From NCBI RefSeq assembly GCF_006483455.1, contig NZ_PPPU01000008.1, positions 1 through 64,000 on the forward strand: 64,000 nucleotides of DNA, given 5' to 3'. The notes under the pieces are model-generated. The model was given only the letters and a program-made list of their open reading frames with translations. It searched no databases and had not been told where the DNA came from. Below are positions 1 through 64,000 of this stretch, piece after piece. Source of the stretch: Methylomonas koyamae. GTDB lineage: Bacteria > Pseudomonadota > Gammaproteobacteria > Methylococcales > Methylomonadaceae. Both the position numbers and the translations under genes were made by a program. Each line of letters begins with the position of its first letter. Position 1 is the stretch's first letter.

Positions 1-2
1 CA

Positions 3-158
3 ATCTTGATCTCTGTTGGAAACATCAATTTTGATAACACTTGGCTTGCAATTGGGGATGAGTCCATATATGTGCGGAGCATTGTCGTTGCTCACGGCGA
101 AATCATTGAAATGAACGCCAAACAGCGCCTTATAGAGGCATTCAAGGATTTGAATTAG
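3..158 (+). CDS. 3' end of an unrecognised gene (partial)
   Basis: An open frame enters from the left edge and ends at TAG 156-158, giving about 51 C-terminal residues that end in EAFKDLN. I see no motif I recognise. The composition is clearly more AT-rich than the rest of the window, which may point to foreign origin. It lies on the opposite strand to the tRNA genes and runs toward the 3' end of the first tRNA-Glu gene. The start and most of the protein are outside the window, so no function can be given. The 69 bases between it and the tRNA hold nothing I can name. Confidence 0.5.
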   Translation: MLISVGNINFDNTWLAIGDESIYVRSIVVAHGEIIEMNAKQRLIEAFKDLN

Positions 159-227
159 AGACGTTCGGGGCGGCACAAGCCGATGCAAAGTAGCGGCAGC
201 TAAATCACGGAAAGGAATCACGAGAAT

Positions 228-303
228 TGGCGTCCCCACGGGGGTTCGAACCCCGGTTACCGCCGTGAAAGGGCGGTGTCCTAGGCCACTAGACGATGGG
301 GAC
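228..303 (-). tRNA. tRNA-Glu (UUC), copy 1
   Basis: On the minus strand a 76-nt cloverleaf is seen, with acceptor GTCCCC pairing GGGGAC, anticodon TTC in the loop CCTTTCAC, T-loop GTTCGAACC, and an encoded 3' CCA (positions 228-230). It is identical over its whole length to the copy at 377-452. It is the last gene of the unit tRNA-Ala, tRNA-Glu, tRNA-Glu, which follows the glutamyl-tRNA synthetase gene. Its 3' end faces the AT-rich gene fragment at the left edge. Confidence 0.97.
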
Positions 304-314
304 TCAGGACTATT

Positions 315-365
315 AGCAGAAGCGTCTGCTGATTTTTTGATTTGCGGTTACCGGCCTTGACCGGT
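315..365. other. tRNA spacer with two small stem-loops
   Basis: The spacer between the two tRNA-Glu genes holds two inverted repeats: AGCAGA/TCTGCT with a 4-nt loop (315-330) and ACCGG/CCGGT with a 6-nt loop (350-365). In a tRNA precursor transcript these may guide endonuclease processing, but that is inference. Read on the plus strand, the first repeat is followed by a run of six T (333-338) and could stop transcripts entering from the left. Confidence 0.35.
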
Positions 366-376
366 TTTAGCCAGAT

Positions 377-452
377 TGGCGTCCCCACGGGGGTTCGAAC
401 CCCGGTTACCGCCGTGAAAGGGCGGTGTCCTAGGCCACTAGACGATGGGGAC
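377..452 (-). tRNA. tRNA-Glu (UUC), copy 2
   Basis: This is a second 76-nt tRNA-Glu, identical to copy 1, including anticodon TTC and encoded CCA (377-379). Identity with copy 1 stops a few bases outside the gene, so the repeat unit is essentially the tRNA itself. It lies 21 bases downstream of tRNA-Ala and is probably part of the same precursor. Confidence 0.97.
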
Positions 453-473
453 TTAGGACTAAATCAACTAATT

Positions 474-549
<76 letters not shown>

Positions 550-565
550 GTAGTTGAGTTCTCGT

Positions 566-593
566 ATTATACGGATATTTAGAGCCTTGTCCA
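566..593 (-). promoter_or_regulatory. sigma70-type promoter of the tRNA unit
   Basis: On the minus strand there is TGGACA (588-593, five of six matches to TTGACA), a 16-base spacer, and a perfect TATAAT (566-571). It lies in the 50 bases between the gltX stop and tRNA-Ala. Transcription would start near 558-560, about ten bases before the tRNA. The tRNAs can therefore be made independently of gltX read-through. Confidence 0.6.
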
Positions 594-599
594 GAGAAT

Positions 600-1997
600 T
601 TATAATTTTTTTATAAACTCGATCGCCCGATCCAAGCGATTCAAGGTTTTTTCGCGGCCCAGCAGTTTCAAGGTCAGGTCTATAGCCGGCGACACGCTGC
701 CGCCGCACACCGCTACCCGCAACGGCTGCGCGACTTTACCCAAGTTTAGTTCCAACCGCTCGGCACTATCCAGCACGACCTGATGCAGCGCCTCGGCCTC
801 CCAGCCTTCCAGCGCACTGAATTGATCGCGCAAGTGCTGCAAAACGGCATCGACACCGGCCTTGAAATTCTTCTTCACGGCCTTGTCGTCATACTCGTCA
901 AACTCGCGGTAGAAATAGACGCTGTCATTGGCCATATCCACCAAAGTCTTGCAGCGTTCGCGCTGAGCTTTGACGACCTCGCTCAACGCCGGGCCGCAGG
1001 CCGGATCGATGCCGCGCTCGCCCATGTGCCATGCCAAATGCCGGGCCACGTGCGCCGGATCGGAGTTCATGATGTATTGGTGATTTAACCAAACCAGCTT
1101 GTCGGTGTTGAAGGTAGAGGCCGACACGTTTACCTTTTCTAGCTCGAACAACTCGATCATTTCCTCGATCGAAAACAACTCCTGATCGCCGTGCGACCAG
1201 CCCAATCGCACCAGATAATTCAACAATGCTTCCGGCAGATATCCGTCGTTGCGGTATTGCATAACACTGACCGCACCATGGCGTTTGGACAGGCGCGCGC
1301 CATCGGAGCCAAGAATCATCGGCACATGGGCATAAATCGGCAATTGCGCACCCAACGCTTGCAAGATATTGATCTGCCGGGGCGTATTGTTGACGTGATC
1401 GTCGCCGCGAATGACGTGCGTCACCCCCATATCCATATCGTCGACGACGACGGTCAAATTGTAGGTCGGGGTACCGTCGGAACGAGCGATGATCAAATCG
1501 TCCAATTCCTTATTGGCAACGACGATCCGACCTTTCACCAAATCGTCAATTACCACCTCGCCGCTTTCCGGATTTTTGAAGCGCACCACCGGCTCCCCCC
1601 GCGAGTCGGACACACCATGGCGGCATTTACCGTTGTAACGCGGCTTTTCCTTATTGGCCATTTGCTGCTCGCGCAACGCATCGAGCTCTTCACGACTGCA
1701 GTAGCAGTGGTAGGCATCGCCTTGGTCGAGCAGTTGCTGAATCACTGCTTTATAACGATCGAAGCGCTGGGTTTGGTAAAACGGACCTTCGTCGTATTCT
1801 AAGCCCAACCAAGTCATGCCCTCCAGAATCGCGTTGACCGATTCCTGGCTCGAACGCTCCAGATCGGTATCCTCGATCCGCAATATAAAGCGGCCGCCGT
1901 GCTTTCTAGCATAAAGCCATGAAAACAATGCAGTTCTTGCACCACCAACATGAAGATAGCCAGTGGGACTCGGAGCAAATCGGGTTCTTATACTCAT
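600..1997 (-). CDS. gltX: Glutamyl-tRNA synthetase
   Basis: This class I aminoacyl-tRNA synthetase charges tRNA-Glu with glutamate in the cytoplasm. At 465 residues it has the usual bacterial length. The HIGH-type motif reads HVGG at residues 16-19 and the KMSKS-type loop reads RLSKRHG near residues 235-241. A zinc-binding pattern is present near residue 100: CYC, then about 24 residues later CRH, as in the E. coli enzyme. The gene is followed on the same strand by tRNA-Ala and two tRNA-Glu genes, so the enzyme and its own substrate are encoded side by side. The start chosen is the ATG at 1997. Confidence 0.97.
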
Positions 1998-2004
1998 TAT
2001 CGAA

Positions 2005-2448
2005 TTATTTCGTGATTAAAAATTTCTTTGCGTATTCGCCGGGAATCGAGCGCGACGCATTCAGCCGCATCGCCTGATAATTAAATTGCACGCTGCCCTT
2101 AGCAGCATCGTTCTTACCGAGGATGGCCAGAGACGTCCCATGACCTTGGGCAGCGGCCTTTTCATACCAATAGGTGGCTTTATCACGGTCGGCGGTAAGC
2201 CCCAAACCGCGATCGTACATCGCTGCCAGCGCCACTTGGGCATCCATCAAGCCTTGGTTGGCCGCCTTTTCCATCCAATATGCCGCTCGCTCCTCGTCTT
2301 TCTGCTCACCATCGCGGCCCAACAACAAACGCGATGCCAGCTTAGCTTGGGCCAGAGCATTGCCTTGCTCGGCAGCATGTTTAATATCGTCGGCAAGGGC
2401 CGAATTGAACTGCACCAACAACAAACTGAGTAAAAGCCACTTTCGCAT
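2005..2448 (-). CDS. Secreted Sel1-repeat protein
   Basis: The product is 147 residues with an N-terminal signal peptide (hydrophobic [10 protein letters not shown], likely cut after ALA near residue 20). The body is made of Sel1-like (TPR-type) repeats: the pattern A..G...A...LA....G recurs about three times, with [12 protein letters not shown] and [12 protein letters not shown] as clear copies. Such repeats mediate protein contacts in the periplasm or at the membrane; no partner is evident. I chose the ATG at 2448, not the GTG just upstream, because GGAG lies 8 bases before it. It ends 7 bases before the gltX start, so gltX may be co-transcribed with it. Confidence 0.8.
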
Positions 2449-2619
2449 CACGCGTCTCCGGGCAAAAAATCAACGGCAAGGCCAAACCGCTATTATTTCA
2501 CGGCACGCAGCCCAATTGAATGAACTATAAAAAAATAAGGGATTGATGTTAGACTTTATCCACCAAGGCAAACACTCCAGCCTTGCCCGCCCAAGAATAA
2601 CAACCAGGAGACTTGATAT

Positions 2620-3801
2620 ATGAAAAAAAACCTAATGATCACGGCCGCTCTGGCTGGAGCAGTACTATCCGGCTGCGCCACTCAGTCGAGCAATAACTTC
2701 CCGCCGTTCCAGGCTGAAGATCTGAATGCGCTGGTCAAATCGGGCAAACTGGTACAAAAAGCCAACAGTTTCCTGGTTGTGAACGACTCTTCGTCGTCCA
2801 TGAGCCGTATCTACCTCAATTCTCAGGATTATAGTGGCACCAAGCTGGATGTCGAAAAAGCGCTGCTGAACAAGTTCAACAAAACCATCCCCTCCATTCC
2901 GTTGATGTCCGGCTTGCGCAGCTTCGGCTACGGGCCTTGCCTGGATTGGAGCGCTACCAAACTGAACCAGCCGGTGCAAAACTATACCCAAGCCGGCTTC
3001 GACAGCGCGCTCACCTCTTTGCAATGCTCCAGCGGCGGCACGCCTTTAGCCGACGCGCTGCAGGAAACCAGCCACGATTTGGCTAACGCCTCCGGCAACA
3101 TCGCGATGATCGTACTGAGCGACGGTATCGAGGAAAGCTCTCCGGCTCCCACAGCCGAATCGCTGAAAGCACAATACGGCGACCGCTTGTGCATCTACAC
3201 CGTGTGGGTAGGCAACGAGCAAGACGAAGCAGGTCAAGCCGTACTGCAAAGCATTGCCGACGCCTCCGGTTGCGGGTTCTCAACCACCGCAGAGGCGATC
3301 AGCACTCCGCACGGCATGAGCGAATTCGTCAAAAACGTCTTCTTCAAAGCCGGCACCCCAGTCGCCGACTGCTCGAAACTGGATGACGATAAAGACGGTG
3401 TCAACAACTGCGCCGATAAATGCGCCGACACGCCTAAAGGTGCCATTGTCGATAAAAACGGCTGCTGGGCATTCCGCGGTCTGCTGTTCGATTTCGACAA
3501 AGCCGACATCAAATCCAAATACAGCCCGTTGATCCAGAATGCGGTGGAAGTGATGAAATTGAATCCCGGTCTGACCGTTGAAATTCAAGGCCATACCGAC
3601 AGCTACGGTACCGACGCTTACAATGAGAAATTGTCCGAGCGCCGCGCCAATGCCGTCAGAAACGAGCTGATTAAACAGGGCGTGGACGGCAAACGCTTAA
3701 CTGCAGTCGGCTTCGGCGAATCAAAACCGGTCGAAAGTAACGATACCGACGAAGGCCGCGCCTACAACCGCCGCGTCGAATACAAGCGTACCGACCGCTA
3801 A
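2620..3801 (+). CDS. OmpA-family lipoprotein with von Willebrand A domain
   Basis: At 393 residues, this looks like an outer-membrane-anchored protein that binds peptidoglycan. Visible parts in order: a lipobox LSGC with Cys19; a VWA fold with the metal-site pattern DSSSS at residues 56-60, GGTPLADAL near 145 and LSDG near 168; a thrombospondin-3-like acidic Cys stretch (DDDKDGVNNCADKC) near 256; and a C-terminal OmpA domain from about 285 with FDFDKADIK and the NxxLSxxRA-type helix (NEKLSERRANAV). AGGAG lies 9 bases before the ATG. A 6-bp inverted repeat CAAGGC/GCCTTG (2564-2585) sits in its leader. It is one of only two complete plus-strand genes and has its own terminator. Confidence 0.88.
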   Translation: MKKNLMITAALAGAVLSGCATQSSNNFPPFQAEDLNALVKSGKLVQKANSFLVVNDSSSSMSRIYLNSQDYSGTKLDVEKALLNKFNKTIPSIPLMSGLRSFGYGPCLDWSATKLNQPVQNYTQAGFDSALTSLQCSSGGTPLADALQETSHDLANASGNIAMIVLSDGIEESSPAPTAESLKAQYGDRLCIYTVWVGNEQDEAGQAVLQSIADASGCGFSTTAEAISTPHGMSEFVKNVFFKAGTPVADCSKLDDDKDGVNNCADKCADTPKGAIVDKNGCWAFRGLLFDFDKADIKSKYSPLIQNAVEVMKLNPGLTVEIQGHTDSYGTDAYNEKLSERRANAVRNELIKQGVDGKRLTAVGFGESKPVESNDTDEGRAYNRRVEYKRTDR

Positions 3802-3830
3802 GCGTTAAAACCGAGGAGTTAATTCCGGAA

Positions 3831-3854
3831 GGGAGGCTGAGGCCTCCCTTTTTT
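3831..3854 (+). terminator. Intrinsic terminator after the OmpA/VWA gene
   Basis: GGGAGGC pairs with GCCTCCC across a 4-nt loop and is followed at once by six T. It starts about 30 bases after the stop codon of the upstream gene. Confidence 0.88.
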
Positions 3855-3991
3855 ATGCGCGTCAGCCCTGCTTACGAGCACGGCAAGTAAATCAATCCCA
3901 ATCGGAAACCGAATTTTACCGATAGAATCGCCAACGAGATTCAACCCGCAATTCAATGCCGCGCCGTCAATCGGCCTCACCGGAGCAGCGT

Positions 3992-4522
3992 ATGAAATAC
4001 ATTATCAAACAGATCGGCGACGACTTCATTTTCGACGAGCTGGAAGCCTCGCGCCTGCAGTTTATCGAGTCGCTAAATTACTCGATGGAAAGCGCGAAGC
4101 TTATTTTCGACAAAAACCCCAAGGAACCCCTGGATTTTTACATTGCCTACGATTTTCAACAAAAAAGCGGCGAACCGGTGGTGTACGGCTTCAATCTGCG
4201 CGATGAGTTGCTCAAATATTTCAAGCTCGACACCGATAAGTACCACAACTCCAAATGGCTGCTGACCATCGGCCAAAACCTGAAAGCGTTAGCGGACGAA
4301 CTGGCCGAGCGCTACGACCCTGAGCCGCCCAAAACCATCGCGAAAGAAAAAGACAAACAAGAAGCCGAATACGCCAAGAGCGTTAACCGCTCCTACCGCG
4401 ACGTGTTGAGGGAAGCAAAAGCCAAAGACGAAGCGGACCGCCAAGCCGGCGGAAACGTCAATTTCGAGCGCAAGGATCGCCACCTTTGGCAAACGCTGAT
4501 GCTAAAAGGCCGATTCAAATAG
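3992..4522 (+). CDS. Conserved-looking protein of unknown function
   Basis: The product is 176 residues from the ATG at 3992, which has GGAG about 8 bases upstream. An earlier in-frame ATG at 3956 adds 12 residues but has no ribosome site. There is no signal peptide or membrane segment, so a cytoplasmic place is likely. The N-terminal two thirds look globular; the last third is highly charged and helical (KEKDKQEAEYAKSVNR and later), perhaps a coiled tail. I do not recognise the family. It sits alone on the plus strand and faces the aspartyl protease gene tail to tail. Confidence 0.7.
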   Translation: MKYIIKQIGDDFIFDELEASRLQFIESLNYSMESAKLIFDKNPKEPLDFYIAYDFQQKSGEPVVYGFNLRDELLKYFKLDTDKYHNSKWLLTIGQNLKALADELAERYDPEPPKTIAKEKDKQEAEYAKSVNRSYRDVLREAKAKDEADRQAGGNVNFERKDRHLWQTLMLKGRFK

Positions 4523-4542
4523 CCTAGCTTCGCGTCGCTCGT

Positions 4543-4562
4543 AAAAACCGGTTAAAAACCGG
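4543..4562 (-). terminator. Intrinsic terminator after the aspartyl protease gene
   Basis: On the minus strand CCGGTT and AACCGG form a 6-bp stem with a 3-nt loop, followed directly by TTTTT. An outer arm GTCGCT/AGCGAC could lengthen the stem. It lies 17 bases after the stop codon of the minus-strand gene and between convergent genes. Confidence 0.7.
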
Positions 4563-4578
4563 CTGCAGCGACCAAGGA

Positions 4579-5229
4579 TTAATTGCCGAACTTGGTGACG
4601 CAATGGTTGCGTGAATCGCACTCCACCGATTTAGTAATCGGGTTGGGCGACACGTAATAGTCGGTTACCGGCTGGCCTTCGCTATGCGGACGCGCTTCTT
4701 CCAGCGCTGTCACCCGATCCTCCAGATGGTTCTGTTTGATCAATTGCTTATTCAACTGCAAGGTCAGCATATCGCCGGATTGGGTCATTTTGAAAAACCT
4801 CAGGGTATTCATACCCAATAAAATCTCGGTCAGGTGCTGATTCAGAACCGCTTCGACATGTTTCAACTCGGTGTCACCGATCACCAGACTGTCGATAACC
4901 GTCTGTTTGTCGATTGTTCTGCCGCCGGCGGTAGCCATGTCCACTTGGCTGCCGAACGGTAAGCGCGCTTCCAGCGCGAACTTCATCGGAATCGCGATGA
5001 CGGTCGCCCCAGTGTCGATTAAAAACGGCAGTTCTTTACCGTTAACCCATAACTTGCCGCGAAAGTGGCCGCTATGGTCGGCGCGAAGCACAATACCACT
5101 GCTTACTTCGGCCTTGGCGGCTTGAGCTTTCTGATAACCCCCATCATCGGCGCAAACTGCGCCCGCACACACCAGCCACAAATAAGCGACAACAAATCTA
5201 CAGGAGATAAAACCAAGCGATCCGCGCAT
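4579..5229 (-). CDS. Exported retropepsin-like aspartyl protease
   Basis: At 216 residues with an N-terminal signal peptide (hydrophobic FVVAYLWLVCAGAVC), it is predicted to be periplasmic. The core LIDTGATVIAIP carries the DTGA active-site motif of single-domain retropepsin-like proteases, and ILLGMNTLRFF matches the later family motif. Such proteins have one catalytic Asp and act as dimers; substrates are unknown. The C-terminal part after about residue 150 is polar and without a known domain. I prefer the ATG at 5229, preceded by GGGGGAAGA, over the one 12 bases upstream, which would include that purine stretch inside the gene. Confidence 0.82.
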   Translation of the reverse strand: MRGSLGFISCRFVVAYLWLVCAGAVCADDGGYQKAQAAKAEVSSGIVLRADHSGHFRGKLWVNGKELPFLIDTGATVIAIPMKFALEARLPFGSQVDMATAGGRTIDKQTVIDSLVIGDTELKHVEAVLNQHLTEILLGMNTLRFFKMTQSGDMLTLQLNKQLIKQNHLEDRVTALEEARPHSEGQPVTDYYVSPNPITKSVECDSRNHCVTKFGN

Positions 5230-5295
5230 TCTTCCCCCCATAAAAATCAGCCAGGTGTCGGCCTACCCATTCACATACAAGCAGCCTAGCACCAT

Positions 5296-5317
5296 CCAGG
5301 CAGAATCCAAAGCCTGG
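5296..5317. other. Stem-loop downstream of dnaE
   Basis: CCAGGC pairs with GCCTGG around a 10-nt loop. There is no T-run on either side, so it is at best a weak or factor-assisted terminator for the dnaE transcript. The rest of the 119-base gap probably holds the promoter of the protease gene, but I see no convincing match. Confidence 0.25.
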
Positions 5318-5348
5318 GCAACGGTTAGCGGTGCGAAATCAACACTGC

Positions 5349-8837
<3,489 letters not shown>

Positions 8838-8841
8838 CGGC

Positions 8842-9432
8842 TTAGAGGAATTTTTTCACGGGCGCGTAGGAACGGCGGTGCTGCGGCGTAACGCCCAGTT
8901 GTGCCAACGCTGTCAGGTGGACTTGAGTGGGATAGCCTTTGTGGCCGGCAAAATGGTAGCCGGGATACAGCCGATCCAACACCGCCATTTCGCTGTCGCG
9001 GGACACTTTAGCCAGGATCGAGGCCGCGGAGATTTCGGCGATCAGCGCGTCGCCGCCGACGACCGCTTCGCCGGGACACGTTATGCCGGGCAGGCGATTG
9101 CCGTCGACCTTGATGTAATCGGGCTTGATCGGTAATTGCGTATAGGCGCGCCGCATCGCGACAAAGGTGGCTTGCAGGATATTGATGGCGTCGATTTCGC
9201 TGGCTTCGGCCCGACCGACCGCCCACGCCAGGGCCTGGGCCTGGATCTCTTCGGCCAGTGCGACGCGGCGTTTTTCGCTGAGTTTTTTCGAATCGGCCAG
9301 CCCGGCGATGGGCCGGGCCGGATCCAGAATCACGGCTGCCGCGACCACTGGGCCGACGATGCAGCCGCGTCCGACTTCGTCGATGCCGGCGATCAGTAGC
9401 GGGGAATTAGCGGAGGATGCCGCGCGTGACAT
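8842..9432 (-). CDS. rnhB: Ribonuclease HII
   Basis: The enzyme cuts the RNA strand of RNA-DNA hybrids and removes misinserted ribonucleotides. The 196-residue product has the type 2 RNase H signature [17 protein letters not shown] near residues 14-30, containing the first catalytic Asp and Glu. A later KVDGNRLPG and the KVSRDSEM helix match the family. Its ATG lies inside the end of lpxA, overlapping by 26 bases, so translation is likely coupled. Confidence 0.97.
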
Positions 9433-10177
9433 TACGCAAGAAACTGACCATATTGGAGAGTTCGTTGCTTTCGCCGGCCATGCCTTCCATTTCTTCGATC
9501 GCGTCTTCCAGGCGCAGATTGTTTTTGTACAGGATTTTGTAGGCCTGACGAATCTGACGGATCACTTCCGGCGACTTGCCGTTGCGCTCCATACCGACCG
9601 AGTTGATGCCGTGCGGACGGGTCGGCCGCCCCCCCACCATCACGTAAGGCGGAATATCCTGGGTGATCGCGCTGCCCATTGCCGAAAAGCTGTACTCGCC
9701 GATCTGGGTAAACTGATGGACCAAGGTAAAACCGCCAAGAATGGCATGGTCGCCCAAATGCACGTGTCCGGCAATCGACGCGCCATTGGCCATGATGACG
9801 TGATCGCCGATTACGCAATCGTGGGCGACATGGGTGTAGGCCATGAACAGATTGTCGCTGCCGATCAAGGTCAAGCCCTGATCCTGCTGCGTACCCCGGT
9901 GCATGGTGCAGAATTCGCGGATCACGTTGCGGTCGCCGATTTCCAAGCGAGTGATTTCGTCAGCGTATTTTTTGTCTTGCGGGTCTTCGCCGATCGACGA
10001 AAACTGGTAAATTTTGTTATCGCGGCCAATCGCGGTCGGCCCCTTGATCACCACGTGCGGCCCGATCTCGGTACCGGCATCGATTTGCACGTCCGGCCCG
10101 ATTACCGTGAATGGGCCGACGCTAACGTCTTCCGCCAAATCGGCGTGTGGATGGACAATCGCTCTGGGATCGATCAT
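9407..10177 (-). CDS. lpxA: UDP-GlcNAc acyltransferase (lipid A synthesis)
   Basis: The enzyme adds a 3-hydroxyacyl chain from acyl carrier protein to UDP-GlcNAc, the first step of lipid A synthesis in the cytosol. The 256-residue protein is a left-handed beta helix with hexapeptide repeats from residue 1 to about 185 and a helical tail. The catalytic base is predicted to be His119 in THVAHDC. By alignment with E. coli and Pseudomonas LpxA, the acyl-chain ruler position is Met167 (in FSAMGSA), where E. coli has Gly173. The start ATG directly abuts the fabZ stop codon (TAA-ATG). Confidence 0.97.
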
Positions 10178-10621
10178 TTAAGCCACCGACACGGCGCACA
10201 TGATTTGCGCGCTGGCTGCCAGTTCGCCGTCGACTTCGGCCCGGCAATCGAACGACCACAAATGGCGCTTGTGTTTCAGGTAAGTCACATGCAGGCACAA
10301 CTGGTCACCCGGCACCACTTGCCGCTTGAAGCGGGCGTTGTCGATTCCGGCCAGATAATAGACAGCTCCCTCGCCCAGCTTGTCGTCGCTTTGCGAAGTC
10401 AACAAAGCCGTGGCTTGCGCGAGTGCTTCCATAATCAATACGCCGGGCATGATCGGCTGGCTTGGGAAATGCCCCTGAAAGAAAGGCTCGTTGAAAGTGA
10501 CGTTTTTTAAAGCCTTCAAGCTGATGCCGGGCTCGCAATCAACCACTTTATCCACCAACAAAAACGGGTAACGATGCGGGAGTAGTTTCTGAATCTGCAG
10601 AATATCGAGTGTTCCGGCCAT
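10178..10621 (-). CDS. fabZ: 3-hydroxyacyl-ACP dehydratase
   Basis: It dehydrates beta-hydroxyacyl-ACP in fatty acid elongation and competes with LpxA for the same 3-hydroxyacyl substrate. The 147 residues form a single hot-dog domain. [13 protein letters not shown] near residue 14 holds the catalytic His, and [20 protein letters not shown] near residues 52-71 is the central-helix signature. It abuts lpxA. A 105-base gap with two stem-loops separates it from skp, at the place where lpxD usually lies. Confidence 0.97.
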
Positions 10622-10647
10622 AGCGCTTAGATGAAGACGGGTGGACT

Positions 10648-10674
10648 GGAAGGCGCGACAAACTCAAGCCTTCC
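10648..10674 (-). other. Stem-loop in the fabZ-skp gap (fabZ side)
   Basis: GGAAGGC and GCCTTCC form a perfect 7-bp stem around a 13-nt loop, 27 bases upstream of the fabZ start. No T-run follows. It may act in mRNA processing or stability. Confidence 0.5.
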
Positions 10675-10686
10675 GTAAACTGAGCG

Positions 10687-10719
10687 GCGGCTTTCCGATA
10701 TTTGGATCAGGAAAGCCGC
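10687..10719 (-). other. Strong stem-loop just after skp
   Basis: GCGGCTTTCC and GGAAAGCCGC form a perfect 10-bp stem around a 13-nt loop, 7 bases after the skp stop codon on the minus strand. No T-run follows, so it is not a classical terminator. It could protect the 3' end of an upstream bamA-skp transcript or lower expression of the downstream fabZ-dnaE part. Confidence 0.6.
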
Positions 10720-10726
10720 GAAGAAT

Positions 10727-11227
10727 TTACTGCGACAGGGTTTCCAGCTTTTGTTGGACGCGACTGGTGACATCAATTTGGTCGTTGGCGTAAATCACGC
10801 CGTCGGTCAACAGCAAATCGAAAGATTCTTCTTTCGCCAAGGCTCTGACAGCTTCTACGATGCGTTTTTGCAAAGTACCCAACTCTTCATTGCGGCGCAT
10901 CTGGAAATCTTCACTGAATTCCTGTTGCGCTCTAGTGAATTCGCGTTTTTTATCCAATACGTCTTTTTCCAGTCTGCGGCGCTCGTCGTCACTCATCACG
11001 GCACTATCACGACCCAATTTCTCTTCCAGCGTTTTGATTTCTTTTTGTTGGGCAGCCAACGCTTTGTCCCGGGGTGAAAATTCGGTTTCCAGGCGGGTTT
11101 TTGCTTTTGCCGCTTGCGGCGCTTTCTCCAATACTTTGGCCACGTTAACAAAGCCGATTTTCAGCTCCGCGTGGCTTATGCCGGCAAAAATCATCAGCAT
11201 TAAAAACAAAGAAATTCTATTTTTCAT
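10727..11227 (-). CDS. skp: Periplasmic chaperone Skp (OmpH)
   Basis: Skp holds unfolded outer-membrane proteins in the periplasm before BamA inserts them. At 166 residues it starts with a signal peptide (SLFLMLMIFAGISHA), then LKIGFVNVAKVLEKAP, then a long charged coiled region (about residues 45-115) that forms the trimer tentacles, and a C-terminal AVRALAKEESFDLLLTDG strand segment. I chose the ATG at 11227; the one at 11239 directly touches its only possible ribosome site (GGAG), leaving no spacing. It lies 79 bases after bamA. Confidence 0.93.
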   Translation of the reverse strand: MKNRISLFLMLMIFAGISHAELKIGFVNVAKVLEKAPQAAKAKTRLETEFSPRDKALAAQQKEIKTLEEKLGRDSAVMSDDERRRLEKDVLDKKREFTRAQQEFSEDFQMRRNEELGTLQKRIVEAVRALAKEESFDLLLTDGVIYANDQIDVTSRVQQKLETLSQ

Positions 11228-11306
11228 GGTTAAAACCATCTCCGGTCAATTATGAGTTAAGACAAAACGCAGCGGCGATTATAGGGCAAAACCGGCCTGA
11301 ACTGAA

Positions 11307-13679
11307 CTAAAATCCGGAACCGAAGGTAAACTGGAAAGCCTGGGTCCGGTCGGTATCTTCGGTATTCATCGGCTGGGCGACACTAACGGCCAAGGCCCCG
11401 AACGGCGACAACCATTCGCCGCTCAAACCGACCGAATAACGGAAGTATTTTTTCAGGTCCCCGGTATTGAGTCCCGGCGCCAACGTTCCGGCGTCGATAA
11501 ACGAACCGATCCGGACCGACTTGACGTCGCTCAAAAACGGCACCGGGAAAAACAACTCGGCCTTGCCGATCATTTTGGTGGAACCACCGACCGGGCGCCG
11601 GAAAGTATTGGTCGGATTCAAGTCGTTGGTATCGATGATACCGAGCGTATTCTGCATGAAACCACGTACATCGTTGGTACCGCCGGCGAAATAGTTTTCG
11701 AAGAACGGCAGACCGGAATCGCCGCCATAACTGTCGCCGTGAGCGACTTCGCCCAGCAAGCGGAAGGTAAAGTCGTTGGACAACGGAAAATAATGCTGAT
11801 GCTTGTAACCGATCTTGAAATATTCCAAATCACTGCCCGGCACCGTGATCAAACCGGATACCCGCTGCTGACCGCCGCTGTGAGCGAAGGTGGCCCGGTC
11901 CAGCGTATCGTGGGTCCAGCCCATGGAGGTGGATAGCGTGTTGAAACTTTTGGATTTGGTTACCAGCGGATCGCCCTTGGCAAAACCCAAAAACTTCAAA
12001 ATCGTATCCGACGACAAGGTCGTGTTTTCGATTTCGGTGCGCTTCAATTCGACGTCGAAACCGATCCGGTCGAATTCGTTCAACGGAATCCCGAAATTGA
12101 CGCCGGCATTGGTAATGTTGGTGTTGTAGCTGGCCAGGTTGGCGGCGTAGGCGTTGCGCGAGGTATAGCCCAGGTTATAACCGAGCGCCACGCCATCCAA
12201 GGTGTAGTAAGGGTCGGTAAAGCCCAGGTTGTAGCGGGTCAGGATACTGCTGTTATTGAAGGCGAAATCGACGCGTTTGCCGGTACCGAAAATATTGTCC
12301 TGCGACACGTTGGCATTGAAGATGATGCCTTGCACCTGTGAATAACCGATACCCGCCTGCAAGTTACCGGAAGCTTTTTCCTTGATCGAATAATTCACGT
12401 CGATTTGGTCGGCCGCGCCAACCACCGGCGGAGTCTCGACGCCGACTTCTTCGAAATAACCCAAGCGGTCGAGACGGGTTTTGGTACGCTCGATCTTGCT
12501 GCTGGCAGCCCAGCTGGACTCCATCTGCCGAGCTTCGCGGCGGATAACTTCGTCGCGGGTCTTGGTGTTGCCCTTGATATTGATGCGCCGCACGTAAACC
12601 CGCTTGCCCGGGTCGACGAAGAACGTCATCGCTACGGTTTTGTTTGGTTCGTTGATTTCCGGCACCATGTTGACGTTGGCGAAAGTGTAACCTTCGTCGC
12701 CCAACCTGTCGGAAATGGCTTTCGATGTTTCGGTTGCGTTCTTGCGCGAGAAAATCTCGCCGGGACCGACCTTGACCAGTTTGATTAGCTCTTCCGGTGG
12801 CACGATCAAATCGCCCGACAATTTGACCTTGTCCAACATGTACACGTCGCCTTCCTTGACGTTGATCGTTATGTAAATTTCCTTTTTATCGGCCGTGATG
12901 TCGACCTGGGTCGATTCGATCGAAAAATTGATATAACCGCGGTCCAGGTAATACGAGCGCAGCTTTTCCAGGTCGGCGGACAGCTTCTGTTTCGAATATT
13001 GGTCGTCTTTCGAATAAAACGACAGGAAGTTGGTAGTGCTTAATTCGAATTCCTTGCGCAATACATCGTTGGAAAACGACTTGCTGCCGACGATATTGAT
13101 CTGTTTGATCTTGGCAACCCGGCCTTCGGAAATATCGATGTGAATGCCGACCCGGTTACGGGTGAGTTCGGTGACTTCGGTCTTGATTTTGAGACCGTAT
13201 TTACCGTGACTGAAATACTGGCGGCGCAGCTCTTGTTCGACCTTATCCAAAACCTGCTTGTTGTAGACCTTGCCCTCGGCCAAACCGATTTTCTTCAAAG
13301 CTTCGGTCAGATCTTCCTTCTTGATGTCTTTATTGCCCTCGATCACCACTTTGGCGACGGAGGGCCGCTCGACGACATTGACGACCAAAGTACCGCCGTC
13401 GCGCTCCAGGGCAATATCCTTGAAAAAACCGGTATTGAACAATGCCCGAATCGCCTGGGCTTGCTTGTCTTCGGTAAAGGTTTCGCCGACGTTGACCGGT
13501 AAATAGTTATAAACGGTACCAGCCGAAATCCGTTGCAACCCCTTGACCTTGATGTCCTCGACTACAAAACTGCTTGCCTGGACAGCGTTGCCGGTCAACA
13601 TGCTCAACAACAGGATTTGCAAAAGCGGGCTTTTCTTCACGCAGTCAACCAGAATGGATAAATGCGGCGATTGTAACAT
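11307..13679 (-). CDS. bamA: Outer-membrane protein assembly factor BamA
   Basis: This is the core of the BAM complex that inserts beta-barrel proteins into the outer membrane. The 790-residue product has a signal peptide, five POTRA domains from about residue 35 to 425 (the first begins FVVEDIKVKGLQRIS), and a 16-strand Omp85 barrel. The conserved barrel loop reads GGTNDVRGF and the C-terminus ends in Phe (FTFGSGF), the usual outer-membrane signal. The ATG at 13679 gives an N-terminus of 13 extra residues before the signal; a GTG at 13640 (then KKSPLLQILLLS) is a good alternative. No rseP precedes it, unlike in many relatives. Confidence 0.96.
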   Translation of the reverse strand: MLQSPHLSILVDCVKKSPLLQILLLSMLTGNAVQASSFVVEDIKVKGLQRISAGTVYNYLPVNVGETFTEDKQAQAIRALFNTGFFKDIALERDGGTLVVNVVERPSVAKVVIEGNKDIKKEDLTEALKKIGLAEGKVYNKQVLDKVEQELRRQYFSHGKYGLKIKTEVTELTRNRVGIHIDISEGRVAKIKQINIVGSKSFSNDVLRKEFELSTTNFLSFYSKDDQYSKQKLSADLEKLRSYYLDRGYINFSIESTQVDITADKKEIYITINVKEGDVYMLDKVKLSGDLIVPPEELIKLVKVGPGEIFSRKNATETSKAISDRLGDEGYTFANVNMVPEINEPNKTVAMTFFVDPGKRVYVRRINIKGNTKTRDEVIRREARQMESSWAASSKIERTKTRLDRLGYFEEVGVETPPVVGAADQIDVNYSIKEKASGNLQAGIGYSQVQGIIFNANVSQDNIFGTGKRVDFAFNNSSILTRYNLGFTDPYYTLDGVALGYNLGYTSRNAYAANLASYNTNITNAGVNFGIPLNEFDRIGFDVELKRTEIENTTLSSDTILKFLGFAKGDPLVTKSKSFNTLSTSMGWTHDTLDRATFAHSGGQQRVSGLITVPGSDLEYFKIGYKHQHYFPLSNDFTFRLLGEVAHGDSYGGDSGLPFFENYFAGGTNDVRGFMQNTLGIIDTNDLNPTNTFRRPVGGSTKMIGKAELFFPVPFLSDVKSVRIGSFIDAGTLAPGLNTGDLKKYFRYSVGLSGEWLSPFGALAVSVAQPMNTEDTDRTQAFQFTFGSGF

Positions 13680-13843
13680 GCTGTTTTGCCATTCCCGCGC
13701 CTTCCAAGGTAAATACTGGTTAATTTTGGCCGAAAAATTGCTTTCTTATTTTTTTTCAAAAGCAAAGCAAAACAATAGAAACAAATCTCCAAAAAACAAC
13801 GCCCAACCTTTTGAAATTTATAATTTTTAATGAGAAAACCAAA
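13680..13843 (-). promoter_or_regulatory. AT-rich region upstream of bamA, probable promoter
   Basis: The 164 bases between fccB and bamA are much richer in A and T than their surroundings. On the minus strand TTGTTT, 16 bases, TATTGT is one possible sigma70 pair, and a TTATAA element lies further up, but no match is strong. I see no sigmaE-type site, although bamA is often under that control elsewhere. Confidence 0.3.
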
Positions 13844-15145
13844 TCAACCGAAACTATCCGCCACCAAATTGCGGTAGACAATTTGCGCATATTCGGCTTC
13901 GGCCCGCTCGACTTCGGCATCTTTTCCGACGCTTACACCGCCCGCCCCGCTGACCGGACTGACCGTATTGCCGGTATCGGGCTTGTAAACTCCGGCCACC
14001 GAAATCCCGTGCTCCGGCGTGACCAAGCTATAACAGGTATTCAGCCAATGCGCCTCGGCTAACGGCTGTTCCCGCAACAGCGACACAACCGCGAAAGCAC
14101 AGGCTTTCGCTTCGGAATTGGCGGCAAAGGCCGACTTCGGAATCGGCGCATAGTTGGCCGCATCGCCAATCACATGCACAAACTCGTCGAATCTCGATTG
14201 TGCGCTGGCCGGCCGGACCGGACACCAGCCGCCGGCATCGGCCAAGCCGCTTTGCCGCGCAATCGAGCCGGCCGTTTGCGGCGGAATGATGTTCAGCACG
14301 TCGCCGGTAAAACGGTCGCCGAACTCGCTGACCAGAGTCTTGGCATCGGCGTGCAATTCCAGCAACGGATTGTCGGCCAGACTATGCCATTCGATCAGGC
14401 TGTTCGGCGTCCCGTAACCGTAATGCTTGGCCCAGCCGGCTTCGAACAAGGCCTGTTTGGAGAAACTGCGCTTGGCGTCGAGAATCAGAATCTTGGCCCG
14501 CGGTTTGTGTTGCTTCAGCCAGAATGCCATCATGCTGGCCCGCTCGTAAGGCCCCGGCGGACAGCGGTACGGGTCCGCCGGCACTGAGATCAACACCACG
14601 CCACCGTCTGGCATGGCCTGCACTTGCCGCAACAGGATCAAGGTCTGCGGTCCGGCCTTCCAGGCGTGCGGGAAGCGTTCGGCGGCGACCGCGTCGTAAC
14701 CGGCGATTGCATTCCAACGAAAATCGATCCCAGGCGCCAGGATCAGGCGGTCGTAAGCCTGAGCGCCACCGCTTTGCAACTGCACCCGTTTCCGGGACAA
14801 ATCCAATGCCGCAGCGGTATCGGCCACTACTTCGACGCCATAGCGGCTGCGTAGCGCCTGATAATCCACCCGCAGTCGTTCCATGTCGCCCAGCCCGGCA
14901 AACAGCCAATTACTGGCCGGACAGGTGGTATAGCGGGATTGCGCTTCGACCAGCGTAACGCGAATCCCACCGTCCAATATTTTCAGATATTTGGCGACGG
15001 TAGCACCGGCGAAACCGCCGCCGACCACCACCACTCGCGGCTCGACAGCACCTAACGACGACCACCGGCTGCAGCCGGCCAGCAAACTGGCGCTCAACCC
15101 GACACAGCCGCTCAGAAACCGACGCCGCGACAATACGGATCGCAT
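13844..15145 (-). CDS. fccB: Flavocytochrome c sulfide dehydrogenase, FAD subunit
   Basis: FccB oxidises sulfide in the periplasm and passes electrons to the cytochrome subunit. The 433-residue length fits the family (about 430). The N-terminus is a twin-arginine signal (RRRFLSG) with a possible lipobox-like LLAGC. The FAD Rossmann motif VVVVGGGFAGATVA is at 37-51. Cys75 in RYTTCPASNW is placed like the covalent FAD attachment Cys, and Cys195 (RCPPGP) and Cys308 (GWCPV) match the redox disulfide pair. The start overlaps the stop of the cytochrome gene (TGATG), a sign of coupled synthesis of the two subunits. Confidence 0.9.
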   Translation of the reverse strand: MRSVLSRRRFLSGCVGLSASLLAGCSRWSSLGAVEPRVVVVGGGFAGATVAKYLKILDGGIRVTLVEAQSRYTTCPASNWLFAGLGDMERLRVDYQALRSRYGVEVVADTAAALDLSRKRVQLQSGGAQAYDRLILAPGIDFRWNAIAGYDAVAAERFPHAWKAGPQTLILLRQVQAMPDGGVVLISVPADPYRCPPGPYERASMMAFWLKQHKPRAKILILDAKRSFSKQALFEAGWAKHYGYGTPNSLIEWHSLADNPLLELHADAKTLVSEFGDRFTGDVLNIIPPQTAGSIARQSGLADAGGWCPVRPASAQSRFDEFVHVIGDAANYAPIPKSAFAANSEAKACAFAVVSLLREQPLAEAHWLNTCYSLVTPEHGISVAGVYKPDTGNTVSPVSGAGGVSVGKDAEVERAEAEYAQIVYRNLVADSFG

Positions 15146-15432
15146 CAGTGCCGGCCCAGATAGGCCGCCACGGCGACAAGCTCCGCATCGCTATAAGCCT
15201 TGACCAGCCGCGGCATCAACGTTGCAGTCCGCCTGTCGTACTTAAACGCCAGCAAGGCCTGCTCCAGTTCGGCGGCGCTGAGACGGCCAAGCTCGGGCAA
15301 ACGGCTCGCCGCCTGGCCGCTAGCGTGGCAATTCAGACAGTTCACGACGATGGCCTGAGCGGACAAATCGGCTTGTGCAGCCGGGACTGGAAAAAGCGCT
15401 AGAGCGCAAACGATGCCGCGCAGCCGCCGCAT
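15145..15432 (-). CDS. fccA: Monohaem cytochrome c, probable FccA subunit
   Basis: The 95-residue precursor has a signal peptide cut near residue 21. The haem site CLNCH lies at 32-36 and the likely distal ligand is Met73 in TLMPRL. It is a short class I cytochrome c with one haem. Its position directly before and overlapping fccB makes it the electron acceptor subunit of the flavocytochrome. In Allochromatium the equivalent is dihaem; a single-haem form is known from other sulfide dehydrogenases. Confidence 0.85.
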   Translation of the reverse strand: MRRLRGIVCALALFPVPAAQADLSAQAIVVNCLNCHASGQAASRLPELGRLSAAELEQALLAFKYDRRTATLMPRLVKAYSDAELVAVAAYLGRH

Positions 15433-15436
15433 GCCG

Positions 15437-16180
15437 TTAGACCAGATGTTTTTGCCGAAAGATTTCGTACATCAACACCCCGGCTGCGACCGAAACATTC
15501 AGGCTTTCCACTTGGCCCAGCATCGGAATCTTGACCAAAAAGTCACAGTGCTGCCGAGTCAGATGACGCAAACCGCTGCCCTCTGCCCCCATCACCAAAG
15601 CCAGTGCCATATCCAGTTTCATGTCGTAGACGGTCTGCTCGGCTTCGCCGGCCGCGCCCATGATCCAGATATTTTGTTCCTTCAACCATCGCAAAGTCCG
15701 CGCCAGATTGGTGACTTGGTACACCGGCACGGTTTCGGCGGCGCCGCTGGCGACCTTGCACACGGTCGGGGTAATGCCGGCCGCATTGTCCTTGGTAACG
15801 ATCACACCGTGGGCGCCGACCGCGTCGGCCGTGCGCAGGCAGGCGCCGAGATTATGCGGATCCTGGACTTGGTCCAAAATCAGATAAAACGCCGGCTCGG
15901 TTAACGCCTCGACATCGCTCTTCAACCGGTCCTCGCTGTGCATGGCCGGCAATTCGACGGCAACGACGATACCCTGGTGGTTCTTGCCGTCGGCCAGTTT
16001 ATCCAACTTCTTGCGCTCGGTTTTTTCCAGACCGATGCCCAGTGCGGCCAGCTCGTCGAGCAGCGGTTTGAGGCGGGCGTCCTGCCGCTGGCTATCGACC
16101 CAGGCGCGGCGGATTTTTTGCGGCGAATATTCCAATGCGGCTTGCGCCGCGTGGATGCCGAACAGATGAGTCAAATTCAT
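15437..16180 (-). CDS. rlmB: 23S rRNA (guanosine-2'-O-)-methyltransferase RlmB
   Basis: A SPOUT-class enzyme that methylates G2251 in the peptidyl-transferase loop of 23S rRNA. The 247 residues carry an N-terminal RNA-binding domain (HLFGIHAAQAALEY) and the knotted C-terminal domain with LDQVQDPHNLGACLRTADAVG (motif 1) and LVMGAEGSGLRHLT (motif 2). The ATG overlaps the end of rnr by 4 bases (ATGA). The rnr-rlmB order is conserved in gammaproteobacteria. Confidence 0.97.
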   Translation of the reverse strand: MNLTHLFGIHAAQAALEYSPQKIRRAWVDSQRQDARLKPLLDELAALGIGLEKTERKKLDKLADGKNHQGIVVAVELPAMHSEDRLKSDVEALTEPAFYLILDQVQDPHNLGACLRTADAVGAHGVIVTKDNAAGITPTVCKVASGAAETVPVYQVTNLARTLRWLKEQNIWIMGAAGEAEQTVYDMKLDMALALVMGAEGSGLRHLTRQHCDFLVKIPMLGQVESLNVSVAAGVLMYEIFRQKHLV

Positions 16181-18495
16181 GAGCGGCGGCGCTTCCTGGA
16201 TTTAGATTTGGCACTGGCCTTTGCCGGCTCGGCTTTGGACTTCTTCGCCTTTTTCTTGCCATTGTCCTTGGCGGGCACAGCCTTGGCCTTGTTCTTTTTA
16301 CCGACCTGCACCAGTTCGAAATCGATTTTCTTGTCGTCCAGACTGACCCGTACCACCCGAATCCGTACGCTGTCGCCCAAGCGGTAGCGAATACCGCTGC
16401 GTTCGCCGTACAACTGGTGCTTGCTGGCATCGAAATTGAAATAATCGTCCTGCAACGAGGCGATATGCACCAAGCCCTCGACATAGATAGCCTGCAATTC
16501 GACGAAAAAGCCGAAGCCGGTCACGGCGGAAATTACGCCGGCAAACTCCTCACCGATCTTGTCCATCATATATTCGCATTTCAGCCAGCTGACCACGTCG
16601 CGAGTGGCCTCGTCGGCCCGCCGTTCGTTGGCCGAACAATGTTCGCCCAGCAGCACCATGTCGTCATGGCTGTAATGGAAGGTGTCCGGTTTATGGCCGG
16701 CCAGACAGTGCCGGATTGCCCGATGCACCAACAGATCGGGATAGCGCCGGATCGGCGAGGTAAAGTGAGCGTAAGCGTCCAGCGCCAAGCCGAAATGGCC
16801 TTTGGTCTCCGGGCTGTAGACCGCCTGCGACATCGAGCGCAGCAACAAGGTCTGAATCAAGTGGGCGTCCGGGCGCTGCTGTACCGATTCCAGCAAATGC
16901 ATATAATCCAACGGCGTCGGTTCGGCCTTGCCGCCCAGATGCAAGCCCAACTCATTCAGAAAGGTCTTCAACGCCAGCAGTTTTTCCGCGCCGGGACCGT
17001 CATGGACCCGCAGCAGGCGCGGCATTTTCTTGCGATTCAGGAAGCGCGCGGCCGCGGTGTTGGCGGTGATCATGAATTCTTCGATCAATTTATGCGCATC
17101 GTTGCGCACCAGCGGTACGATTTCGGCGATCTTGCGCTCCGGCCCGAATACGATTTTAGTTTCCTGGGTATCGAAATCCATCGCTCCGCGCAGTTCGCGC
17201 TGCTGGCGCATGACTTTGTACAGATCGTATAACGTCTGTAGATGCGGCATCAGTTCTTGATGCTTTTTAATCAGCTTTTGATCGCCGTCCACCAACATCT
17301 TGGCCACAGCACTGTAAGTCAAGCGAGCGTGGGAGCGCATCACCGCTTCGAAGAAGCGCGAGCGCAACACCAGGCCTTCGCTGCTGATCAACAACTCGCA
17401 GACCATGCACAAGCGGTCCACGGCCGGGTTCAACGAACACAGGCCGTTGGACAGGATTTCCGGCAGCATCGGAATCACTTTTTCCGGAAAATACACCGAA
17501 GTGCTGCGGTTCTTCGCTTCATCGTCCAACGCGGTGCCGACTTTGACGTAATGCGACACGTCGGCAATCGCCACCAGCAATTTCCAGCCTTTCGGCGTTT
17601 TTTGGGCGTAGACCGCGTCGTCGAAATCGCGGGCATCCTCGCCGTCTATCGTCACCAACGGCAGTTGGCGGATGTCTTCCCGGCCCTGTTTGGCCTGTTC
17701 CGGCACTTCCGGCGTCAACGGCTTGATTTCCTTGAGCAGCGCATCCGGCCATTGGTTCGGCAAATCGTAGGAACGAATCGCCATTTCGATTTCCATGCCC
17801 GGCGCCATGTGCAGACCCAGCACTTCGCTGATGCGACCAATCGGCTGGCAGTGGGCGCTGGGTTGCTGCAGGATTTCGGCGACAACGATCTGGCCGTTCT
17901 TGGCGCCGCCGGTATCCTCCTTGGCGATCAACACTTCGTGGTTGACCTTCTTATTGTCCGGCACCACGTAAGCAACGCGGCCCTCGGTGAAAAAGCGGCC
18001 GACGATCTGATGGGTGTTACGTTCGGTAATCTCGATCACGGTAGCCTCGCGCCGGCCGCGACGGTCGATGCCGCTGACGCGGGCGATCACCCGGTCATTA
18101 GGCATCAGCGGTTTCATTTCCCGCGGCGACAGGAACAAGTCTTCGCTGCCGTCGTCCGGCTTCAGGAAACCGAAGCCTTCCGGATGACCAAGGACTCGTC
18201 CGGCGATGGTGTTGTGGCCGGAACCGATGCAATACTTTTGCCGGCTGTTAAAACTCAATTGGCCGTCGCGTTCCATGGCTCTGAGCCGGCGCCGCAGCGC
18301 TTCCTGGGCATCGGCCGATTCCAGCCCGAATTGCTGGGCGATTTGTTGGCGTCTTAACGGTTTGCCGGCTTGCTGGATCAGCTCCAGGATCAGCTCGCGG
18401 CTGGGGATGGGGTTCTCGTATTTTTCCGCTTCGCGTTCGGCGTGCGGATCGACGAAAGTCGAAAAATCAGCGGGTTGATCGCTATTGGTGGTCAT
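16177..18495 (-). CDS. rnr: Ribonuclease R
   Basis: A processive 3'-5' exoribonuclease that degrades structured RNA. The 772-residue product shows a winged-helix N-terminal region, cold-shock domains, the RNB catalytic core with DGEDARDFDDAVY holding the metal-binding Asp residues, an S1 domain near the C-terminus (GVISAVTGFGFFVEL), and a Lys-rich tail. I chose the ATG at 18495 (MTTNSDQ); a TTG 33 bases upstream opens the same frame but has no clear support. It is coupled to rlmB. Confidence 0.96.
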   Translation of the reverse strand: MTTNSDQPADFSTFVDPHAEREAEKYENPIPSRELILELIQQAGKPLRRQQIAQQFGLESADAQEALRRRLRAMERDGQLSFNSRQKYCIGSGHNTIAGRVLGHPEGFGFLKPDDGSEDLFLSPREMKPLMPNDRVIARVSGIDRRGRREATVIEITERNTHQIVGRFFTEGRVAYVVPDNKKVNHEVLIAKEDTGGAKNGQIVVAEILQQPSAHCQPIGRISEVLGLHMAPGMEIEMAIRSYDLPNQWPDALLKEIKPLTPEVPEQAKQGREDIRQLPLVTIDGEDARDFDDAVYAQKTPKGWKLLVAIADVSHYVKVGTALDDEAKNRSTSVYFPEKVIPMLPEILSNGLCSLNPAVDRLCMVCELLISSEGLVLRSRFFEAVMRSHARLTYSAVAKMLVDGDQKLIKKHQELMPHLQTLYDLYKVMRQQRELRGAMDFDTQETKIVFGPERKIAEIVPLVRNDAHKLIEEFMITANTAAARFLNRKKMPRLLRVHDGPGAEKLLALKTFLNELGLHLGGKAEPTPLDYMHLLESVQQRPDAHLIQTLLLRSMSQAVYSPETKGHFGLALDAYAHFTSPIRRYPDLLVHRAIRHCLAGHKPDTFHYSHDDMVLLGEHCSANERRADEATRDVVSWLKCEYMMDKIGEEFAGVISAVTGFGFFVELQAIYVEGLVHIASLQDDYFNFDASKHQLYGERSGIRYRLGDSVRIRVVRVSLDDKKIDFELVQVGKKNKAKAVPAKDNGKKKAKKSKAEPAKASAKSKSRKRRRS

Positions 18496-18557
18496 TGAGT
18501 CCGTCGCTTGGCAGCCACGCCCCCGCAATACGATGTATCGGGCGCTTGTGGCATGGG

Positions 18558-20153
18558 TTATATAAAGTCATAGCCTTTCTTCTTGGGTTGTTGCGGTATG
18601 GTGGATTCGTCCAGAATCCGCCGGCACTCGAATTGCCAATACCCCAGGCCGATATTGCGCCGGCCGTTGAGGATGATCGGAAAGTTCTCGTTCCCCATAT
18701 ACATCCTGAGCAGGTCGCCGTCTTTCAATCGAAAAGAATCCATAATGATATAACTCTTCTCGCCTTCTTGGTCTTTCGCGCCGTAAATCAAGGCCTTTTT
18801 GCGCTCGTCGCCGGGTGCTGCATCCAGTGCCTGATAGGTCACCGCGTAGGTCTGGGCAGCGATCACCATCAACTCGAAAATCAGCTTGCTGTCCTGTTTG
18901 GGCACCAGTATTTTGCACACCACGCCCAACGCTCGTTGCTGAGGCAAGGCGTCGATCTTTCTGAAGCTGACCAAACTGCCGATCGACAACACGCCTTCCT
19001 GGTCGAAATTGCAGGACAACGCGCGCTCCGAGTCGGTCTCCGCGCGTTTTTCCAAACCGGAACCGGTGCCGGCACGCGAGGTATCGAGCAAGTCGAACGT
19101 GGCCTCCAGGCCGATCGCCACGTAGCGGTCGAGCCGGTCGCTGAAATAAACCGAGCCCTGCGGCTCCTTGCCCTGCCAGCGCTGCAGTAAATAATCGAAC
19201 AACTCGGCCGGCAGACGTTGCTGCTGGCTTTTTTCCATTTCCAGCGAGCTGAAGCGGGCTTCGTCCTTGCTGGAAAATTTGTCGGGATGCTTGAAAACCT
19301 TGGCCAGCTTGCTCAGATTCAGATACAGCATCGCCGAATCCGAGCGCCTATCGCTTTGCCCGCTACTGGCCAGAAAGGCCGGCGGCAAATCCTCGTCCAT
19401 CAGAATCGAGCATTGCACGGCTTGGCCGGCGACCGGCTTGGTTTCGATCTCGAGCAAATCGGCGATTTTTTCGATGAACTCGTAAACCAGCTGGAATTCT
19501 TTCTGCATCAAACCCGACGGATAGGCCAGACTGAGCAATAAAATTTGTTTGTAACTGTCCTCGATCGACGACTGCTTACTGAAAATGCCGCCATGATCGG
19601 CCGCTTTGACATCGGCTTTATCCAACTTCACGGCCAGCTTGTACAAGGAATGCAGGTCGATCCAGATCCAATCCGGAATCGGATAACTCATCATGTAATG
19701 GGTAATGATGATACGGCTCAAACCCTTGATCGTGCGCTGAATCGACAACACGGTCGGCTTGGCCTGCATCCAGCCAATCTCGCGCCGCGTCAGCTCGCGC
19801 GCCACGCTCCAGTAACCGATCGTAAACTGGCGTTCGATACTACAGGTCAAGGCGAAAATTTTCTTTTCGCTATCGCCCTTGGGAAAACCCGACCGGGTCA
19901 GGCGGGAACGCAGGTAGTCGTCGATCAGAAAAAAACTGTCCCTCAGCATTTCCAGCGCGTGCAGCCGTTTGGCGGCCGGCATGTCTACCGATATCAACTC
20001 GCCCAGCAATTCGTAGAACAAGCGCGCAGCCAGACCTGGATTCGCCGTGGGAAGCTCGGTAATCCATTGTTTGAGCGCGTCGTCGCTGAACGAAGCCAGC
20101 AGCTGGGGATCGTTTCTTTGCTCGGGAATGACTAAAAAGAACGAGTTTTTCAC
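18558..20153 (-). CDS. Large protein of unknown function (531 residues)
   Basis: No signal peptide or membrane segment is visible, so it is probably cytoplasmic. The first 180 residues look all-helical (repeated Leu-rich helices such as AARLFYELLGELI). The last 170 contain several beta-strand-like stretches and end in Lys-rich PKKKGYDF. I see no catalytic motif that I recognise; a degenerate PilZ-like or adaptor domain in the C-terminal part is a guess only. The start is a GTG at 20153 with GAG 6 bases before it. It stands 63 bases upstream of rnr and downstream of a TrpB-like gene, with no pathway hint. Confidence 0.75.
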   Translation of the reverse strand: MKNSFFLVIPEQRNDPQLLASFSDDALKQWITELPTANPGLAARLFYELLGELISVDMPAAKRLHALEMLRDSFFLIDDYLRSRLTRSGFPKGDSEKKIFALTCSIERQFTIGYWSVARELTRREIGWMQAKPTVLSIQRTIKGLSRIIITHYMMSYPIPDWIWIDLHSLYKLAVKLDKADVKAADHGGIFSKQSSIEDSYKQILLLSLAYPSGLMQKEFQLVYEFIEKIADLLEIETKPVAGQAVQCSILMDEDLPPAFLASSGQSDRRSDSAMLYLNLSKLAKVFKHPDKFSSKDEARFSSLEMEKSQQQRLPAELFDYLLQRWQGKEPQGSVYFSDRLDRYVAIGLEATFDLLDTSRAGTGSGLEKRAETDSERALSCNFDQEGVLSIGSLVSFRKIDALPQQRALGVVCKILVPKQDSKLIFELMVIAAQTYAVTYQALDAAPGDERKKALIYGAKDQEGEKSYIIMDSFRLKDGDLLRMYMGNENFPIILNGRRNIGLGYWQFECRRILDESTIPQQPKKKGYDFI

Positions 20154-20244
20154 AAACAGCTCAAATAATGTACGCGCTTAGCGCGCTTTCGTAACGCCGC
20201 GGCCAACGCTGCCGGGTGACGCGAACAACTATAGCCCCCATTTT

Positions 20245-20571
20245 CTAGAAAAGCGCCTCGTCATCGACCATCGGACTTTGCAATGCGTTGATATCGTTTC
20301 TGAGCTGTTTTCTGGCCAGCAATTTGGATTGCACCCGCTCGGGCAACTCGGTAAAGATCAATACCTGCTTGGCCACCAGCAAATCGACCAAATCGTCTAT
20401 CACCCGCACCATCTCGCTGTCGGTATCCGACAAAGCCTGACGGGCATCCTGCTCGTAGCGGGCTTTGGCGTAGGCCAACCACTCGGGGTGGTCTGCCGCC
20501 AACCATTCTCCGTTACCGTTGTCGCTTACCGTGACAATGGCGCCATCGGCGCCGCGTTGTACGAAAGGCAT
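20245..20571 (-). CDS. Small TrpB-like conserved protein
   Basis: The product is 108 residues and acidic. It resembles the short proteins named 'tryptophan synthase subunit beta like' in related genomes; they have no part of the catalytic core and their role is unknown. Visible features are MPFVQRGADGAIVTVS at the N-terminus, then DHPEWLAYAKARYEQD, and a helical segment VIDDLVDLLVAKQVLIF. I chose the ATG at 20571 because GGAG lies about 9 bases before it; an upstream in-frame start adds 12 residues without support. Confidence 0.72.
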   Translation of the reverse strand: MPFVQRGADGAIVTVSDNGNGEWLAADHPEWLAYAKARYEQDARQALSDTDSEMVRVIDDLVDLLVAKQVLIFTELPERVQSKLLARKQLRNDINALQSPMVDDEALF

Positions 20572-20631
20572 GCACTTAGCTCCCTGTGGCTGCCTAACGA
20601 CGAACACCGAACCCCAAGATGCGCGCTTGCA

Positions 20632-21078
20632 TCAACGCGGCGAAATGGTCAGGGCACCCAAGGTTACGCCGATGTCTATCCCGCGTCCTTTACCCGACAA
20701 TGCCAAGGATATTTCACCGCGGGTCAACACTTGGCCGTCAACCGATTTGGTCGCGCCGGCATGGCCTTCCAAGGCGACGAAATTACCGTAAATTTCGTTT
20801 AAATTCTTCACATCGGAAAACACCCCGGTACCTTCGATCTCGGACTTGCCGATGGTAAAGCCGATGCTTTTCGACGCCAAGGCTACCTGGGCGCGCTGAC
20901 CGTTGCTGCAACTGATATTGCCGATACCGTCGTATTGCTTGTAAACCAAAGACCAGCCGCTCATTTTGTAGGTCATCGTGCACGAAGTAAACGCTTCGGC
21001 GAGCGCCGGGGCCGACGAAAACGCACCAGCCGCAGTCAAGGCCAGCGTCAACATCGAACGAACAAGCTTATTTTTCAT
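20632..21078 (-). CDS. Exported protein of unknown function
   Basis: The 148-residue precursor has a clear signal peptide (KLVRSMLTLALTAAGAF, cut near ALA-EA at residue 28). The mature part has two Cys (near residues 33 and 56) that could form a disulfide, and is rich in Gly and beta-strand-like segments such as AQVALASKSIGFTIG. It may be a small periplasmic beta-sandwich, but I do not recognise the family. GGAG is well placed before the ATG. It is flanked by a 192-base gap upstream that contains a small palindrome. Confidence 0.7.
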   Translation of the reverse strand: MKNKLVRSMLTLALTAAGAFSSAPALAEAFTSCTMTYKMSGWSLVYKQYDGIGNISCSNGQRAQVALASKSIGFTIGKSEIEGTGVFSDVKNLNEIYGNFVALEGHAGATKSVDGQVLTRGEISLALSGKGRGIDIGVTLGALTISPR

Positions 21079-21131
21079 AGCTACTCCAATGGGTTAGTAA
21101 CACTAAATGAATTTCGCCGCGACCCGGCTCA

Positions 21132-21146
21132 GCCTAAGCATTAGGC
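21132..21146. other. Palindrome GCCTAA-N3-TTAGGC
   Basis: A perfect 6-bp inverted repeat with a 3-base centre lies 54 bases upstream of the exported-protein start. It could be an operator or a small hairpin in the leader. The remaining part of the 21079-21270 gap shows nothing else I can support. Confidence 0.3.
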
Positions 21147-21270
21147 CTATCTTACACCGCAACGCTGTAAAGTTGGGTGCCGGCAGTATCGCGAACCGCA
21201 CGCACCGCCGATTAGCCCAATCTTATTTATCACGGGTTTTCGGGCTGAGCGAGTCGCAGCCTGGCGGCCC

Positions 21271-24200
21271 CTAAGGCCCTGCACTCAATGTTAACACCGA
21301 CTTGATGCCGTCGGCTGCGTCTGCCTGGTTCAGCTCGGTCGCCAGGATGTAGACTCGGTCCCGACTGATTCCGCCCGGCTGGTCGGCGACATATTGGGCG
21401 ATATGGTTAGCTCTGGCTACCGCCAAATCGTTGAGCTTTAGCGGATCGGGTTGAAAAATGCTTTCCAGCCGCTCGCGCGCCGAAGCGTAAAAATCCGCGT
21501 CGGGTTTGCTTTTAATACGGGGCGTACCGAGCAGACTGCGTTCGAAATCTTCCGGAAACACTTCCGCGAAAAACTTGGCCAACAAGCGCTTGTAATCGTC
21601 GTCGGCAAGCTGAATATATTCGTGACGAATCTTCTGGCCCTGATCGCGCAGTTCGCCGGATTTCATTTTTTTCAGTACATCCTGTAAGGCCTCGAACCGC
21701 ATCGCCGGCCAATCCTGATTCTGATAGGCAATACCTTTGATTTCCAAGGTCAGTTCCGGTTTGCTCAACAAGGCCTTGCTTAATTCGCCCAGCTTGACCG
21801 TCTCATCCTTAGCCAATTCGGCACTACCCGGATTAAATTGCACGACACTGAAGTCCTTGTCGTCACCCAATAGCGACGCAATGGCCTTGAACGGAGACAT
21901 TGCCACCTTGGCGACCAAGTTCACCAACACGTCGCGCACGAGGGCGCCGACGCTAAATTGCGGATCCTCCAGGCTGCCGGAAATCGGAAAATCCAGATTG
22001 ATTTTGCCGTCGGCGTCTTTCAACAAGGCAATTGCCAAATGCAACGGCACGGACACTGCATTCGGATTTTCGACTTTATCACCCAAAGTCAATTGATCGA
22101 TTAACAGTTTGTTTTGCACTTCAAGCTGGCCGCTCTTTACTTTGTAGTGCAAATCCAGAGCCATCTGGCCTTTCTCTATCCGGTAACCGGCAAATTCCGC
22201 CATATAAGGGGTGATCAACGGTAACGGCATATGGGTAAAATTCAAGGCAATATCGGAGTCACCGCTCTGGAACTGGTACTTGCCCTTGATGCCCACCAAG
22301 GCCATATCGTAAACCTTGCCTTTCAAAGCCATCGTCGCGACGGCATCCTTGGCAGAAGAAAAACCGCTCACTTCGCCGTTCAAACCGTTCATTTCGGCTA
22401 CGAACGGCAAAATCAACGAATAGTCGGCGAAATTCGAGTTGCCGTTACGCATCTCGATCTTGCCTATGCTCAGACGGGGCTCATCCGCCTGGGCTGTCGC
22501 GGTTTCGGACTTGCCGCGAGCTTGAACCGGCTTTGTCGTCGGTACCGGTTCGGCTGCTTGTTCGACCAGGATATCGTCGACATTGGTACTACCGTCCTTT
22601 TTGATATTGAACCGCACATAAGGACGCTCCAATACCACGTTCGCCAGCTTGTAGTCTTGCGCGGCCAAATCGATATCGATGCCGTTCAGCACCAGATTCG
22701 ACCACTTCACGAAATCCTTGTTTTTCAGTTGGTCGCGAGTCAAAAGATTATCGATGTCGGCATCGCCAGTGAATTTGAGTTGAAACGGCTCGGCGGCAGC
22801 CAGATGCAGTTTGCCGGCCGCATTGACGTCGCCGTCCACCACTTCCAGCTTTATGAACGGTTCCAAGTAGGGTTGGAAGGGTTTTAACTGCAGGTCCTTG
22901 AGATGCAGATCCCAATCGGCGACGAAGGGTACCAGCGTCATATCGCCTTTCAGCGCCAAGCTACCGGCTTGATTCAAACGGGTATCGAACTGCAACGGTA
23001 GTTTGCCGGCCAGATCGGAACTGAAATTCTGTAATGAGCAATTCAACTCCGTCAGTTTGAATTCGAACGGTTTGGCTTGGCTAAAATCCGTAAAATGGAT
23101 TTGGTAATCGTGCAACGCCAACTCGCCCAACCGAATCGACCAGGGTTTGCCGGCATTGGCAACCGGAGCGGCGCTACCGCTTGTTTGAGTGGCGCCGGCT
23201 GCCGAGCCGCCAGCGTCGTCAGCGAACAAGGCCTGATAATTGACCACTCCGTCAGCTTGCAGCCAAGCCTTTATCGCCGCATTGTTGCTGACAACCGAGG
23301 TAATAGTGACGGCTTGACTGCCTAAATCGGCGCCGATGCCGCTGACGACTAATTCAGGTAAATCGATCAAAGGCTTCCCGGTGGCTTTTTCGACGACTGC
23401 CAACTCTCGTAAGGCCAGCGCGCCGTTGTTCAGCACCGTGACGGCACCGGTATCGTCAACCGTTACTTGATATTCGATTTGCAGACCAGCCTGACCGGCC
23501 TCGATCCGCACCGGCAACTCCTGCAAAAACAACTGCCAAATTTTGTCCAACCGGATACCGTCGAGCGTTACTCGTCCCTTCGAGGCTAACGGCTGCAGAC
23601 TTAAATCGCCGCTCCACTCGATGCTACCGCCTGACTCGAGGCCCAAAGTCAACTTGCCGTTACCGGTTTGATCAGCCAGAGTACTGATTTCCTGTAGGGT
23701 CAAATTAACCGGCAATAAAGTTTCCGCCAAAGTTTGACCGGAAGAGGCATCCGACCAGGCGACTTTGCCTTCGGCGATTGCCAAACGATGAATCGCCAGT
23801 TTGAACGGGCTGGCCGCGGCGTCCGGCTCCGGCGTATCTTCAGCTTCGGTTTGCTGCGGCTGCAGATCGGCAAAATTAAAGCTGCCGTCGGCCCGGCGAC
23901 TAATATTGAATTGCGGTTTGGTCAACTCGATGCTGTCGACCACGGCACCGCCCATTCCGACCGAACGCCAAAACGCCAGATCGATGCGCAGGCTTTCGAA
24001 ACCGGCCAGCAGTTGTCCATCCCCGGCCGGCAACGAGAAATCCCGCAGCTCGATCACCAAGCTGAACGGGTTCAGACTGATCTGTTTCAACTGCGGCGTT
24101 TGCCCGGTTTGTTGCTTGATGATTTCCGGCAGCTTGCTCAAGGCAATTTTCGGCAGCAGGTAAAACCCGGCCAACGCATAGCTTGCCACGCCGGCGGAGA

Positions 24201-24288
24201 CTGCCGCGGCGGCAATCAAGGCTTTTCTCCGGTTGATCGCGATCGGCATCGGCTTCAGATCAGTGCAATCGGTTGATGAATTCGGCAT
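21271..24288 (-). CDS. AsmA/DUF748-type envelope protein
   Basis: At 1005 residues it starts with one membrane anchor (ALIAAAAVSAGVASYALAGF, about 24-43) and then a long periplasmic region of amphipathic beta repeats. Patterns such as LSLNPFSLVIELRDFSL-like, LQLKPFQPYLEPF and FSDLAGKLPLQFDTRL are typical of DUF748, an AsmA/TAM-related group thought to help lipid or protein transport across the periplasm. The segment VQFNPGSAELAKDET near residue 820 resembles an OmpA-like strand-helix start. A second ATG at 24249 is possible. Its start overlaps the preceding lipoprotein gene by 29 bases, suggesting the two work together. Confidence 0.8.
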   Translation of the reverse strand: MPNSSTDCTDLKPMPIAINRRKALIAAAAVSAGVASYALAGFYLLPKIALSKLPEIIKQQTGQTPQLKQISLNPFSLVIELRDFSLPAGDGQLLAGFESLRIDLAFWRSVGMGGAVVDSIELTKPQFNISRRADGSFNFADLQPQQTEAEDTPEPDAAASPFKLAIHRLAIAEGKVAWSDASSGQTLAETLLPVNLTLQEISTLADQTGNGKLTLGLESGGSIEWSGDLSLQPLASKGRVTLDGIRLDKIWQLFLQELPVRIEAGQAGLQIEYQVTVDDTGAVTVLNNGALALRELAVVEKATGKPLIDLPELVVSGIGADLGSQAVTITSVVSNNAAIKAWLQADGVVNYQALFADDAGGSAAGATQTSGSAAPVANAGKPWSIRLGELALHDYQIHFTDFSQAKPFEFKLTELNCSLQNFSSDLAGKLPLQFDTRLNQAGSLALKGDMTLVPFVADWDLHLKDLQLKPFQPYLEPFIKLEVVDGDVNAAGKLHLAAAEPFQLKFTGDADIDNLLTRDQLKNKDFVKWSNLVLNGIDIDLAAQDYKLANVVLERPYVRFNIKKDGSTNVDDILVEQAAEPVPTTKPVQARGKSETATAQADEPRLSIGKIEMRNGNSNFADYSLILPFVAEMNGLNGEVSGFSSAKDAVATMALKGKVYDMALVGIKGKYQFQSGDSDIALNFTHMPLPLITPYMAEFAGYRIEKGQMALDLHYKVKSGQLEVQNKLLIDQLTLGDKVENPNAVSVPLHLAIALLKDADGKINLDFPISGSLEDPQFSVGALVRDVLVNLVAKVAMSPFKAIASLLGDDKDFSVVQFNPGSAELAKDETVKLGELSKALLSKPELTLEIKGIAYQNQDWPAMRFEALQDVLKKMKSGELRDQGQKIRHEYIQLADDDYKRLLAKFFAEVFPEDFERSLLGTPRIKSKPDADFYASARERLESIFQPDPLKLNDLAVARANHIAQYVADQPGGISRDRVYILATELNQADAADGIKSVLTLSAGP

Positions 24289-26035
24289 CTATCCGGCAAC
24301 CGCCCAAATCGGGATAGTCCGCCAAATTTTGTTCGAAATCGCGAAACGACGGGTGTTGAAACGCCAAACGGCTGATTTTGCCCTGCACCAATTCGAATTC
24401 CAGCGCACCGCCTTTCTCGCGCGGACTGCCAGGTTTGGTCGCGAACAACATGATGCCGATATTCGCCAGCGGCTGGCCTTGTTCCTGCGCCGGCCGCGCG
24501 CAACTGAAACTCTCGACGTTGAGCGCGCCAAACACGCTGGCCAACTGCGCCGCATTGATCACCACACCATCATCGGCAATATTCGGCAGTTGCAACAAGG
24601 CTTCCAAGCCGAAGTTGCTCAAATGATTCTGCAGCAATACCGAACCGTTGCCGGATTTTTCGGTATTCAACAACGGATACAGCTGCCGGGCCGCTTCATC
24701 CTGATTCGGATTTTGCAATGCCGACAAAAATTGGCGCGCCGCCGATTGAATCGGACTGATCACACCCTCTTTCTTCTGCCTGGAACTGGTCAGATTATCC
24801 CAGTCCTGTAGCGTGTTGACCGGTAAGCGCATGTTTTTCATGGCCGTATAGTCCTCTGCCGCCAGACAGGCGGAAAAATCCTTGGTCCGGTACTGCTCCA
24901 GCAGTTTCGGCCGAATTTCGTCGGTCATGGCCTTCTGCGCGGAGATATTGAAGTTTTTCCAATCGGTGGATTTGGCCAGGAAGTAGTACAACACGGCATC
25001 GCGGTCGAATTTATTGAAGCCCAAATCCTTCATCACCAATTTCAGCCGCCGGCATTGGCTTTCCACATCGTCATAGTTACGCCAATCCGGTTGCAAATTG
25101 GGTTTGGCGGCCGGGTCGACCTGGTTGATCAATTGTTGCAGGCTGATCTCGCCGTTAGCGGTTTGTACCGGCGCCCGCCACAATTCCTCCAAGGATAAAT
25201 CATGCGCGTCCGGAATGGCGTCGCCGCCGGTTTTTAGCAACAGCGACGTGGCGACTTCCGGGTAAATCCTCAATTCGCCAAGCAGCCGGGTTTCCGAACT
25301 CCAGGCTTTCCAGCCGCCTTCAACCACTTCATAGACCGCCAACCGGCTCTGGTTGAAATTACCGCTATCGCCGGCCAACACCACGCTGGCAGGCAAGGAG
25401 TGGGTTTCGGAACTGTACTTACCGCTAGCGGCCGGTGTCTTCGCTACCACCTGCGGGCTGGTCTCGACCCAGTTACCAGCCAACTTTCCCATCACCGCCA
25501 TGCCGGCACCTACCCCGGTCAACGCGAACAAACCGCTGGCGGCGTTGACGTCGCTGACCAATTGCGACAGGTTGGCTTCGTGGCTGTTGCTGGTTAAAAA
25601 GTTGTAATCAACCAGCGTATCCTTGCCGGTATCCAGCCTCAACCACGGCGTCAGGTTGGCTTTTTTGGTCTCCAACTTGAAGTTGCATTTGCCGGTGGTC
25701 GCTTGATAAAGAAAACCGCTCACCTCGCGTTTCAGCTTCAAAGTCTCGTTATGGACGCTGAATACCAAAGCCGCCGACAAATCGCCGTTCTCGTAATGGC
25801 CGCCCATTTCGTTACAACCGCCTTTCAGCGCGCTGTCGCCTTTGAACTCGAAATCCGACACCAATTGCACGTAATAATCGTCGCCGCCGACCGTCGCATG
25901 ACCGCGTAAGGGTTTGATCGGTAAGGTTTCGGTTTTGGGATAATCCACCGCGATCTGCCGGGTCGTGGCGCAACCGGCGATCAGGCTACCAGCAATTAGC
26001 GTGACGGGTAGGGAAAATAATCGGCTGATCGGCAT
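24260..26035 (-). CDS. Large lipoprotein of unknown function
   Basis: The 591-residue product has a lipoprotein signal with lipobox IAGC (Cys at about 22), so it is probably anchored in the outer membrane. The rest is soluble, with no domain I recognise; a Gly-rich hydrophobic stretch near residue 195 (FALTGVGAGMAVMG) could be a membrane-contacting loop. I chose the ATG at 26035 because AGGA sits 6-9 bases upstream; the longer frame would bury the signal peptide. The overlap with the DUF748 gene suggests a shared envelope role, which is inference from position. Confidence 0.72.
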   Translation of the reverse strand: MPISRLFSLPVTLIAGSLIAGCATTRQIAVDYPKTETLPIKPLRGHATVGGDDYYVQLVSDFEFKGDSALKGGCNEMGGHYENGDLSAALVFSVHNETLKLKREVSGFLYQATTGKCNFKLETKKANLTPWLRLDTGKDTLVDYNFLTSNSHEANLSQLVSDVNAASGLFALTGVGAGMAVMGKLAGNWVETSPQVVAKTPAASGKYSSETHSLPASVVLAGDSGNFNQSRLAVYEVVEGGWKAWSSETRLLGELRIYPEVATSLLLKTGGDAIPDAHDLSLEELWRAPVQTANGEISLQQLINQVDPAAKPNLQPDWRNYDDVESQCRRLKLVMKDLGFNKFDRDAVLYYFLAKSTDWKNFNISAQKAMTDEIRPKLLEQYRTKDFSACLAAEDYTAMKNMRLPVNTLQDWDNLTSSRQKKEGVISPIQSAARQFLSALQNPNQDEAARQLYPLLNTEKSGNGSVLLQNHLSNFGLEALLQLPNIADDGVVINAAQLASVFGALNVESFSCARPAQEQGQPLANIGIMLFATKPGSPREKGGALEFELVQGKISRLAFQHPSFRDFEQNLADYPDLGGCRIDAEFINRLH

Positions 26036-26242
26036 TAATGGTCCTAAACAAATTTGGCAAGGTTCGACGGCCGCTATTGCCGCCGCTGTTTTCAAGCTAG
26101 CGGGGGCGGCTTAGGCTTTGCTTAACGGAATCGAACTGCGAGTGTATTACAAAATCGCCATGCTCAATTCACTACATTCAGCGCGGAATAATAAATTGAA
26201 GCTTGCGAAGTGGCTACCGTTTTATCCGCTCGCCGTAAGACT

Positions 26243-26653
26243 TTACAACGAGTCCTGCTTGAAACGGTGGATTTGCCGGCGTTGTTTCTTGTTAGGTTTG
26301 TGTTCGCGTTCGGATGGATGTTGTAACGCTTGTTGCTGCTTGCGCAATTCGATTTGCTGATGGCGTCTTTCCGAGCTGGTCTCGTCTTCGTGGTAAAGCC
26401 GAGCGGCTTCCTGAGCCGGACGCCGCTGCTGATTTAGATCGGTTACCCGCACTTCCCAGGTGTACTGATCTTTGGTCACCGTGACCAGATCGCCGATTTT
26501 GATGTCCTTACCCGGCTTGCAACGTTGACCGTTGACATGGACCTTACCACCGTTGACGGCATCGGCCGCCAGACCGCGGGTTTTGAAAAAGCGCGCGGCC
26601 CACAGCCATTTGTCGATCCGGATCTGGCTTAACTCATTCAACCTTGAGTCCAC
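26243..26653 (-). CDS. hslR: Heat-shock protein Hsp15 (S4 domain)
   Basis: Hsp15 binds stalled 50S subunits that carry a nascent chain and helps recycle them. The 136 residues start with an S4 RNA-binding domain: IRIDKWLWAARFFKTR, then NGGKVHVNGQRCKPG. The tail is basic and helical, with QRRPAQEAARLYHED matching E. coli Hsp15. The start is not an ATG: a GTG at 26653 is listed, and a TTG at 26641 is possible. The gene overlaps the end of the rhodanese gene by 20 bases. Confidence 0.92.
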   Translation of the reverse strand: MDSRLNELSQIRIDKWLWAARFFKTRGLAADAVNGGKVHVNGQRCKPGKDIKIGDLVTVTKDQYTWEVRVTDLNQQRRPAQEAARLYHEDETSSERRHQQIELRKQQQALQHPSEREHKPNKKQRRQIHRFKQDSL

Positions 26654-26993
26654 TCTCCGCCCAAGCCTTGAAGCCGCCGGCCATGCTAACCGCGCCGGAA
26701 TATCCCAACTGGTTCAGGACCTGGGTTGCCAACGCGGAGCGACCGCCGCTCTGGCAGTAGACCACGATACCGGCATCCTGCTTACCCTGAAACGCCGGAT
26801 GGCCGCCGATTTGAAACTCCAAGACGCCGCGCGGAATGTTGACCGCTCCCGGCAAATGGCCGGCGGCAAATTCGGCCGGCTCCCGCACATCGAGCAGCAA
26901 CGCGCCGGACAACCGGGCGTTGGCGGCGGCGACGTCGATTTCGGTGATCTGCTGCTTGGCGGCAGCAACCAGTTCCTGAGCTGTGATCGACAT
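26634..26993 (-). CDS. Single-domain rhodanese
   Basis: A 119-residue cytoplasmic sulfurtransferase-type protein. LLLDVREPAEFAAGHLPGA near residues 31-50 is the CH2A-type motif, and the active-site loop is CQSGGRS near residue 80, with the nucleophile Cys. Such proteins move persulfide sulfur; the exact acceptor is unknown. AGGAG precedes the ATG. It lies 16 bases after ispH and overlaps hslR, so the three are likely one transcript. Confidence 0.9.
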   Translation of the reverse strand: MSITAQELVAAAKQQITEIDVAAANARLSGALLLDVREPAEFAAGHLPGAVNIPRGVLEFQIGGHPAFQGKQDAGIVVYCQSGGRSALATQVLNQLGYSGAVSMAGGFKAWAESGLKVE

Positions 26994-27009
26994 AAACGAC
27001 TCCTAAAAA

Positions 27010-27966
27010 TCAGGCTTCCATAGCTTTTTTCAATTCTTTCGGAATCGAAAACACCACTTTTTCTTCGATACCTTTGTTCTCACGCACGGCAGTGTCTTCA
27101 CCGCCCCACTCCTTCAATTGGTTGATCACTTCCTGCACCAGCACTTCCGGGGCCGAGGCACCGGCGGTGACGCCGACCACTTCGATACCGTCCAACCATT
27201 CTTGTTTCAAATCCTTATAGGTGTCGATCAGGTAGGCCGGTTTGCCCAGTTGTTCGGCAATCTCCCGCAAACGATTGGAATTGGAACTGTTAGGCGAACC
27301 GACCACCAGAATCAGATCGGAGATTTTCGCCAAGTCGTGTACGGCATCTTGGCGGTTTTGGGTGGCGTAGCAAATGTCGTCTTTCTTTTGTTCCTTGATC
27401 GACGGAAAGTGTTCGCGCAACGCGTCGACCATGACTTTGGTATCCGTCATCGACAGTGTGGTTTGCGTCACATAAGCCAGATTGTCCGGATTGTTGACCT
27501 TCAGGTTTTTGACGTCTTCCGGCGTTTCGACCAAATAAATATCGCCGTGCTCGGTGCATTTATCGTACTGGCCCATGGTACCCTCAACTTCGGGATGACC
27601 GGCGTGGCCGATCAAAATCACTTCCCGGTCTTGCTTGGCATGTTTGGCCACCTGCATATGCACCTTGGTCACCAGCGGACAAGTCGCATCGAACACCGTC
27701 AGCTGGCGCTCCTCCGCTTCTTGCTGCACCGCCTTGGACACGCCATGAGCACTGAATATTAGATAAGAGCCGACCGGCACGTCACTGAGTTCTTCGATAA
27801 AAACGGCACCCTTTTCCTTTAAGCCATCGACTACGGTGCGGTTGTGCACCACTTCGTGTCGTACGTAAATCGGCGCACCAAACGTATCGATCGCTTGATC
27901 GACGATTTCAATGGCCCGATCGACGCCGGCACAGAATCCACGGGGGTTAGCGAGTACTATTTGCAT
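27010..27966 (-). CDS. ispH: 4-hydroxy-3-methylbut-2-enyl diphosphate reductase
   Basis: IspH makes isopentenyl and dimethylallyl diphosphate in the last step of the non-mevalonate isoprenoid route, which also feeds undecaprenyl phosphate for glycan assembly. The 318-residue product has the three cluster-binding Cys: Cys12 in [11 protein letters not shown], Cys96 in DATCPLV and Cys197 in [10 protein letters not shown]. Motifs HEVVHN and SAHGVS are intact. Full length and unbroken. Confidence 0.97.
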
Positions 27967-28003
27967 ATTCTTGAGTGTTTTACTGGGTTAAGACGGAAGA
28001 ATT

Positions 28004-28489
28004 CTAATCCAATTTCGCATCCGAGACGATAATTCCGTCGCCATCGGCATATAAATAATGGTCTTTTTTGAAATTGACGCCGGCAAACGTGATCATCACG
28101 TCGCGGTCGCCGTGGCCATGCTTGTTGCTGCGTAACGGATTCGTGTTCAACGCCATCACGCCGATCGGCAGATGCCGGATCAGTTCGGAGCCGCGGATAC
28201 TGCCGTAGACCACGATGCCCTGCCAACCGTTCTCCAGCGCCAAGCCGGCCAGGGTATCGCCGATCAGCGCACAACGCTTGGAACCGCCACCGTCGACCAC
28301 CAATACGCGGCCGTCGACTTTCTCCGCCAACACGGCGCGGACCAGCGAATTGTCCTCGAACACTTTTAGCGTCGTGATTTGACCGCAGAACCGGCGGTTA
28401 CCGCCGAAATGGCGCAGCACTGGTTCTGCCACCTGAAAACTGTCGGTTTGGGCAAAACGGTCGCATAAATCCGCCGTATCGAAGCTCAT
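28004..28489 (-). CDS. rraA: RraA-family protein (RNase E regulator / aldolase fold)
   Basis: The 161-residue product matches RraA throughout: FDTADLCDRF at the start, VDGGGSKRCALIGDTLAGLA near residues 70-89, and GIVVYGSIRGSELI with the conserved Arg. RraA binds RNase E and lowers its activity in E. coli; the same fold also includes 4-hydroxy-4-methyl-2-oxoglutarate aldolases, and the G.GD...A motif does not separate them. GGAGG precedes the ATG. Confidence 0.88.
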   Translation of the reverse strand: MSFDTADLCDRFAQTDSFQVAEPVLRHFGGNRRFCGQITTLKVFEDNSLVRAVLAEKVDGRVLVVDGGGSKRCALIGDTLAGLALENGWQGIVVYGSIRGSELIRHLPIGVMALNTNPLRSNKHGHGDRDVMITFAGVNFKKDHYLYADGDGIIVSDAKLD

Positions 28490-28504
28490 ACTCGCCTCCG
28501 CGAA

Positions 28505-29860
28505 TCAGTAATAACGGGCCAACAAACCGTAATCGCACTCAGCGGTCGGCAACGGAATCTTCACTTCGTAGCCGCCGCCGGCGGCTTCCTGCATCGGCTG
28601 GCCGTATTTATCGACCATGTGTTCCACGACGATATCCCGGTTGCCGCTCGGCAGAATCAGTTCCAATTTGTCGCCCAGCGCAAACTTGTTTTTGACGCTG
28701 ACATCGGCCATGCCGGTCGCGGCATCGAAACCGGTAATTTCGCCGCAAAACTGTTGTTGGTGGCTCTTCGAATAGCCGGACAGATAATTTTGGTGTTCGT
28801 GGGTGTGGTGGCGCTGGTAAAAACCGTCGGTGTAGCCGCGGTTGGCCAGATTATCCAGAATACCGAGCAACTCCGGTTGGAACGGCCGTCCGGCTAGAGC
28901 ATCGTCGATGGCCTGGCGGTAAGTCTGTGCGGTACGAGCGACGTAAAAATGGGATTTGGTGCGGCCCTCGATTTTCAAACTATCGATGCCGATTTCCACC
29001 AAGCGCTGCACGTGCTCAATCGCGCGCAGATCCTTGGAATTCATGATGTAGGTGCCGTTCTCGTCTTCCATCACCGGCAACAGCTCGCCCGGCCGCCCTT
29101 CTTCTTCCAGGAAATAAATATTGTCGGCGAGAGGATGCCGATCGGCGCCGCCGCAACTGGCAGTGTTTAGCCCCTGGTTCAAATCGGTCATGGAAATAAC
29201 CGCGCTATCGGCCAACAAATAATCGCCCTCAGCGTTTTCCACCGCCGGTTTGGTATCGTATTTCCAGCGGCAGGAATTGGTACAAGTGCCTTGGTTAGGA
29301 TCGCGATGATTGAAGTAGCCCGACAGCAAGCAGCGGCCGGAATAAGCGATGCACAGCGCGCCGTGCACAAAAACTTCCAATTCCATATCGGGGCATTGCT
29401 GGCGAATCTCGGCGATCTCGTCCAGCGACAGTTCGCGCGACAAAATCACCCGTTCCACGCCCATGCTCTTCCAGAACCTAACACTGGCATAGTTGACGGT
29501 ATTGGCTTGCACCGACAAGTGAATCGGCATCTCCGGCCATTGTTCGCGGGTCATCATGATCAAACCCGGATCGGCCATGATCAGCGCGTCGGGCTGCATC
29601 GCGATGATCGGCGCCATGTCCTTCAAAAAGGTTTTGATTTTGGCGTTATGCGGAATAACGTTGGCGGCCAGGAAAAACTTTTTGCCCAACTGATGCGCTT
29701 CCGCTATGCCTTTAGCCAGATTCTCGGATAGGAAATCGTTATTGCGCACCCGGAGACTGTAGCGCGGCTGCCCGGCATAAACCGCATCGGCACCGAAAGC
29801 AAACGCGTAACGCATATTGCGCAAGGTACCGGCCGGGGAAAGGAGTTCGATGTGTTTCAT
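28505..29860 (-). CDS. trhP: tRNA U34 hydroxylation protein TrhP (U32 family)
   Basis: TrhP (formerly YegQ) takes part in making 5-hydroxyuridine at the wobble position of tRNAs, using prephenate. From the ATG at 29860 the protein has 451 residues and begins KHIELLSPAGTLRNMRYAF, like E. coli YegQ. The Cys group ALCIAYSGRCLLSGYF followed by GTCTNSCRW, which is typical for the U32 family and binds an iron-sulfur cluster, is present. A start 30 bases upstream is open but adds residues not found in the family. It marks the left border of the glycan region. Confidence 0.92.
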   Translation of the reverse strand: MKHIELLSPAGTLRNMRYAFAFGADAVYAGQPRYSLRVRNNDFLSENLAKGIAEAHQLGKKFFLAANVIPHNAKIKTFLKDMAPIIAMQPDALIMADPGLIMMTREQWPEMPIHLSVQANTVNYASVRFWKSMGVERVILSRELSLDEIAEIRQQCPDMELEVFVHGALCIAYSGRCLLSGYFNHRDPNQGTCTNSCRWKYDTKPAVENAEGDYLLADSAVISMTDLNQGLNTASCGGADRHPLADNIYFLEEEGRPGELLPVMEDENGTYIMNSKDLRAIEHVQRLVEIGIDSLKIEGRTKSHFYVARTAQTYRQAIDDALAGRPFQPELLGILDNLANRGYTDGFYQRHHTHEHQNYLSGYSKSHQQQFCGEITGFDAATGMADVSVKNKFALGDKLELILPSGNRDIVVEHMVDKYGQPMQEAAGGGYEVKIPLPTAECDYGLLARYY

Positions 29861-29978
29861 GTCAGCTCGAGAAAAGGAAATGGCGGCCATTTTAGCAAAA
29901 TTTCGGGCAAAATCAGGCCACTACGAAAATCACCGTCGTCCGCTCGTTCAGTGCGGGATTTAAAGCGGCACCGAATAA

Positions 29979-31118
29979 TCAGACGTCGGCAGCTTCAGAG
30001 ATTAATTCGCGGTAAATCGCCAGATGAGCGTCGACGATAGCTGCGACGGCATAGCGTCGTTCGGCCAGTTGCCGGCCCCGCCGCCCCATCTCCCGCCGCA
30101 AACCGCCATCGGCCAATAGACGCCGAATCGCATCTGCCAGCGCAACGGCATCTCTCACCGGTACCAACAAACCGCTGACATCGGTTTCGATCGCATCCCG
30201 ACAACCCGGCACGTCGGTAGTAATGACCGCCCGCCCGCAGGCGGCCGCCTCTTCCAAGACTCTGGGCAAGCCCTCGCGGTAGGAGGGCAATACCACGATA
30301 TTGGCAGCGGCCAATAATTGCGGCATATTTTTTTGAAAGCCGAGAAATTCGATATTCGGATCGGCACGCAAGGCTTCGACTTCCTGACGGCTTAAACTGG
30401 AAGGATTGCCGTCGTCCCGATCGCCGACCAGCACAAAGCGCGCGTCGACACCCTGTTCACACAACAAGCGGGCGGCCTCGACGTATTCCCTCACGCCTTT
30501 ATCGTACAGCAAGCGCGCCGCCATCAACACGACCGGCCGGCCTTCCGGCTCCGGGATAACGGCGAAGCGCTGCAAGTCGACCCCGGAACCGCGCACCAAT
30601 ACGGTGTTCTGCGGCAACACGACACCTAGCCCGACCATCAGATCGCGATCGGTCTGATTCTGAAAGATCACGCGAATACGCCGGTGCCCCAGCGCCACGC
30701 GGTAGAGCCGGGAAACCAAAGTTCGGAGGATCCGGGTTTTAAGCCGGGTATCGGTAAACAGATAGCCCATACCGAATACTGCGGCAACCACGGCCTTGAC
30801 CCCGGCCAAGCGCGCGGCGATGCCACCGTACAAAATCGGCTTTACCGTCATCAGGTAAACCAGATCGGGTTGCACCCGCTTGAACAAGCCATACATCGCC
30901 CGGAGCGCTGCCAGCTCCGCCATCGGGTTTTGGCCGCTCCGGGTCAGCACCAGCTCGTGATAGATAAAACCGAGATCGCGGATTTCCGCAACCCGCGTCC
31001 CGGGCGGGGTCGCAACGTGGACTTCGTAACCCTGTTTCAGCGCCCCGCTGGTTTCCGGCAGCCGGTGCAGCAGAAAAAAATCCAGGTCGTTGCAAACCAC
31101 CAATAGTTTGTTACTCAT
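29979..31118 (-). CDS. Glycosyltransferase family 4 (PglA/WcaL type)
   Basis: A 379-residue GT-B enzyme, probably acting at the inner face of the membrane on a lipid-linked glycan. The N-terminal domain starts NKLLVVCNDLDFFLLHRL; the C-terminal domain holds VVLMAARLLYDKGV and the donor-binding YREGLPRVLEEAAACGRAV (E-x7-E type). The donor sugar cannot be told from sequence. The ATG at 31118 overlaps the asnB stop (ATGA). This is the last gene of the cluster; a 118-base gap separates it from trhP. Confidence 0.88.
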   Translation of the reverse strand: MSNKLLVVCNDLDFFLLHRLPETSGALKQGYEVHVATPPGTRVAEIRDLGFIYHELVLTRSGQNPMAELAALRAMYGLFKRVQPDLVYLMTVKPILYGGIAARLAGVKAVVAAVFGMGYLFTDTRLKTRILRTLVSRLYRVALGHRRIRVIFQNQTDRDLMVGLGVVLPQNTVLVRGSGVDLQRFAVIPEPEGRPVVLMAARLLYDKGVREYVEAARLLCEQGVDARFVLVGDRDDGNPSSLSRQEVEALRADPNIEFLGFQKNMPQLLAAANIVVLPSYREGLPRVLEEAAACGRAVITTDVPGCRDAIETDVSGLLVPVRDAVALADAIRRLLADGGLRREMGRRGRQLAERRYAVAAIVDAHLAIYRELISEAADV

Positions 31119-33070
31119 TGCTGATCGAGCCAGGCATTGAACATCAAAACATCCCACAACAAAAATCGCCAATTCCGCCGACCGGACAAATGCTCGGCCC
31201 ATTTGCGCCTGATCGGCTCCGGATCGAAATAACCGTCGCGGCTGAGCCGCGAGCGGTCAAGCAAGGCCTCGGCCCAGTCGCGCAACGGCCCGCGCAGCCA
31301 CTCTTCGAGCGGTACCGCAAAACCCATTTTCGGCCGTTCGATCAACTCGCGCGGCACATGCCGGTACAACACCCGGCGCAATAGCCATTTGGCTTCGCCG
31401 TCGCGCACCTTCATCTGCCGCGGCAATTTCCAGGCAAACTCGAACAAACGATGGTCGAGCAGCGGCACCCGGGTTTCCAGGCCGACATTCATTGCCGCCC
31501 GGTCGACCTTGACCAGAATGTCGTCCGGCAGATAACTGCAACTATCGAACAACATCATTTGTTCGAGCAACTCCGGCAATTCCGGCCAACTTTTCAGCAA
31601 CGCAGTTCCAGAGTCGCCGTCGAGCACCACATCGGCCGGTTGCCAATGACTGATCAGGTTCAAGTACAACTCGGCAGGATTGGCGCTATGTAACAAGCCA
31701 GCCCCTTTATGAATCTTGTCCCCCGGGAAACCGCTACGCGTGCCGGCCGGCAACAAGGGCTGGACACCAGCGTACAGAGCGTCCCAACCTTTGACCGGTA
31801 CGCCGCGTAAAACCCCGGCTAGCGCATTGCGCAGCGGCAAAGGCACCGCTGCCAGCTTGGCCAATAGCCGCTGCGCCATCCGGTAGCGGCCGTAGCCGCC
31901 GAACAATTCGTCGCCGCCGTCGCCGGACAACGCTACCGTAACCTGCTGCCGGGCCATGCGCGAAACCAGGCATGTCGGCAATTGCGACGAATCGGCAAAC
32001 GGTTCGTCGTAAATCGCCGGCAGCTCTGGAATGATGGTCAACGCATCGTTGGAGGTTACATAAAGTTCGCTATGCTCGGTACCCAAATGCCGGGCCACCG
32101 CCTTTGCGTAGCGGGCCTCGTCGAATGCATCCTCGCCAAAGCCGATGGTAAAAGTCTTGACCGGCGGTGCACCTGCAGCCCGCGCCTCGGCCTGCATCAA
32201 CGCGACGATCGTCGACGAATCGACACCGCCCGACAAAAATGCACCCAATGGCACATCGGCCACCATCTGGCCGCGCAAGGCCTCGCGCAACTGTTGTTCC
32301 AGCGCGTCGGCCGCGTCGTCTGCGGAATTAAACGTAAACGGCTCGGCCAAGCCGTCTCTAGCCGCAGCGGCGGCGGACCAGAACAGATCGGGCTCCGGCA
32401 ACTTGCCCGATGCAATCTGGCTGCGGTCGAAGGTCAACAAACTGCCCGGAACCAACTTATTGATCCCGCTATAAATACTGAACGGGCCGGGAACGTAGTT
32501 ATGCCGCATGTATAACGCCAGGGCTTGACGATCAATTTCGTCAACGAAGCCCGGAATTGCCCGCAAGGCTTTCAGTTCCGAAGCAAAAGCCAAACCGCCG
32601 GTTACCCGACCGTAATACAACGGCTTTTCACCCAAGCGGTCCCGCGCCAACGACAGCTCGCGCCTTTCCCGATTCCATAAAGCCAGCGCAAACATACCCA
32701 CCGCCGACTCCAGCGCTTTGCGCAAACCCCAGGCGGCGATGGCCGCCAATAAGGTTTCGGTGTCGGAATGCCCGCGCCAAACCGGCGCCTGTCCGGCCCG
32801 CTCCAGTTGTTCGCGCAACACCGAATGGTTGTAAATTTCGCCGTTGAAAACGATGACATAGCGCCGACAGGACGACAGCATCGGTTGATGCCCGGCCGGC
32901 GACAGGTCGACGATGGCCAGCCGGCGGTGCACCAAGCCGATCCCGTCCTCGGCACTTCGGAAAATCCCGCTATCGTCGGGGCCGCGACTGCGAATCGCAT
33001 CGCCCATCGCTTGCAGAACCGCTTCCGGGTCGGACAGGTCAATGCCGAAAAAACCCGCTATGCCGCACAT
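31115..33070 (-). CDS. asnB: Asparagine synthase (glutamine-hydrolysing) family amidotransferase
   Basis: The 651-residue protein has the N-terminal Ntn glutaminase domain, beginning MCGIAGFFG with Cys2 as the nucleophile, with RSRGPDDSG and FNGEIYNH. The synthetase domain carries the pyrophosphate loop LSGGVDSSTIVALM near residue 270 and SGDGGDELFGGY. In glycan clusters such enzymes often amidate sugar acids or amino-acid decorations instead of making free asparagine; the true acceptor is not visible here. It is coupled to the GT4 gene downstream. Confidence 0.88.
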   Translation of the reverse strand: MCGIAGFFGIDLSDPEAVLQAMGDAIRSRGPDDSGIFRSAEDGIGLVHRRLAIVDLSPAGHQPMLSSCRRYVIVFNGEIYNHSVLREQLERAGQAPVWRGHSDTETLLAAIAAWGLRKALESAVGMFALALWNRERRELSLARDRLGEKPLYYGRVTGGLAFASELKALRAIPGFVDEIDRQALALYMRHNYVPGPFSIYSGINKLVPGSLLTFDRSQIASGKLPEPDLFWSAAAAARDGLAEPFTFNSADDAADALEQQLREALRGQMVADVPLGAFLSGGVDSSTIVALMQAEARAAGAPPVKTFTIGFGEDAFDEARYAKAVARHLGTEHSELYVTSNDALTIIPELPAIYDEPFADSSQLPTCLVSRMARQQVTVALSGDGGDELFGGYGRYRMAQRLLAKLAAVPLPLRNALAGVLRGVPVKGWDALYAGVQPLLPAGTRSGFPGDKIHKGAGLLHSANPAELYLNLISHWQPADVVLDGDSGTALLKSWPELPELLEQMMLFDSCSYLPDDILVKVDRAAMNVGLETRVPLLDHRLFEFAWKLPRQMKVRDGEAKWLLRRVLYRHVPRELIERPKMGFAVPLEEWLRGPLRDWAEALLDRSRLSRDGYFDPEPIRRKWAEHLSGRRNWRFLLWDVLMFNAWLDQQ

Positions 33071-33073
33071 CGC

Positions 33074-34249
33074 TTAAGCATCCTCGGCCGCAGCCAAACT
33101 GCGGTATAGATCTTGATAACGCTGAGCCACCGCTTGAATCGAAAACTGCTCCAGCACCCGCTGCCGGGCCTGCATACCAATCGCCTGTCGCCGTTCGGGC
33201 GCCAAATCGAGCAGTTCGCCGATTGCGGCCGCCAACGTCTGCGAATCTTCGGCGGCAACGACTCTGCCGCCGTCGCCCAAAACCGCCGCGGAATCGCCGA
33301 CATCGGTCACCACGCACGGGACCGCGCAACTCATTGCTTCGCCGATCGCGTTGGCAAAGCCTTCCGAAACCGAGGGCGTGACGGCGATATCCAGCGCGGC
33401 AGTAATGCTTGCAATATCCTGGCGCTCACCCAATAGATGCAAACGCCCCTGTAAAGCGGAACTGCGTTCGGCGTCGACAAACAAGCGGTTTTGCGAGTCG
33501 ACCCCACGCCCGGCCAACACGAAATGCACATCGTTGCGCCGCTCGGCCAACAGTTGGGCGGCCTTTAGAAAATTGGCATGGCCTTTCATCGGATCGTAGC
33601 GGGCGACCATGCCGACCAACGCCGCTTGCGGCTGCAAGCCGAGCTCTTCCCGTAATGCAGTCCGCGCCGCCGGCTCCGGCCGGAATACGTCGGTGTCGAA
33701 ACCGTTCGGCAGCCAATCGCCGCGCTCCGGCGCATAACCTATGTTTTCGTGGTGCTGTTTGGCGGTTTGCGAGTTGTACAGGATTTTAGTCGCCGCTCTG
33801 GACAACCAGGCGCACAAGCGGATGATTTTCGCGGTACCCGGCTTTTCTTTATTGATGTCGTAAAGACTCTGCCGTACACCCCAGATCAACGGTACCCGCC
33901 GGCCGATCAGCAAACGGCCCGCCCAGGCCGCAAAATTACCGTGGTACATCCAGCCTTGCACAATATCCGGCCGTGCCGCGAGCAAATATTTGCGCAAACG
34001 GCCGACGGCTTTCAAGCCGCTCACCGGGGACCGAGCGCCCAAACACAATACCGGTATGCCCAAGGCGCGGATATCGTCCGCAACCGGCCCGTCGCCAATC
34101 AGGCAAACTACCCGCATGTCGAACCGCTCCCGGTCGGCATGGGCCAGCAACTTCCACAGCATGCGCTCGGCACCGCCGACGTTCAGGCCGGTGATGACGT
34201 GGACGACGACGATGCGATTGGCGTTAGCGGTTGGCAAGGCGGAACACAA
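33074..34249 (-). CDS. Glycosyltransferase family 4
   Basis: About 391 residues. HVITGLNVGGAERMLWKLL near the N-terminus is typical of GT4 enzymes; VGMVARYDPMKGHANFLKAA starts the nucleotide-binding half; SVSEGFANAIGEAMSCAVP is the donor E-x7-E motif. It probably adds a sugar to the growing glycan. No ATG is available near the start; TTG codons at 34249 or 34237 are used, so the exact N-terminus is uncertain. The frame overlaps the upstream methyltransferase gene by about 26 bases. Confidence 0.88.
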   Translation of the reverse strand: MCSALPTANANRIVVVHVITGLNVGGAERMLWKLLAHADRERFDMRVVCLIGDGPVADDIRALGIPVLCLGARSPVSGLKAVGRLRKYLLAARPDIVQGWMYHGNFAAWAGRLLIGRRVPLIWGVRQSLYDINKEKPGTAKIIRLCAWLSRAATKILYNSQTAKQHHENIGYAPERGDWLPNGFDTDVFRPEPAARTALREELGLQPQAALVGMVARYDPMKGHANFLKAAQLLAERRNDVHFVLAGRGVDSQNRLFVDAERSSALQGRLHLLGERQDIASITAALDIAVTPSVSEGFANAIGEAMSCAVPCVVTDVGDSAAVLGDGGRVVAAEDSQTLAAAIGELLDLAPERRQAIGMQARQRVLEQFSIQAVAQRYQDLYRSLAAAEDA

Positions 34250-35027
34250 ATTCGTTACAGCCCATGCGGCCGCCGCAAGTCGTCATTTCGGTCAAAGTAA
34301 AACCGCGATCGCGGAAATAAGCGAAGACTTGTTCCGGCTTGGCCACTTCGAACGGATAACCGCCCAACCAATCGATCATGTCGTACCAGATCGTCATGCC
34401 GCGCTCGATCGACAGCCGTCCGCTGGCAGCGCGCACCAGCCAGCGCAGGCCCAGCAAGTAAGGGGCATGGCATGCGATCAATACCGGTTTGGCAATCCTG
34501 CTGCGGTTGTACAATCGTTTGACCCAGGTCCAATAGCGGCTGATCCAGCCCTGGTCGTTGTAGATCGCGATAAACAGCAAACCGCCCGGTTTGACGCAAG
34601 CGGAGATATTGGCAAATGCCGCAGCCATATCGCCGGTATGGTGTAACACGCCCCAGGAATAGACCACATCGAAATCACCTAATGCCGAGACATAGGCTCG
34701 ATCCAGTACCGATCCGCTCTCGATCCGCCAGCGTTCGCAGTCCGGGAATTTAAGCTGCTTGATCCGTTCGGTACATTTAACCGAACTCGGATCGAAATCG
34801 AAGGAATGCACCGTTGCCCCCAGGCGCGCCGCCGCCAGCGAAAACAAGCCGCTGCCGGAGCCCGCATCGAGAAAGGTCTTGCCTTGCAAAGACTCGACGC
34901 CCAGCATCCGTTTCAGCGACGCCTCCGCCGCGGCGATTTTTTCATCCGACAGCTCGGCCAAGAAACGCGCCCAATTTTCGCCGAATTCAAAACGTTCTCC
35001 GGACTCGACCTCAGCCGCGTGCCCCAT
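34224..35027 (-). CDS. Class I SAM-dependent methyltransferase
   Basis: A 267-residue enzyme with the SAM-binding motif FLDAGSGSGLFSLAAARLGA near residues 53-72, an acidic FDFDP for the ribose, and motif VVYSWGVLHHTG. The C-terminal 100 residues contain a basic helix region (LVRAASGRLSIERGM) that may touch a membrane or acceptor. It is UbiG-like in pattern, and in this setting probably methylates a sugar or lipid-linked intermediate. A likely transcription break lies just upstream of it. Confidence 0.85.
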   Translation of the reverse strand: MGHAAEVESGERFEFGENWARFLAELSDEKIAAAEASLKRMLGVESLQGKTFLDAGSGSGLFSLAAARLGATVHSFDFDPSSVKCTERIKQLKFPDCERWRIESGSVLDRAYVSALGDFDVVYSWGVLHHTGDMAAAFANISACVKPGGLLFIAIYNDQGWISRYWTWVKRLYNRSRIAKPVLIACHAPYLLGLRWLVRAASGRLSIERGMTIWYDMIDWLGGYPFEVAKPEQVFAYFRDRGFTLTEMTTCGGRMGCNEFVFRLANR

Positions 35028-35047
35028 GCCAGTTCTCCCCTATTCTC

Positions 35048-35071
35048 AAAACGGTGCGGACAAGCCGCACC
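35048..35071 (-). terminator. Weak intrinsic terminator between two methyltransferase genes
   Basis: On the minus strand GGTGCGG and CCGCACC form a 7-bp stem with a 5-nt loop, followed by GTTTTGAG. The T-run is short, so termination may be partial. This 109-base gap is one of the few breaks in an otherwise tightly packed region. Confidence 0.45.
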
Positions 35072-35086
35072 CCAAATTTGCCGTTT

Positions 35087-35101
35087 CCGGCCTCTGGCCG
35101 G
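35087..35101. other. GC stem-loop CCGGCC-TCT-GGCCGG
   Basis: A perfect 6-bp stem with a 3-nt loop lies 16 bases from the terminator-like hairpin in the same gap. No T-run follows on either strand. Confidence 0.4.
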
Positions 35102-35136
35102 ATGCCTGAAGTGCCGTTACGCATAAGCAATCCAAA

Positions 35137-36036
35137 CTATTTCCGCAACAGTTTTTTTAAACCGTTTACCAGGCAGCGGTAAGGCCGACCCAACAATTTA
35201 AAGCGCCAGGCCTGGCTCATGTGCAACCAGTAGTCGCGGCGCGGAAACGCCCGCGGCGCAACGGTTTGGCCGGGTTTTGCCAAAATCATGATCGAGCCTT
35301 TCAATCGGCGGCGGGCAATCACGACGAAACCTTCCTGCTCCAGCAGATAGACCAGCGCATCGGCGCTCGGATACCAGGTGTGCGCATAACCCGGACAACT
35401 GTCGCTAAACGACGACAACAAATCGCTGACGATAACGACGAACAGGCCGTCGGGCTTCAGCATCGCCGCGACCTGCTGCACGAACTGCCGCGGCCGGCTG
35501 ACGAAATAAATCGCATGCGCGATCGAAACCACATCGAAAGCAGCTCCCGGCTGCAAATTCTCCACCTGCCCTATCGTCACCGACACTCCGGCTTTTTCGT
35601 GGAATTGCCGCGTGTTCGGGTCGGCATCGACCCCTTCCGCCTGCCAACCCTTATCGCGGAACAGGGCGACGGTTGCGCCCAGCCCGCAAGCGACATCGAG
35701 AAAATGTTGCATATCCGGCCGTAAAAACGGCGCGACAAAGTCGTAAGTCCGCTGCGCCCAAACTTGGCTGGCCTGCCAACGGCCTTGCCAGACAGCCTCG
35801 GCCTCGGCGGCAGGCGTATCATCGATTACCCGGTTGCGATCCCAATATTGCTGCAGTTCCGCCAACGACACCGTCTGCGTCGGGAAGGCATTGCCGCAAG
35901 TGCCGCATAAACGCCAATGGTAACCGGCGGTTTTCAACACCCGCAGCCCGGAATCGGGGTCGCGGAACGGTATCGGCCTGGACTGCTCGGCAGCGCAAAT
36001 CGGGCAGACATGGGCTTGTTGCGGCACCGTATTCAT
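35137..36036 (-). CDS. SAM-dependent methyltransferase with zinc ribbon
   Basis: The 299-residue product begins with a zinc-ribbon-like segment: CPIC near residue 11 and CGTCG near 47. Then follows a class I methyltransferase fold with FLDVACGLGATVALFRDKGW and VDADP. The last 80 residues hold a basic hydrophobic helix region (WRFKLLGRPYRCLV). It is similar in plan to methyltransferases that act on surface glycans. The ATG at 36036 overlaps the stop of the next gene upstream (ATGA). Confidence 0.85.
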   Translation of the reverse strand: MNTVPQQAHVCPICAAEQSRPIPFRDPDSGLRVLKTAGYHWRLCGTCGNAFPTQTVSLAELQQYWDRNRVIDDTPAAEAEAVWQGRWQASQVWAQRTYDFVAPFLRPDMQHFLDVACGLGATVALFRDKGWQAEGVDADPNTRQFHEKAGVSVTIGQVENLQPGAAFDVVSIAHAIYFVSRPRQFVQQVAAMLKPDGLFVVIVSDLLSSFSDSCPGYAHTWYPSADALVYLLEQEGFVVIARRRLKGSIMILAKPGQTVAPRAFPRRDYWLHMSQAWRFKLLGRPYRCLVNGLKKLLRK

Positions 36037-37433
36037 TTGCCCACTCCGTCGATAGCACGGCAATGTTGGATGAAGCCCTCGGCAAACGCAGTTACATTGC
36101 CCTCGCGTAACACCGGTTCGCCGGCCATGCCCGGCGAACCGAACACGATGTCCTTGCGTACCGAAAACACGCGGGCCAGAAAATCGATAATCTCGGCGTC
36201 GTCGACTTTGCCATCCAATTTCTCGGCAATTTTGGCGCGTAAATCGCGGAGATTGCAGACGCCGCCCAAAGCCTCGGAAAAAAAGGCGTTGCCCAAGGTA
36301 ATCGACGGCCGGCCCAGCAGATAGGCTTCGAAGGTGGCGGTGCCGGTCACTGAGATCGTGATCCGCGCCCGTTTTACGATTTCCGCCGACGGCATCGCGT
36401 AATGGGCCACCACGACACCGGATTTATGCAGCAACTCGCGGACGAAACTGCCGCTTCGCAGCAGTATGCAGGCCGGGTGTTCTTTGATCACTAAAACCAC
36501 GTCGCTGGGCAACGCATGCCGAATCGCATCGATTGCCCGCATCTGATCGACGAAATACGGCGCCGGGGTATTGATCGAAGACTCGGGCGAATACTGCAAC
36601 GGATAAAACACGAATTTTTCCGGGAGCTGTTCCAAACCGGTAATGTCGCATAGCCCTTGGTTTTTCCAGCGCCGCAAATTCCAAACAGCGTCCCGCAGCC
36701 AAGGCAGGTTATTCAAAAACGCCGCACGCAGGTAATCCCATTCGAAGCTTTCCCTGGCGTCGAACCGGCGTTGTAACGCCAAGCCCACACGCTGCAACAA
36801 TGGCTTTTGGAACGTTGGCAGAATCTTGTCTTCCGCTACAGCCTGGCCGACAGCCGGCGCTTTTGGCGCTTCCCGGAACTCTCGGAGAAATCGTTCGCCG
36901 GACTGCCTGGCAGTCGAATCGCCCGCATTCGCATACGGCGGCAAGGATTCACTATCATCCGGCGAAAAAAATATTCCGCCCAAATTGCGGCAATGAGTCG
37001 GCACGACGACCGGTATGCCCATCTGTTTGGCGCACGCCAGAAACACCTTGCCGTCCAGACCTTCCACCTGAGACACCAAAGCATGGCTCGGCGCGAAGCG
37101 CGCCATGAACCCTCTGGCACCGCGGTACAAGTTCATCGCCCGTTGCAGTTGGAGCTGCGAGCGGGCGAATTTGAAATTGCGTTTTTCGCTGTCTATATCG
37201 CGGTGCAGGCTGCCCGGATACAGCCAATTTTTCTCTTCAGTAGTGCAAGTGGCGTCGTTGGCATTCAATACTAGGACATTGTCCCGGCCGAGCAGCGATA
37301 CCATCAAGGCCTCGTGGTGCGGCGACGACAAGATCATCGCCCATTCCAGTTCCGGATAGCGGCGTCTGGCATATTCGACCACGTGGTAAAACAGAATCGG
37401 GAACGAGCCGAACCCGTGCAAAATCACCCTCAT
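36033..37433 (-). CDS. KpsC/KpsS-like capsule biosynthesis protein
   Basis: A 466-residue soluble protein starting MRVILHGFGSFPIL. The segment KFVFYPLQYSPESSINTP followed by VVLVIKEHP resembles the GT-B fold of capsule proteins related to KpsS/KpsC, which transfer Kdo or similar sugars to lipid acceptors. SVTGTATFEAYLLGRPSI fits the nucleotide-sugar-binding half. A role as glycosyltransferase is probable but the donor is unknown; a nonulosonic acid donor would fit the context. The start ATG at 37433 overlaps the upstream stop (ATGA); the open frame runs further up but inside the neighbour. Confidence 0.7.
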   Translation of the reverse strand: MRVILHGFGSFPILFYHVVEYARRRYPELEWAMILSSPHHEALMVSLLGRDNVLVLNANDATCTTEEKNWLYPGSLHRDIDSEKRNFKFARSQLQLQRAMNLYRGARGFMARFAPSHALVSQVEGLDGKVFLACAKQMGIPVVVPTHCRNLGGIFFSPDDSESLPPYANAGDSTARQSGERFLREFREAPKAPAVGQAVAEDKILPTFQKPLLQRVGLALQRRFDARESFEWDYLRAAFLNNLPWLRDAVWNLRRWKNQGLCDITGLEQLPEKFVFYPLQYSPESSINTPAPYFVDQMRAIDAIRHALPSDVVLVIKEHPACILLRSGSFVRELLHKSGVVVAHYAMPSAEIVKRARITISVTGTATFEAYLLGRPSITLGNAFFSEALGGVCNLRDLRAKIAEKLDGKVDDAEIIDFLARVFSVRKDIVFGSPGMAGEPVLREGNVTAFAEGFIQHCRAIDGVGK

Positions 37434-38551
37434 TTCAAGTATTCCTCGATTGGGCCGAAATTTTCCGCAGACAAGGCTTGCCAGGAGGCAAGATTGGCGC
37501 CATCGACCATTCGGCCGGCTGCTCCCTCTATCGTTTCGGCGATCACCCCTGTCCGCGCCTCGGAAAGCGAAAGGAACGGCATACCGGCATCCAGGCAAAA
37601 ATCCGACAGCTTGCTGTCGCGGCCAATCCCGACAAACGGCAGGCCCAGCAAAGCCGCCATGACCAGACCGTGAAACCGCATCCCGACAACGATATCGAGT
37701 TCGGCGAATTGCCGGCACAATGCATCCGGGTCCGACGAAACCCGGAGCAGTTCGACGCGCTCGCCGGCGATACCGACGGCCTGCAGCAATTTGGTATCGG
37801 ACACGCCGGCCTGCGGATCGTCCAGCTCTTGAAACGACAACAGCCGGACCGACCAACCCTTGTCGCGTAATTCCGCCAAATCCGCGGCAAGAGCGCTAAA
37901 AAACTGCGGATACGCGTCGGTCGCGGCGCCGATATCGCTGGCCGCCAACGTGACGCCGACCGTTTTGCCGGCCGAGGTTGTCGGCACCGTCGGCAACTGC
38001 AATGAGAACACCAGATCCGCCGTACGCCTGACGCGATTGCCGCCGATCACCTGCCGGCAATGGCGCCACGACGAGGCGTCGCGCACGGCAAAATCATCGC
38101 TCAGCGCCAGGATCGCCGCCATTAACAATCTGGCCGAAATGCCGGGCATTTCGGCGACGCCGGCCCCCAGCACAAACACTCGGGCGCCTCTGAGCCGGGC
38201 TTGAACGACGGCCAGGAAAATCAACACCAGATTGGTCAACGCGCCGCCGCGGGCGTGAAACAGCGTACCGCCACCGAAAACCATGGCCCGGCAACCGGCC
38301 AGCGACCGCCAATTGACCGCCAGATAGTCGAGCAGGCGCCGCCACTTCGGCAGATTCGGCTGCAACAGAATCCGCTCCTGGCAGCTGAATTCGACGTTTT
38401 CGCTTTGCAAGTCGGCTACCGGATGCAGGCTGCGCACGACAAAACTCGAATCCGGCGCCGCCGAGCGCAAGCGCCGCAAAATCGCCGCCAACAGCAAATC
38501 GTCGCCGACGTTGCCGAAGCCGTAATAGCCGTAGAGAAAAACCTTACCCAT
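37430..38551 (-). CDS. Polysaccharide pyruvyltransferase family protein
   Basis: The 373-residue product begins KVFLYGYYGFGNVGDDLLL, the classical start of the CsaB/WcaK/PssM group. The C-terminal VGMRFHGLVMAALLGLPFVGI contains the conserved R-H pair. Members transfer a ketal pyruvate from phosphoenolpyruvate to a sugar residue. The start ATG at 38551 overlaps the end of the upstream glycosyltransferase by 8 bases. If active, it would add negative charge to the glycan. Confidence 0.88.
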   Translation of the reverse strand: MGKVFLYGYYGFGNVGDDLLLAAILRRLRSAAPDSSFVVRSLHPVADLQSENVEFSCQERILLQPNLPKWRRLLDYLAVNWRSLAGCRAMVFGGGTLFHARGGALTNLVLIFLAVVQARLRGARVFVLGAGVAEMPGISARLLMAAILALSDDFAVRDASSWRHCRQVIGGNRVRRTADLVFSLQLPTVPTTSAGKTVGVTLAASDIGAATDAYPQFFSALAADLAELRDKGWSVRLLSFQELDDPQAGVSDTKLLQAVGIAGERVELLRVSSDPDALCRQFAELDIVVGMRFHGLVMAALLGLPFVGIGRDSKLSDFCLDAGMPFLSLSEARTGVIAETIEGAAGRMVDGANLASWQALSAENFGPIEEYLK

Positions 38552-39794
38552 CCGCAGCGCTGCCGGCCAGTTCGCCGAGAATAGAACGGAACCGTTCCGC
38601 CACCGCATCGGCGCTGTAAGCCGCGCGCACTTGCGGATCACCCCAGGCCGACGTAATTCCCGCCGCCCTGCGCTCGCGACTAGTGTGCAAAACCTGCCGC
38701 AGAGACTCGGCGATTTCGGCCGGTCGGCGCGGATTGGCGACGACACCGCCGAGCTTGGCAATTAACTGCGCCGATGCGCCGGGCGGTACGATGCCGAAAA
38801 TCGGCACGCCGGCGCCCAAATAATCGACCAGCTTCCCGGGCAGAAACACGCTTAGGTCGTCCGGCGCATCGATCACCAATAACAAATCGGCTTGCTTCAT
38901 CAATGCCAGCGAGGCCGAATAATCGACGGTAGGCACCACGGTTACCAATCCGTCCGGCAAGGACCGGTAGGCCGCCGATGTCAGCATCCTGGGCGGCACT
39001 CCGCCGACCAATTCGATGCGGACGCCGCACAGTTCGTCCGGCCGCTCGCGCAGAATGGCCGCCAAAGCCTCGAACAACGGCTGCGGCGACCGGTGGCCGT
39101 AGAAATTCCCCAAATAACGGATCAACAGCGGCGCATCCGGATCGCGTGGCGAGTCGCCGTAAGCGCCGGGCTCGAAACCGTGCGGCAGGACCCGGGTCTT
39201 CTCTCGCCACGCCGCGGGATATTTGGCCATCACCAAATCCACGGTTTCCTGCGAGGTAAAAATGATGCGGTCGGCGGCGGCAACCACTTCGCGTTCCAAT
39301 TGGCGGTTACGGATGTTCGCCAGGAAAAACCGGCGCCGGAACGGGTTATCCGCCCAGGGATCGCTGAAATGCGCCACCCACGGCAAACCGTAGCGGCGTT
39401 TCAAACGCAGGCCGAGCAGATGGTCCGACATCGGCTCGCCGAAGCTCAGCAATGCGTCCGCCGCAAAATCGCCCTGCGCCAAACGCTCGACCACGGCACG
39501 CTCGGCCAGCGGCACCCAGCCCAGGAATTCGTCGGGGGCCCGCGCGTAAAAGGGCAGCAGATTCGCCGCAATTCGATGCCACAGGCCGGAGAAGGGCGCA
39601 CGGTACGCCACCGGCAATCTAAACAGTAAGCGGCTGTCGAAATCGGGATACGCATCCAGCCCGTTCGCCAAGGCCTCCACCTGCCCCGTGACGGCGGCTA
39701 TCGGCAGCCGGGCGTGGTAAAGCAGACGGCCGATTTGGATGGCCTGCGAATAGAGATTGGGCGGCAGCACGTAGGATACGGCAAGTAGTTTCAT
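38544..39794 (-). CDS. Glycosyltransferase family 4-like protein
   Basis: The protein has 416 residues. The N-terminus MKLLAVSYVLPPNLYSQAIQ and the central HFSDPWADNPF are typical for GT4-like enzymes of polysaccharide clusters. The C-terminal half holds RYLGNFYGHRSPQPLFEAL and a donor region LSVFLPGKLVDYLGAGVPIFG. Donor and acceptor are unknown. It lies 12 bases before wecB in the reverse order and overlaps the pyruvyltransferase gene, so it belongs to the same unit. Confidence 0.85.
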   Translation of the reverse strand: MKLLAVSYVLPPNLYSQAIQIGRLLYHARLPIAAVTGQVEALANGLDAYPDFDSRLLFRLPVAYRAPFSGLWHRIAANLLPFYARAPDEFLGWVPLAERAVVERLAQGDFAADALLSFGEPMSDHLLGLRLKRRYGLPWVAHFSDPWADNPFRRRFFLANIRNRQLEREVVAAADRIIFTSQETVDLVMAKYPAAWREKTRVLPHGFEPGAYGDSPRDPDAPLLIRYLGNFYGHRSPQPLFEALAAILRERPDELCGVRIELVGGVPPRMLTSAAYRSLPDGLVTVVPTVDYSASLALMKQADLLLVIDAPDDLSVFLPGKLVDYLGAGVPIFGIVPPGASAQLIAKLGGVVANPRRPAEIAESLRQVLHTSRERRAAGITSAWGDPQVRAAYSADAVAERFRSILGELAGSAADG

Positions 39795-39806
39795 GGTAAG
39801 GCGCGG

Positions 39807-40961
39807 TCAAACCGGGGAATGGGCGGCGATGGTATCGATAATCCGTTCCGACGCCAGTCCGTCGCCGTAAACATCGGCGCTATCCGCCAGCGGCCAACGG
39901 CCTTCCAAGGCGTCTATCGTAGAAGCGGTTATTTTATCGGGATTGGTTCCGGCCAAGCGAATCAGACCGGTGTCGAGGCCCTCGGTCCGCTCGGTCTCGT
40001 CTCGCAAAACCACGACGCGTTTACCCAGACTCGGCGCCTCTTCCTGCACGCCGCCGGAATCGGTCAAAATCAGTTCGGCGTCCGCCATCAGGCTGACGAA
40101 CGGCAAATATTCCAAAGGCTCGATCAATTGAACGTTGGCGATACCGCTTCCCAGCAGCCTGTTTACCGTTTCCCTGACCCGTGGGTTCGGGTGCACCGGG
40201 TAAATAAAATCGTAACCGGGAAAATGGCCGGCAAGCTGCAATATCGCCGAGCAGATCGCCTCCAGGCCGGCGCCGAAACTCTCCCGCCGGTGGCAGGTGA
40301 CCAGTACGTAAGGCCGGCGCTCAGACAAGCTCACGGCTTTCAAACCGGCCGCGTTCAATGATTTCGCCGCCCTGTCCTGCAACATCGCGTCGTCCGTCAA
40401 GCGCTTGACCAGGCCCTTCAAAGCGTCGATGCCGGTATTTCCGGTCACCAACATTCTGTCCGGCGGAATCCCTTCGGCCAGCAGGTTTTCCGCGGCGGAC
40501 CGGGTCGGCGGGAAATGCAGCGTCGCCAATTCGGATACCAACCGTCGATTCATCTCCTCCGGCCACGGCGCATAGATATTGCCGGTTCGTAAGCCGGCTT
40601 CGACATGGGCTACCGGTACCTTCCGGTAAAAAGCCGCGAGTGCCGCGGCAAAACTGGTCGTCGTATCGCCCTGCACCACGACCCAATCCGGCCGGCAGCG
40701 GTCCAGACAATCCTGCATCCGCGTCAGGATATCGACGGTGATACCGGTCAGGGTTTGTTCGGCACGCATGATGTCCAAATCGAAATCGGCATGCAAGCCG
40801 AACAACTCCAACACCTGATCCGACATCTGCCGATGCTGGCCGGTGTTGCAGACCAGAAAATCGAATTGGCTCCGGTTTTTGCCGGCCAAAACCAAAGGCG
40901 ATAGCTTGATCGCCTCCGGCCGGGTTCCCAAAACCACCAAAACCGTTTTTCCCGCTGCCAT
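39807..40961 (-). CDS. wecB: UDP-N-acetylglucosamine 2-epimerase (non-hydrolysing)
   Basis: The enzyme interconverts UDP-GlcNAc and UDP-ManNAc. The 384-residue protein starts AAGKTVLVVLGTRPEAIKLS, with HVEAGLRTGN near residue 112 and DSGGVQEEAPSLGKRVV near 295, all family signatures. No wecC (UDP-ManNAc dehydrogenase) is seen in the window, so ManNAc itself may be used. The ATG at 40961 overlaps the upstream stop as TAATG; the TTG 12 bases before is less likely. Confidence 0.93.
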   Translation of the reverse strand: MAAGKTVLVVLGTRPEAIKLSPLVLAGKNRSQFDFLVCNTGQHRQMSDQVLELFGLHADFDLDIMRAEQTLTGITVDILTRMQDCLDRCRPDWVVVQGDTTTSFAAALAAFYRKVPVAHVEAGLRTGNIYAPWPEEMNRRLVSELATLHFPPTRSAAENLLAEGIPPDRMLVTGNTGIDALKGLVKRLTDDAMLQDRAAKSLNAAGLKAVSLSERRPYVLVTCHRRESFGAGLEAICSAILQLAGHFPGYDFIYPVHPNPRVRETVNRLLGSGIANVQLIEPLEYLPFVSLMADAELILTDSGGVQEEAPSLGKRVVVLRDETERTEGLDTGLIRLAGTNPDKITASTIDALEGRWPLADSADVYGDGLASERIIDTIAAHSPV

Positions 40962-42046
40962 TACCGTGTCCAAACCCTGGAGAGCCGCCCCAGAAACCGT
41001 AGCTCATGGGTTTTACAAAACCGTACCGCCGGCAACTCGACCAATATGTAGCTCAGATAAGCCACCCAGGTCGACAGCACTGCCGCGCCCACAATAGCTA
41101 TCAGATTGCCGGCGAAGGTCTGCTGGCGGCCGATCCAATCGAGCAACGAGTATCCGACCAGCGTGTGGTACAAGTAATTGCTATAGGAGACCTTGCCGAA
41201 AAACGCCAGCAAAGCCATCGAGAATCCGAATTGCAACAGTCCGGCCATCGCCGCAGCGCCGCCGAGAATATAGGCCATCGACCAAAGCGGATAGATGCCG
41301 TCGAACAAGGCAACGTTAAGTCCGGCCAACAAGGCGATCAAAGCCAACCTTAACAGGCTTCCCCCTGCCCAATCCGATTTCTCCGCCAAAAACACCTGAA
41401 TACCGACAAAGAAAACCGGAAAATACGTCAACAACTGGCTGGCCTGGCCCCTAAGTAAAAACATCGCAGCATTAGCCAGAGTAAACAATACCGGTACCGC
41501 CAAAACGAAACGATTCTTTAAGAAATGAGAATACAAAGCGATAAACAGGTAAAACTTCACTTCGATCAACAGGGTCCAATATACGTTGCTGACATTGGGT
41601 AACCTGAACAGGTCGGACAGCATCGTAAAATTCGCCAGGTAGGTCGCATTGGAGTGACTTGCCAAACCGAAACCCAGTTGGCCGGCAACGAAAAACACCA
41701 GCAGGTTCAACCAATACGCCGGAAAAATTTTGAAAAACCTCCGGCATAGAAAGGGGCCGATATTGCAGCTCTGTAAACTCTTGAATATCAAGTATCCGCT
41801 GAGCAAAAAAAACACAATCACGCCGCCCCTGCCCATCGTGGCAAACGATGCAGCTAAATCTCCGAAGACCAAGCGCTGCGGCAGAAAATGGCCGCAAATC
41901 ACCATCAAAATGGCAATGCCGCGAAAAAAATCCAGAGTTGCGATACGTTCGCCGCGTTGCGCCACGGCAGCCGGACCGCCGGCAAAACCGGCATTGGCGA
42001 CAACAGCGTGGGCAATCGGCACAGAAAGACCAGGAAAACGGAGCAT
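40961..42046 (-). CDS. Membrane acyltransferase (acyltransferase 3 family)
   Basis: The 361-residue integral membrane protein begins its core with RIATLDFFRGIAILMVICGHF, the family start with the catalytic-type Arg and His, and shows about ten hydrophobic segments (examples: FFLLSGYLIFKSL, FYLFIALYSHFL, MALLAFFGKVSYSNYLYH). It should transfer an acetyl or other acyl group to a sugar hydroxyl from the membrane. The gene is visibly less GC-rich than its neighbours, hinting at separate acquisition. The ATG at 42046 is preferred to a TTG 6 bases upstream. Confidence 0.88.
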   Translation of the reverse strand: MLRFPGLSVPIAHAVVANAGFAGGPAAVAQRGERIATLDFFRGIAILMVICGHFLPQRLVFGDLAASFATMGRGGVIVFFLLSGYLIFKSLQSCNIGPFLCRRFFKIFPAYWLNLLVFFVAGQLGFGLASHSNATYLANFTMLSDLFRLPNVSNVYWTLLIEVKFYLFIALYSHFLKNRFVLAVPVLFTLANAAMFLLRGQASQLLTYFPVFFVGIQVFLAEKSDWAGGSLLRLALIALLAGLNVALFDGIYPLWSMAYILGGAAAMAGLLQFGFSMALLAFFGKVSYSNYLYHTLVGYSLLDWIGRQQTFAGNLIAIVGAAVLSTWVAYLSYILVELPAVRFCKTHELRFLGRLSRVWTR

Positions 42047-42061
42047 CGGCAAGGCCGGCGC

Positions 42062-42847
42062 TTAGCGTAGGCGTTTCAAAAAGCCGTCAGGGGCCACCGA
42101 AATCTGCAGTTTATGGTCCAGGCTTTTGTCGATCTCAAATTCGGGATGCGACTGCAAATATTGTCTGACCGCGGTTTTCGGATTGTCGCCCGGCCCCCAG
42201 GGACGGTCCGGGAACAGATCGGCCGGCATGTCTTCGACCATGGTATCGAACACCACGCAGTAACTGCCTACCGTCGTCAGCGGCGCGTAGGCTTCCAGCT
42301 CGGCCAGCACGTGCTCGTGGGTGTGGTTGGAATCGAGGCACACCAGAATCCGCTGCGAACCCTCCGCGCGCGCTTTGACCTCGGCCACGGTCTCCGGGGC
42401 GATGCTGGAGCCCTGGATCATTTCGATCCGCGAGCTCATCGGGTGGGCTTCGATCGCCGCCCGGTTATGGGCGCGAATATCGATATCGATGCCGATCACT
42501 TTACGGCGGAAATCGCGCAGATTCAGCGTCTGCTCGCCGGCTTCGATCGCTTCGGCCATGTCCAGCAACGCCAGCATCGATGCGCTGAAAATCAAGGATC
42601 CGCCGTGAGCGATACCGGTCTCGACGATCAGGTCTGGCTTCACCGACCAAATCAGCTCCTGCATCGCCACGATGTCCTGCGGGTATTGAATGATCGGCCG
42701 CCCCATCCAATCGAACTGGTAAGAATATTTGCCGGCTTGAGCGAAATTCATCCAGGCGCGTGTCAGCTGTTCGCCCGCATTGTTTGCCGCGAAAGCCTGG
42801 CGGATAGACTCTCTTTCATGCGCAAACTGTGTTACCGGATCCATCAT
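42062..42847 (-). CDS. CmcI-type (cephalosporin hydroxylase family) methyltransferase
   Basis: The protein has 261 residues. The pattern LIVETGIAHGGSLIFSASML is the SAM site, GIDIDIRAHN an acidic ribose site, and CLDSNHTHEHVL a metal-binding DSxH-type motif of the CmcI/RhlnO family. Although named after cephalosporin hydroxylase, members near rhamnan clusters O-methylate sugars, which fits here. The start ATG-ATG overlaps the stop of the reductase gene (ATGA), tying it to the CDP-sugar branch. Confidence 0.8.
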   Translation of the reverse strand: MMDPVTQFAHERESIRQAFAANNAGEQLTRAWMNFAQAGKYSYQFDWMGRPIIQYPQDIVAMQELIWSVKPDLIVETGIAHGGSLIFSASMLALLDMAEAIEAGEQTLNLRDFRRKVIGIDIDIRAHNRAAIEAHPMSSRIEMIQGSSIAPETVAEVKARAEGSQRILVCLDSNHTHEHVLAELEAYAPLTTVGSYCVVFDTMVEDMPADLFPDRPWGPGDNPKTAVRQYLQSHPEFEIDKSLDHKLQISVAPDGFLKRLR

Positions 42848-43752
42848 TCACTCCCCTTCAATTCGTTAATTTTAATTCGGTAATCGGCAAGGCCGTCGCG
42901 GATCGATATCCGTGCGGCCCAACCGGTTGCAGCCAGCTTGTCCGCGCAGCCGACCAGCAGCAGCGGATCGTATTCGGCGACCGGCACGGCGCCGAATTCG
43001 ACAGCCGGCACGGCTTCGAACAAACCGGCGCAGATCGCCACGATGTCCGCCAGCCGCATCGGTTCGCCCGAGGCGATGTTAAACGCGCCGGTCGCCGACG
43101 TGTTTGCCGCCAAATGGGCGAAAGCCGATGCGACATCGCTGGCGTGCAGAAAATCGCGAAACTGCCGGCCGTGGCTGCACTTTAAAACTTCGCCCCGGGC
43201 CATGGCCGAGAGCACCGACGGCACGAATCGCGCCGTCGGTTCGCCCGGCCCGTACGGCGTAAAAATCCGCCCCCACACCCAGTCAATGCCGTTGTCGCGG
43301 CAAAAACCTTCGGTAAATTGCCGGGTGGCATCCTTACACTTGCCGTACAGCGTTACCGGCGCAGTTGGCGTTTTGCCTTCGACGCAATAGCCGTAATTCC
43401 AGTCGTACTCGGCGCAGGTCCCGGCAATCACCGCCCGCTTACCGCCAAATTCTTTAAATGCCGCCAGCAAATTCGCCGTGGCATCGCACCAGGCAAAATT
43501 TTCGGCTGCGGTCCAGAACCGGCCGTGCTCGACGAACCAGGCCAAATGAATCAAGCACTCGGCTTCGGCTTGAGCCATCGCCTGCCTGGCTTGGCCGACA
43601 TCCAACAAATCGGCCGGTAACCAGGTCAGGCCGGGCTGCGGCGCATGATCGGAACGCCTGGAAACGGCAGCCACCTGATGGCCCTGCGCCAGCAGGATCG
43701 ACAACAGATAACGGCCAATGAAGCCGTCGGCCCCAGTAACCGCGATTCGCAT
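42844..43752 (-). CDS. NAD-dependent epimerase/reductase (extended SDR)
   Basis: The 302-residue enzyme begins MRIAVTGADGFIGRYLLS, with the GxxGxxG nucleotide site. The catalytic pair is likely Tyr and Lys in TLYGKCKDATRQF. It follows the C-methyltransferase gene (TAATG overlap), so it probably reduces the C4 keto group of the CDP-sugar made by RfbF, RfbG, the epimerase and the C-methyltransferase. It could alternatively be a C4 epimerase. The longer upstream frame runs inside the neighbour and is not real. Confidence 0.83.
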   Translation of the reverse strand: MRIAVTGADGFIGRYLLSILLAQGHQVAAVSRRSDHAPQPGLTWLPADLLDVGQARQAMAQAEAECLIHLAWFVEHGRFWTAAENFAWCDATANLLAAFKEFGGKRAVIAGTCAEYDWNYGYCVEGKTPTAPVTLYGKCKDATRQFTEGFCRDNGIDWVWGRIFTPYGPGEPTARFVPSVLSAMARGEVLKCSHGRQFRDFLHASDVASAFAHLAANTSATGAFNIASGEPMRLADIVAICAGLFEAVPAVEFGAVPVAEYDPLLLVGCADKLAATGWAARISIRDGLADYRIKINELKGSE

Positions 43753-44978
43753 TAGAGGACCGTTAACTCCGGCACGGCAATGGCGAAACGGCCGCCCCAA
43801 TCCCGCAGGTAATCGAGTTGCGCAACAACTTCGCGCTGCAAATTCCACGGCAATATCAGCACATAATCGGGCTTGTCGCGTTGCAAATGCTGCTCATCCA
43901 CAATCGGTATCCGACTGCCGGGCAGCCATTTGCCTTTCTTGGCCGGATTGCGGTCGACGACATAGGCAATCAGATCAGGCCGCACGCCGGCGTAATTGAG
44001 CAAGGTGTTGCCTTTGGCCGCTGCGCCGTAAGCCGCGACTTTCTTGCCGTTGCGGGCGGCGTCCAGCAAAAAGCTTAGCAGATCGTTCTTCAACGCATCG
44101 GCCCGCTTCTGGAATCCGGCGTAAAAAGCCACCCCGGCCATGCCGGCCTGAACCTCGCGCCGCAACAACTCGGCCACGGCTGGCTCGACCGGCTGTGCGC
44201 CGTCGGCGGTGCGCTGAACAAACACCCGCAAGCTGCCGCCATGGGTCGGTAATTCCTCGACATCGAATACCGTCAAACCGTTTTCCGCGAATATGCGCTG
44301 CACGGCGGTCAGCGACAGGTAGGAAAAGTGCTCGTGGTAAATCGTATCGAACTGGTTGCTTTCGATCAGATTCAGCAAGTGCGGGAACTCGAAGGTCGCA
44401 ACCCCGACCGGCTTCAGCAACACCGCGAAGCCGCGGACGAAATCGTTAATGTCGGGGACATGCGCCAGCACATTGTTCGCGGCCATCAAATCGGCCCGGA
44501 CGCCTTCCGCAACCAGCCGCTCGGCCAATTGCGCGCCGAAAAACGCCTCTACTATTCGCAAGCCCTTATCGCGGGCAGCTTGCGCAGTGCTCGCAGTCGG
44601 CTCGATACCCAGGGCGCCAATACCGCGTGCCTGCACATATTGCAACAAATAACCATCGTTCGAGGCCACTTCCACCACCAACGACCCTGCATCCAGACCG
44701 AAACGCCGGACCATCGCCGCGACGTAATTTTCGGCGTGCTGCAGCCAGGTCGACGAGAACGAGCTGAAATAGGCGTAATCGGCCGAAAAAAATTCGGCGC
44801 AATGGGCATAGTCCTCGGTCTGTACCAACCAGCACTGTTGACAGACCAGTACCCGCAACGGGTACCAGCGTTCCGGCGCATGCAAGGTTTCGGCGGTCAG
44901 ATAGGAATTCGAAGGCGGCGCACTGCCCAGATCGATCAGCGGCAGAGAGAGTTCGGAACCGCAATGACGGCATTTCAT
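43752..44978 (-). CDS. Sugar C-methyltransferase (TylC3/NovU family)
   Basis: A 408-residue enzyme with the three-part plan of nucleotide-sugar C-methyltransferases: an N-terminal zinc site (Cys3 and Cys6 in KCRHCG, then VCQQCW near residue 48), a SAM domain with VVEVASNDGYLLQYV, and a C-terminal domain with AAYGAAAKGNTLLNY. The motif DTIYHEHFSYLSL holds the family's Tyr-His-Glu-His active-site group. Such enzymes methylate C3 (less often C5) of a 4-keto-6-deoxy sugar nucleotide. With rfbF and rfbG upstream, the substrate should be a CDP-4-keto-6-deoxyhexose. Confidence 0.88.
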   Translation of the reverse strand: MKCRHCGSELSLPLIDLGSAPPSNSYLTAETLHAPERWYPLRVLVCQQCWLVQTEDYAHCAEFFSADYAYFSSFSSTWLQHAENYVAAMVRRFGLDAGSLVVEVASNDGYLLQYVQARGIGALGIEPTASTAQAARDKGLRIVEAFFGAQLAERLVAEGVRADLMAANNVLAHVPDINDFVRGFAVLLKPVGVATFEFPHLLNLIESNQFDTIYHEHFSYLSLTAVQRIFAENGLTVFDVEELPTHGGSLRVFVQRTADGAQPVEPAVAELLRREVQAGMAGVAFYAGFQKRADALKNDLLSFLLDAARNGKKVAAYGAAAKGNTLLNYAGVRPDLIAYVVDRNPAKKGKWLPGSRIPIVDEQHLQRDKPDYVLILPWNLQREVVAQLDYLRDWGGRFAIAVPELTVL

Positions 44979-45547
44979 AGCTCGATACCTTGAAAATCGG
45001 ATGGTAGGTTTGAGTGTTGCCGGTCGCGCTCGGACATTTCGGTAATCGCCAACGGCCAGTCGATAGCCACTCTCGGCTCCAACGCATGCAACGCGCCTTC
45101 CGCACTCGGCGCATAGGCGGTGCTATGCAAATACAACAATTCGCAGTCGTCCTCCAAAGTCTGGAAACCGTGGGCGAAACCTTGCGGAATCAGCAGCGAC
45201 TCGCGGTTATTAGCTGACAACTCCACGCCGTACCAGTGTAGAAAGGTCGGCGAACCGCTGCGCAAATCGACTGCGACATCGAATATCCGCCCGCCCAGGC
45301 AACTGACCAGTTTGGTCTCGGCGTGGGGTGGATACTGGAAATGCAGGCCCCTGACCGTACCGCGGCGGCGAGTCAGCGTCTGGTTGATCTGAACGATCGG
45401 TTCGGAAAAGCCGGCAGCGTTTAATTCGTCCGCGCAGAAAAACCGGGAAAAATAACCTCGGCTATCTTCCGAACAGCGCCGCCGAATCAATTTCAATCCG
45501 GCCAAAGGCGTCGCGACGACTTCAAATTGCGCCAAGACCGTCTCCAT
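44975..45547 (-). CDS. RmlC-like sugar-nucleotide epimerase of the CDP branch
   Basis: The 190-residue cupin enzyme has VRGLHFQYPP with the catalytic His, ETKLVSC with the Lys, and MSERDRQ with the Asp of the His-Asp dyad. It differs from the true dTDP-rhamnose RfbC at 60055-60603, and in place (between rfbG and the C-methyltransferase) it should epimerise C3 and/or C5 of CDP-4-keto-6-deoxyglucose. The ATG at 45547 lies inside the end of rfbG (26-base overlap); the frame extending to 45649 is not supported. Confidence 0.83.
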   Translation of the reverse strand: METVLAQFEVVATPLAGLKLIRRRCSEDSRGYFSRFFCADELNAAGFSEPIVQINQTLTRRRGTVRGLHFQYPPHAETKLVSCLGGRIFDVAVDLRSGSPTFLHWYGVELSANNRESLLIPQGFAHGFQTLEDDCELLYLHSTAYAPSAEGALHALEPRVAIDWPLAITEMSERDRQHSNLPSDFQGIEL

Positions 45548-46598
45548 GCGGCGCTTGCCGGTAGTCCCGAATTTGTCCGGCGCTGAACTCGGCCATGTCC
45601 TCGCCGTTGCGCCAAGCTCGGTGCCAGGCGGCAGTTCTTTCGATGGCAATCTGCAAACGCCAGCGCGGTTGCCAAGCCAAACGCTGCCGGGCTTTGCTGC
45701 TGTCCAGGCTCAGAAAATGCGCTTCGTGCAGATCGCTGGGTTCTGAGCGCCAATTCAGAGTCGGGAAGCGCTTCGCCAATTCGCCCAGCACCCAGGCCAC
45801 AGGCTTGGCGTCCTGTTCGTGCGGTCCGAAATTCCAGCCCTCGGCGAACGCCTCGCCATGCTCGAATAAATGCTCGGCCAACGCCAAATAACCGGATAGC
45901 GGTTCCAACACATGTTGCCAGGGCCGCGTCGCATTCGGTGCCCGAATCACCAATTCTTCGCCGCGGTCCAATGCACGCAGCGCGTCCGGAAGCAAACGGT
46001 CTTCCGCCCAATCGCCGCCGCCGATCACGTTGCCGGCACGGGCCGACGCCAAATGCACACCAGCCTGCGCCAGAAACGACGCCCGGTAAGCCGCCGTCAC
46101 CAATTCCGCGCAGCCTTTGCTGGCCGAATAAGGATCGCGGCCGCCCATGGCTTCGTTCTCGCGGTAGGGCCACAGCCACTCGCGATTTTCGTAACACTTG
46201 TCGGTGGTCACGTTGACAACGGCGCGGACCGTGCTTTGCCGACGCACCGCCTCCATTAAATTTACCGTTCCCAGCACGTTGACCTGAAAAGTCTCGACCG
46301 GCTCGCGATAGGAATAGCGTACCAAGGGTTGGGCCGCCAGATGCAAGACGATATCGGGCCGGGCCTGGTCCAGCGCGGTCGCCAAAGCAGGTAAATCGCG
46401 AATATCCCCCAATACATGCGCGGCGAGCAGCGATTCCACGCCGGCCTCGACAAACAGCGCCGGTGCAGTGGCCGGAGGCAAGGCATAGCCATAAACCGTC
46501 GCCCCCAACGAATGCAACAGCATCGTCAACCAGGAACCTTTGAAACCGGTATGGCCGGTGACGAACACCCGCTTGCCTTGCCAGAATTCAGGATTCAT
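45522..46598 (-). CDS. rfbG: CDP-glucose 4,6-dehydratase
   Basis: RfbG turns CDP-glucose into CDP-4-keto-6-deoxyglucose. The 358-residue SDR protein begins [19 protein letters not shown], with the nucleotide-binding GxxGxxG, and has [11 protein letters not shown] and the catalytic YSASKGCAE. It overlaps the cytidylyltransferase gene by 11 bases, the usual rfbF-rfbG pairing. No ddhC-type C3 deoxygenase is near, so abequose-type 3,6-dideoxy sugars are not expected. Confidence 0.94.
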
Positions 46599-47367
46599 GC
46601 CAAACCTTCCACGGTGCGGCCCCGGATTGCCACAACTCCTCGAGCTGATTCTTGTCGCGTAGCGTATCCATCGGTTGCCAAAAGCCGGCGTGTTCGAACG
46701 CCATCAGTTGGCTTTGCTGTGCCAAACGGGTCAATGGCTCGGCCTCCCAGTGGGTTGCATCGCCGTCGATGTATTCCACGCACTCGGGAGATAACACGAA
46801 GAAACCGCCGTTGATCCAGCCGCCGTCGCCTTTCGGTTTTTCCATGAAGCCTTTGACCCGGGTTCCGGCCAAATCCAAGGCGCCGTAGCGCCCGGCAGGC
46901 TGGACCGCGGTGACGGTGGCCAACTTGCCATGGTCTTGATGAAAACGAATCGCAGCGGAAATATCGACATCGGCCACGCCGTCGCCGTAGGTGAAACAAA
47001 ATGCCGTTTCGTTTTGCAGATAGGCGGCGACCCGTTTCAGGCGGCCGCCGGTCATAGTGTCGTCGCCGGTGTCGACCAGTGTCACCCGCCAAGGTTCGGC
47101 GTAGCGGTGGTGGACTTCCATTTGGTTTTTTTGCATGTCGAAGGTGACGTCCGACATATGCAGAAAATAATTGGCAAAATACTCCTTGATGACATATCCC
47201 TTGTAACCGCAGCACACGATAAACTCGTTAATCCCATGCGCGGAGTATATCTTCATGATGTGCCACAGAATCGGCTTGCCGCCGATTTCGATCATCGGTT
47301 TGGGGCGGGAAACGGTTTCTTCGCTGATGCGGGTACCGAGCCCGCCGGCCAGAATGACTGCTTTCAT
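46588..47367 (-). CDS. rfbF: Glucose-1-phosphate cytidylyltransferase
   Basis: RfbF makes CDP-glucose from CTP and glucose 1-phosphate and opens the CDP-sugar branch. The 259-residue protein starts [19 protein letters not shown] with [13 protein letters not shown], and has [10 protein letters not shown] and [10 protein letters not shown], all of the RfbF type. It is preceded by a 153-base gap without a gene (47368-47520), where a promoter for this branch would be placed; TTGAAA near 47440 on the minus strand is the only hint and lacks a good -10. Confidence 0.95.
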
Positions 47368-47520
47368 GAATCAACTTTAAAAAGGTCGGCAGCCAATCGG
47401 CGGGGCTGTAACGGACGCACCATTTTATTTTTCAACGCGAGCGAGCTAAAGAAAAAACGGTGGATGATACACGATAGGCCGCCGGCTTTCACCTGCGAAA
47501 TTTGTGGATTCCCAGGTCGG

Positions 47521-49302
47521 TCAACCTTCGGCCGGCTCGCGCTTGCGCAGTTCCTCGACCAGCGGCGCCACCTCGGCATAGCTGCCGATCGCGGCCAAGC
47601 GGCCGGCGTCCATCAAGACAATCTTGTCGAACCCAGGCAGAACGTCCCAGTTATGAGTCACCGCGACCACTGTTTTCTGAAAATCGGTCGCGCACAATTT
47701 TTCGAACAGGCGAGCCGACAATACCGGGTCCAAGGCGCTGGACGGCTCGTCGAGCACAACGATTTGCGGGTCGTGGTACAAGGCGCGGGCGATCGATATA
47801 CGCTGGGCTTCGCCGCCGGAAAGCGCCACGCCGTCTCCGCCCAGGACCGTAGCCATACCGCGCGGCAAATTGCCGACCACGTCGCCGGCCAATGCAAAAT
47901 CGGCGACCTCACGGCAGCGCCGTTGATCGATGGCATCGGCCGGAATGCCGAACGCGATATTCTCGGCAACCGAGGCACCCAAGATCAGCGGCGCTTGCGG
48001 CGCGTAGCCGACCAATTCGGTCGCCCATGACAATCGTTGATCGGCAAGTTCGATCCCGTCGATCGCGATCGTTCCGCTTGCAGCCGGCACCAAACCCAGG
48101 ATCAAATCGAGCATGGTGGTTTTGCCGCTCCCGGAAACACCGACAATCGCCACCTTTTCGCCAACAGCGATTTGCAACGACACGCCGGCAAGCGCCGGGC
48201 TATCGCTGCCCGGATAGGTATAGGCCACATTTTCGAAGACGATGCTCCGGCCGAAGTGCTCTATCCTGGTGACACCCGCCGTCCGCGCCCTGGCTTCCGC
48301 CAGACATTGGCCGAGATATTCGACCGCAGCGGCATTGAATTTCAGAATACTCAGACTGGCGTAAACCTGCTGCAAATTCGGCAGCAGACGGTAGCCGGCG
48401 TAAGCGAACAAGGCGATGAACGGTACCAGCGAAAGGTATTCGCCGCCGCTCCAGGAACGGTAGATCGGCAAGGACAGCAACATCGAAAATGCCAGCAGTT
48501 CTATCAGGTATTTGGGAACCATCGGATAAACCCTGGAAACCTGATCGGCATGATGGTACTCATCCAACCAACCGCAAACGCCGTCAACAAAGTAGTTCAG
48601 ATTGCCGCGTACCAACACCTCCTTAGCGGAAGCGAACAGATCGGTGGCCGCGCGGGTGGCATTTCCGGTAGCGTGCAAAATCGCCTCGCCGGCTCCGGCC
48701 ATTTTCTTTCGCAACACGCGAAAGAACAACGAGTACATGATGATGGCCGCTAACCCGAAAACCGCGGAAAACAACGGCGAGACCAAAGCCAGCAGCACAA
48801 CGACCAAGGCAACCTGAAAGGTTTTACTGACGATCAGGCACAATTGCAGGATGCCGCCCGACACCGCTCTATCGATTTCTCTGACCACGTAATTGGCATG
48901 AATCGTCGGGTTCTGCGACCGCAAAAACGGCAAGCCCCTGGCGAAAAAGCTCAGCGATAATTCGCCGGCCAATCTGACACCCAACTGCGCCGAAAACCGG
49001 ATCGACAACCACATCGACGCTAGGCCGAGCAGATTGCCGAACACGAACAAAAACAGTACGACCAGACCCACCACGTGTACCGGTATCTGCTCCAACGGTA
49101 CGGGACTGACCAGCGCGAACAACTGGCCGGTCGAGGACTTGGCCAGTGCCGCCGGATCGGACAACAGGGCGACAAACGGCATGATCGAGGCTACGCCAAG
49201 CATCTCGAACACGCCCAACAACAGATACAACGCGACCAGACCAAAAAACCGCCGATGCCAATCTTCCGGAATGATTCTGAAAACCAGCATCAAAAAGCGC
49301 AT
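47521..49302 (-). CDS. ABC exporter, fused permease and ATPase (MsbA/PglK type)
   Basis: The 593-residue half-transporter has about six membrane segments in residues 1-330 and an ATPase domain after that. Walker A is GVSGSGKTTML near 385, the signature is LSGGEAQRISIARAL, and Walker B is IVVLDEPSSALD. It resembles PglK/MsbA-like flippases. As the only transporter in the glycan region, it is the best candidate for moving a lipid-linked glycan across the inner membrane, though lipid or peptide export cannot be excluded. AAGGAG precedes the ATG. Confidence 0.88.
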   Translation of the reverse strand: MRFLMLVFRIIPEDWHRRFFGLVALYLLLGVFEMLGVASIMPFVALLSDPAALAKSSTGQLFALVSPVPLEQIPVHVVGLVVLFLFVFGNLLGLASMWLSIRFSAQLGVRLAGELSLSFFARGLPFLRSQNPTIHANYVVREIDRAVSGGILQLCLIVSKTFQVALVVVLLALVSPLFSAVFGLAAIIMYSLFFRVLRKKMAGAGEAILHATGNATRAATDLFASAKEVLVRGNLNYFVDGVCGWLDEYHHADQVSRVYPMVPKYLIELLAFSMLLSLPIYRSWSGGEYLSLVPFIALFAYAGYRLLPNLQQVYASLSILKFNAAAVEYLGQCLAEARARTAGVTRIEHFGRSIVFENVAYTYPGSDSPALAGVSLQIAVGEKVAIVGVSGSGKTTMLDLILGLVPAASGTIAIDGIELADQRLSWATELVGYAPQAPLILGASVAENIAFGIPADAIDQRRCREVADFALAGDVVGNLPRGMATVLGGDGVALSGGEAQRISIARALYHDPQIVVLDEPSSALDPVLSARLFEKLCATDFQKTVVAVTHNWDVLPGFDKIVLMDAGRLAAIGSYAEVAPLVEELRKREPAEG

Positions 49303-49344
49303 TTTTGCTCCTTAAAACGACAGCCCATCGGCTCGCTTCCTCGA

Positions 49345-50217
49345 TTAGCGTTTAAAGATCAACGCTTGCCCGGTAGGCAACGGCAGCAGCGTGCCTTCCT
49401 TGCCTTTCAACCATTGCAGGATTAAATTGCGGGTATCTTCGTAACCGGCCCAGGCATAATCGTCGAACAACACCACCCCGCCCGAAACCATGCGCGGCCA
49501 AAAAAAGTCGAGCGCGGCAATGGTCGGCGTCGCGGAATTCAAATCGATATGTATCCACACAATCGCCTCGGGATTTTCCGATTGGGCAAACGATTCGGGG
49601 ATATAACCCTTGTTGAAGCGAACCCTATCGCCAAACTTGGCCAGATTGGCCCGAGTGACATCGACATTCAGGTAGCCGTATTCCCCCTGATTGGCTTTCT
49701 CGCTATCCAACAGCAAATCCCCGCGCATCGCCTCCCAAGCATCGTACAAATAAGCGCCCCAATCGTTACCGCAGCCGGATGCGGCACTCAATGCAAAAAA
49801 TGAAGTCAGACCGTCGCAAACTCCGCATTCGACAAAATTATGCGTCCCGCGCGGCGCGTATTTGGCGGCAAAAGTGGCGCTCCAGAAGACGATGTAATGC
49901 CGCCACATCAACGAATTCAACATGCTCAACCGTTCGGCCGGCTTGAATTGGGTCAGTTTGAATCCGTCGTTTTTAACCAGTTCGGTTAACTGGCCGCAGG
50001 TTTCGTTGAAAGCCTGTTCTATGTCGCCCAGATCGGTCGCACTGCCCCACGGCGTATGGGTAAAGGTCGACATACCCCAACCCTGAAAAGTCGGGGTAAA
50101 GCCGACGCGCAACAATCTCCGCAAGAGTGGTGCATCGGCAAAAAAGTTTTCCACTTTTTGCTTCGACCCCGGATAGTTTGTATACAGCCAATCCTTGAAT
50201 TTGGTTTTTACGCTCAT
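49345..50217 (-). CDS. TylF/MycF-like O-methyltransferase
   Basis: The 290-residue product has FVECGVCDGLTSFFALS as the SAM motif, then WIHIDLNSATPTIAALDFF and VVLFDDYAWAGYEDT. The Asp residues in the last two are the metal ligands of macrocin O-methyltransferase relatives. Such enzymes methylate sugar hydroxyls with magnesium. The likely substrate is a residue of the glycan. It ends 42 bases before the ABC exporter start and follows a GT2 gene by 1 base. Confidence 0.85.
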   Translation of the reverse strand: MSVKTKFKDWLYTNYPGSKQKVENFFADAPLLRRLLRVGFTPTFQGWGMSTFTHTPWGSATDLGDIEQAFNETCGQLTELVKNDGFKLTQFKPAERLSMLNSLMWRHYIVFWSATFAAKYAPRGTHNFVECGVCDGLTSFFALSAASGCGNDWGAYLYDAWEAMRGDLLLDSEKANQGEYGYLNVDVTRANLAKFGDRVRFNKGYIPESFAQSENPEAIVWIHIDLNSATPTIAALDFFWPRMVSGGVVLFDDYAWAGYEDTRNLILQWLKGKEGTLLPLPTGQALIFKR

Positions 50218-50218
50218 T

Positions 50219-51115
50219 TCAGACCTTTCTCAGTGTGTTTAATCTTTGACTCAAAATCATGCCGAGCCGGCGGCAAAACAAATAACCCACCGCAACCGGC
50301 GAGAACATCACACCCGGCCAACTGGCGGCCGCATACGCGGCATAGGCAAACCGGCTCTCCATTTGCAGGTGAACCGAGACGTACATTAGAAACAGCAGCA
50401 GATGGCGCCAACCCAAACTCGGCGAATGCGGAAAAGGCGATCGGCCGCCGACGAAATGTACGGTATTTTCGCTACTGGCGTTGCAATATCCGCCCGAGCT
50501 CAACAGGCCGAAAATAAAGGCGTAACTGACGAAATTATATTCAAGAAACGGCCAAGCCACGGCCAGCTTCGGCGGTATCCGCCAAAAGCGTAACAACCCG
50601 GCCAATTTCCGGCCCAATGCGGTAGGAAACAGGCCATAAAAGACGGCGTCGGTGTCGAGACGAACGAAATTGGTCATCGCGGCCAGTCTGCCCAATGCCG
50701 TTTTCATTTCCTTCACCACTCGGTCATCGCCAGCTAAGTCGACATCGACTATCTCGCAACGGCCATAGGTCAAAGCCGCCCCGCTTTGTTCGGCTGTGGC
50801 CACTATATTTTCCAAATACTCTGCGCACCAATAATCGTCGTCGGCCAGCCAGATGAAATAGCGGCCGGTGGCGGCATTCAAGGCCGCCCGGAAATTAAAA
50901 AACGCCCCTTGGTTGACCCGATGGAACAGGCACTTGATGCGCGGGTCGTTAGCGGCAAATTCTTCGATAATTTGCCTGACCAACGGATCGGTACTGCCGT
51001 TGTCGCTAATGACAATTTCCACGTCGCGGTAGGTTTGCGAGGTCGCCGATTCGATGGCCCGTTTCAGCAACTCCGGCCGGTTATAAGAGACGATGCCAAT
51101 GGAAACATTTGCCAT
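50219..51115 (-). CDS. Glycosyltransferase family 2
   Basis: A 298-residue GT-A enzyme: ANVSIGIVSYNRPELLKRAI at the start, DVEIVISDNGSTDPLV, and the metal-binding FIWLADDDYWCAEYLENI near residue 90. The C-terminal third has hydrophobic helices that may bind the membrane. The donor is unknown. AAGGAG lies 7 bases before the ATG at 51115, so the two upstream TTG codons are not used. A 132-base gap with no gene (51116-51247) separates it from the FemAB-like gene. Confidence 0.88.
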   Translation of the reverse strand: MANVSIGIVSYNRPELLKRAIESATSQTYRDVEIVISDNGSTDPLVRQIIEEFAANDPRIKCLFHRVNQGAFFNFRAALNAATGRYFIWLADDDYWCAEYLENIVATAEQSGAALTYGRCEIVDVDLAGDDRVVKEMKTALGRLAAMTNFVRLDTDAVFYGLFPTALGRKLAGLLRFWRIPPKLAVAWPFLEYNFVSYAFIFGLLSSGGYCNASSENTVHFVGGRSPFPHSPSLGWRHLLLFLMYVSVHLQMESRFAYAAYAAASWPGVMFSPVAVGYLFCRRLGMILSQRLNTLRKV

Positions 51116-51247
51116 CAACAAGCTCCTTGCCGGCTCGAAAATCTGCGGCCGCTGTTTTTGTCAGGGAATGGGCTGAATGTTATCGAGTGCATACGGAAAG
51201 ACGATAGACGGCTGTTTGTTCGCAGAACAGGTTCCAGGACTCAGAAA

Positions 51248-52318
51248 TCAATGGCATAGGCTGGCGGTCAAGCGATAGCACGGGAAAATATGCGAGGCAA
51301 ATCCCTGTTTGAATTCGGCGATCCGCAGTTCCTTTTCGCTGGGCGGCGGCTGATCGCCGGGATAGGGCCGGGCGCCGATTTTGTACCAACGGACGCCTCG
51401 GCTTTTCATTTCTTCTATGGCCCGGTATTGCACGGCATGCCCCAAAGGTTTGTCGAATAGCGCCCTATCGTAGGCAGCCACCGCGTATACGGCTTCGTCG
51501 CGGGTCACCTGAAAAAAGCCGCCGCCGACCATGCGTTGCGCGCCGTCGCGCAGGTACACCAGAAACGCATCGCCGGACGCGACGGCTGCGTGCTGCAAGC
51601 GCCAACTGTCGTCGCTGCGCGTCACCCTGCCGGCGACCTCACGATGCAGATTTTTGAATTCGTCCCAGACCCGATCGTCGCGGCCGTCAAGAACCGCAAT
51701 CTGCCACAGTTTGGCACCCAACGACACCAACGGCCGGTAACTCTTGCGAAAGCCGGACTTAATCTCGGCAACGGAACGATGTAAATCGATAAACAATTCG
51801 TAGCTGCAGGTAACGGTGGCACCGCGGCACAAAGCCAAGTGCTGCCATTCGCTGACACTGGACTGATTTTCGAATGCAGCCAGCGACTGCCATTGGCCGA
51901 TATCAAATTTCCTCGCCAGCGTATCGACGAAATCCAGGCAACTTTGCAACAGCTTTTTTCTGACGTTTGGCGTCAGCCCGGCAACGAACAGCGGCGGCAA
52001 CAGCGCATCGCCGTTGCTACCGAGACGCACGCCATCGGCAACGACAAAGCTCAACGGCCAGATACCGCAGGGATACTTGTCCTGGTAAAGCACGAGGGAT
52101 AGGTCGAATAGCGGTTGTCCGCTGCCGCGCCAATATGCCAACTGGTAGTCGATCATGGCCCTGCTATAGGCCACCGGCAGATATTCGGCACGCACGGCCG
52201 CGTTACACCAATTGCCTGGATTTTCTGAATACGGCCGGGCCGGCAAATTCGCCGCCGCCAAAGCTTCATCGAGATCGAAAGTTAAACGATCCAACCAAGG
52301 TTGTTCGATTTCCGCCAT
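51248..52318 (-). CDS. FemAB-like GNAT acyltransferase
   Basis: The 356-residue protein has the double-GNAT plan of FemAB-like proteins: a first domain with PLFDLSLVLYQDKYPCG and a second with LVYLRDGAQRMVGGGFFQV and YDRALFDKPLGHAVQYRAIE, the acyl-donor site. FemAB enzymes transfer aminoacyl or acyl groups. It lies 3 bases after pseI, so it may acylate a pseudaminic-acid intermediate or the finished sugar; this is inference from position. Confidence 0.78.
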   Translation of the reverse strand: MAEIEQPWLDRLTFDLDEALAAANLPARPYSENPGNWCNAAVRAEYLPVAYSRAMIDYQLAYWRGSGQPLFDLSLVLYQDKYPCGIWPLSFVVADGVRLGSNGDALLPPLFVAGLTPNVRKKLLQSCLDFVDTLARKFDIGQWQSLAAFENQSSVSEWQHLALCRGATVTCSYELFIDLHRSVAEIKSGFRKSYRPLVSLGAKLWQIAVLDGRDDRVWDEFKNLHREVAGRVTRSDDSWRLQHAAVASGDAFLVYLRDGAQRMVGGGFFQVTRDEAVYAVAAYDRALFDKPLGHAVQYRAIEEMKSRGVRWYKIGARPYPGDQPPPSEKELRIAEFKQGFASHIFPCYRLTASLCH

Positions 52319-52321
52319 TAC

Positions 52322-53365
52322 TCAGCCGAGCAAATCCCAGGACATCGGCGTCCCCATTTTCACATCCCGGTTGACCTTGCGCCCCAGCAAGGTTTCGTAG
52401 TACTTGGGCGGCAATCCCAGACCGGGCCTGACGCAGCGCAAATTCTCGCTGGTCAAAACTTCGCCGGCAACGACGTCGCGGGCGATATAAATCGAACGCC
52501 GAAATTGCAGCGATTTTTTTTCGGCGTCGGTTACGCCGTAGCTGATTTCGCCCAAGGCCTGCCAGGCGCGCTCGGTTTCGACCACCAATGCCTCCATTTC
52601 CGCGGGCTCCAGCGAAAATGCACTATCGACGCCGCCGTCGGCGCGACACAGCGTAAAGTGCTTTTCGATGACACTGGCGCCCAACGCCACGCTGGCCACC
52701 GCGACGCCGGTACCCATGGTATGGTCGGACAAACCCACTTCGCAGCCGAACAGTTCACGCAGGTGCGGAATGGTGCGGATGTTGGTGTTCTTCGGCGTGG
52801 CGGGATAGGAACTGGTGCATTTCAACAACACGATGTCGTTGCAGCCGGCTGCGCGCGCGGCGCGCACCGTATCGTCCAGTTCGGCTACGCTGGCCATGCC
52901 GGTGGAAACGATCATCGGCTTGCCGGTTGCGGCCACTTTGCGTATCAACGGCAGATCGATATTTTCGAACGAGGCGATTTTGTAGCAAGGGACATCCAAC
53001 GTCTCCAAAAAATCGACCGAGGTCGAATCGAATGGTGTCGAAAAACCGATCATCCCCAATTCACGGCAACGGTCGAAGATGGGCTTATGCCATTCCCAAG
53101 GCGTGTGAGCTTGCTGATAAAGTTTATAGAGTGACGTACCCTGCCATAACGACTTGTCGTCCGAAATAAAAAACTCGCCCTGATCCAAATCCAACGTCAT
53201 GGTATCGGCTGTATAGGTTTGGATCTTCAGCGCGTGCGCACCGGAACGCGCCGCCGCTTCGACGATCTGCAATGCGCGCTCGAGCGACTGGTTATGGTTG
53301 CCGGACATTTCGGCAATCACGAAAGGTTGGTGGGAAGGCCCGATAGGCCTGTTTCCGATATGCAT
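52322..53365 (-). CDS. pseI: Pseudaminic acid synthase
   Basis: PseI condenses 2,4-diacetamido-2,4,6-trideoxy-L-altrose with phosphoenolpyruvate to form pseudaminic acid. The 347-residue product begins with PFVIAEMSGNHNQSLE and has ALKIQTYTADTMTLDL, PCYKIASFEN, VGLSDHTMG and ASVIEKHF, the NeuB-family core with metal and PEP-binding residues. A C-terminal SAF (antifreeze-like) domain starts near residue 290 (RRSIYIARDVVAGE). NHNQS and TYTADTMTL favour PseI over sialic or legionaminic acid synthases. Confidence 0.92.
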   Translation of the reverse strand: MHIGNRPIGPSHQPFVIAEMSGNHNQSLERALQIVEAAARSGAHALKIQTYTADTMTLDLDQGEFFISDDKSLWQGTSLYKLYQQAHTPWEWHKPIFDRCRELGMIGFSTPFDSTSVDFLETLDVPCYKIASFENIDLPLIRKVAATGKPMIVSTGMASVAELDDTVRAARAAGCNDIVLLKCTSSYPATPKNTNIRTIPHLRELFGCEVGLSDHTMGTGVAVASVALGASVIEKHFTLCRADGGVDSAFSLEPAEMEALVVETERAWQALGEISYGVTDAEKKSLQFRRSIYIARDVVAGEVLTSENLRCVRPGLGLPPKYYETLLGRKVNRDVKMGTPMSWDLLG

Positions 53366-53368
53366 GGA

Positions 53369-54895
53369 TCAATTCCTGATTTTCTTTTCGTAAGCGTACG
53401 ATTTGCTTCGAAAACCGGCTTTGGAAAAGGCGGATACGGAAGGCAAATTATTCGCCATTATAATGGCCTCGACCGTTTGCACCCCAGGCCAATTATTCTC
53501 GACCCAAATACAGCCGGCTTCGATAAGGTGCACGCCTATGCCTTTGCCGTAATGACCAGGCACAAGGTATACGGATATCACCGAGCGTTCGCTGTCGCGA
53601 TCGAAACGCAACACGCCCACCGCCTCACCGTCGATCTCGCCGACCAGCAACTGGCGATCGGGGTCTGATAGAACTTGGCTAAACCAACTTCGATGCCCCT
53701 CGAAGTCGATAGCCTGCCCATCCTGAGAATATTTTCGGGTCGATTCGGCATTGCGCCATTGATAAATCGGCTCGCAATCGCCAATTTCCGCCGGCCGTAA
53801 TGCTAACCGGGCCTGAAGCAAATGCGAAACCACCCGATTCGTCCCGAGACCATCGGCCACCTCCAAGCTACGTTGCGCAATACTCTCTATTAAGCCGACT
53901 GCGTTAACCGCAACCGATAATGCCGAAGCGACTAACTCTGTCGTTACCCGCTCGGATTGCCCCAGATACAGGATCGCACCCTGCCTGGCCATGGCTTCGC
54001 ATCCCGGTTGCTGGTTGGCGGCCACGCTGACAACGATAGTCGGCAAGCCCAGGCAACTGCGCTCCCACATCGCTCCGCCACCGGCTCCGACCGACAGATC
54101 GGCATTTGCCATTAACTCCGCCATATTACTGACTTGGCGATATAGGGTACACGCGGGAAATTGCTCGGATAATTCCAGCAATTGCGGGTAATGCGGATTC
54201 GCGCTGCCGATTACGACGTCGACGGCCAATTCGTCGCAAGCCAGACTCTTTAACGCCAACAACACTTTCGCGGTTTCGTTGCTGGGGTCGCCGCCGCCGA
54301 AAAAAACCAGTACGCGCTCGACCACGCCGGACCTGATCCGCGCCGTCGCCCTTAGCGCTTTAAATTCGGGGCGCAGTAAGGCATATTTGGGCCCCATCAG
54401 CGTGACTGCAGTGGACGGCAGCAAACCGTCGTAGCGAGTTTGCCCGGTTAGATCCAGCAGATTTTGGTCCAACAACAAGTCGCAATCGTGCAGCCGATCC
54501 GCCAAATCGTCGATCACCATGATGCGTCCGACCATCGGCCGCAATATTGCCTCCCATTCCGCGTCGATCGCGTAATGGTCGACCATCAGCCAATCGGGAT
54601 CGCCAAACTGCCGTAAAGCCGCAGCGGTTTGTTGGGCATCCTCGGTTTGCGTTGTTCCCAACCACGCGGCATGGGCAAGCCGGGTATCGTGAGCGGACGC
54701 CGGTTCCGGCAACCGCAATAACAGATGGCCGGAAGCCTCGATCAGCGAAAACAGATTGCCCGGATGTTCGCGGCTGATGAATGCCACCTCGGCACCGCGC
54801 TCGCGCAATGCATCGGCCAGAGTCAGGCAACGCATCACATGGCCGCTCCCCATCTGCACCGAGGCGTCGGCGCGAATCGCGACTTTTAGGCTCAT
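53369..54895 (-). CDS. pseG: PseG-PseH fusion: UDP-sugar hydrolase plus GNAT acetyltransferase
   Basis: The 508-residue protein joins two steps of the pseudaminic acid route. Residues 1 to about 340 match PseG, which removes UDP: VAIRADASVQMGSGHVMRC at the start, DDLADRLHDCDLLLDQN, and SVGAGGGAMWERSCLGLPT. Residues about 350-508 are a GNAT domain like PseH (N4-acetylation): LRPAEIGDCEPIYQWRNAE, VISVYLVPGHYGKGIGVHLI, NLPSVSAFSKAGFR. In the hydrolase-synthase order, PseH acts before PseG. The ATG at 54895 overlaps the aminotransferase stop (ATGA). Confidence 0.9.
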   Translation of the reverse strand: MSLKVAIRADASVQMGSGHVMRCLTLADALRERGAEVAFISREHPGNLFSLIEASGHLLLRLPEPASAHDTRLAHAAWLGTTQTEDAQQTAAALRQFGDPDWLMVDHYAIDAEWEAILRPMVGRIMVIDDLADRLHDCDLLLDQNLLDLTGQTRYDGLLPSTAVTLMGPKYALLRPEFKALRATARIRSGVVERVLVFFGGGDPSNETAKVLLALKSLACDELAVDVVIGSANPHYPQLLELSEQFPACTLYRQVSNMAELMANADLSVGAGGGAMWERSCLGLPTIVVSVAANQQPGCEAMARQGAILYLGQSERVTTELVASALSVAVNAVGLIESIAQRSLEVADGLGTNRVVSHLLQARLALRPAEIGDCEPIYQWRNAESTRKYSQDGQAIDFEGHRSWFSQVLSDPDRQLLVGEIDGEAVGVLRFDRDSERSVISVYLVPGHYGKGIGVHLIEAGCIWVENNWPGVQTVEAIIMANNLPSVSAFSKAGFRSKSYAYEKKIRN

Positions 54896-56181
54896 CTGAC
54901 CTTGAACAGCGGTTCTAGCGCCTGACAACGCAGCATTTTTTCCAAGGAGCGCTCCTTGACCGCCGCTACCAGCAGCGGAAGCACCGCATCGTAAGCGGCA
55001 AACAATTGATCCAGATCGCTGTCGTGATGGCTATAGCTCATATTGTGAGTGCCGAAGGCCAGAATGCCGCGTTCCAACATCTCTTGCATGAACAGGGTTT
55101 TCAATTGCCAGGACGTGTAAGGCTCGGCATCCTTGATCAACAAAAAGCTCCAAGCCGGATGGCCGGAGACGCTGAGGAAATGCTCAGCGCCATGTGCGGC
55201 TATCGCTGCCTGCAGGCGCTGGATGATTTTTTCGCCTTGCAGCCGCATCGTCGCCACGACCGGTTCGCGCTGCAATTTCTGCATCGTTGCCAATGCGGCA
55301 GCCAAAGACAAGGTTTCGCCGCCGAAGGTAAACGAGAAGAACACTTCTTCCATCAATTGCATCAAGTCCGCCCGCCCGGCGACGGCGGATACCGGATAAC
55401 CGTTGGCCAAACCTTTGCCGAAGGTTGCCAAATCCGGCGTCACCCCGAAATATTCCTGGGCGCCGCCGTTGGCATAGCGAAAGCCGGTGATGGTTTCGTC
55501 GAAAACCAACACCGCGCCGTGTTTGTGGGTTAATTCTTTAACATTTTCCAAAAACCCGTCCTGCGGCTCGACCACATTCATCGGTTCCAGAATCACCGCA
55601 GCGATCCGGTCCGGCCACTGCTTGAACACACTGTCCAGCGAGGTAATGTCGTTATACGTGAAGGTATGCGTCAAATCGCGGGTGGCTTGTGGCACGCCCC
55701 GGTTGCGCAAGGTCGAACCGATATACCAATCCTGCCAGCCATGGTAGCCGCAAACCGCGACATGGTCGCGGCCGGTGCGCGCGCGCGCCAAACGAATGGC
55801 ACCGGCCGTGGCATCGGAACCGTTTTTGCCGAATCTGACTTGTTCCGCGCAAGGCACCAATTCGCAGATTTTTTCCGCGACCTGCATTTCGATCGGATGG
55901 GACAAGCTGAATATCACGCCGTCTTCCAACTGCGCCTTGACGGCTTCGGTGACGTCAGGATCGTTGTAACCCAGCGTAACCGCGGCCAAGCTGTTGATGA
56001 AATCGACGTACTCGTTGCCGTCGACGTCCCATACGTGGCTGCCGCGCCCGCGTTGGATGAAATACGGCGACACGCCGTGCGGGTATTGGGTTTTGCTTTT
56101 GCTAAAAGTTTGGGAACCGAGCGGGATGGTTTTTAACGCACGTTCCAATAGCGTTTCGGAGTTACGGTAACGTTCGGACAT
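54892..56181 (-). CDS. Class III (glutamate-1-semialdehyde type) aminotransferase
   Basis: The 429-residue PLP enzyme resembles glutamate-1-semialdehyde aminomutase: FGKNGSDATAGAIRLARA, FDETITGFRYANGG, and the PLP Lys in TFGKGLANGYPVSAVAG near residue 260. A housekeeping hemL is not expected in a sugar cluster, so it probably acts on a sugar or on a group attached to it. It is not needed for standard pseudaminic acid, so its presence suggests a modified nonulosonic acid. It is coupled to pseG. Confidence 0.85.
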   Translation of the reverse strand: MSERYRNSETLLERALKTIPLGSQTFSKSKTQYPHGVSPYFIQRGRGSHVWDVDGNEYVDFINSLAAVTLGYNDPDVTEAVKAQLEDGVIFSLSHPIEMQVAEKICELVPCAEQVRFGKNGSDATAGAIRLARARTGRDHVAVCGYHGWQDWYIGSTLRNRGVPQATRDLTHTFTYNDITSLDSVFKQWPDRIAAVILEPMNVVEPQDGFLENVKELTHKHGAVLVFDETITGFRYANGGAQEYFGVTPDLATFGKGLANGYPVSAVAGRADLMQLMEEVFFSFTFGGETLSLAAALATMQKLQREPVVATMRLQGEKIIQRLQAAIAAHGAEHFLSVSGHPAWSFLLIKDAEPYTSWQLKTLFMQEMLERGILAFGTHNMSYSHHDSDLDQLFAAYDAVLPLLVAAVKERSLEKMLRCQALEPLFKVR

Positions 56182-56189
56182 AAGGACGA

Positions 56190-56963
56190 TTAACTCGCTG
56201 GGTTTGACGATTGCTGAGCATCGGCGGCAACAGATTTAAGATAACCTTCATTGCGTTGATGTTGCGTATTCCAATTGGCCAGTTCGGGCCGCTCGGCTAA
56301 TAACTGCAGGATATCCGGCGTCGAAAAATCCGGATGCGCCGGGTACAAAGCGGCGTAAATCTGCGAGACCAATTCAAAATCTCGTGGCTCGTCGACAGTC
56401 CAGCGCAGATGCGACAAGTCTTCGCGATTGAAAAAATGGCCAAGATTGAAGCGTTCCGGCTGCTGGTGAATGAACGGCGTGACGTGTTCGCGTTGCGATG
56501 GCAGCTCGGCCTCGCGCCAAGCCTGTTCCAGGCAGGCAAAGCGGCAGATTTCGACATCCAAGCCGTCCGGGAAGGTCGGCTGTATGGCGTTACTGGCATA
56601 GTCGTAACCGCCGGCCAGATAATATTCGATGACTTGGTCGATCAAACCGGGATCGGCCAACGGGCAATCCGCGGTCAGCCTCACCACGTGATCCGGGTGG
56701 TAACTCGCTGCCGCTTGATAGAAGCGGTCCAGCACGTCTTGCAGATTGCCGCGAAAGCAGTCGACTGCATGTTGCTCGCATAAGCTTGCTATCGCATCGT
56801 CCGCCATCTCGCTGCTGGTAGCGACCAGTAGCCGGTCGATGTGACGGACTTTTTGCAGCCGTTCGATTTGCCTGAGCAACATCGGCTCTCCCAACAACGG
56901 CATCAACACCTTACCGGGCAAGCGGGACGACGACAGCCGAGCCTGTAATATCGCTAATATCAT
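56190..56963 (-). CDS. spsF: SpsF-type cytidylyltransferase (probable CMP-pseudaminic acid synthetase)
   Basis: The 257-residue GT-A-like protein starts MILAILQARLSSSRLPGKVL and has DVLDRFYQAAA and VVRLTADCPLADPGLID, the cytidylyltransferase group named after Bacillus SpsF. It is the only CMP-sugar synthetase candidate in the pseudaminic-acid block and would activate the sugar as the CMP donor, the PseF role. AGGA is 6 bases before the ATG at 56963, which overlaps the upstream stop. The longer frame (to 57107) lies inside the aldo/keto reductase gene and is not real. Confidence 0.83.
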   Translation of the reverse strand: MILAILQARLSSSRLPGKVLMPLLGEPMLLRQIERLQKVRHIDRLLVATSSEMADDAIASLCEQHAVDCFRGNLQDVLDRFYQAAASYHPDHVVRLTADCPLADPGLIDQVIEYYLAGGYDYASNAIQPTFPDGLDVEICRFACLEQAWREAELPSQREHVTPFIHQQPERFNLGHFFNREDLSHLRWTVDEPRDFELVSQIYAALYPAHPDFSTPDILQLLAERPELANWNTQHQRNEGYLKSVAADAQQSSNPAS

Positions 56964-57853
56964 GATTTTCCTGGTTCCAGCCGCCACAAAGCCGGATTGA
57001 CTATCGCTTCTGCGCCGATGGCGAACCCGGCAAACTCGCCGCAATCGAGCTCGACGTTGGCGGCGTCGCAGATATCGCGTAGTTGCTGCGCATTGTTCAC
57101 GCCACAAATGATTTGGTCGATTTCGGTCAAGCCGGAGACGAACCCCACTGCGGCTTGTAGCGGCGTCAATCCGCGGGCGCGAACAAATGCGTGATAGGCT
57201 TCGAGAACATGCCGCACCGGAGCGAAATACGCCGGAATTTCCGACGCATCCATCAGCAACAGGCCCTGCAAAAATACCGAGCGGGCATGCACCTCGACTC
57301 CGGCCGATTTTAGTTTTTGCAAATGGCCGCTAACCAGCAAGCGCTGGTCCAAAACACTGATCGGCAGTTGCACCAAATCGATATCAAACCGCTGCAGAAT
57401 TTGGTCTATCTGCGCCGAGTCGTACACCGAAACCCCGATCTTGGCGACCAAGCCTTGCTGCTTCAAGCCGGTTAACGCCGCCATCAAACGTTCGCCGCCG
57501 GGCACGAACAGATCGTCCGCCCGATGAATCAATAAGCCGTATACCGAATCGCAGTTCAGCTTTGTTAACGACTCGTGGAAGACTTGTTGCAATCGCTCGG
57601 CATCATCGGCATCCAAAACCGGTTTGGCAAATTGCGGGGTTTTGGTCACGATATCGAACCCGGCCGCCGCCGGCAAACAATTGCCCAAGACCTGTTCGCT
57701 ATCGCCGTAAAGGCTGGCCGTATCCAGCACCCGAACCTTCAGCTCACCCGCCGCCGCCAGAATAGCGGCGACTTCGGCAGCTGGCGTTTTGCCGTCTTTA
57801 TTCGAAACGCCGTAATCGACGCCGAATTGTACGGTACCCAAACCGATCTTCAT
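56960..57853 (-). CDS. Aldo/keto reductase
   Basis: The 297-residue TIM-barrel oxidoreductase starts MKIGLGTVQFGVDYGVSN and has VLDTASLYGDSEQVLG with the catalytic Asp and Tyr, plus IVTKTP with the Lys. Family members reduce a keto or aldehyde group with NADPH. It lies between pseC and the cytidylyltransferase gene with 4-base overlaps on both sides, so it probably acts in the same route, possibly with the class III aminotransferase. Confidence 0.87.
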   Translation of the reverse strand: MKIGLGTVQFGVDYGVSNKDGKTPAAEVAAILAAAGELKVRVLDTASLYGDSEQVLGNCLPAAAGFDIVTKTPQFAKPVLDADDAERLQQVFHESLTKLNCDSVYGLLIHRADDLFVPGGERLMAALTGLKQQGLVAKIGVSVYDSAQIDQILQRFDIDLVQLPISVLDQRLLVSGHLQKLKSAGVEVHARSVFLQGLLLMDASEIPAYFAPVRHVLEAYHAFVRARGLTPLQAAVGFVSGLTEIDQIICGVNNAQQLRDICDAANVELDCGEFAGFAIGAEAIVNPALWRLEPGKS

Positions 57854-59016
57854 TGCAATTGTCCGCGCAACGCTGCGACAACGCGGTCTTGGTTAGCTTC
57901 GGTCAAGGTCGCATAGAGCGGCAGACTGATCGCGGCACGGTAATAACGTTCAGCTTCCGGAAAGTCTCCGGGCTGGAAACCCAGCTGTCGGTAATACGGC
58001 TGCAAGTGCACCGGGATGTAATGCACGTTGACGCCGATACCGGCAGCGCGCAAGCCTTCGAACACGCTCAGCCTGCTGTAGGCAGAGACACCTTCCGGAA
58101 CCGTGATCGGGTACAAATGCAACGCGGAATAATTGTCCGGGTGCTGCCAAGGAATCTCAACCGGTAACGCCGACAACAAACTGTCGTAACGCGCTGCCAG
58201 GCGCTGCCGGTTTGCCACGAATTCGTCCAACCGCGATAGCTGGCTCAAACCCAGAGCGGCCTGAATATCCGTCATGCGGTAGTTGTAACCGAGCGCAATC
58301 TGTTGGTAATACCAAGGGCCGTCGGCCTGGTGCGTCATTTGCGCCGGATCGCGGGTAATGCCGTGGCTGCGCAGCAGGGCCAGCTTATCGGCCAATTCGG
58401 TATCGTTGGTCAGCGCCATACCGCCCTCGGCAGTCGTGATGATTTTGACCGGATGGAAACTGAATACGGTGATATCGGCATAGCGGCAATTGCCGATCGG
58501 CTGATTCCGGTATCTTCCGCCGATCGCGTGCGAGGCGTCTTCGATGATTTTGAAGCCGTATTTTTCGCTTAATGCGTGGATCGCCGCCATGTCGCAGGAT
58601 TGCCCGCACAGATGCACCGGGATCACCACTTTGGGTAGCTTCCCGTCCCGTTCGGCCCCCTGCAGTTTCTGTTCCAATGCCGCGACGCTGAGGTTGTATG
58701 TACGCGGATCGATATCGACGAAATCGACCTTGGCACCGCAGTACAAGGCGCAATTGGCGCTGGCGACGAAAGTGATCGGGCTGGTCCAGACCACGTCGCC
58801 GGGGCCGACGCCCAACGCCAGGCAAGCGATATGCAGCGCCGAGGTCGCACTGTTGACGGCAAACGCATGGCGCACGCCGCAATATTCCGAAACCGCTGTT
58901 TCGAAAGCCGGAACTGCCGGCCCTTGCGTCAGGAAATCGGACTTTAAGACATCGATGACCGCCTGGATGTCGGCCTCGCTGATATCCTGGCGACCGTAAG
59001 GAATGAATGCGGTCAT
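57850..59016 (-). CDS. pseC: UDP-4-keto-6-deoxy-N-acetyl-L-altrosamine aminotransferase PseC
   Basis: PseC adds the C4 amino group in pseudaminic-acid synthesis. The 388-residue DegT-family enzyme starts FIPYGRQDISEADIQAVIDV and has VNSATSALHIACLALGVG, EDASHAIGG and the PLP Lys in FSFHPVKIITTAEGG near residue 195. GYNYRMTDIQAALG and VHYIPVHLQPYY are as in PseC. It is coupled by ATGA overlaps to pseB (upstream) and the aldo/keto reductase gene (downstream). Confidence 0.94.
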   Translation of the reverse strand: MTAFIPYGRQDISEADIQAVIDVLKSDFLTQGPAVPAFETAVSEYCGVRHAFAVNSATSALHIACLALGVGPGDVVWTSPITFVASANCALYCGAKVDFVDIDPRTYNLSVAALEQKLQGAERDGKLPKVVIPVHLCGQSCDMAAIHALSEKYGFKIIEDASHAIGGRYRNQPIGNCRYADITVFSFHPVKIITTAEGGMALTNDTELADKLALLRSHGITRDPAQMTHQADGPWYYQQIALGYNYRMTDIQAALGLSQLSRLDEFVANRQRLAARYDSLLSALPVEIPWQHPDNYSALHLYPITVPEGVSAYSRLSVFEGLRAAGIGVNVHYIPVHLQPYYRQLGFQPGDFPEAERYYRAAISLPLYATLTEANQDRVVAALRGQLQ

Positions 59017-60011
59017 ATTTTGCCGACTTTATCGCGGTTCTGTTCCAGCCAGGCCTGCAACTCGGCCACACTCATCCATTCCGTGTTGTTATCCGAACAA
59101 TAGATAAAATCCGGCGCAACCCGCACCCCCTGGTTGATGCGCTCGGGATCGGAACTCCAGTTGTGAATCGCCGGCAGAATTTTGTAGTAGTCGTCGTACT
59201 CGTAGGTATAAGGCGCGTCTTCCAGCCCTATCATTTGCTCGTGCAATTTTTCGCCAGGGCGAATGCCGACGATTTCGTGCTGCGCATCGGGAGCCACCGC
59301 ACGGGCGATATCGACGATATTCATCGACGGGATTTTCTTGACATAAATTTCGCCGCCGACCATGTCGTCGAAGGCGCGCCAGACCAGATCGACACCTTGT
59401 TCCAACGTGATCATGAAGCGCGTCATCCGGGCATCGGTGATCGGTAACACGCCTTTATGAGCGATGGATTGGAAAAACGGAATCACCGAACCGCGAGAGC
59501 CCATCACGTTGCCGTAACGCACCACGGCAAACCGGGTTTCGTTTTTGCCGGAGTACGAATTGCCGGCGACGAACAATTTGTCGGAAGCCAGTTTGGTCGC
59601 TCCGTACAGATTAGCCGGGCTGCTGGCTTTATCGGTAGACAAAGCGACCACTCGCTTCACGCCCTGATCGATACAGGCGTCGATCAGATTCATCGCGCCG
59701 ATGATATTGGTCTTGACGCATTCGAATGGGTTGTATTCCGCAGTCGGCACGATTTTGGTTGCCGCGGCGTGTACGACGTATTCGATACCGTTCAACGCGC
59801 GGGCCAGACGGTCTTTATCGCGCACGTCGCCGATGAAAAAGCGGACGCGCGGATCGTCGCCGTACAACTTCGCCATTTCCCACTGCTTCATCTCGTCGCG
59901 GGAGAAAATCACCAGGCGGCGCGGATTGTATTTGGCCAAAGTCAACGGCACGAAGGTGTGGCCGAAGGAACCGGTACCACCGGTAATCAGTATGGTTTTG
60001 TCGTGAAGCAT
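59013..60011 (-). CDS. pseB: UDP-GlcNAc 4,6-dehydratase (inverting) PseB
   Basis: PseB starts the pseudaminic-acid route by making UDP-2-acetamido-2,6-dideoxy-L-arabino-4-hexulose. The short soluble form (332 residues) begins LHDKTILITGGTGSFGHTF and has STDKASSPANLYGATKLASD near 130-150 with the catalytic Asp-Lys and Tyr-Lys. VRYGNVMGSRGSVIPFF is typical. The lack of an N-terminal membrane domain separates it from the larger PglF/FlaA1 dehydratases. I used the ATG at 60011; TTG codons just upstream are open. Confidence 0.94.
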   Translation of the reverse strand: MLHDKTILITGGTGSFGHTFVPLTLAKYNPRRLVIFSRDEMKQWEMAKLYGDDPRVRFFIGDVRDKDRLARALNGIEYVVHAAATKIVPTAEYNPFECVKTNIIGAMNLIDACIDQGVKRVVALSTDKASSPANLYGATKLASDKLFVAGNSYSGKNETRFAVVRYGNVMGSRGSVIPFFQSIAHKGVLPITDARMTRFMITLEQGVDLVWRAFDDMVGGEIYVKKIPSMNIVDIARAVAPDAQHEIVGIRPGEKLHEQMIGLEDAPYTYEYDDYYKILPAIHNWSSDPERINQGVRVAPDFIYCSDNNTEWMSVAELQAWLEQNRDKVGKI

Positions 60012-60054
60012 ATTAATCAAGAAAGAATTTTATAGCGCCGGCCGTCGAGCGGGT

Positions 60055-60603
60055 TCAAGCAAACAGTTCAGCCTCGTCCAACGACACGCCGGCTTGGTCT
60101 TTTCCGGAGAGAACCGGTTCGCCGGCATAAGGCCAATTGACTTGCAGACTCTCGTCGTTCCAGGCAATACAGCGCTCGTGCTGCGGCGCATAGTAATTCG
60201 TGGTTTTGTAGAGAAATTCCGCAGTATCGGACAGCGTCACGAAACCGTGGGCGAAGCCTTCCGGTATCCAAATTTGCCGCTTGTTATCGGCCGACAATAT
60301 TTCGCCGACCCATTGGCCGAAAGTTGGCGAGCTTTTGCGAATGTCCACCGCGACGTCGAATACTTCGCCCTGTACAACCCGGACCAGCTTGCCCTGAGCC
60401 ATCGGCGGCATTTGGTAATGCAAGCCGCGTAACACGCCTTTTTGCGATTTCGAGTGGTTATCCTGCACGAAGTTGACGTCGACGCCGGTCAATTCCCTGA
60501 ACAATTTTTCGTTGAAACTTTCGAAAAAAAAGCCGCGCTCGTCGCCGAACACTTTAGGGGTGAATAATATGACATCGGGAATGGAAAGACGGCTGGCTTG
60601 CAT
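60055..60603 (-). CDS. rfbC: dTDP-4-dehydrorhamnose 3,5-epimerase
   Basis: The 182-residue cupin protein has FFFESFNEKLF, VLRGLHYQMPP with the catalytic His, GKLVRVVQGEVFDVAVDIR, and ILSGKDQAG-type LSGKDQAG with the Asp. All conserved residues of true RfbC are present. It closes the rfbBDAC set, and is separated by a 168-base gap from rfbA upstream and by 43 bases from pseB downstream. Confidence 0.95.
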   Translation of the reverse strand: MQASRLSIPDVILFTPKVFGDERGFFFESFNEKLFRELTGVDVNFVQDNHSKSQKGVLRGLHYQMPPMAQGKLVRVVQGEVFDVAVDIRKSSPTFGQWVGEILSADNKRQIWIPEGFAHGFVTLSDTAEFLYKTTNYYAPQHERCIAWNDESLQVNWPYAGEPVLSGKDQAGVSLDEAELFA

Positions 60604-60743
60604 GGCTTACCTAAAATCTAAACGAAAGTGACTGCGGCTGAGCGATAGCAATTTAACGCAAGTCGCAAAACGGCTAGCCTCTATGCCACAGGATAAATGA
60701 ACACCAAATTTATTCGGATTTGATGTCAGTTTTGTGGGCGACC

Positions 60744-60758
60744 AAAAATCGCATGCGA
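60744..60758 (-). terminator. Possible weak terminator after rfbA
   Basis: On the minus strand the palindrome TCGCATGCGA is followed by TTTTT, 14 bases after the rfbA stop codon. The stem could be only 3 bp with a 4-nt loop, so termination would be weak. The remainder of the gap to rfbC holds no clear promoter. Confidence 0.2.
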
Positions 60759-60771
60759 CCAGTTCGGCCAA

Positions 60772-61656
60772 TCAAAATACTTGCTTATTCAACAATGTTA
60801 ACAAATATTGACCGTAACCGTTCTTTGCCAGCGGTTTGGCCAATTTTTCGATCTGCTCGTCGCCGATCCAGCCGCTACGCCAGGCAATCTCCTCCGGGCA
60901 GGAAATTTTCAGACCCTGGCGAGACTCGATGGTCTCGATGAAGTTGCTGGCTTCGATCAGACTGGCGTGGGTACCGGTATCCAGCCAGGCATAACCACGG
61001 CCCATGATCTCAACGCTAAGTTGTTGACGCTCAAGATAGATCCGGTTGACGTCGGTAATTTCCAACTCGCCGCGCGGCGAAGGTTGCAAATTGGCGGCGA
61101 TATCGACCACTTGGTTATCGTAAAAATACAAGCCGGTCACGGCGTAATGGCTCTTCGGCTGGGCCGGCTTTTCCTCCAGCGACAAGGCCCTGCCCTCCGC
61201 GTCGAAGCTGACCACGCCGTAACGCTCAGGGTCCTGTACGTGGTAGGCGAAAACCGTCGCGCCCGAGCTGCGGTCGTTTGCTGTCCGTAATTGCTGGTAC
61301 AAATCGTGGCCGTAGAAAATATTGTCGCCCAACACCAAGGCGCTGGGATCGGCTCCGACAAAATCGCGACCGATGATGAAGGCCTGCGCCAAGCCGTCGG
61401 GGCTGGGTTGTACCGCGTACTGCAAATTCAAGCCCCAATCGCTGCCGTCGCCGAGCAACTGTTGAAACAACGGCGTATCCTGCGGCGTGGAAATAATCAG
61501 AATGTCGCGAATGCCGGCCAGCATCAAGGTGCTGAGCGGGTAATAAATCATCGGCTTGTCGTAAATCGGCAGCAATTGCTTGGAAACCGCTTTGGTGACC
61601 GGGTACAAGCGGGTACCGGAACCGCCTGCGAGAATAATGCCTTTACGTTGACTCAT
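60772..61656 (-). CDS. rfbA: Glucose-1-phosphate thymidylyltransferase
   Basis: RfbA makes dTDP-glucose. The 294-residue product begins [20 protein letters not shown], with [19 protein letters not shown] and [10 protein letters not shown], all standard. GGAAGG lies just before the ATG at 61656, which follows the rfbD stop by 2 bases. The frame upstream of this ATG belongs to the neighbour. Confidence 0.97.
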
Positions 61657-61658
61657 GG

Positions 61659-62555
61659 TTACCTTCCATACAACTCGGACAACATGCGCTCGACCCCTGC
61701 CTGCCATGGCGGCAAGCGCAAATCGAATGCGGCCTGCAATTTCTCGGTATTCAAGCGCGAATTCAACGGCCTTTTAGCCGGTGTCTGATACGCGCTGGTC
61801 GGGATCGCGGTGACCGCCTGCTTCGGCGTATTCAACGCGACGCCGGCCTGGCGGGCGAAATACAGCGCAAAGTGGGCGTATTCGTACCAAGAGGTCTCGC
61901 CGGCCGCCGTCAGATGATAGATCCCGGCGACATCCGGCGTGCGCAATGCGGTGCGAATGGCGTGAGCCGTAACATCGGCCAATAATTCGGCCCCGGTCGG
62001 CGCGCCGATCTGGTCGTCGATCACCGACAACTGCTGCCGCTCCTGCGCCAGCCGCAGCATAGTCTTCGCGAAATTGTTGCCGTGCGCGGCGTAAACCCAA
62101 CTGGTGCGGAAGATCAAATGCCGGCAGCCGCTGGCTTGGATCGCACATTCGCCGGCTAATTTAGTTTGTCCGTAGACATTCAGCGGCCCGGTCGCATCAT
62201 CCTCGCGCCAAGCTTGATTGCCGCCACCGTTGAAAACATAGTCGGTCGAATAATGCAGCAGCCAAGCACCATATTCAGCCGCCGCTTCCGCCATCGCCCG
62301 CGGCGCCGCACAATTGATGGTATTGGCCAGCTCGATTTCGGTTTCGGCCTTATCTACCGCCGTGTAAGCGGCGGCGTTGACGATCACGTCGGGCCGCACG
62401 GCCCGAACCGTGGCCGCGATGCCGTCCGGATTACTCAAGTCGCCGCAGTAGTGCCTATCCTGGCGGTCCAAGGCCAACAGCTCGCCCAACGGCGCCAGAC
62501 TGCGCTGCAGCTCCCAGCCAACCTGGCCGTTCTTGCCGAACAGTAAAATCTTCAC
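61659..62555 (-). CDS. rfbD: dTDP-4-dehydrorhamnose reductase
   Basis: RfbD makes dTDP-L-rhamnose in the last step. The 298-residue SDR protein begins [20 protein letters not shown] and has [20 protein letters not shown] and [11 protein letters not shown] with the catalytic Tyr and Lys. It starts with GTG at 62555, overlapping the rfbB stop (GTGA). Confidence 0.96.
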
Positions 62556-63622
62556 TCGGCCCGCCCGGCGTAGTTTTTATCCAGCCAAGCCTGGTAATCG
62601 CCAGATAATACATTGTTGACCCAGGCCTGGTTATCCAGGTACCACTGCACGGTCTTGCGTATCCCGGTCTCGAAAGTTTCCGCCGGTTTCCAGCCGAGTT
62701 CCCGCTCCAGTTTGGTCGCATTGATCGCATAGCGGCGGTCGTGGCCGGGCCGGTCTTTGACGTAGTTAATTTGCTCGGCATACGACTTGCCGTCCGCACG
62801 CGGCTGCAGTTCGTCGAGTATCGCGCACAGCGTATTTACCACATCCAGATTAGCCTTTTCGTTCCAGCCGCCGACGTTGTAGACCTCGCCCAGCTTGCCG
62901 GCAGCCAATACGAGCCGAATCGCGCTGCAATGGTCTTTGACGTACAACCAGTCGCGGATTTGCTGGCCGTCGCCGTAAATCGGCAGCGGCTTGCCGGACA
63001 AGGCGTTTTGGATGCAGAGCGGGATCAACTTTTCCGGGAAATGGTAGGGGCCGTAATTGTTCGAACAATTGGTAGTCAGCACCGGCAAACCGTAAGTATG
63101 GTGGTAAGCGCGAACCAGATGGTCGCTGGCGGCCTTGCTCGCAGAATACGGGCTGTTGGGCTGGTATTGGTTGGTTTCGGCGAACGGCGGATCGGCTTTT
63201 TCGAGCGACCCGTAAACTTCGTCGGTAGAGACATGCAGAAAGCGGAACGCCTGTTGCTCGGCAGGTTGCAGATTGTTCCAATATTCCCTGGCGGCTTCCA
63301 GCAAACGAAAACTGCCGACGATATTGGTCTGGATAAAATCTTCCGGGCCATGTATCGAACGATCGACATGGGACTCGGCGGCGAAATTGACCACGGCGCG
63401 CACTTGGTGCTGCTTCAGCAAGCCCAGCACCAACTCGTAATCGCCGATATCGCCGTGCACGAACACGTGGCGGGCATCGGCTTGCAGCGCGGCCAGATTT
63501 TGCGGGTTGCCGGCATAGGTCAGCTTATCCAGATTGACGACGGTTTCGTCGCTCTGCGCCAGCCAATCCAGAACGAAATTGCTGCCGATAAAGCCGGCGC
63601 CGCCGGTAACTAAAATGCTCAT
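62552..63622 (-). CDS. rfbB: dTDP-glucose 4,6-dehydratase
   Basis: RfbB makes dTDP-4-keto-6-deoxyglucose. The 356-residue protein begins [19 protein letters not shown] and has [11 protein letters not shown] with the catalytic Asp-Glu and [15 protein letters not shown] with Tyr-Lys. The ATG at 63622 is used; a TTG 6 bases upstream is open. It is the first gene of the glycan region as transcribed, with a possible promoter in the 88 bases before it. Confidence 0.97.
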
Positions 63623-63670
63623 ATGCAACCGATATTATTGTTGTGTGTTCCTGGCGGTCTTCATCCCTCT

Positions 63671-63685
63671 ACGCCGCCTCGGCGT
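63671..63685. other. Hairpin ACGCCG-CCT-CGGCGT near the rfbB start region
   Basis: A perfect 6-bp stem with a 3-nt loop lies about 49 bases upstream of the rfbB ATG. It overlaps the predicted transcription start of the promoter at 63688-63714, so it may form in the leader RNA or serve as an operator. Confidence 0.35.
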
Positions 63686-63687
63686 TT

Positions 63688-63714
63688 ATTGTAACTTAGT
63701 AACGGCCAAATCAA
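63688..63714 (-). promoter_or_regulatory. Candidate promoter of rfbB
   Basis: On the minus strand TTGATT (63709-63714), 15 bases, then TACAAT (63688-63693). The spacer is short and the -35 overlaps the stop codon of the histidine kinase gene, so this is only a candidate for the promoter that drives the rfbBDAC part. Confidence 0.3.
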
Positions 63715-64000
63715 GGCAAAAACAGCCGAAACCGGGCTCCGCCCAGTCGACTCGAATTATCGATCGTCACGTAACCGCAGCGGCCGGCGTTTTTGTGCAA
63801 CCCGGCGATCACCGACACGAAATACAGGCCCAGACCGGTATTGCCGTTGACCCAATCCAGCTCGGCGGCGTTGGTCAAATCGGCCTGCAGAAAATGCGGC
63901 GGATAACCGGTGCCGTCGTCCTCGATCGCGATCTGCAAATAGTCGCCGTCCTGCTCGGCCGACACCAACACCGTCTGCCGAGTATAGCGTAAGGCGTTAT
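63711..64000 (-). CDS. C-terminal end of a sensor histidine kinase (partial)
   Basis: The frame is open to the right edge, so the start and the sensor part are outside the window. The visible 96 residues are the ATPase domain: NALRYT at the very edge is the N box, IEDDGTGYP the G1 box and NTGLGLYFVSVIAG the G2 box, ending GARFRLFLP. A GTG at 63969-63971 is not a start but an internal Val. It is likely the kinase of a two-component system; any partner regulator would be further right. It lies 88 bases upstream of rfbB on the same strand. Confidence 0.88.
   Translation of the reverse strand, partial: NALRYTRQTVLVSAEQDGDYLQIAIEDDGTGYPPHFLQADLTNAAELDWVNGNTGLGLYFVSVIAGLHKNAGRCGYVTIDNSSRLGGARFRLFLP

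Follow-up and report, generated by a model that had tools for sequence, protein, structure and literature searches.

Described routes to branched and CDP-linked 6-deoxyhexoses

CDP-vinelose of Azotobacter vinelandii is a CDP-linked 3-C-methyl-6-deoxyhexose which is 2-O-methylated. Its formation needs CDP-glucose synthesis, 4,6-dehydration, epimerisation at C5, C-methylation, reduction at C4 and O-methylation. The C3 methyltransferases MtmC, TylC3, TcaB9 and KijD1 act on dTDP sugars for antibiotics, and NovU and other C5 enzymes belong to the same TylC3-type family. CDP-linked 3,6-dideoxyhexoses need E1 and E3, and the branch of yersiniose is located at C4, where it is made by a ThDP enzyme. 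A literature search gave, among the matches listed, neither a gene assignment for CDP-vinelose nor a CDP-linked pathway of C-methylation. The original prediction could name no established CDP-linked route to branched 6-deoxyhexoses, but precedent exists in CDP-vinelose itself and in the CDP enzymes of Campylobacter jejuni HS:41.

According to the available part of PMC12369002, four of the five enzyme types named in that prediction use CDP-linked substrates in C. jejuni HS:41 and lead to CDP-6-deoxy-L-altrose. The cytidylyltransferase, CDP-glucose 4,6-dehydratase, CDP-4-keto-6-deoxyglucose 3,5-epimerase and NADPH-dependent C4-reductase of this CDP-6-deoxy-L-altrose/CDP-D-fucose system were proven in vitro, whereas the five enzymes described in this part of the paper include no C- or O-methyltransferase and the last step is catalyzed by a pyranose/furanose mutase (PMC12369002). 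In the lipopolysaccharide of Coxiella burnetii, virenose is a further 3-C-methyl-6-deoxyhexose for which a TylCIII-like methyltransferase was proposed, but in the excerpts of the two sources the carrier is proposed to be GDP (or TDP), the configuration is D-gulo and the pathway is largely in silico (PMC3539893, PMC3204966). The original prediction is of the correct kind, but virenose and evalose, with which it compared the product, are weaker analogues.

The operon of Methylomonas koyamae

In a 64,000-nt stretch of the M. koyamae genome (the window), six genes on the minus strand, each overlapping the next, occupy positions 42062-47367. Five of them had been reported before, and their location, overlaps and families are borne out by coordinates and profile matches. 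The unit extends beyond 42844, where it had been assumed to stop, because a sixth gene with a PF04989 match (42062-42847) overlaps the preceding one by 4 nt and had been overlooked. The other overlaps are 11 nt (rfbF/rfbG), 26 nt (rfbG/rmlC-like), 4 nt (rmlC-like/C-methyltransferase) and 1 nt (C-methyltransferase/SDR). Hence all six gene families expected for CDP-vinelose are matched in one overlapping unit. By analogy, this compound is the closest known one to the predicted product, with which it would have the CDP carrier, the 6-deoxy group, the 3-C-methyl branch and the 2-O-methyl group in common.

The first gene, rfbF/ddhA (46588-47367), encodes a glucose-1-phosphate cytidylyltransferase for CDP-glucose (TIGR02623, 474.9 bits against a cut-off of 300.25) and is the sole gene above this cut-off in its genome. 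It is followed by rfbG/ddhB (45522-46598), coding for a CDP-glucose 4,6-dehydratase (TIGR02622, 485 bits against 278.45) with the signature TDK...YSASK; a TDK...YxxxK signature is ascribed to CDP-glucose dehydratases in the available part of PMC8987622. The two enzymes required for the CDP-glucose pathway are thus present at equivalog level, which backs the predicted CDP linkage and 6-deoxy group. A product of the GDP-virenose type was rejected, because the linked nucleotidyltransferase and dehydratase are of the CDP type. RfbF and RfbG are shared with the CDP-3,6-dideoxyhexose and yersiniose pathways (ddhA-D, YerE), but neither the E1/E3 system of C3-deoxygenation nor the ThDP enzyme for a C4 branch is found in the operon, which speaks against a yersiniose- or abequose-type product. 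The operon contains no RfbH/E1 C3 dehydrase, and PseC (582.9 bits; 140.6 against 423 with the RfbH model) is the sole member of the DegT family among the proteins of the window that were scanned, in agreement with the expectation that the C3 oxygen is retained.

The third gene (44975-45547), for which the ATG at 45547 is a better start than 45649, codes for an RmlC-type 3,5- (or 5-) epimerase (PF00908, 201.3 bits) that is only slightly above the TIGR01221 cut-off (158.7 against 155.75 bits). Residues H69, K79, Y139 and D175 are invariant in an alignment of seven rows, and H69, K79 and D175 presumably form the conserved His/Lys/Asp site of RmlC 3,5-epimerases. Of the two PF00908 genes in the genome, the other one is the canonical rmlC (60055-60603) of a complete dTDP-rhamnose operon, rmlBDAC (60055-63628). 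Since that operon has its own rmlC, the copy described here is free for a CDP route and is presumably dedicated to the CDP sugar.

The fourth gene (43752-44978) encodes a sugar C-methyltransferase of the TylC3/MtmC/TcaB9 family (PF08421, PF13489 [Methyltransf_23] and PF08484), probably acting at C3. The N-terminal zinc domain, the SAM domain and the C-terminal PF08484 domain are all present, and C3, C6, C46, C49, Y68, H173, Y214, E216 and H217, which we take to be the zinc and catalytic residues, are invariant in the window protein and eight relatives (nine aligned rows). Family and residues are thus shared with the methyltransferases of dTDP-mycarose and tetronitrose type, which serve antibiotic sugars on a dTDP carrier, in contrast to the CDP carrier and surface-glycan locus considered here.

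The fifth gene (42844-43752, best start ATG 43752) codes for an extended SDR protein, presumed to be an NAD(P)H-dependent C4-ketoreductase (PF01370, 134.4 bits). It carries the motifs TGADGFIG and Y136GKCK, and T6, G7, G10, G13, Y136 and K140 are invariant across 27 aligned rows. The sixth gene (42062-42847) encodes a protein of the CmcI/rhamnosyl O-methyltransferase family (PF04989 [RMNT_CmcI], 330.2 bits), presumably a 2-O-methyltransferase, which belongs to this family only and remains below the rhamnosyl O-methyltransferase equivalog cut-off (NF045824, 91.2 against 400 bits). After a gap of 9 nt, an acyltransferase-3 family membrane protein is encoded on the same strand (40961-42052; PF01757, 75.3 bits). 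This gene occupies the same position in two relatives (79-89% identity) and belongs loosely to the unit, with O-acylation of the glycan as a possible role.

Distribution of the cassette and its glycan context

The recurrence of the gene order in related genomes, proposed originally as a check, was found: rfbF-rfbG-rmlC-methyltransferase occurs in all nine relatives with a methyltransferase more than 50% identical (60 searched), and the arrangement is therefore not due to chance. In a larger set of 91 loci, chosen for methyltransferase similarity and with homologues counted by tblastn, rmlC lies immediately upstream of the methyltransferase gene in 88 of 90 loci, and 74 of the 87 loci with sufficient flank have the full set rfbF, rfbG and rmlC upstream.

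A class-wide spread sample was analyzed in addition, in which 48 of 274 genomes, including that of the window, gave a match; 40 loci were taken from 39 of the remaining 47, the eight genomes left out being mostly low-scoring. Where the methyltransferase is at least 41% identical to that of the window, 24 of 29 loci have an RfbF of at least 50% identity encoded no more than 6.5 kb away; where it is more distant, 1 of 11 does (Fisher p 3.3e-5). The misses include locus L134, whose RfbF reaches the 50% line and exceeds the family cut-off, and the tree of these loci was built without two rows (L135, partial; L154, fused). For the five misses, an RfbF above the cut-off is encoded in four genomes, and the fifth has a weaker RfbF about 3.7 kb away. 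Among genomes with a distant methyltransferase, 8 of the 10 searched (of 11; G534 was not included) have no RfbF above the cut-off. A dTDP-linked product made via the rhamnose operon, located about 13-16 kb from rfbF, is possible in principle but disfavoured, because the methyltransferase group tracks RfbF genome by genome.

The system cannot be called rare, as had been supposed, since at least 589 stretches encode a relative of the methyltransferase (E <= 1e-3), and of 298 genomes sampled from the family to which G122 belongs (presumed Pseudomonadaceae), 43 have a strong match. Methyltransferase and cassette also occur in loci of Bacteroidetes, Planctomycetota and others. G122 itself, presumed to be A. 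vinelandii, contains anfG- and vnfG-type genes and has the same gene order as the window, with identities of 77% (RfbF), 52% (RfbG), 59% (RmlC), 68% (methyltransferase) and 59% (CmcI). Its single RfbF above the family cut-off is located inside this block, which adjoins a flagellin gene. The reductase is from another SDR group than that of the window, with an acetyltransferase gene beside it.

Counting strong flagellin matches only (E about 1e-16 or better, without each repeat), 25 of 47 genomes have the methyltransferase gene no more than 18 kb from a gene for flagellin; 18 of these 25 cases are Pseudomonas and not independent. The set comprises 10 genomes and those of 37 of 80 loci, mostly isolates. 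Weaker matches were excluded, which in G368 and G373 include some less than 20 kb away. For M. koyamae itself, flagellin as the glycan target is not supported, as matches were found only on other contigs (C46, C3 and, weakly, C8), which on a window contig of just 68 kb is no proof. The operon neighbours in the window are genes for pseudaminic acid (including pseF), rhamnose and a GlcNAc epimerase.

Predicted pathway and its implications

Family membership, retained active-site residues, gene order and co-inheritance with the CDP-glucose genes are seen in the sequence itself. The operon is likely to produce a CDP-activated 3-C-methyl-branched, 2-O-methylated 6-deoxyhexose of the vinelose type for a surface glycan, and it is probably a gene set for such sugars. 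RfbF would form CDP-glucose and RfbG would convert it to CDP-4-keto-6-deoxyglucose. The RmlC-type enzyme would epimerise C5 (and C3) to give an L-series 4-ketosugar, from which the zinc-binding C-methyltransferase, via the C4 ketone, would remove the C3 proton and add the methyl group of SAM. Reduction at C4 by the SDR protein would then lead to the L-talo or L-rhamno form, and the CmcI-type enzyme would methylate O2. The individual activities, the order of the steps, the C3 and O2 positions and the stereochemistry are inferred.

The prediction of a C-methyl branch at C3 (or C5) can be narrowed in favour of C3, because the solved relatives below an E-value of 1e-50 are named D-mycarose 3-C-methyltransferase (best PDB match 4rv9, 2.3e-74), sugar 3-C-methyl transferase (1.4e-67) and TcaB9 (5.2e-63). 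A methyl group placed at C5 as in noviose, resulting in a CDP-5-C-methyl-6-deoxyhexose, would agree with the membership of NovU-like enzymes in the family and with the presence of NovW of the novobiocin pathway among the solved relatives of the RmlC-type protein; given these C3 relatives and the cassette in presumed A. vinelandii, which suggests a 3-C-methyl sugar, this is very unlikely. For the CmcI-type protein, it seems rather doubtful that its substrate is a residue already in glycosidic linkage, or a different sugar, which would leave a simple 3-C-methyl-6-deoxyhexose as the operon product. The mycobacterial rhamnosyl O-methyltransferase does act on a glycolipid, and in many relatives the gene is 3-8 kb distant and not adjoining. 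However, it overlaps the SDR gene by 4 nt here, and CDP-vinelose is O-methylated already as a nucleotide sugar. In the spread sample a CmcI gene occurs in only 10 of 29 loci with a close methyltransferase, but in none of 11 with a distant one. In the similarity-chosen set, 60 of 73 loci have a gene of this family no more than 8 kb from the methyltransferase, irrespective of the C4 module (SDR 37/42, DegT 13/17, SDR9 4/6, other 6/8). The module was named, coarsely, after whichever homologue comes first in the 2.6 kb adjoining the start of the methyltransferase gene. This linkage across C4 modules agrees with methylation at O2, which all the products would have.

The proposed C4 reduction is plausible from the SDR motifs, but sequence matches are common to reductases and 4-epimerases, and the structural model (pLDDT 93.4) fits, among the matches listed, 4-epimerases and one 4-ketoreductase of solved structure equally well. 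The SDR protein could therefore be a C4 or C2 epimerase, with the 4-keto sugar reduced by another enzyme or kept as a ketone. This is improbable, as a DegT aminotransferase replaces it in 19 of the 91 loci within the same 2.6 kb, which fits a slot that consumes the C4 ketone. Furthermore, it lacks the Asp-Glu/Asp-Lys pair after Ser/Thr which dehydratases carry according to the available part of PMC8987622.

While the C4 step is swapped across genomes, the CmcI gene is often kept. In a broader reading, on which we are evenly divided, the cassette would be the missing CDP-vinelose gene set and, at the same time, CDP-3-C-methyl-4-keto-6-deoxyhexose would be a hub with interchangeable C4 modules (two SDR kinds, or an aminotransferase, alone or together with a NeuD-type acyltransferase), giving rise to a family of branched CDP sugars, often 2-O-methylated and often on flagellin. 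If true, it would include undescribed 4-amino-3-C-methyl sugars.

The methyltransferase predicted to make the branch is widespread, though 3-C-methyl-branched sugars are termed "quite uncommon" in the available part of a glycan review (PMC9912281). If the assignment is right, it would provide the genes for an old orphan sugar nucleotide, an enzymatic way to branched CDP sugars and an origin of flagellin glycan diversity that can be tested.

The six-gene operon and its surroundings

Gene calls and profile searches identified six genes on the minus strand of the window (47367-42062), coding in this order for RfbF, RfbG, an RmlC-type epimerase, a sugar C-methyltransferase (43752-44978), an SDR and a CmcI-type O-methyltransferase. 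Every neighbouring pair overlaps, successively by 11, 26, 4, 1 and 4 nt. RfbF and RfbG widely exceed their equivalog cut-offs, the epimerase passes narrowly (158.7 vs. 155.75 bits), and the methyltransferase has the three-domain architecture of the TylC3/MtmC/TcaB9 family. The operon is real and coherent, and the original prediction is correct in outline: all five genes it named are present, but it ended the unit one gene early, omitting the CmcI-type gene. An acyltransferase-3 gene follows 9 nt beyond the latter.

A complete dTDP-rhamnose operon (rmlC, 60055-60603, rmlA, rmlD and an rmlB-like gene ending at 63628) was also identified by profile search. PF00908 occurs in two epimerase genes of the window's genome. 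As the rhamnose operon contains one of them, the other, in the six-gene unit, is spare for a CDP route. Furthermore, profile searches found pseudaminic acid genes in the window, coding for PseB, PseC, a PseF-compatible cytidylyltransferase, PseG and PseI; other genes encode a non-hydrolysing GlcNAc 2-epimerase, glycosyltransferases, a pyruvyltransferase and an ABC transporter. In two genus relatives, the genes from PseI through a capsule-synthesis-like gene are conserved, with 79-100% protein identity over the compared stretches. PseG is apparently fused to a PseH-like GNAT acetyltransferase domain in a single 519-aa frame (53369-54928). A glutamate-1-semialdehyde-aminomutase-like aminotransferase class III (54892-56181) and an aldo/keto reductase (56960-57853), neither known to be needed in the usual pseudaminic acid pathway, are also encoded within this cluster.

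The nucleotide carrier

Three sequence-based tests, namely gene order, a spread sample and whole genomes, indicate CDP as the predicted carrier. Gene order was analyzed in 91 loci, comprising 80 named loci, nine relatives and two Azotobacter-like loci. The scan supplying the named loci returned at least 589 stretches related to the methyltransferase, which does not bear out the expectation that such sugars are rare. Plasmid records also include relatives, one (56%) on a large replicon of Sinorhizobium meliloti 1021 and another (69%) on a Desulfolutivibrio plasmid of 52 kb. Among loci with enough flank, the methyltransferase is immediately preceded by RmlC in 88 of 90, and has rfbF, rfbG and rmlC all on its upstream side in 74 of 87.

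As these loci were picked by methyltransferase similarity, a spread sample was added as second test, in which a PF08484 search across the class matched 48 of 274 genomes and 40 loci were read. RfbF lies within 6.5 kb in 24/29 loci whose methyltransferase is at least 41% identical to that of the window vs. 1/11 below this value (Fisher p 3.3e-5). The third test covered whole genomes by profile search. An RfbF above the family cut-off is present in four of the five genomes behind the misses, and in one of these four it is adjacent and just below the 50% identity line; in the fifth, a weaker homologue (225.7 bits) lies at a distance of about 3.7 kb. RfbF above cut-off was absent from 8 of 10 genomes with distant methyltransferases.

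In the methyltransferase tree, 35 of 36 CDP-linked rows fall inside one 41-row group (support 99/95); outside it, where long branches were flagged among the distant rows, 1 of 12 rows is CDP-linked. The CDP label requires 8 changes vs. 14.8 after shuffling. Locus L155 is a distant row, yet near rfbF and rfbG. Six rows of the group lack RfbF by the rule used: in L134 it is adjacent but just below the identity line, and in L029 it is on the opposite strand and slightly too distant; L121 and L139 are short contigs, and L123 and L124 have no clear RfbF alongside the methyltransferase.

Other observations from the spread sample argue against a tight block. No RfbG homologue of at least 38% was found in the stretch read in 11 of the 25 loci having RfbF (at least 49.5%). 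In the group of at least 41% identity, RmlC was found in 23/29 loci and CmcI in 10/29 (0/11 in the distant loci), and some loci show the order rfbF-rfbG-methyltransferase-rmlC.

C4 modules and the CmcI-type gene

The genes following the methyltransferase, named in the 91 loci by the first homologue within 2.6 kb, vary. An SDR broadly grouped with that of the window comes first in 49 loci; the others have a DegT aminotransferase (19), a second kind of SDR (10), other genes (11) or a contig end (2). The second SDR stands behind a hexapeptide acetyltransferase in the presumed Azotobacter vinelandii. Each of the 14 cluster 8 aminotransferases called directly after the methyltransferase has a lysine in the SFHGTK...GEGG stretch. 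In the two tested, LegC-/PseC-type models outscore RfbH, although below their cut-offs. After one of the two comes a NeuD-type acyltransferase (190.8 vs. a cut-off of 160.8), a cluster present in seven loci.

Of the 73 loci with sufficient flank, 60 have a CmcI-type gene within 8 kb of the methyltransferase, irrespective of the C4 module. Since it accompanies every module, the simplest reading is a target common to all products, so that CmcI is predicted to methylate the O2 hydroxyl. Another, smaller methyltransferase of about 356 aa, which matches Methyltransf_23 and, weakly, PF08484 at its tail, is located between SDR and CmcI in L049 (10071-11138) and likewise in other Pseudomonas cassettes, e.g., L051, L072, L079, L084, L085, and L115.

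Flagellin genes and CDP-vinelose

The position of the methyltransferase relative to flagellin genes was examined in 47 genomes, mostly isolates (10 plus those of 37 of the 80 named loci). A strong flagellin match (E about 1e-16 or better) occurs in 42, and in 25 the methyltransferase lies within 18 kb of one. Eighteen of these 25 are Pseudomonas and do not count as independent cases; in this genus very large glycosyltransferases often flank the cassette. By size and place they recall fgt1 and fgt2, which P. syringae carries upstream of fliC (PMC3927599). According to the same source, an incompletely identified 160-Da "methylated deoxyhexose" is part of the glycan on the flagellin of P. syringae pv. 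syringae B728a; it could be the product of such a cassette. Within 400 kb on the methyltransferase's contig, no strong flagellin match was found in the window's own genome or in those of six relatives from the genus and one from the family; several of these genomes are many-contig drafts. In the window's genome, a sugar-nucleotidyltransferase-like gene (contig C46, 33991-34614) has a flagellin gene less than 1 kb away, possibly marking a separate flagellin-modification locus.

In A. vinelandii, CDP-glucose is the starting point for CDP-vinelose (6-deoxy-3-C-methyl-2-O-methyl-L-talose). With this precedent, the CDP route, which the original prediction could not name as established, is not categorically new. 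Vinelose is not mentioned in the literature searched, which covers subscription journals thinly, and among the matches listed there no genes were found assigned to a C-methyl sugar linked to CDP.

An alternative nitrogenase subunit gene was found in 7 of 248 genomes from the family of a Pseudomonas genome. One genome, G122, carries two, whose positions fit A. vinelandii, and is presumed to be this species. Its cassette has the window's order (identities: RfbF 77%, RfbG 52%, RmlC 59%, methyltransferase 68%, CmcI 59%), differs in the SDR and lies 8 kb from a flagellin gene. It holds the only RfbF above cut-off in the whole genome, so any CDP-glucose-derived sugar there should need it. A PhyH-type dioxygenase (L114:6076-6957) and a TylF-like protein (L114:5303-6076) adjoin CmcI on the flagellin side, which suggests more decoration of the sugar. 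Of the other six alternative-nitrogenase genomes, five lack a methyltransferase match; the cassette is present in G083, where the SDR is of the window type (41%).

Judged from sequence, the cassette is best read as a probable gene set for making CDP sugars of the vinelose type, with a predicted modular hub in which CDP-3-C-methyl-4-keto-6-deoxyhexose would be processed by interchangeable C4 modules.
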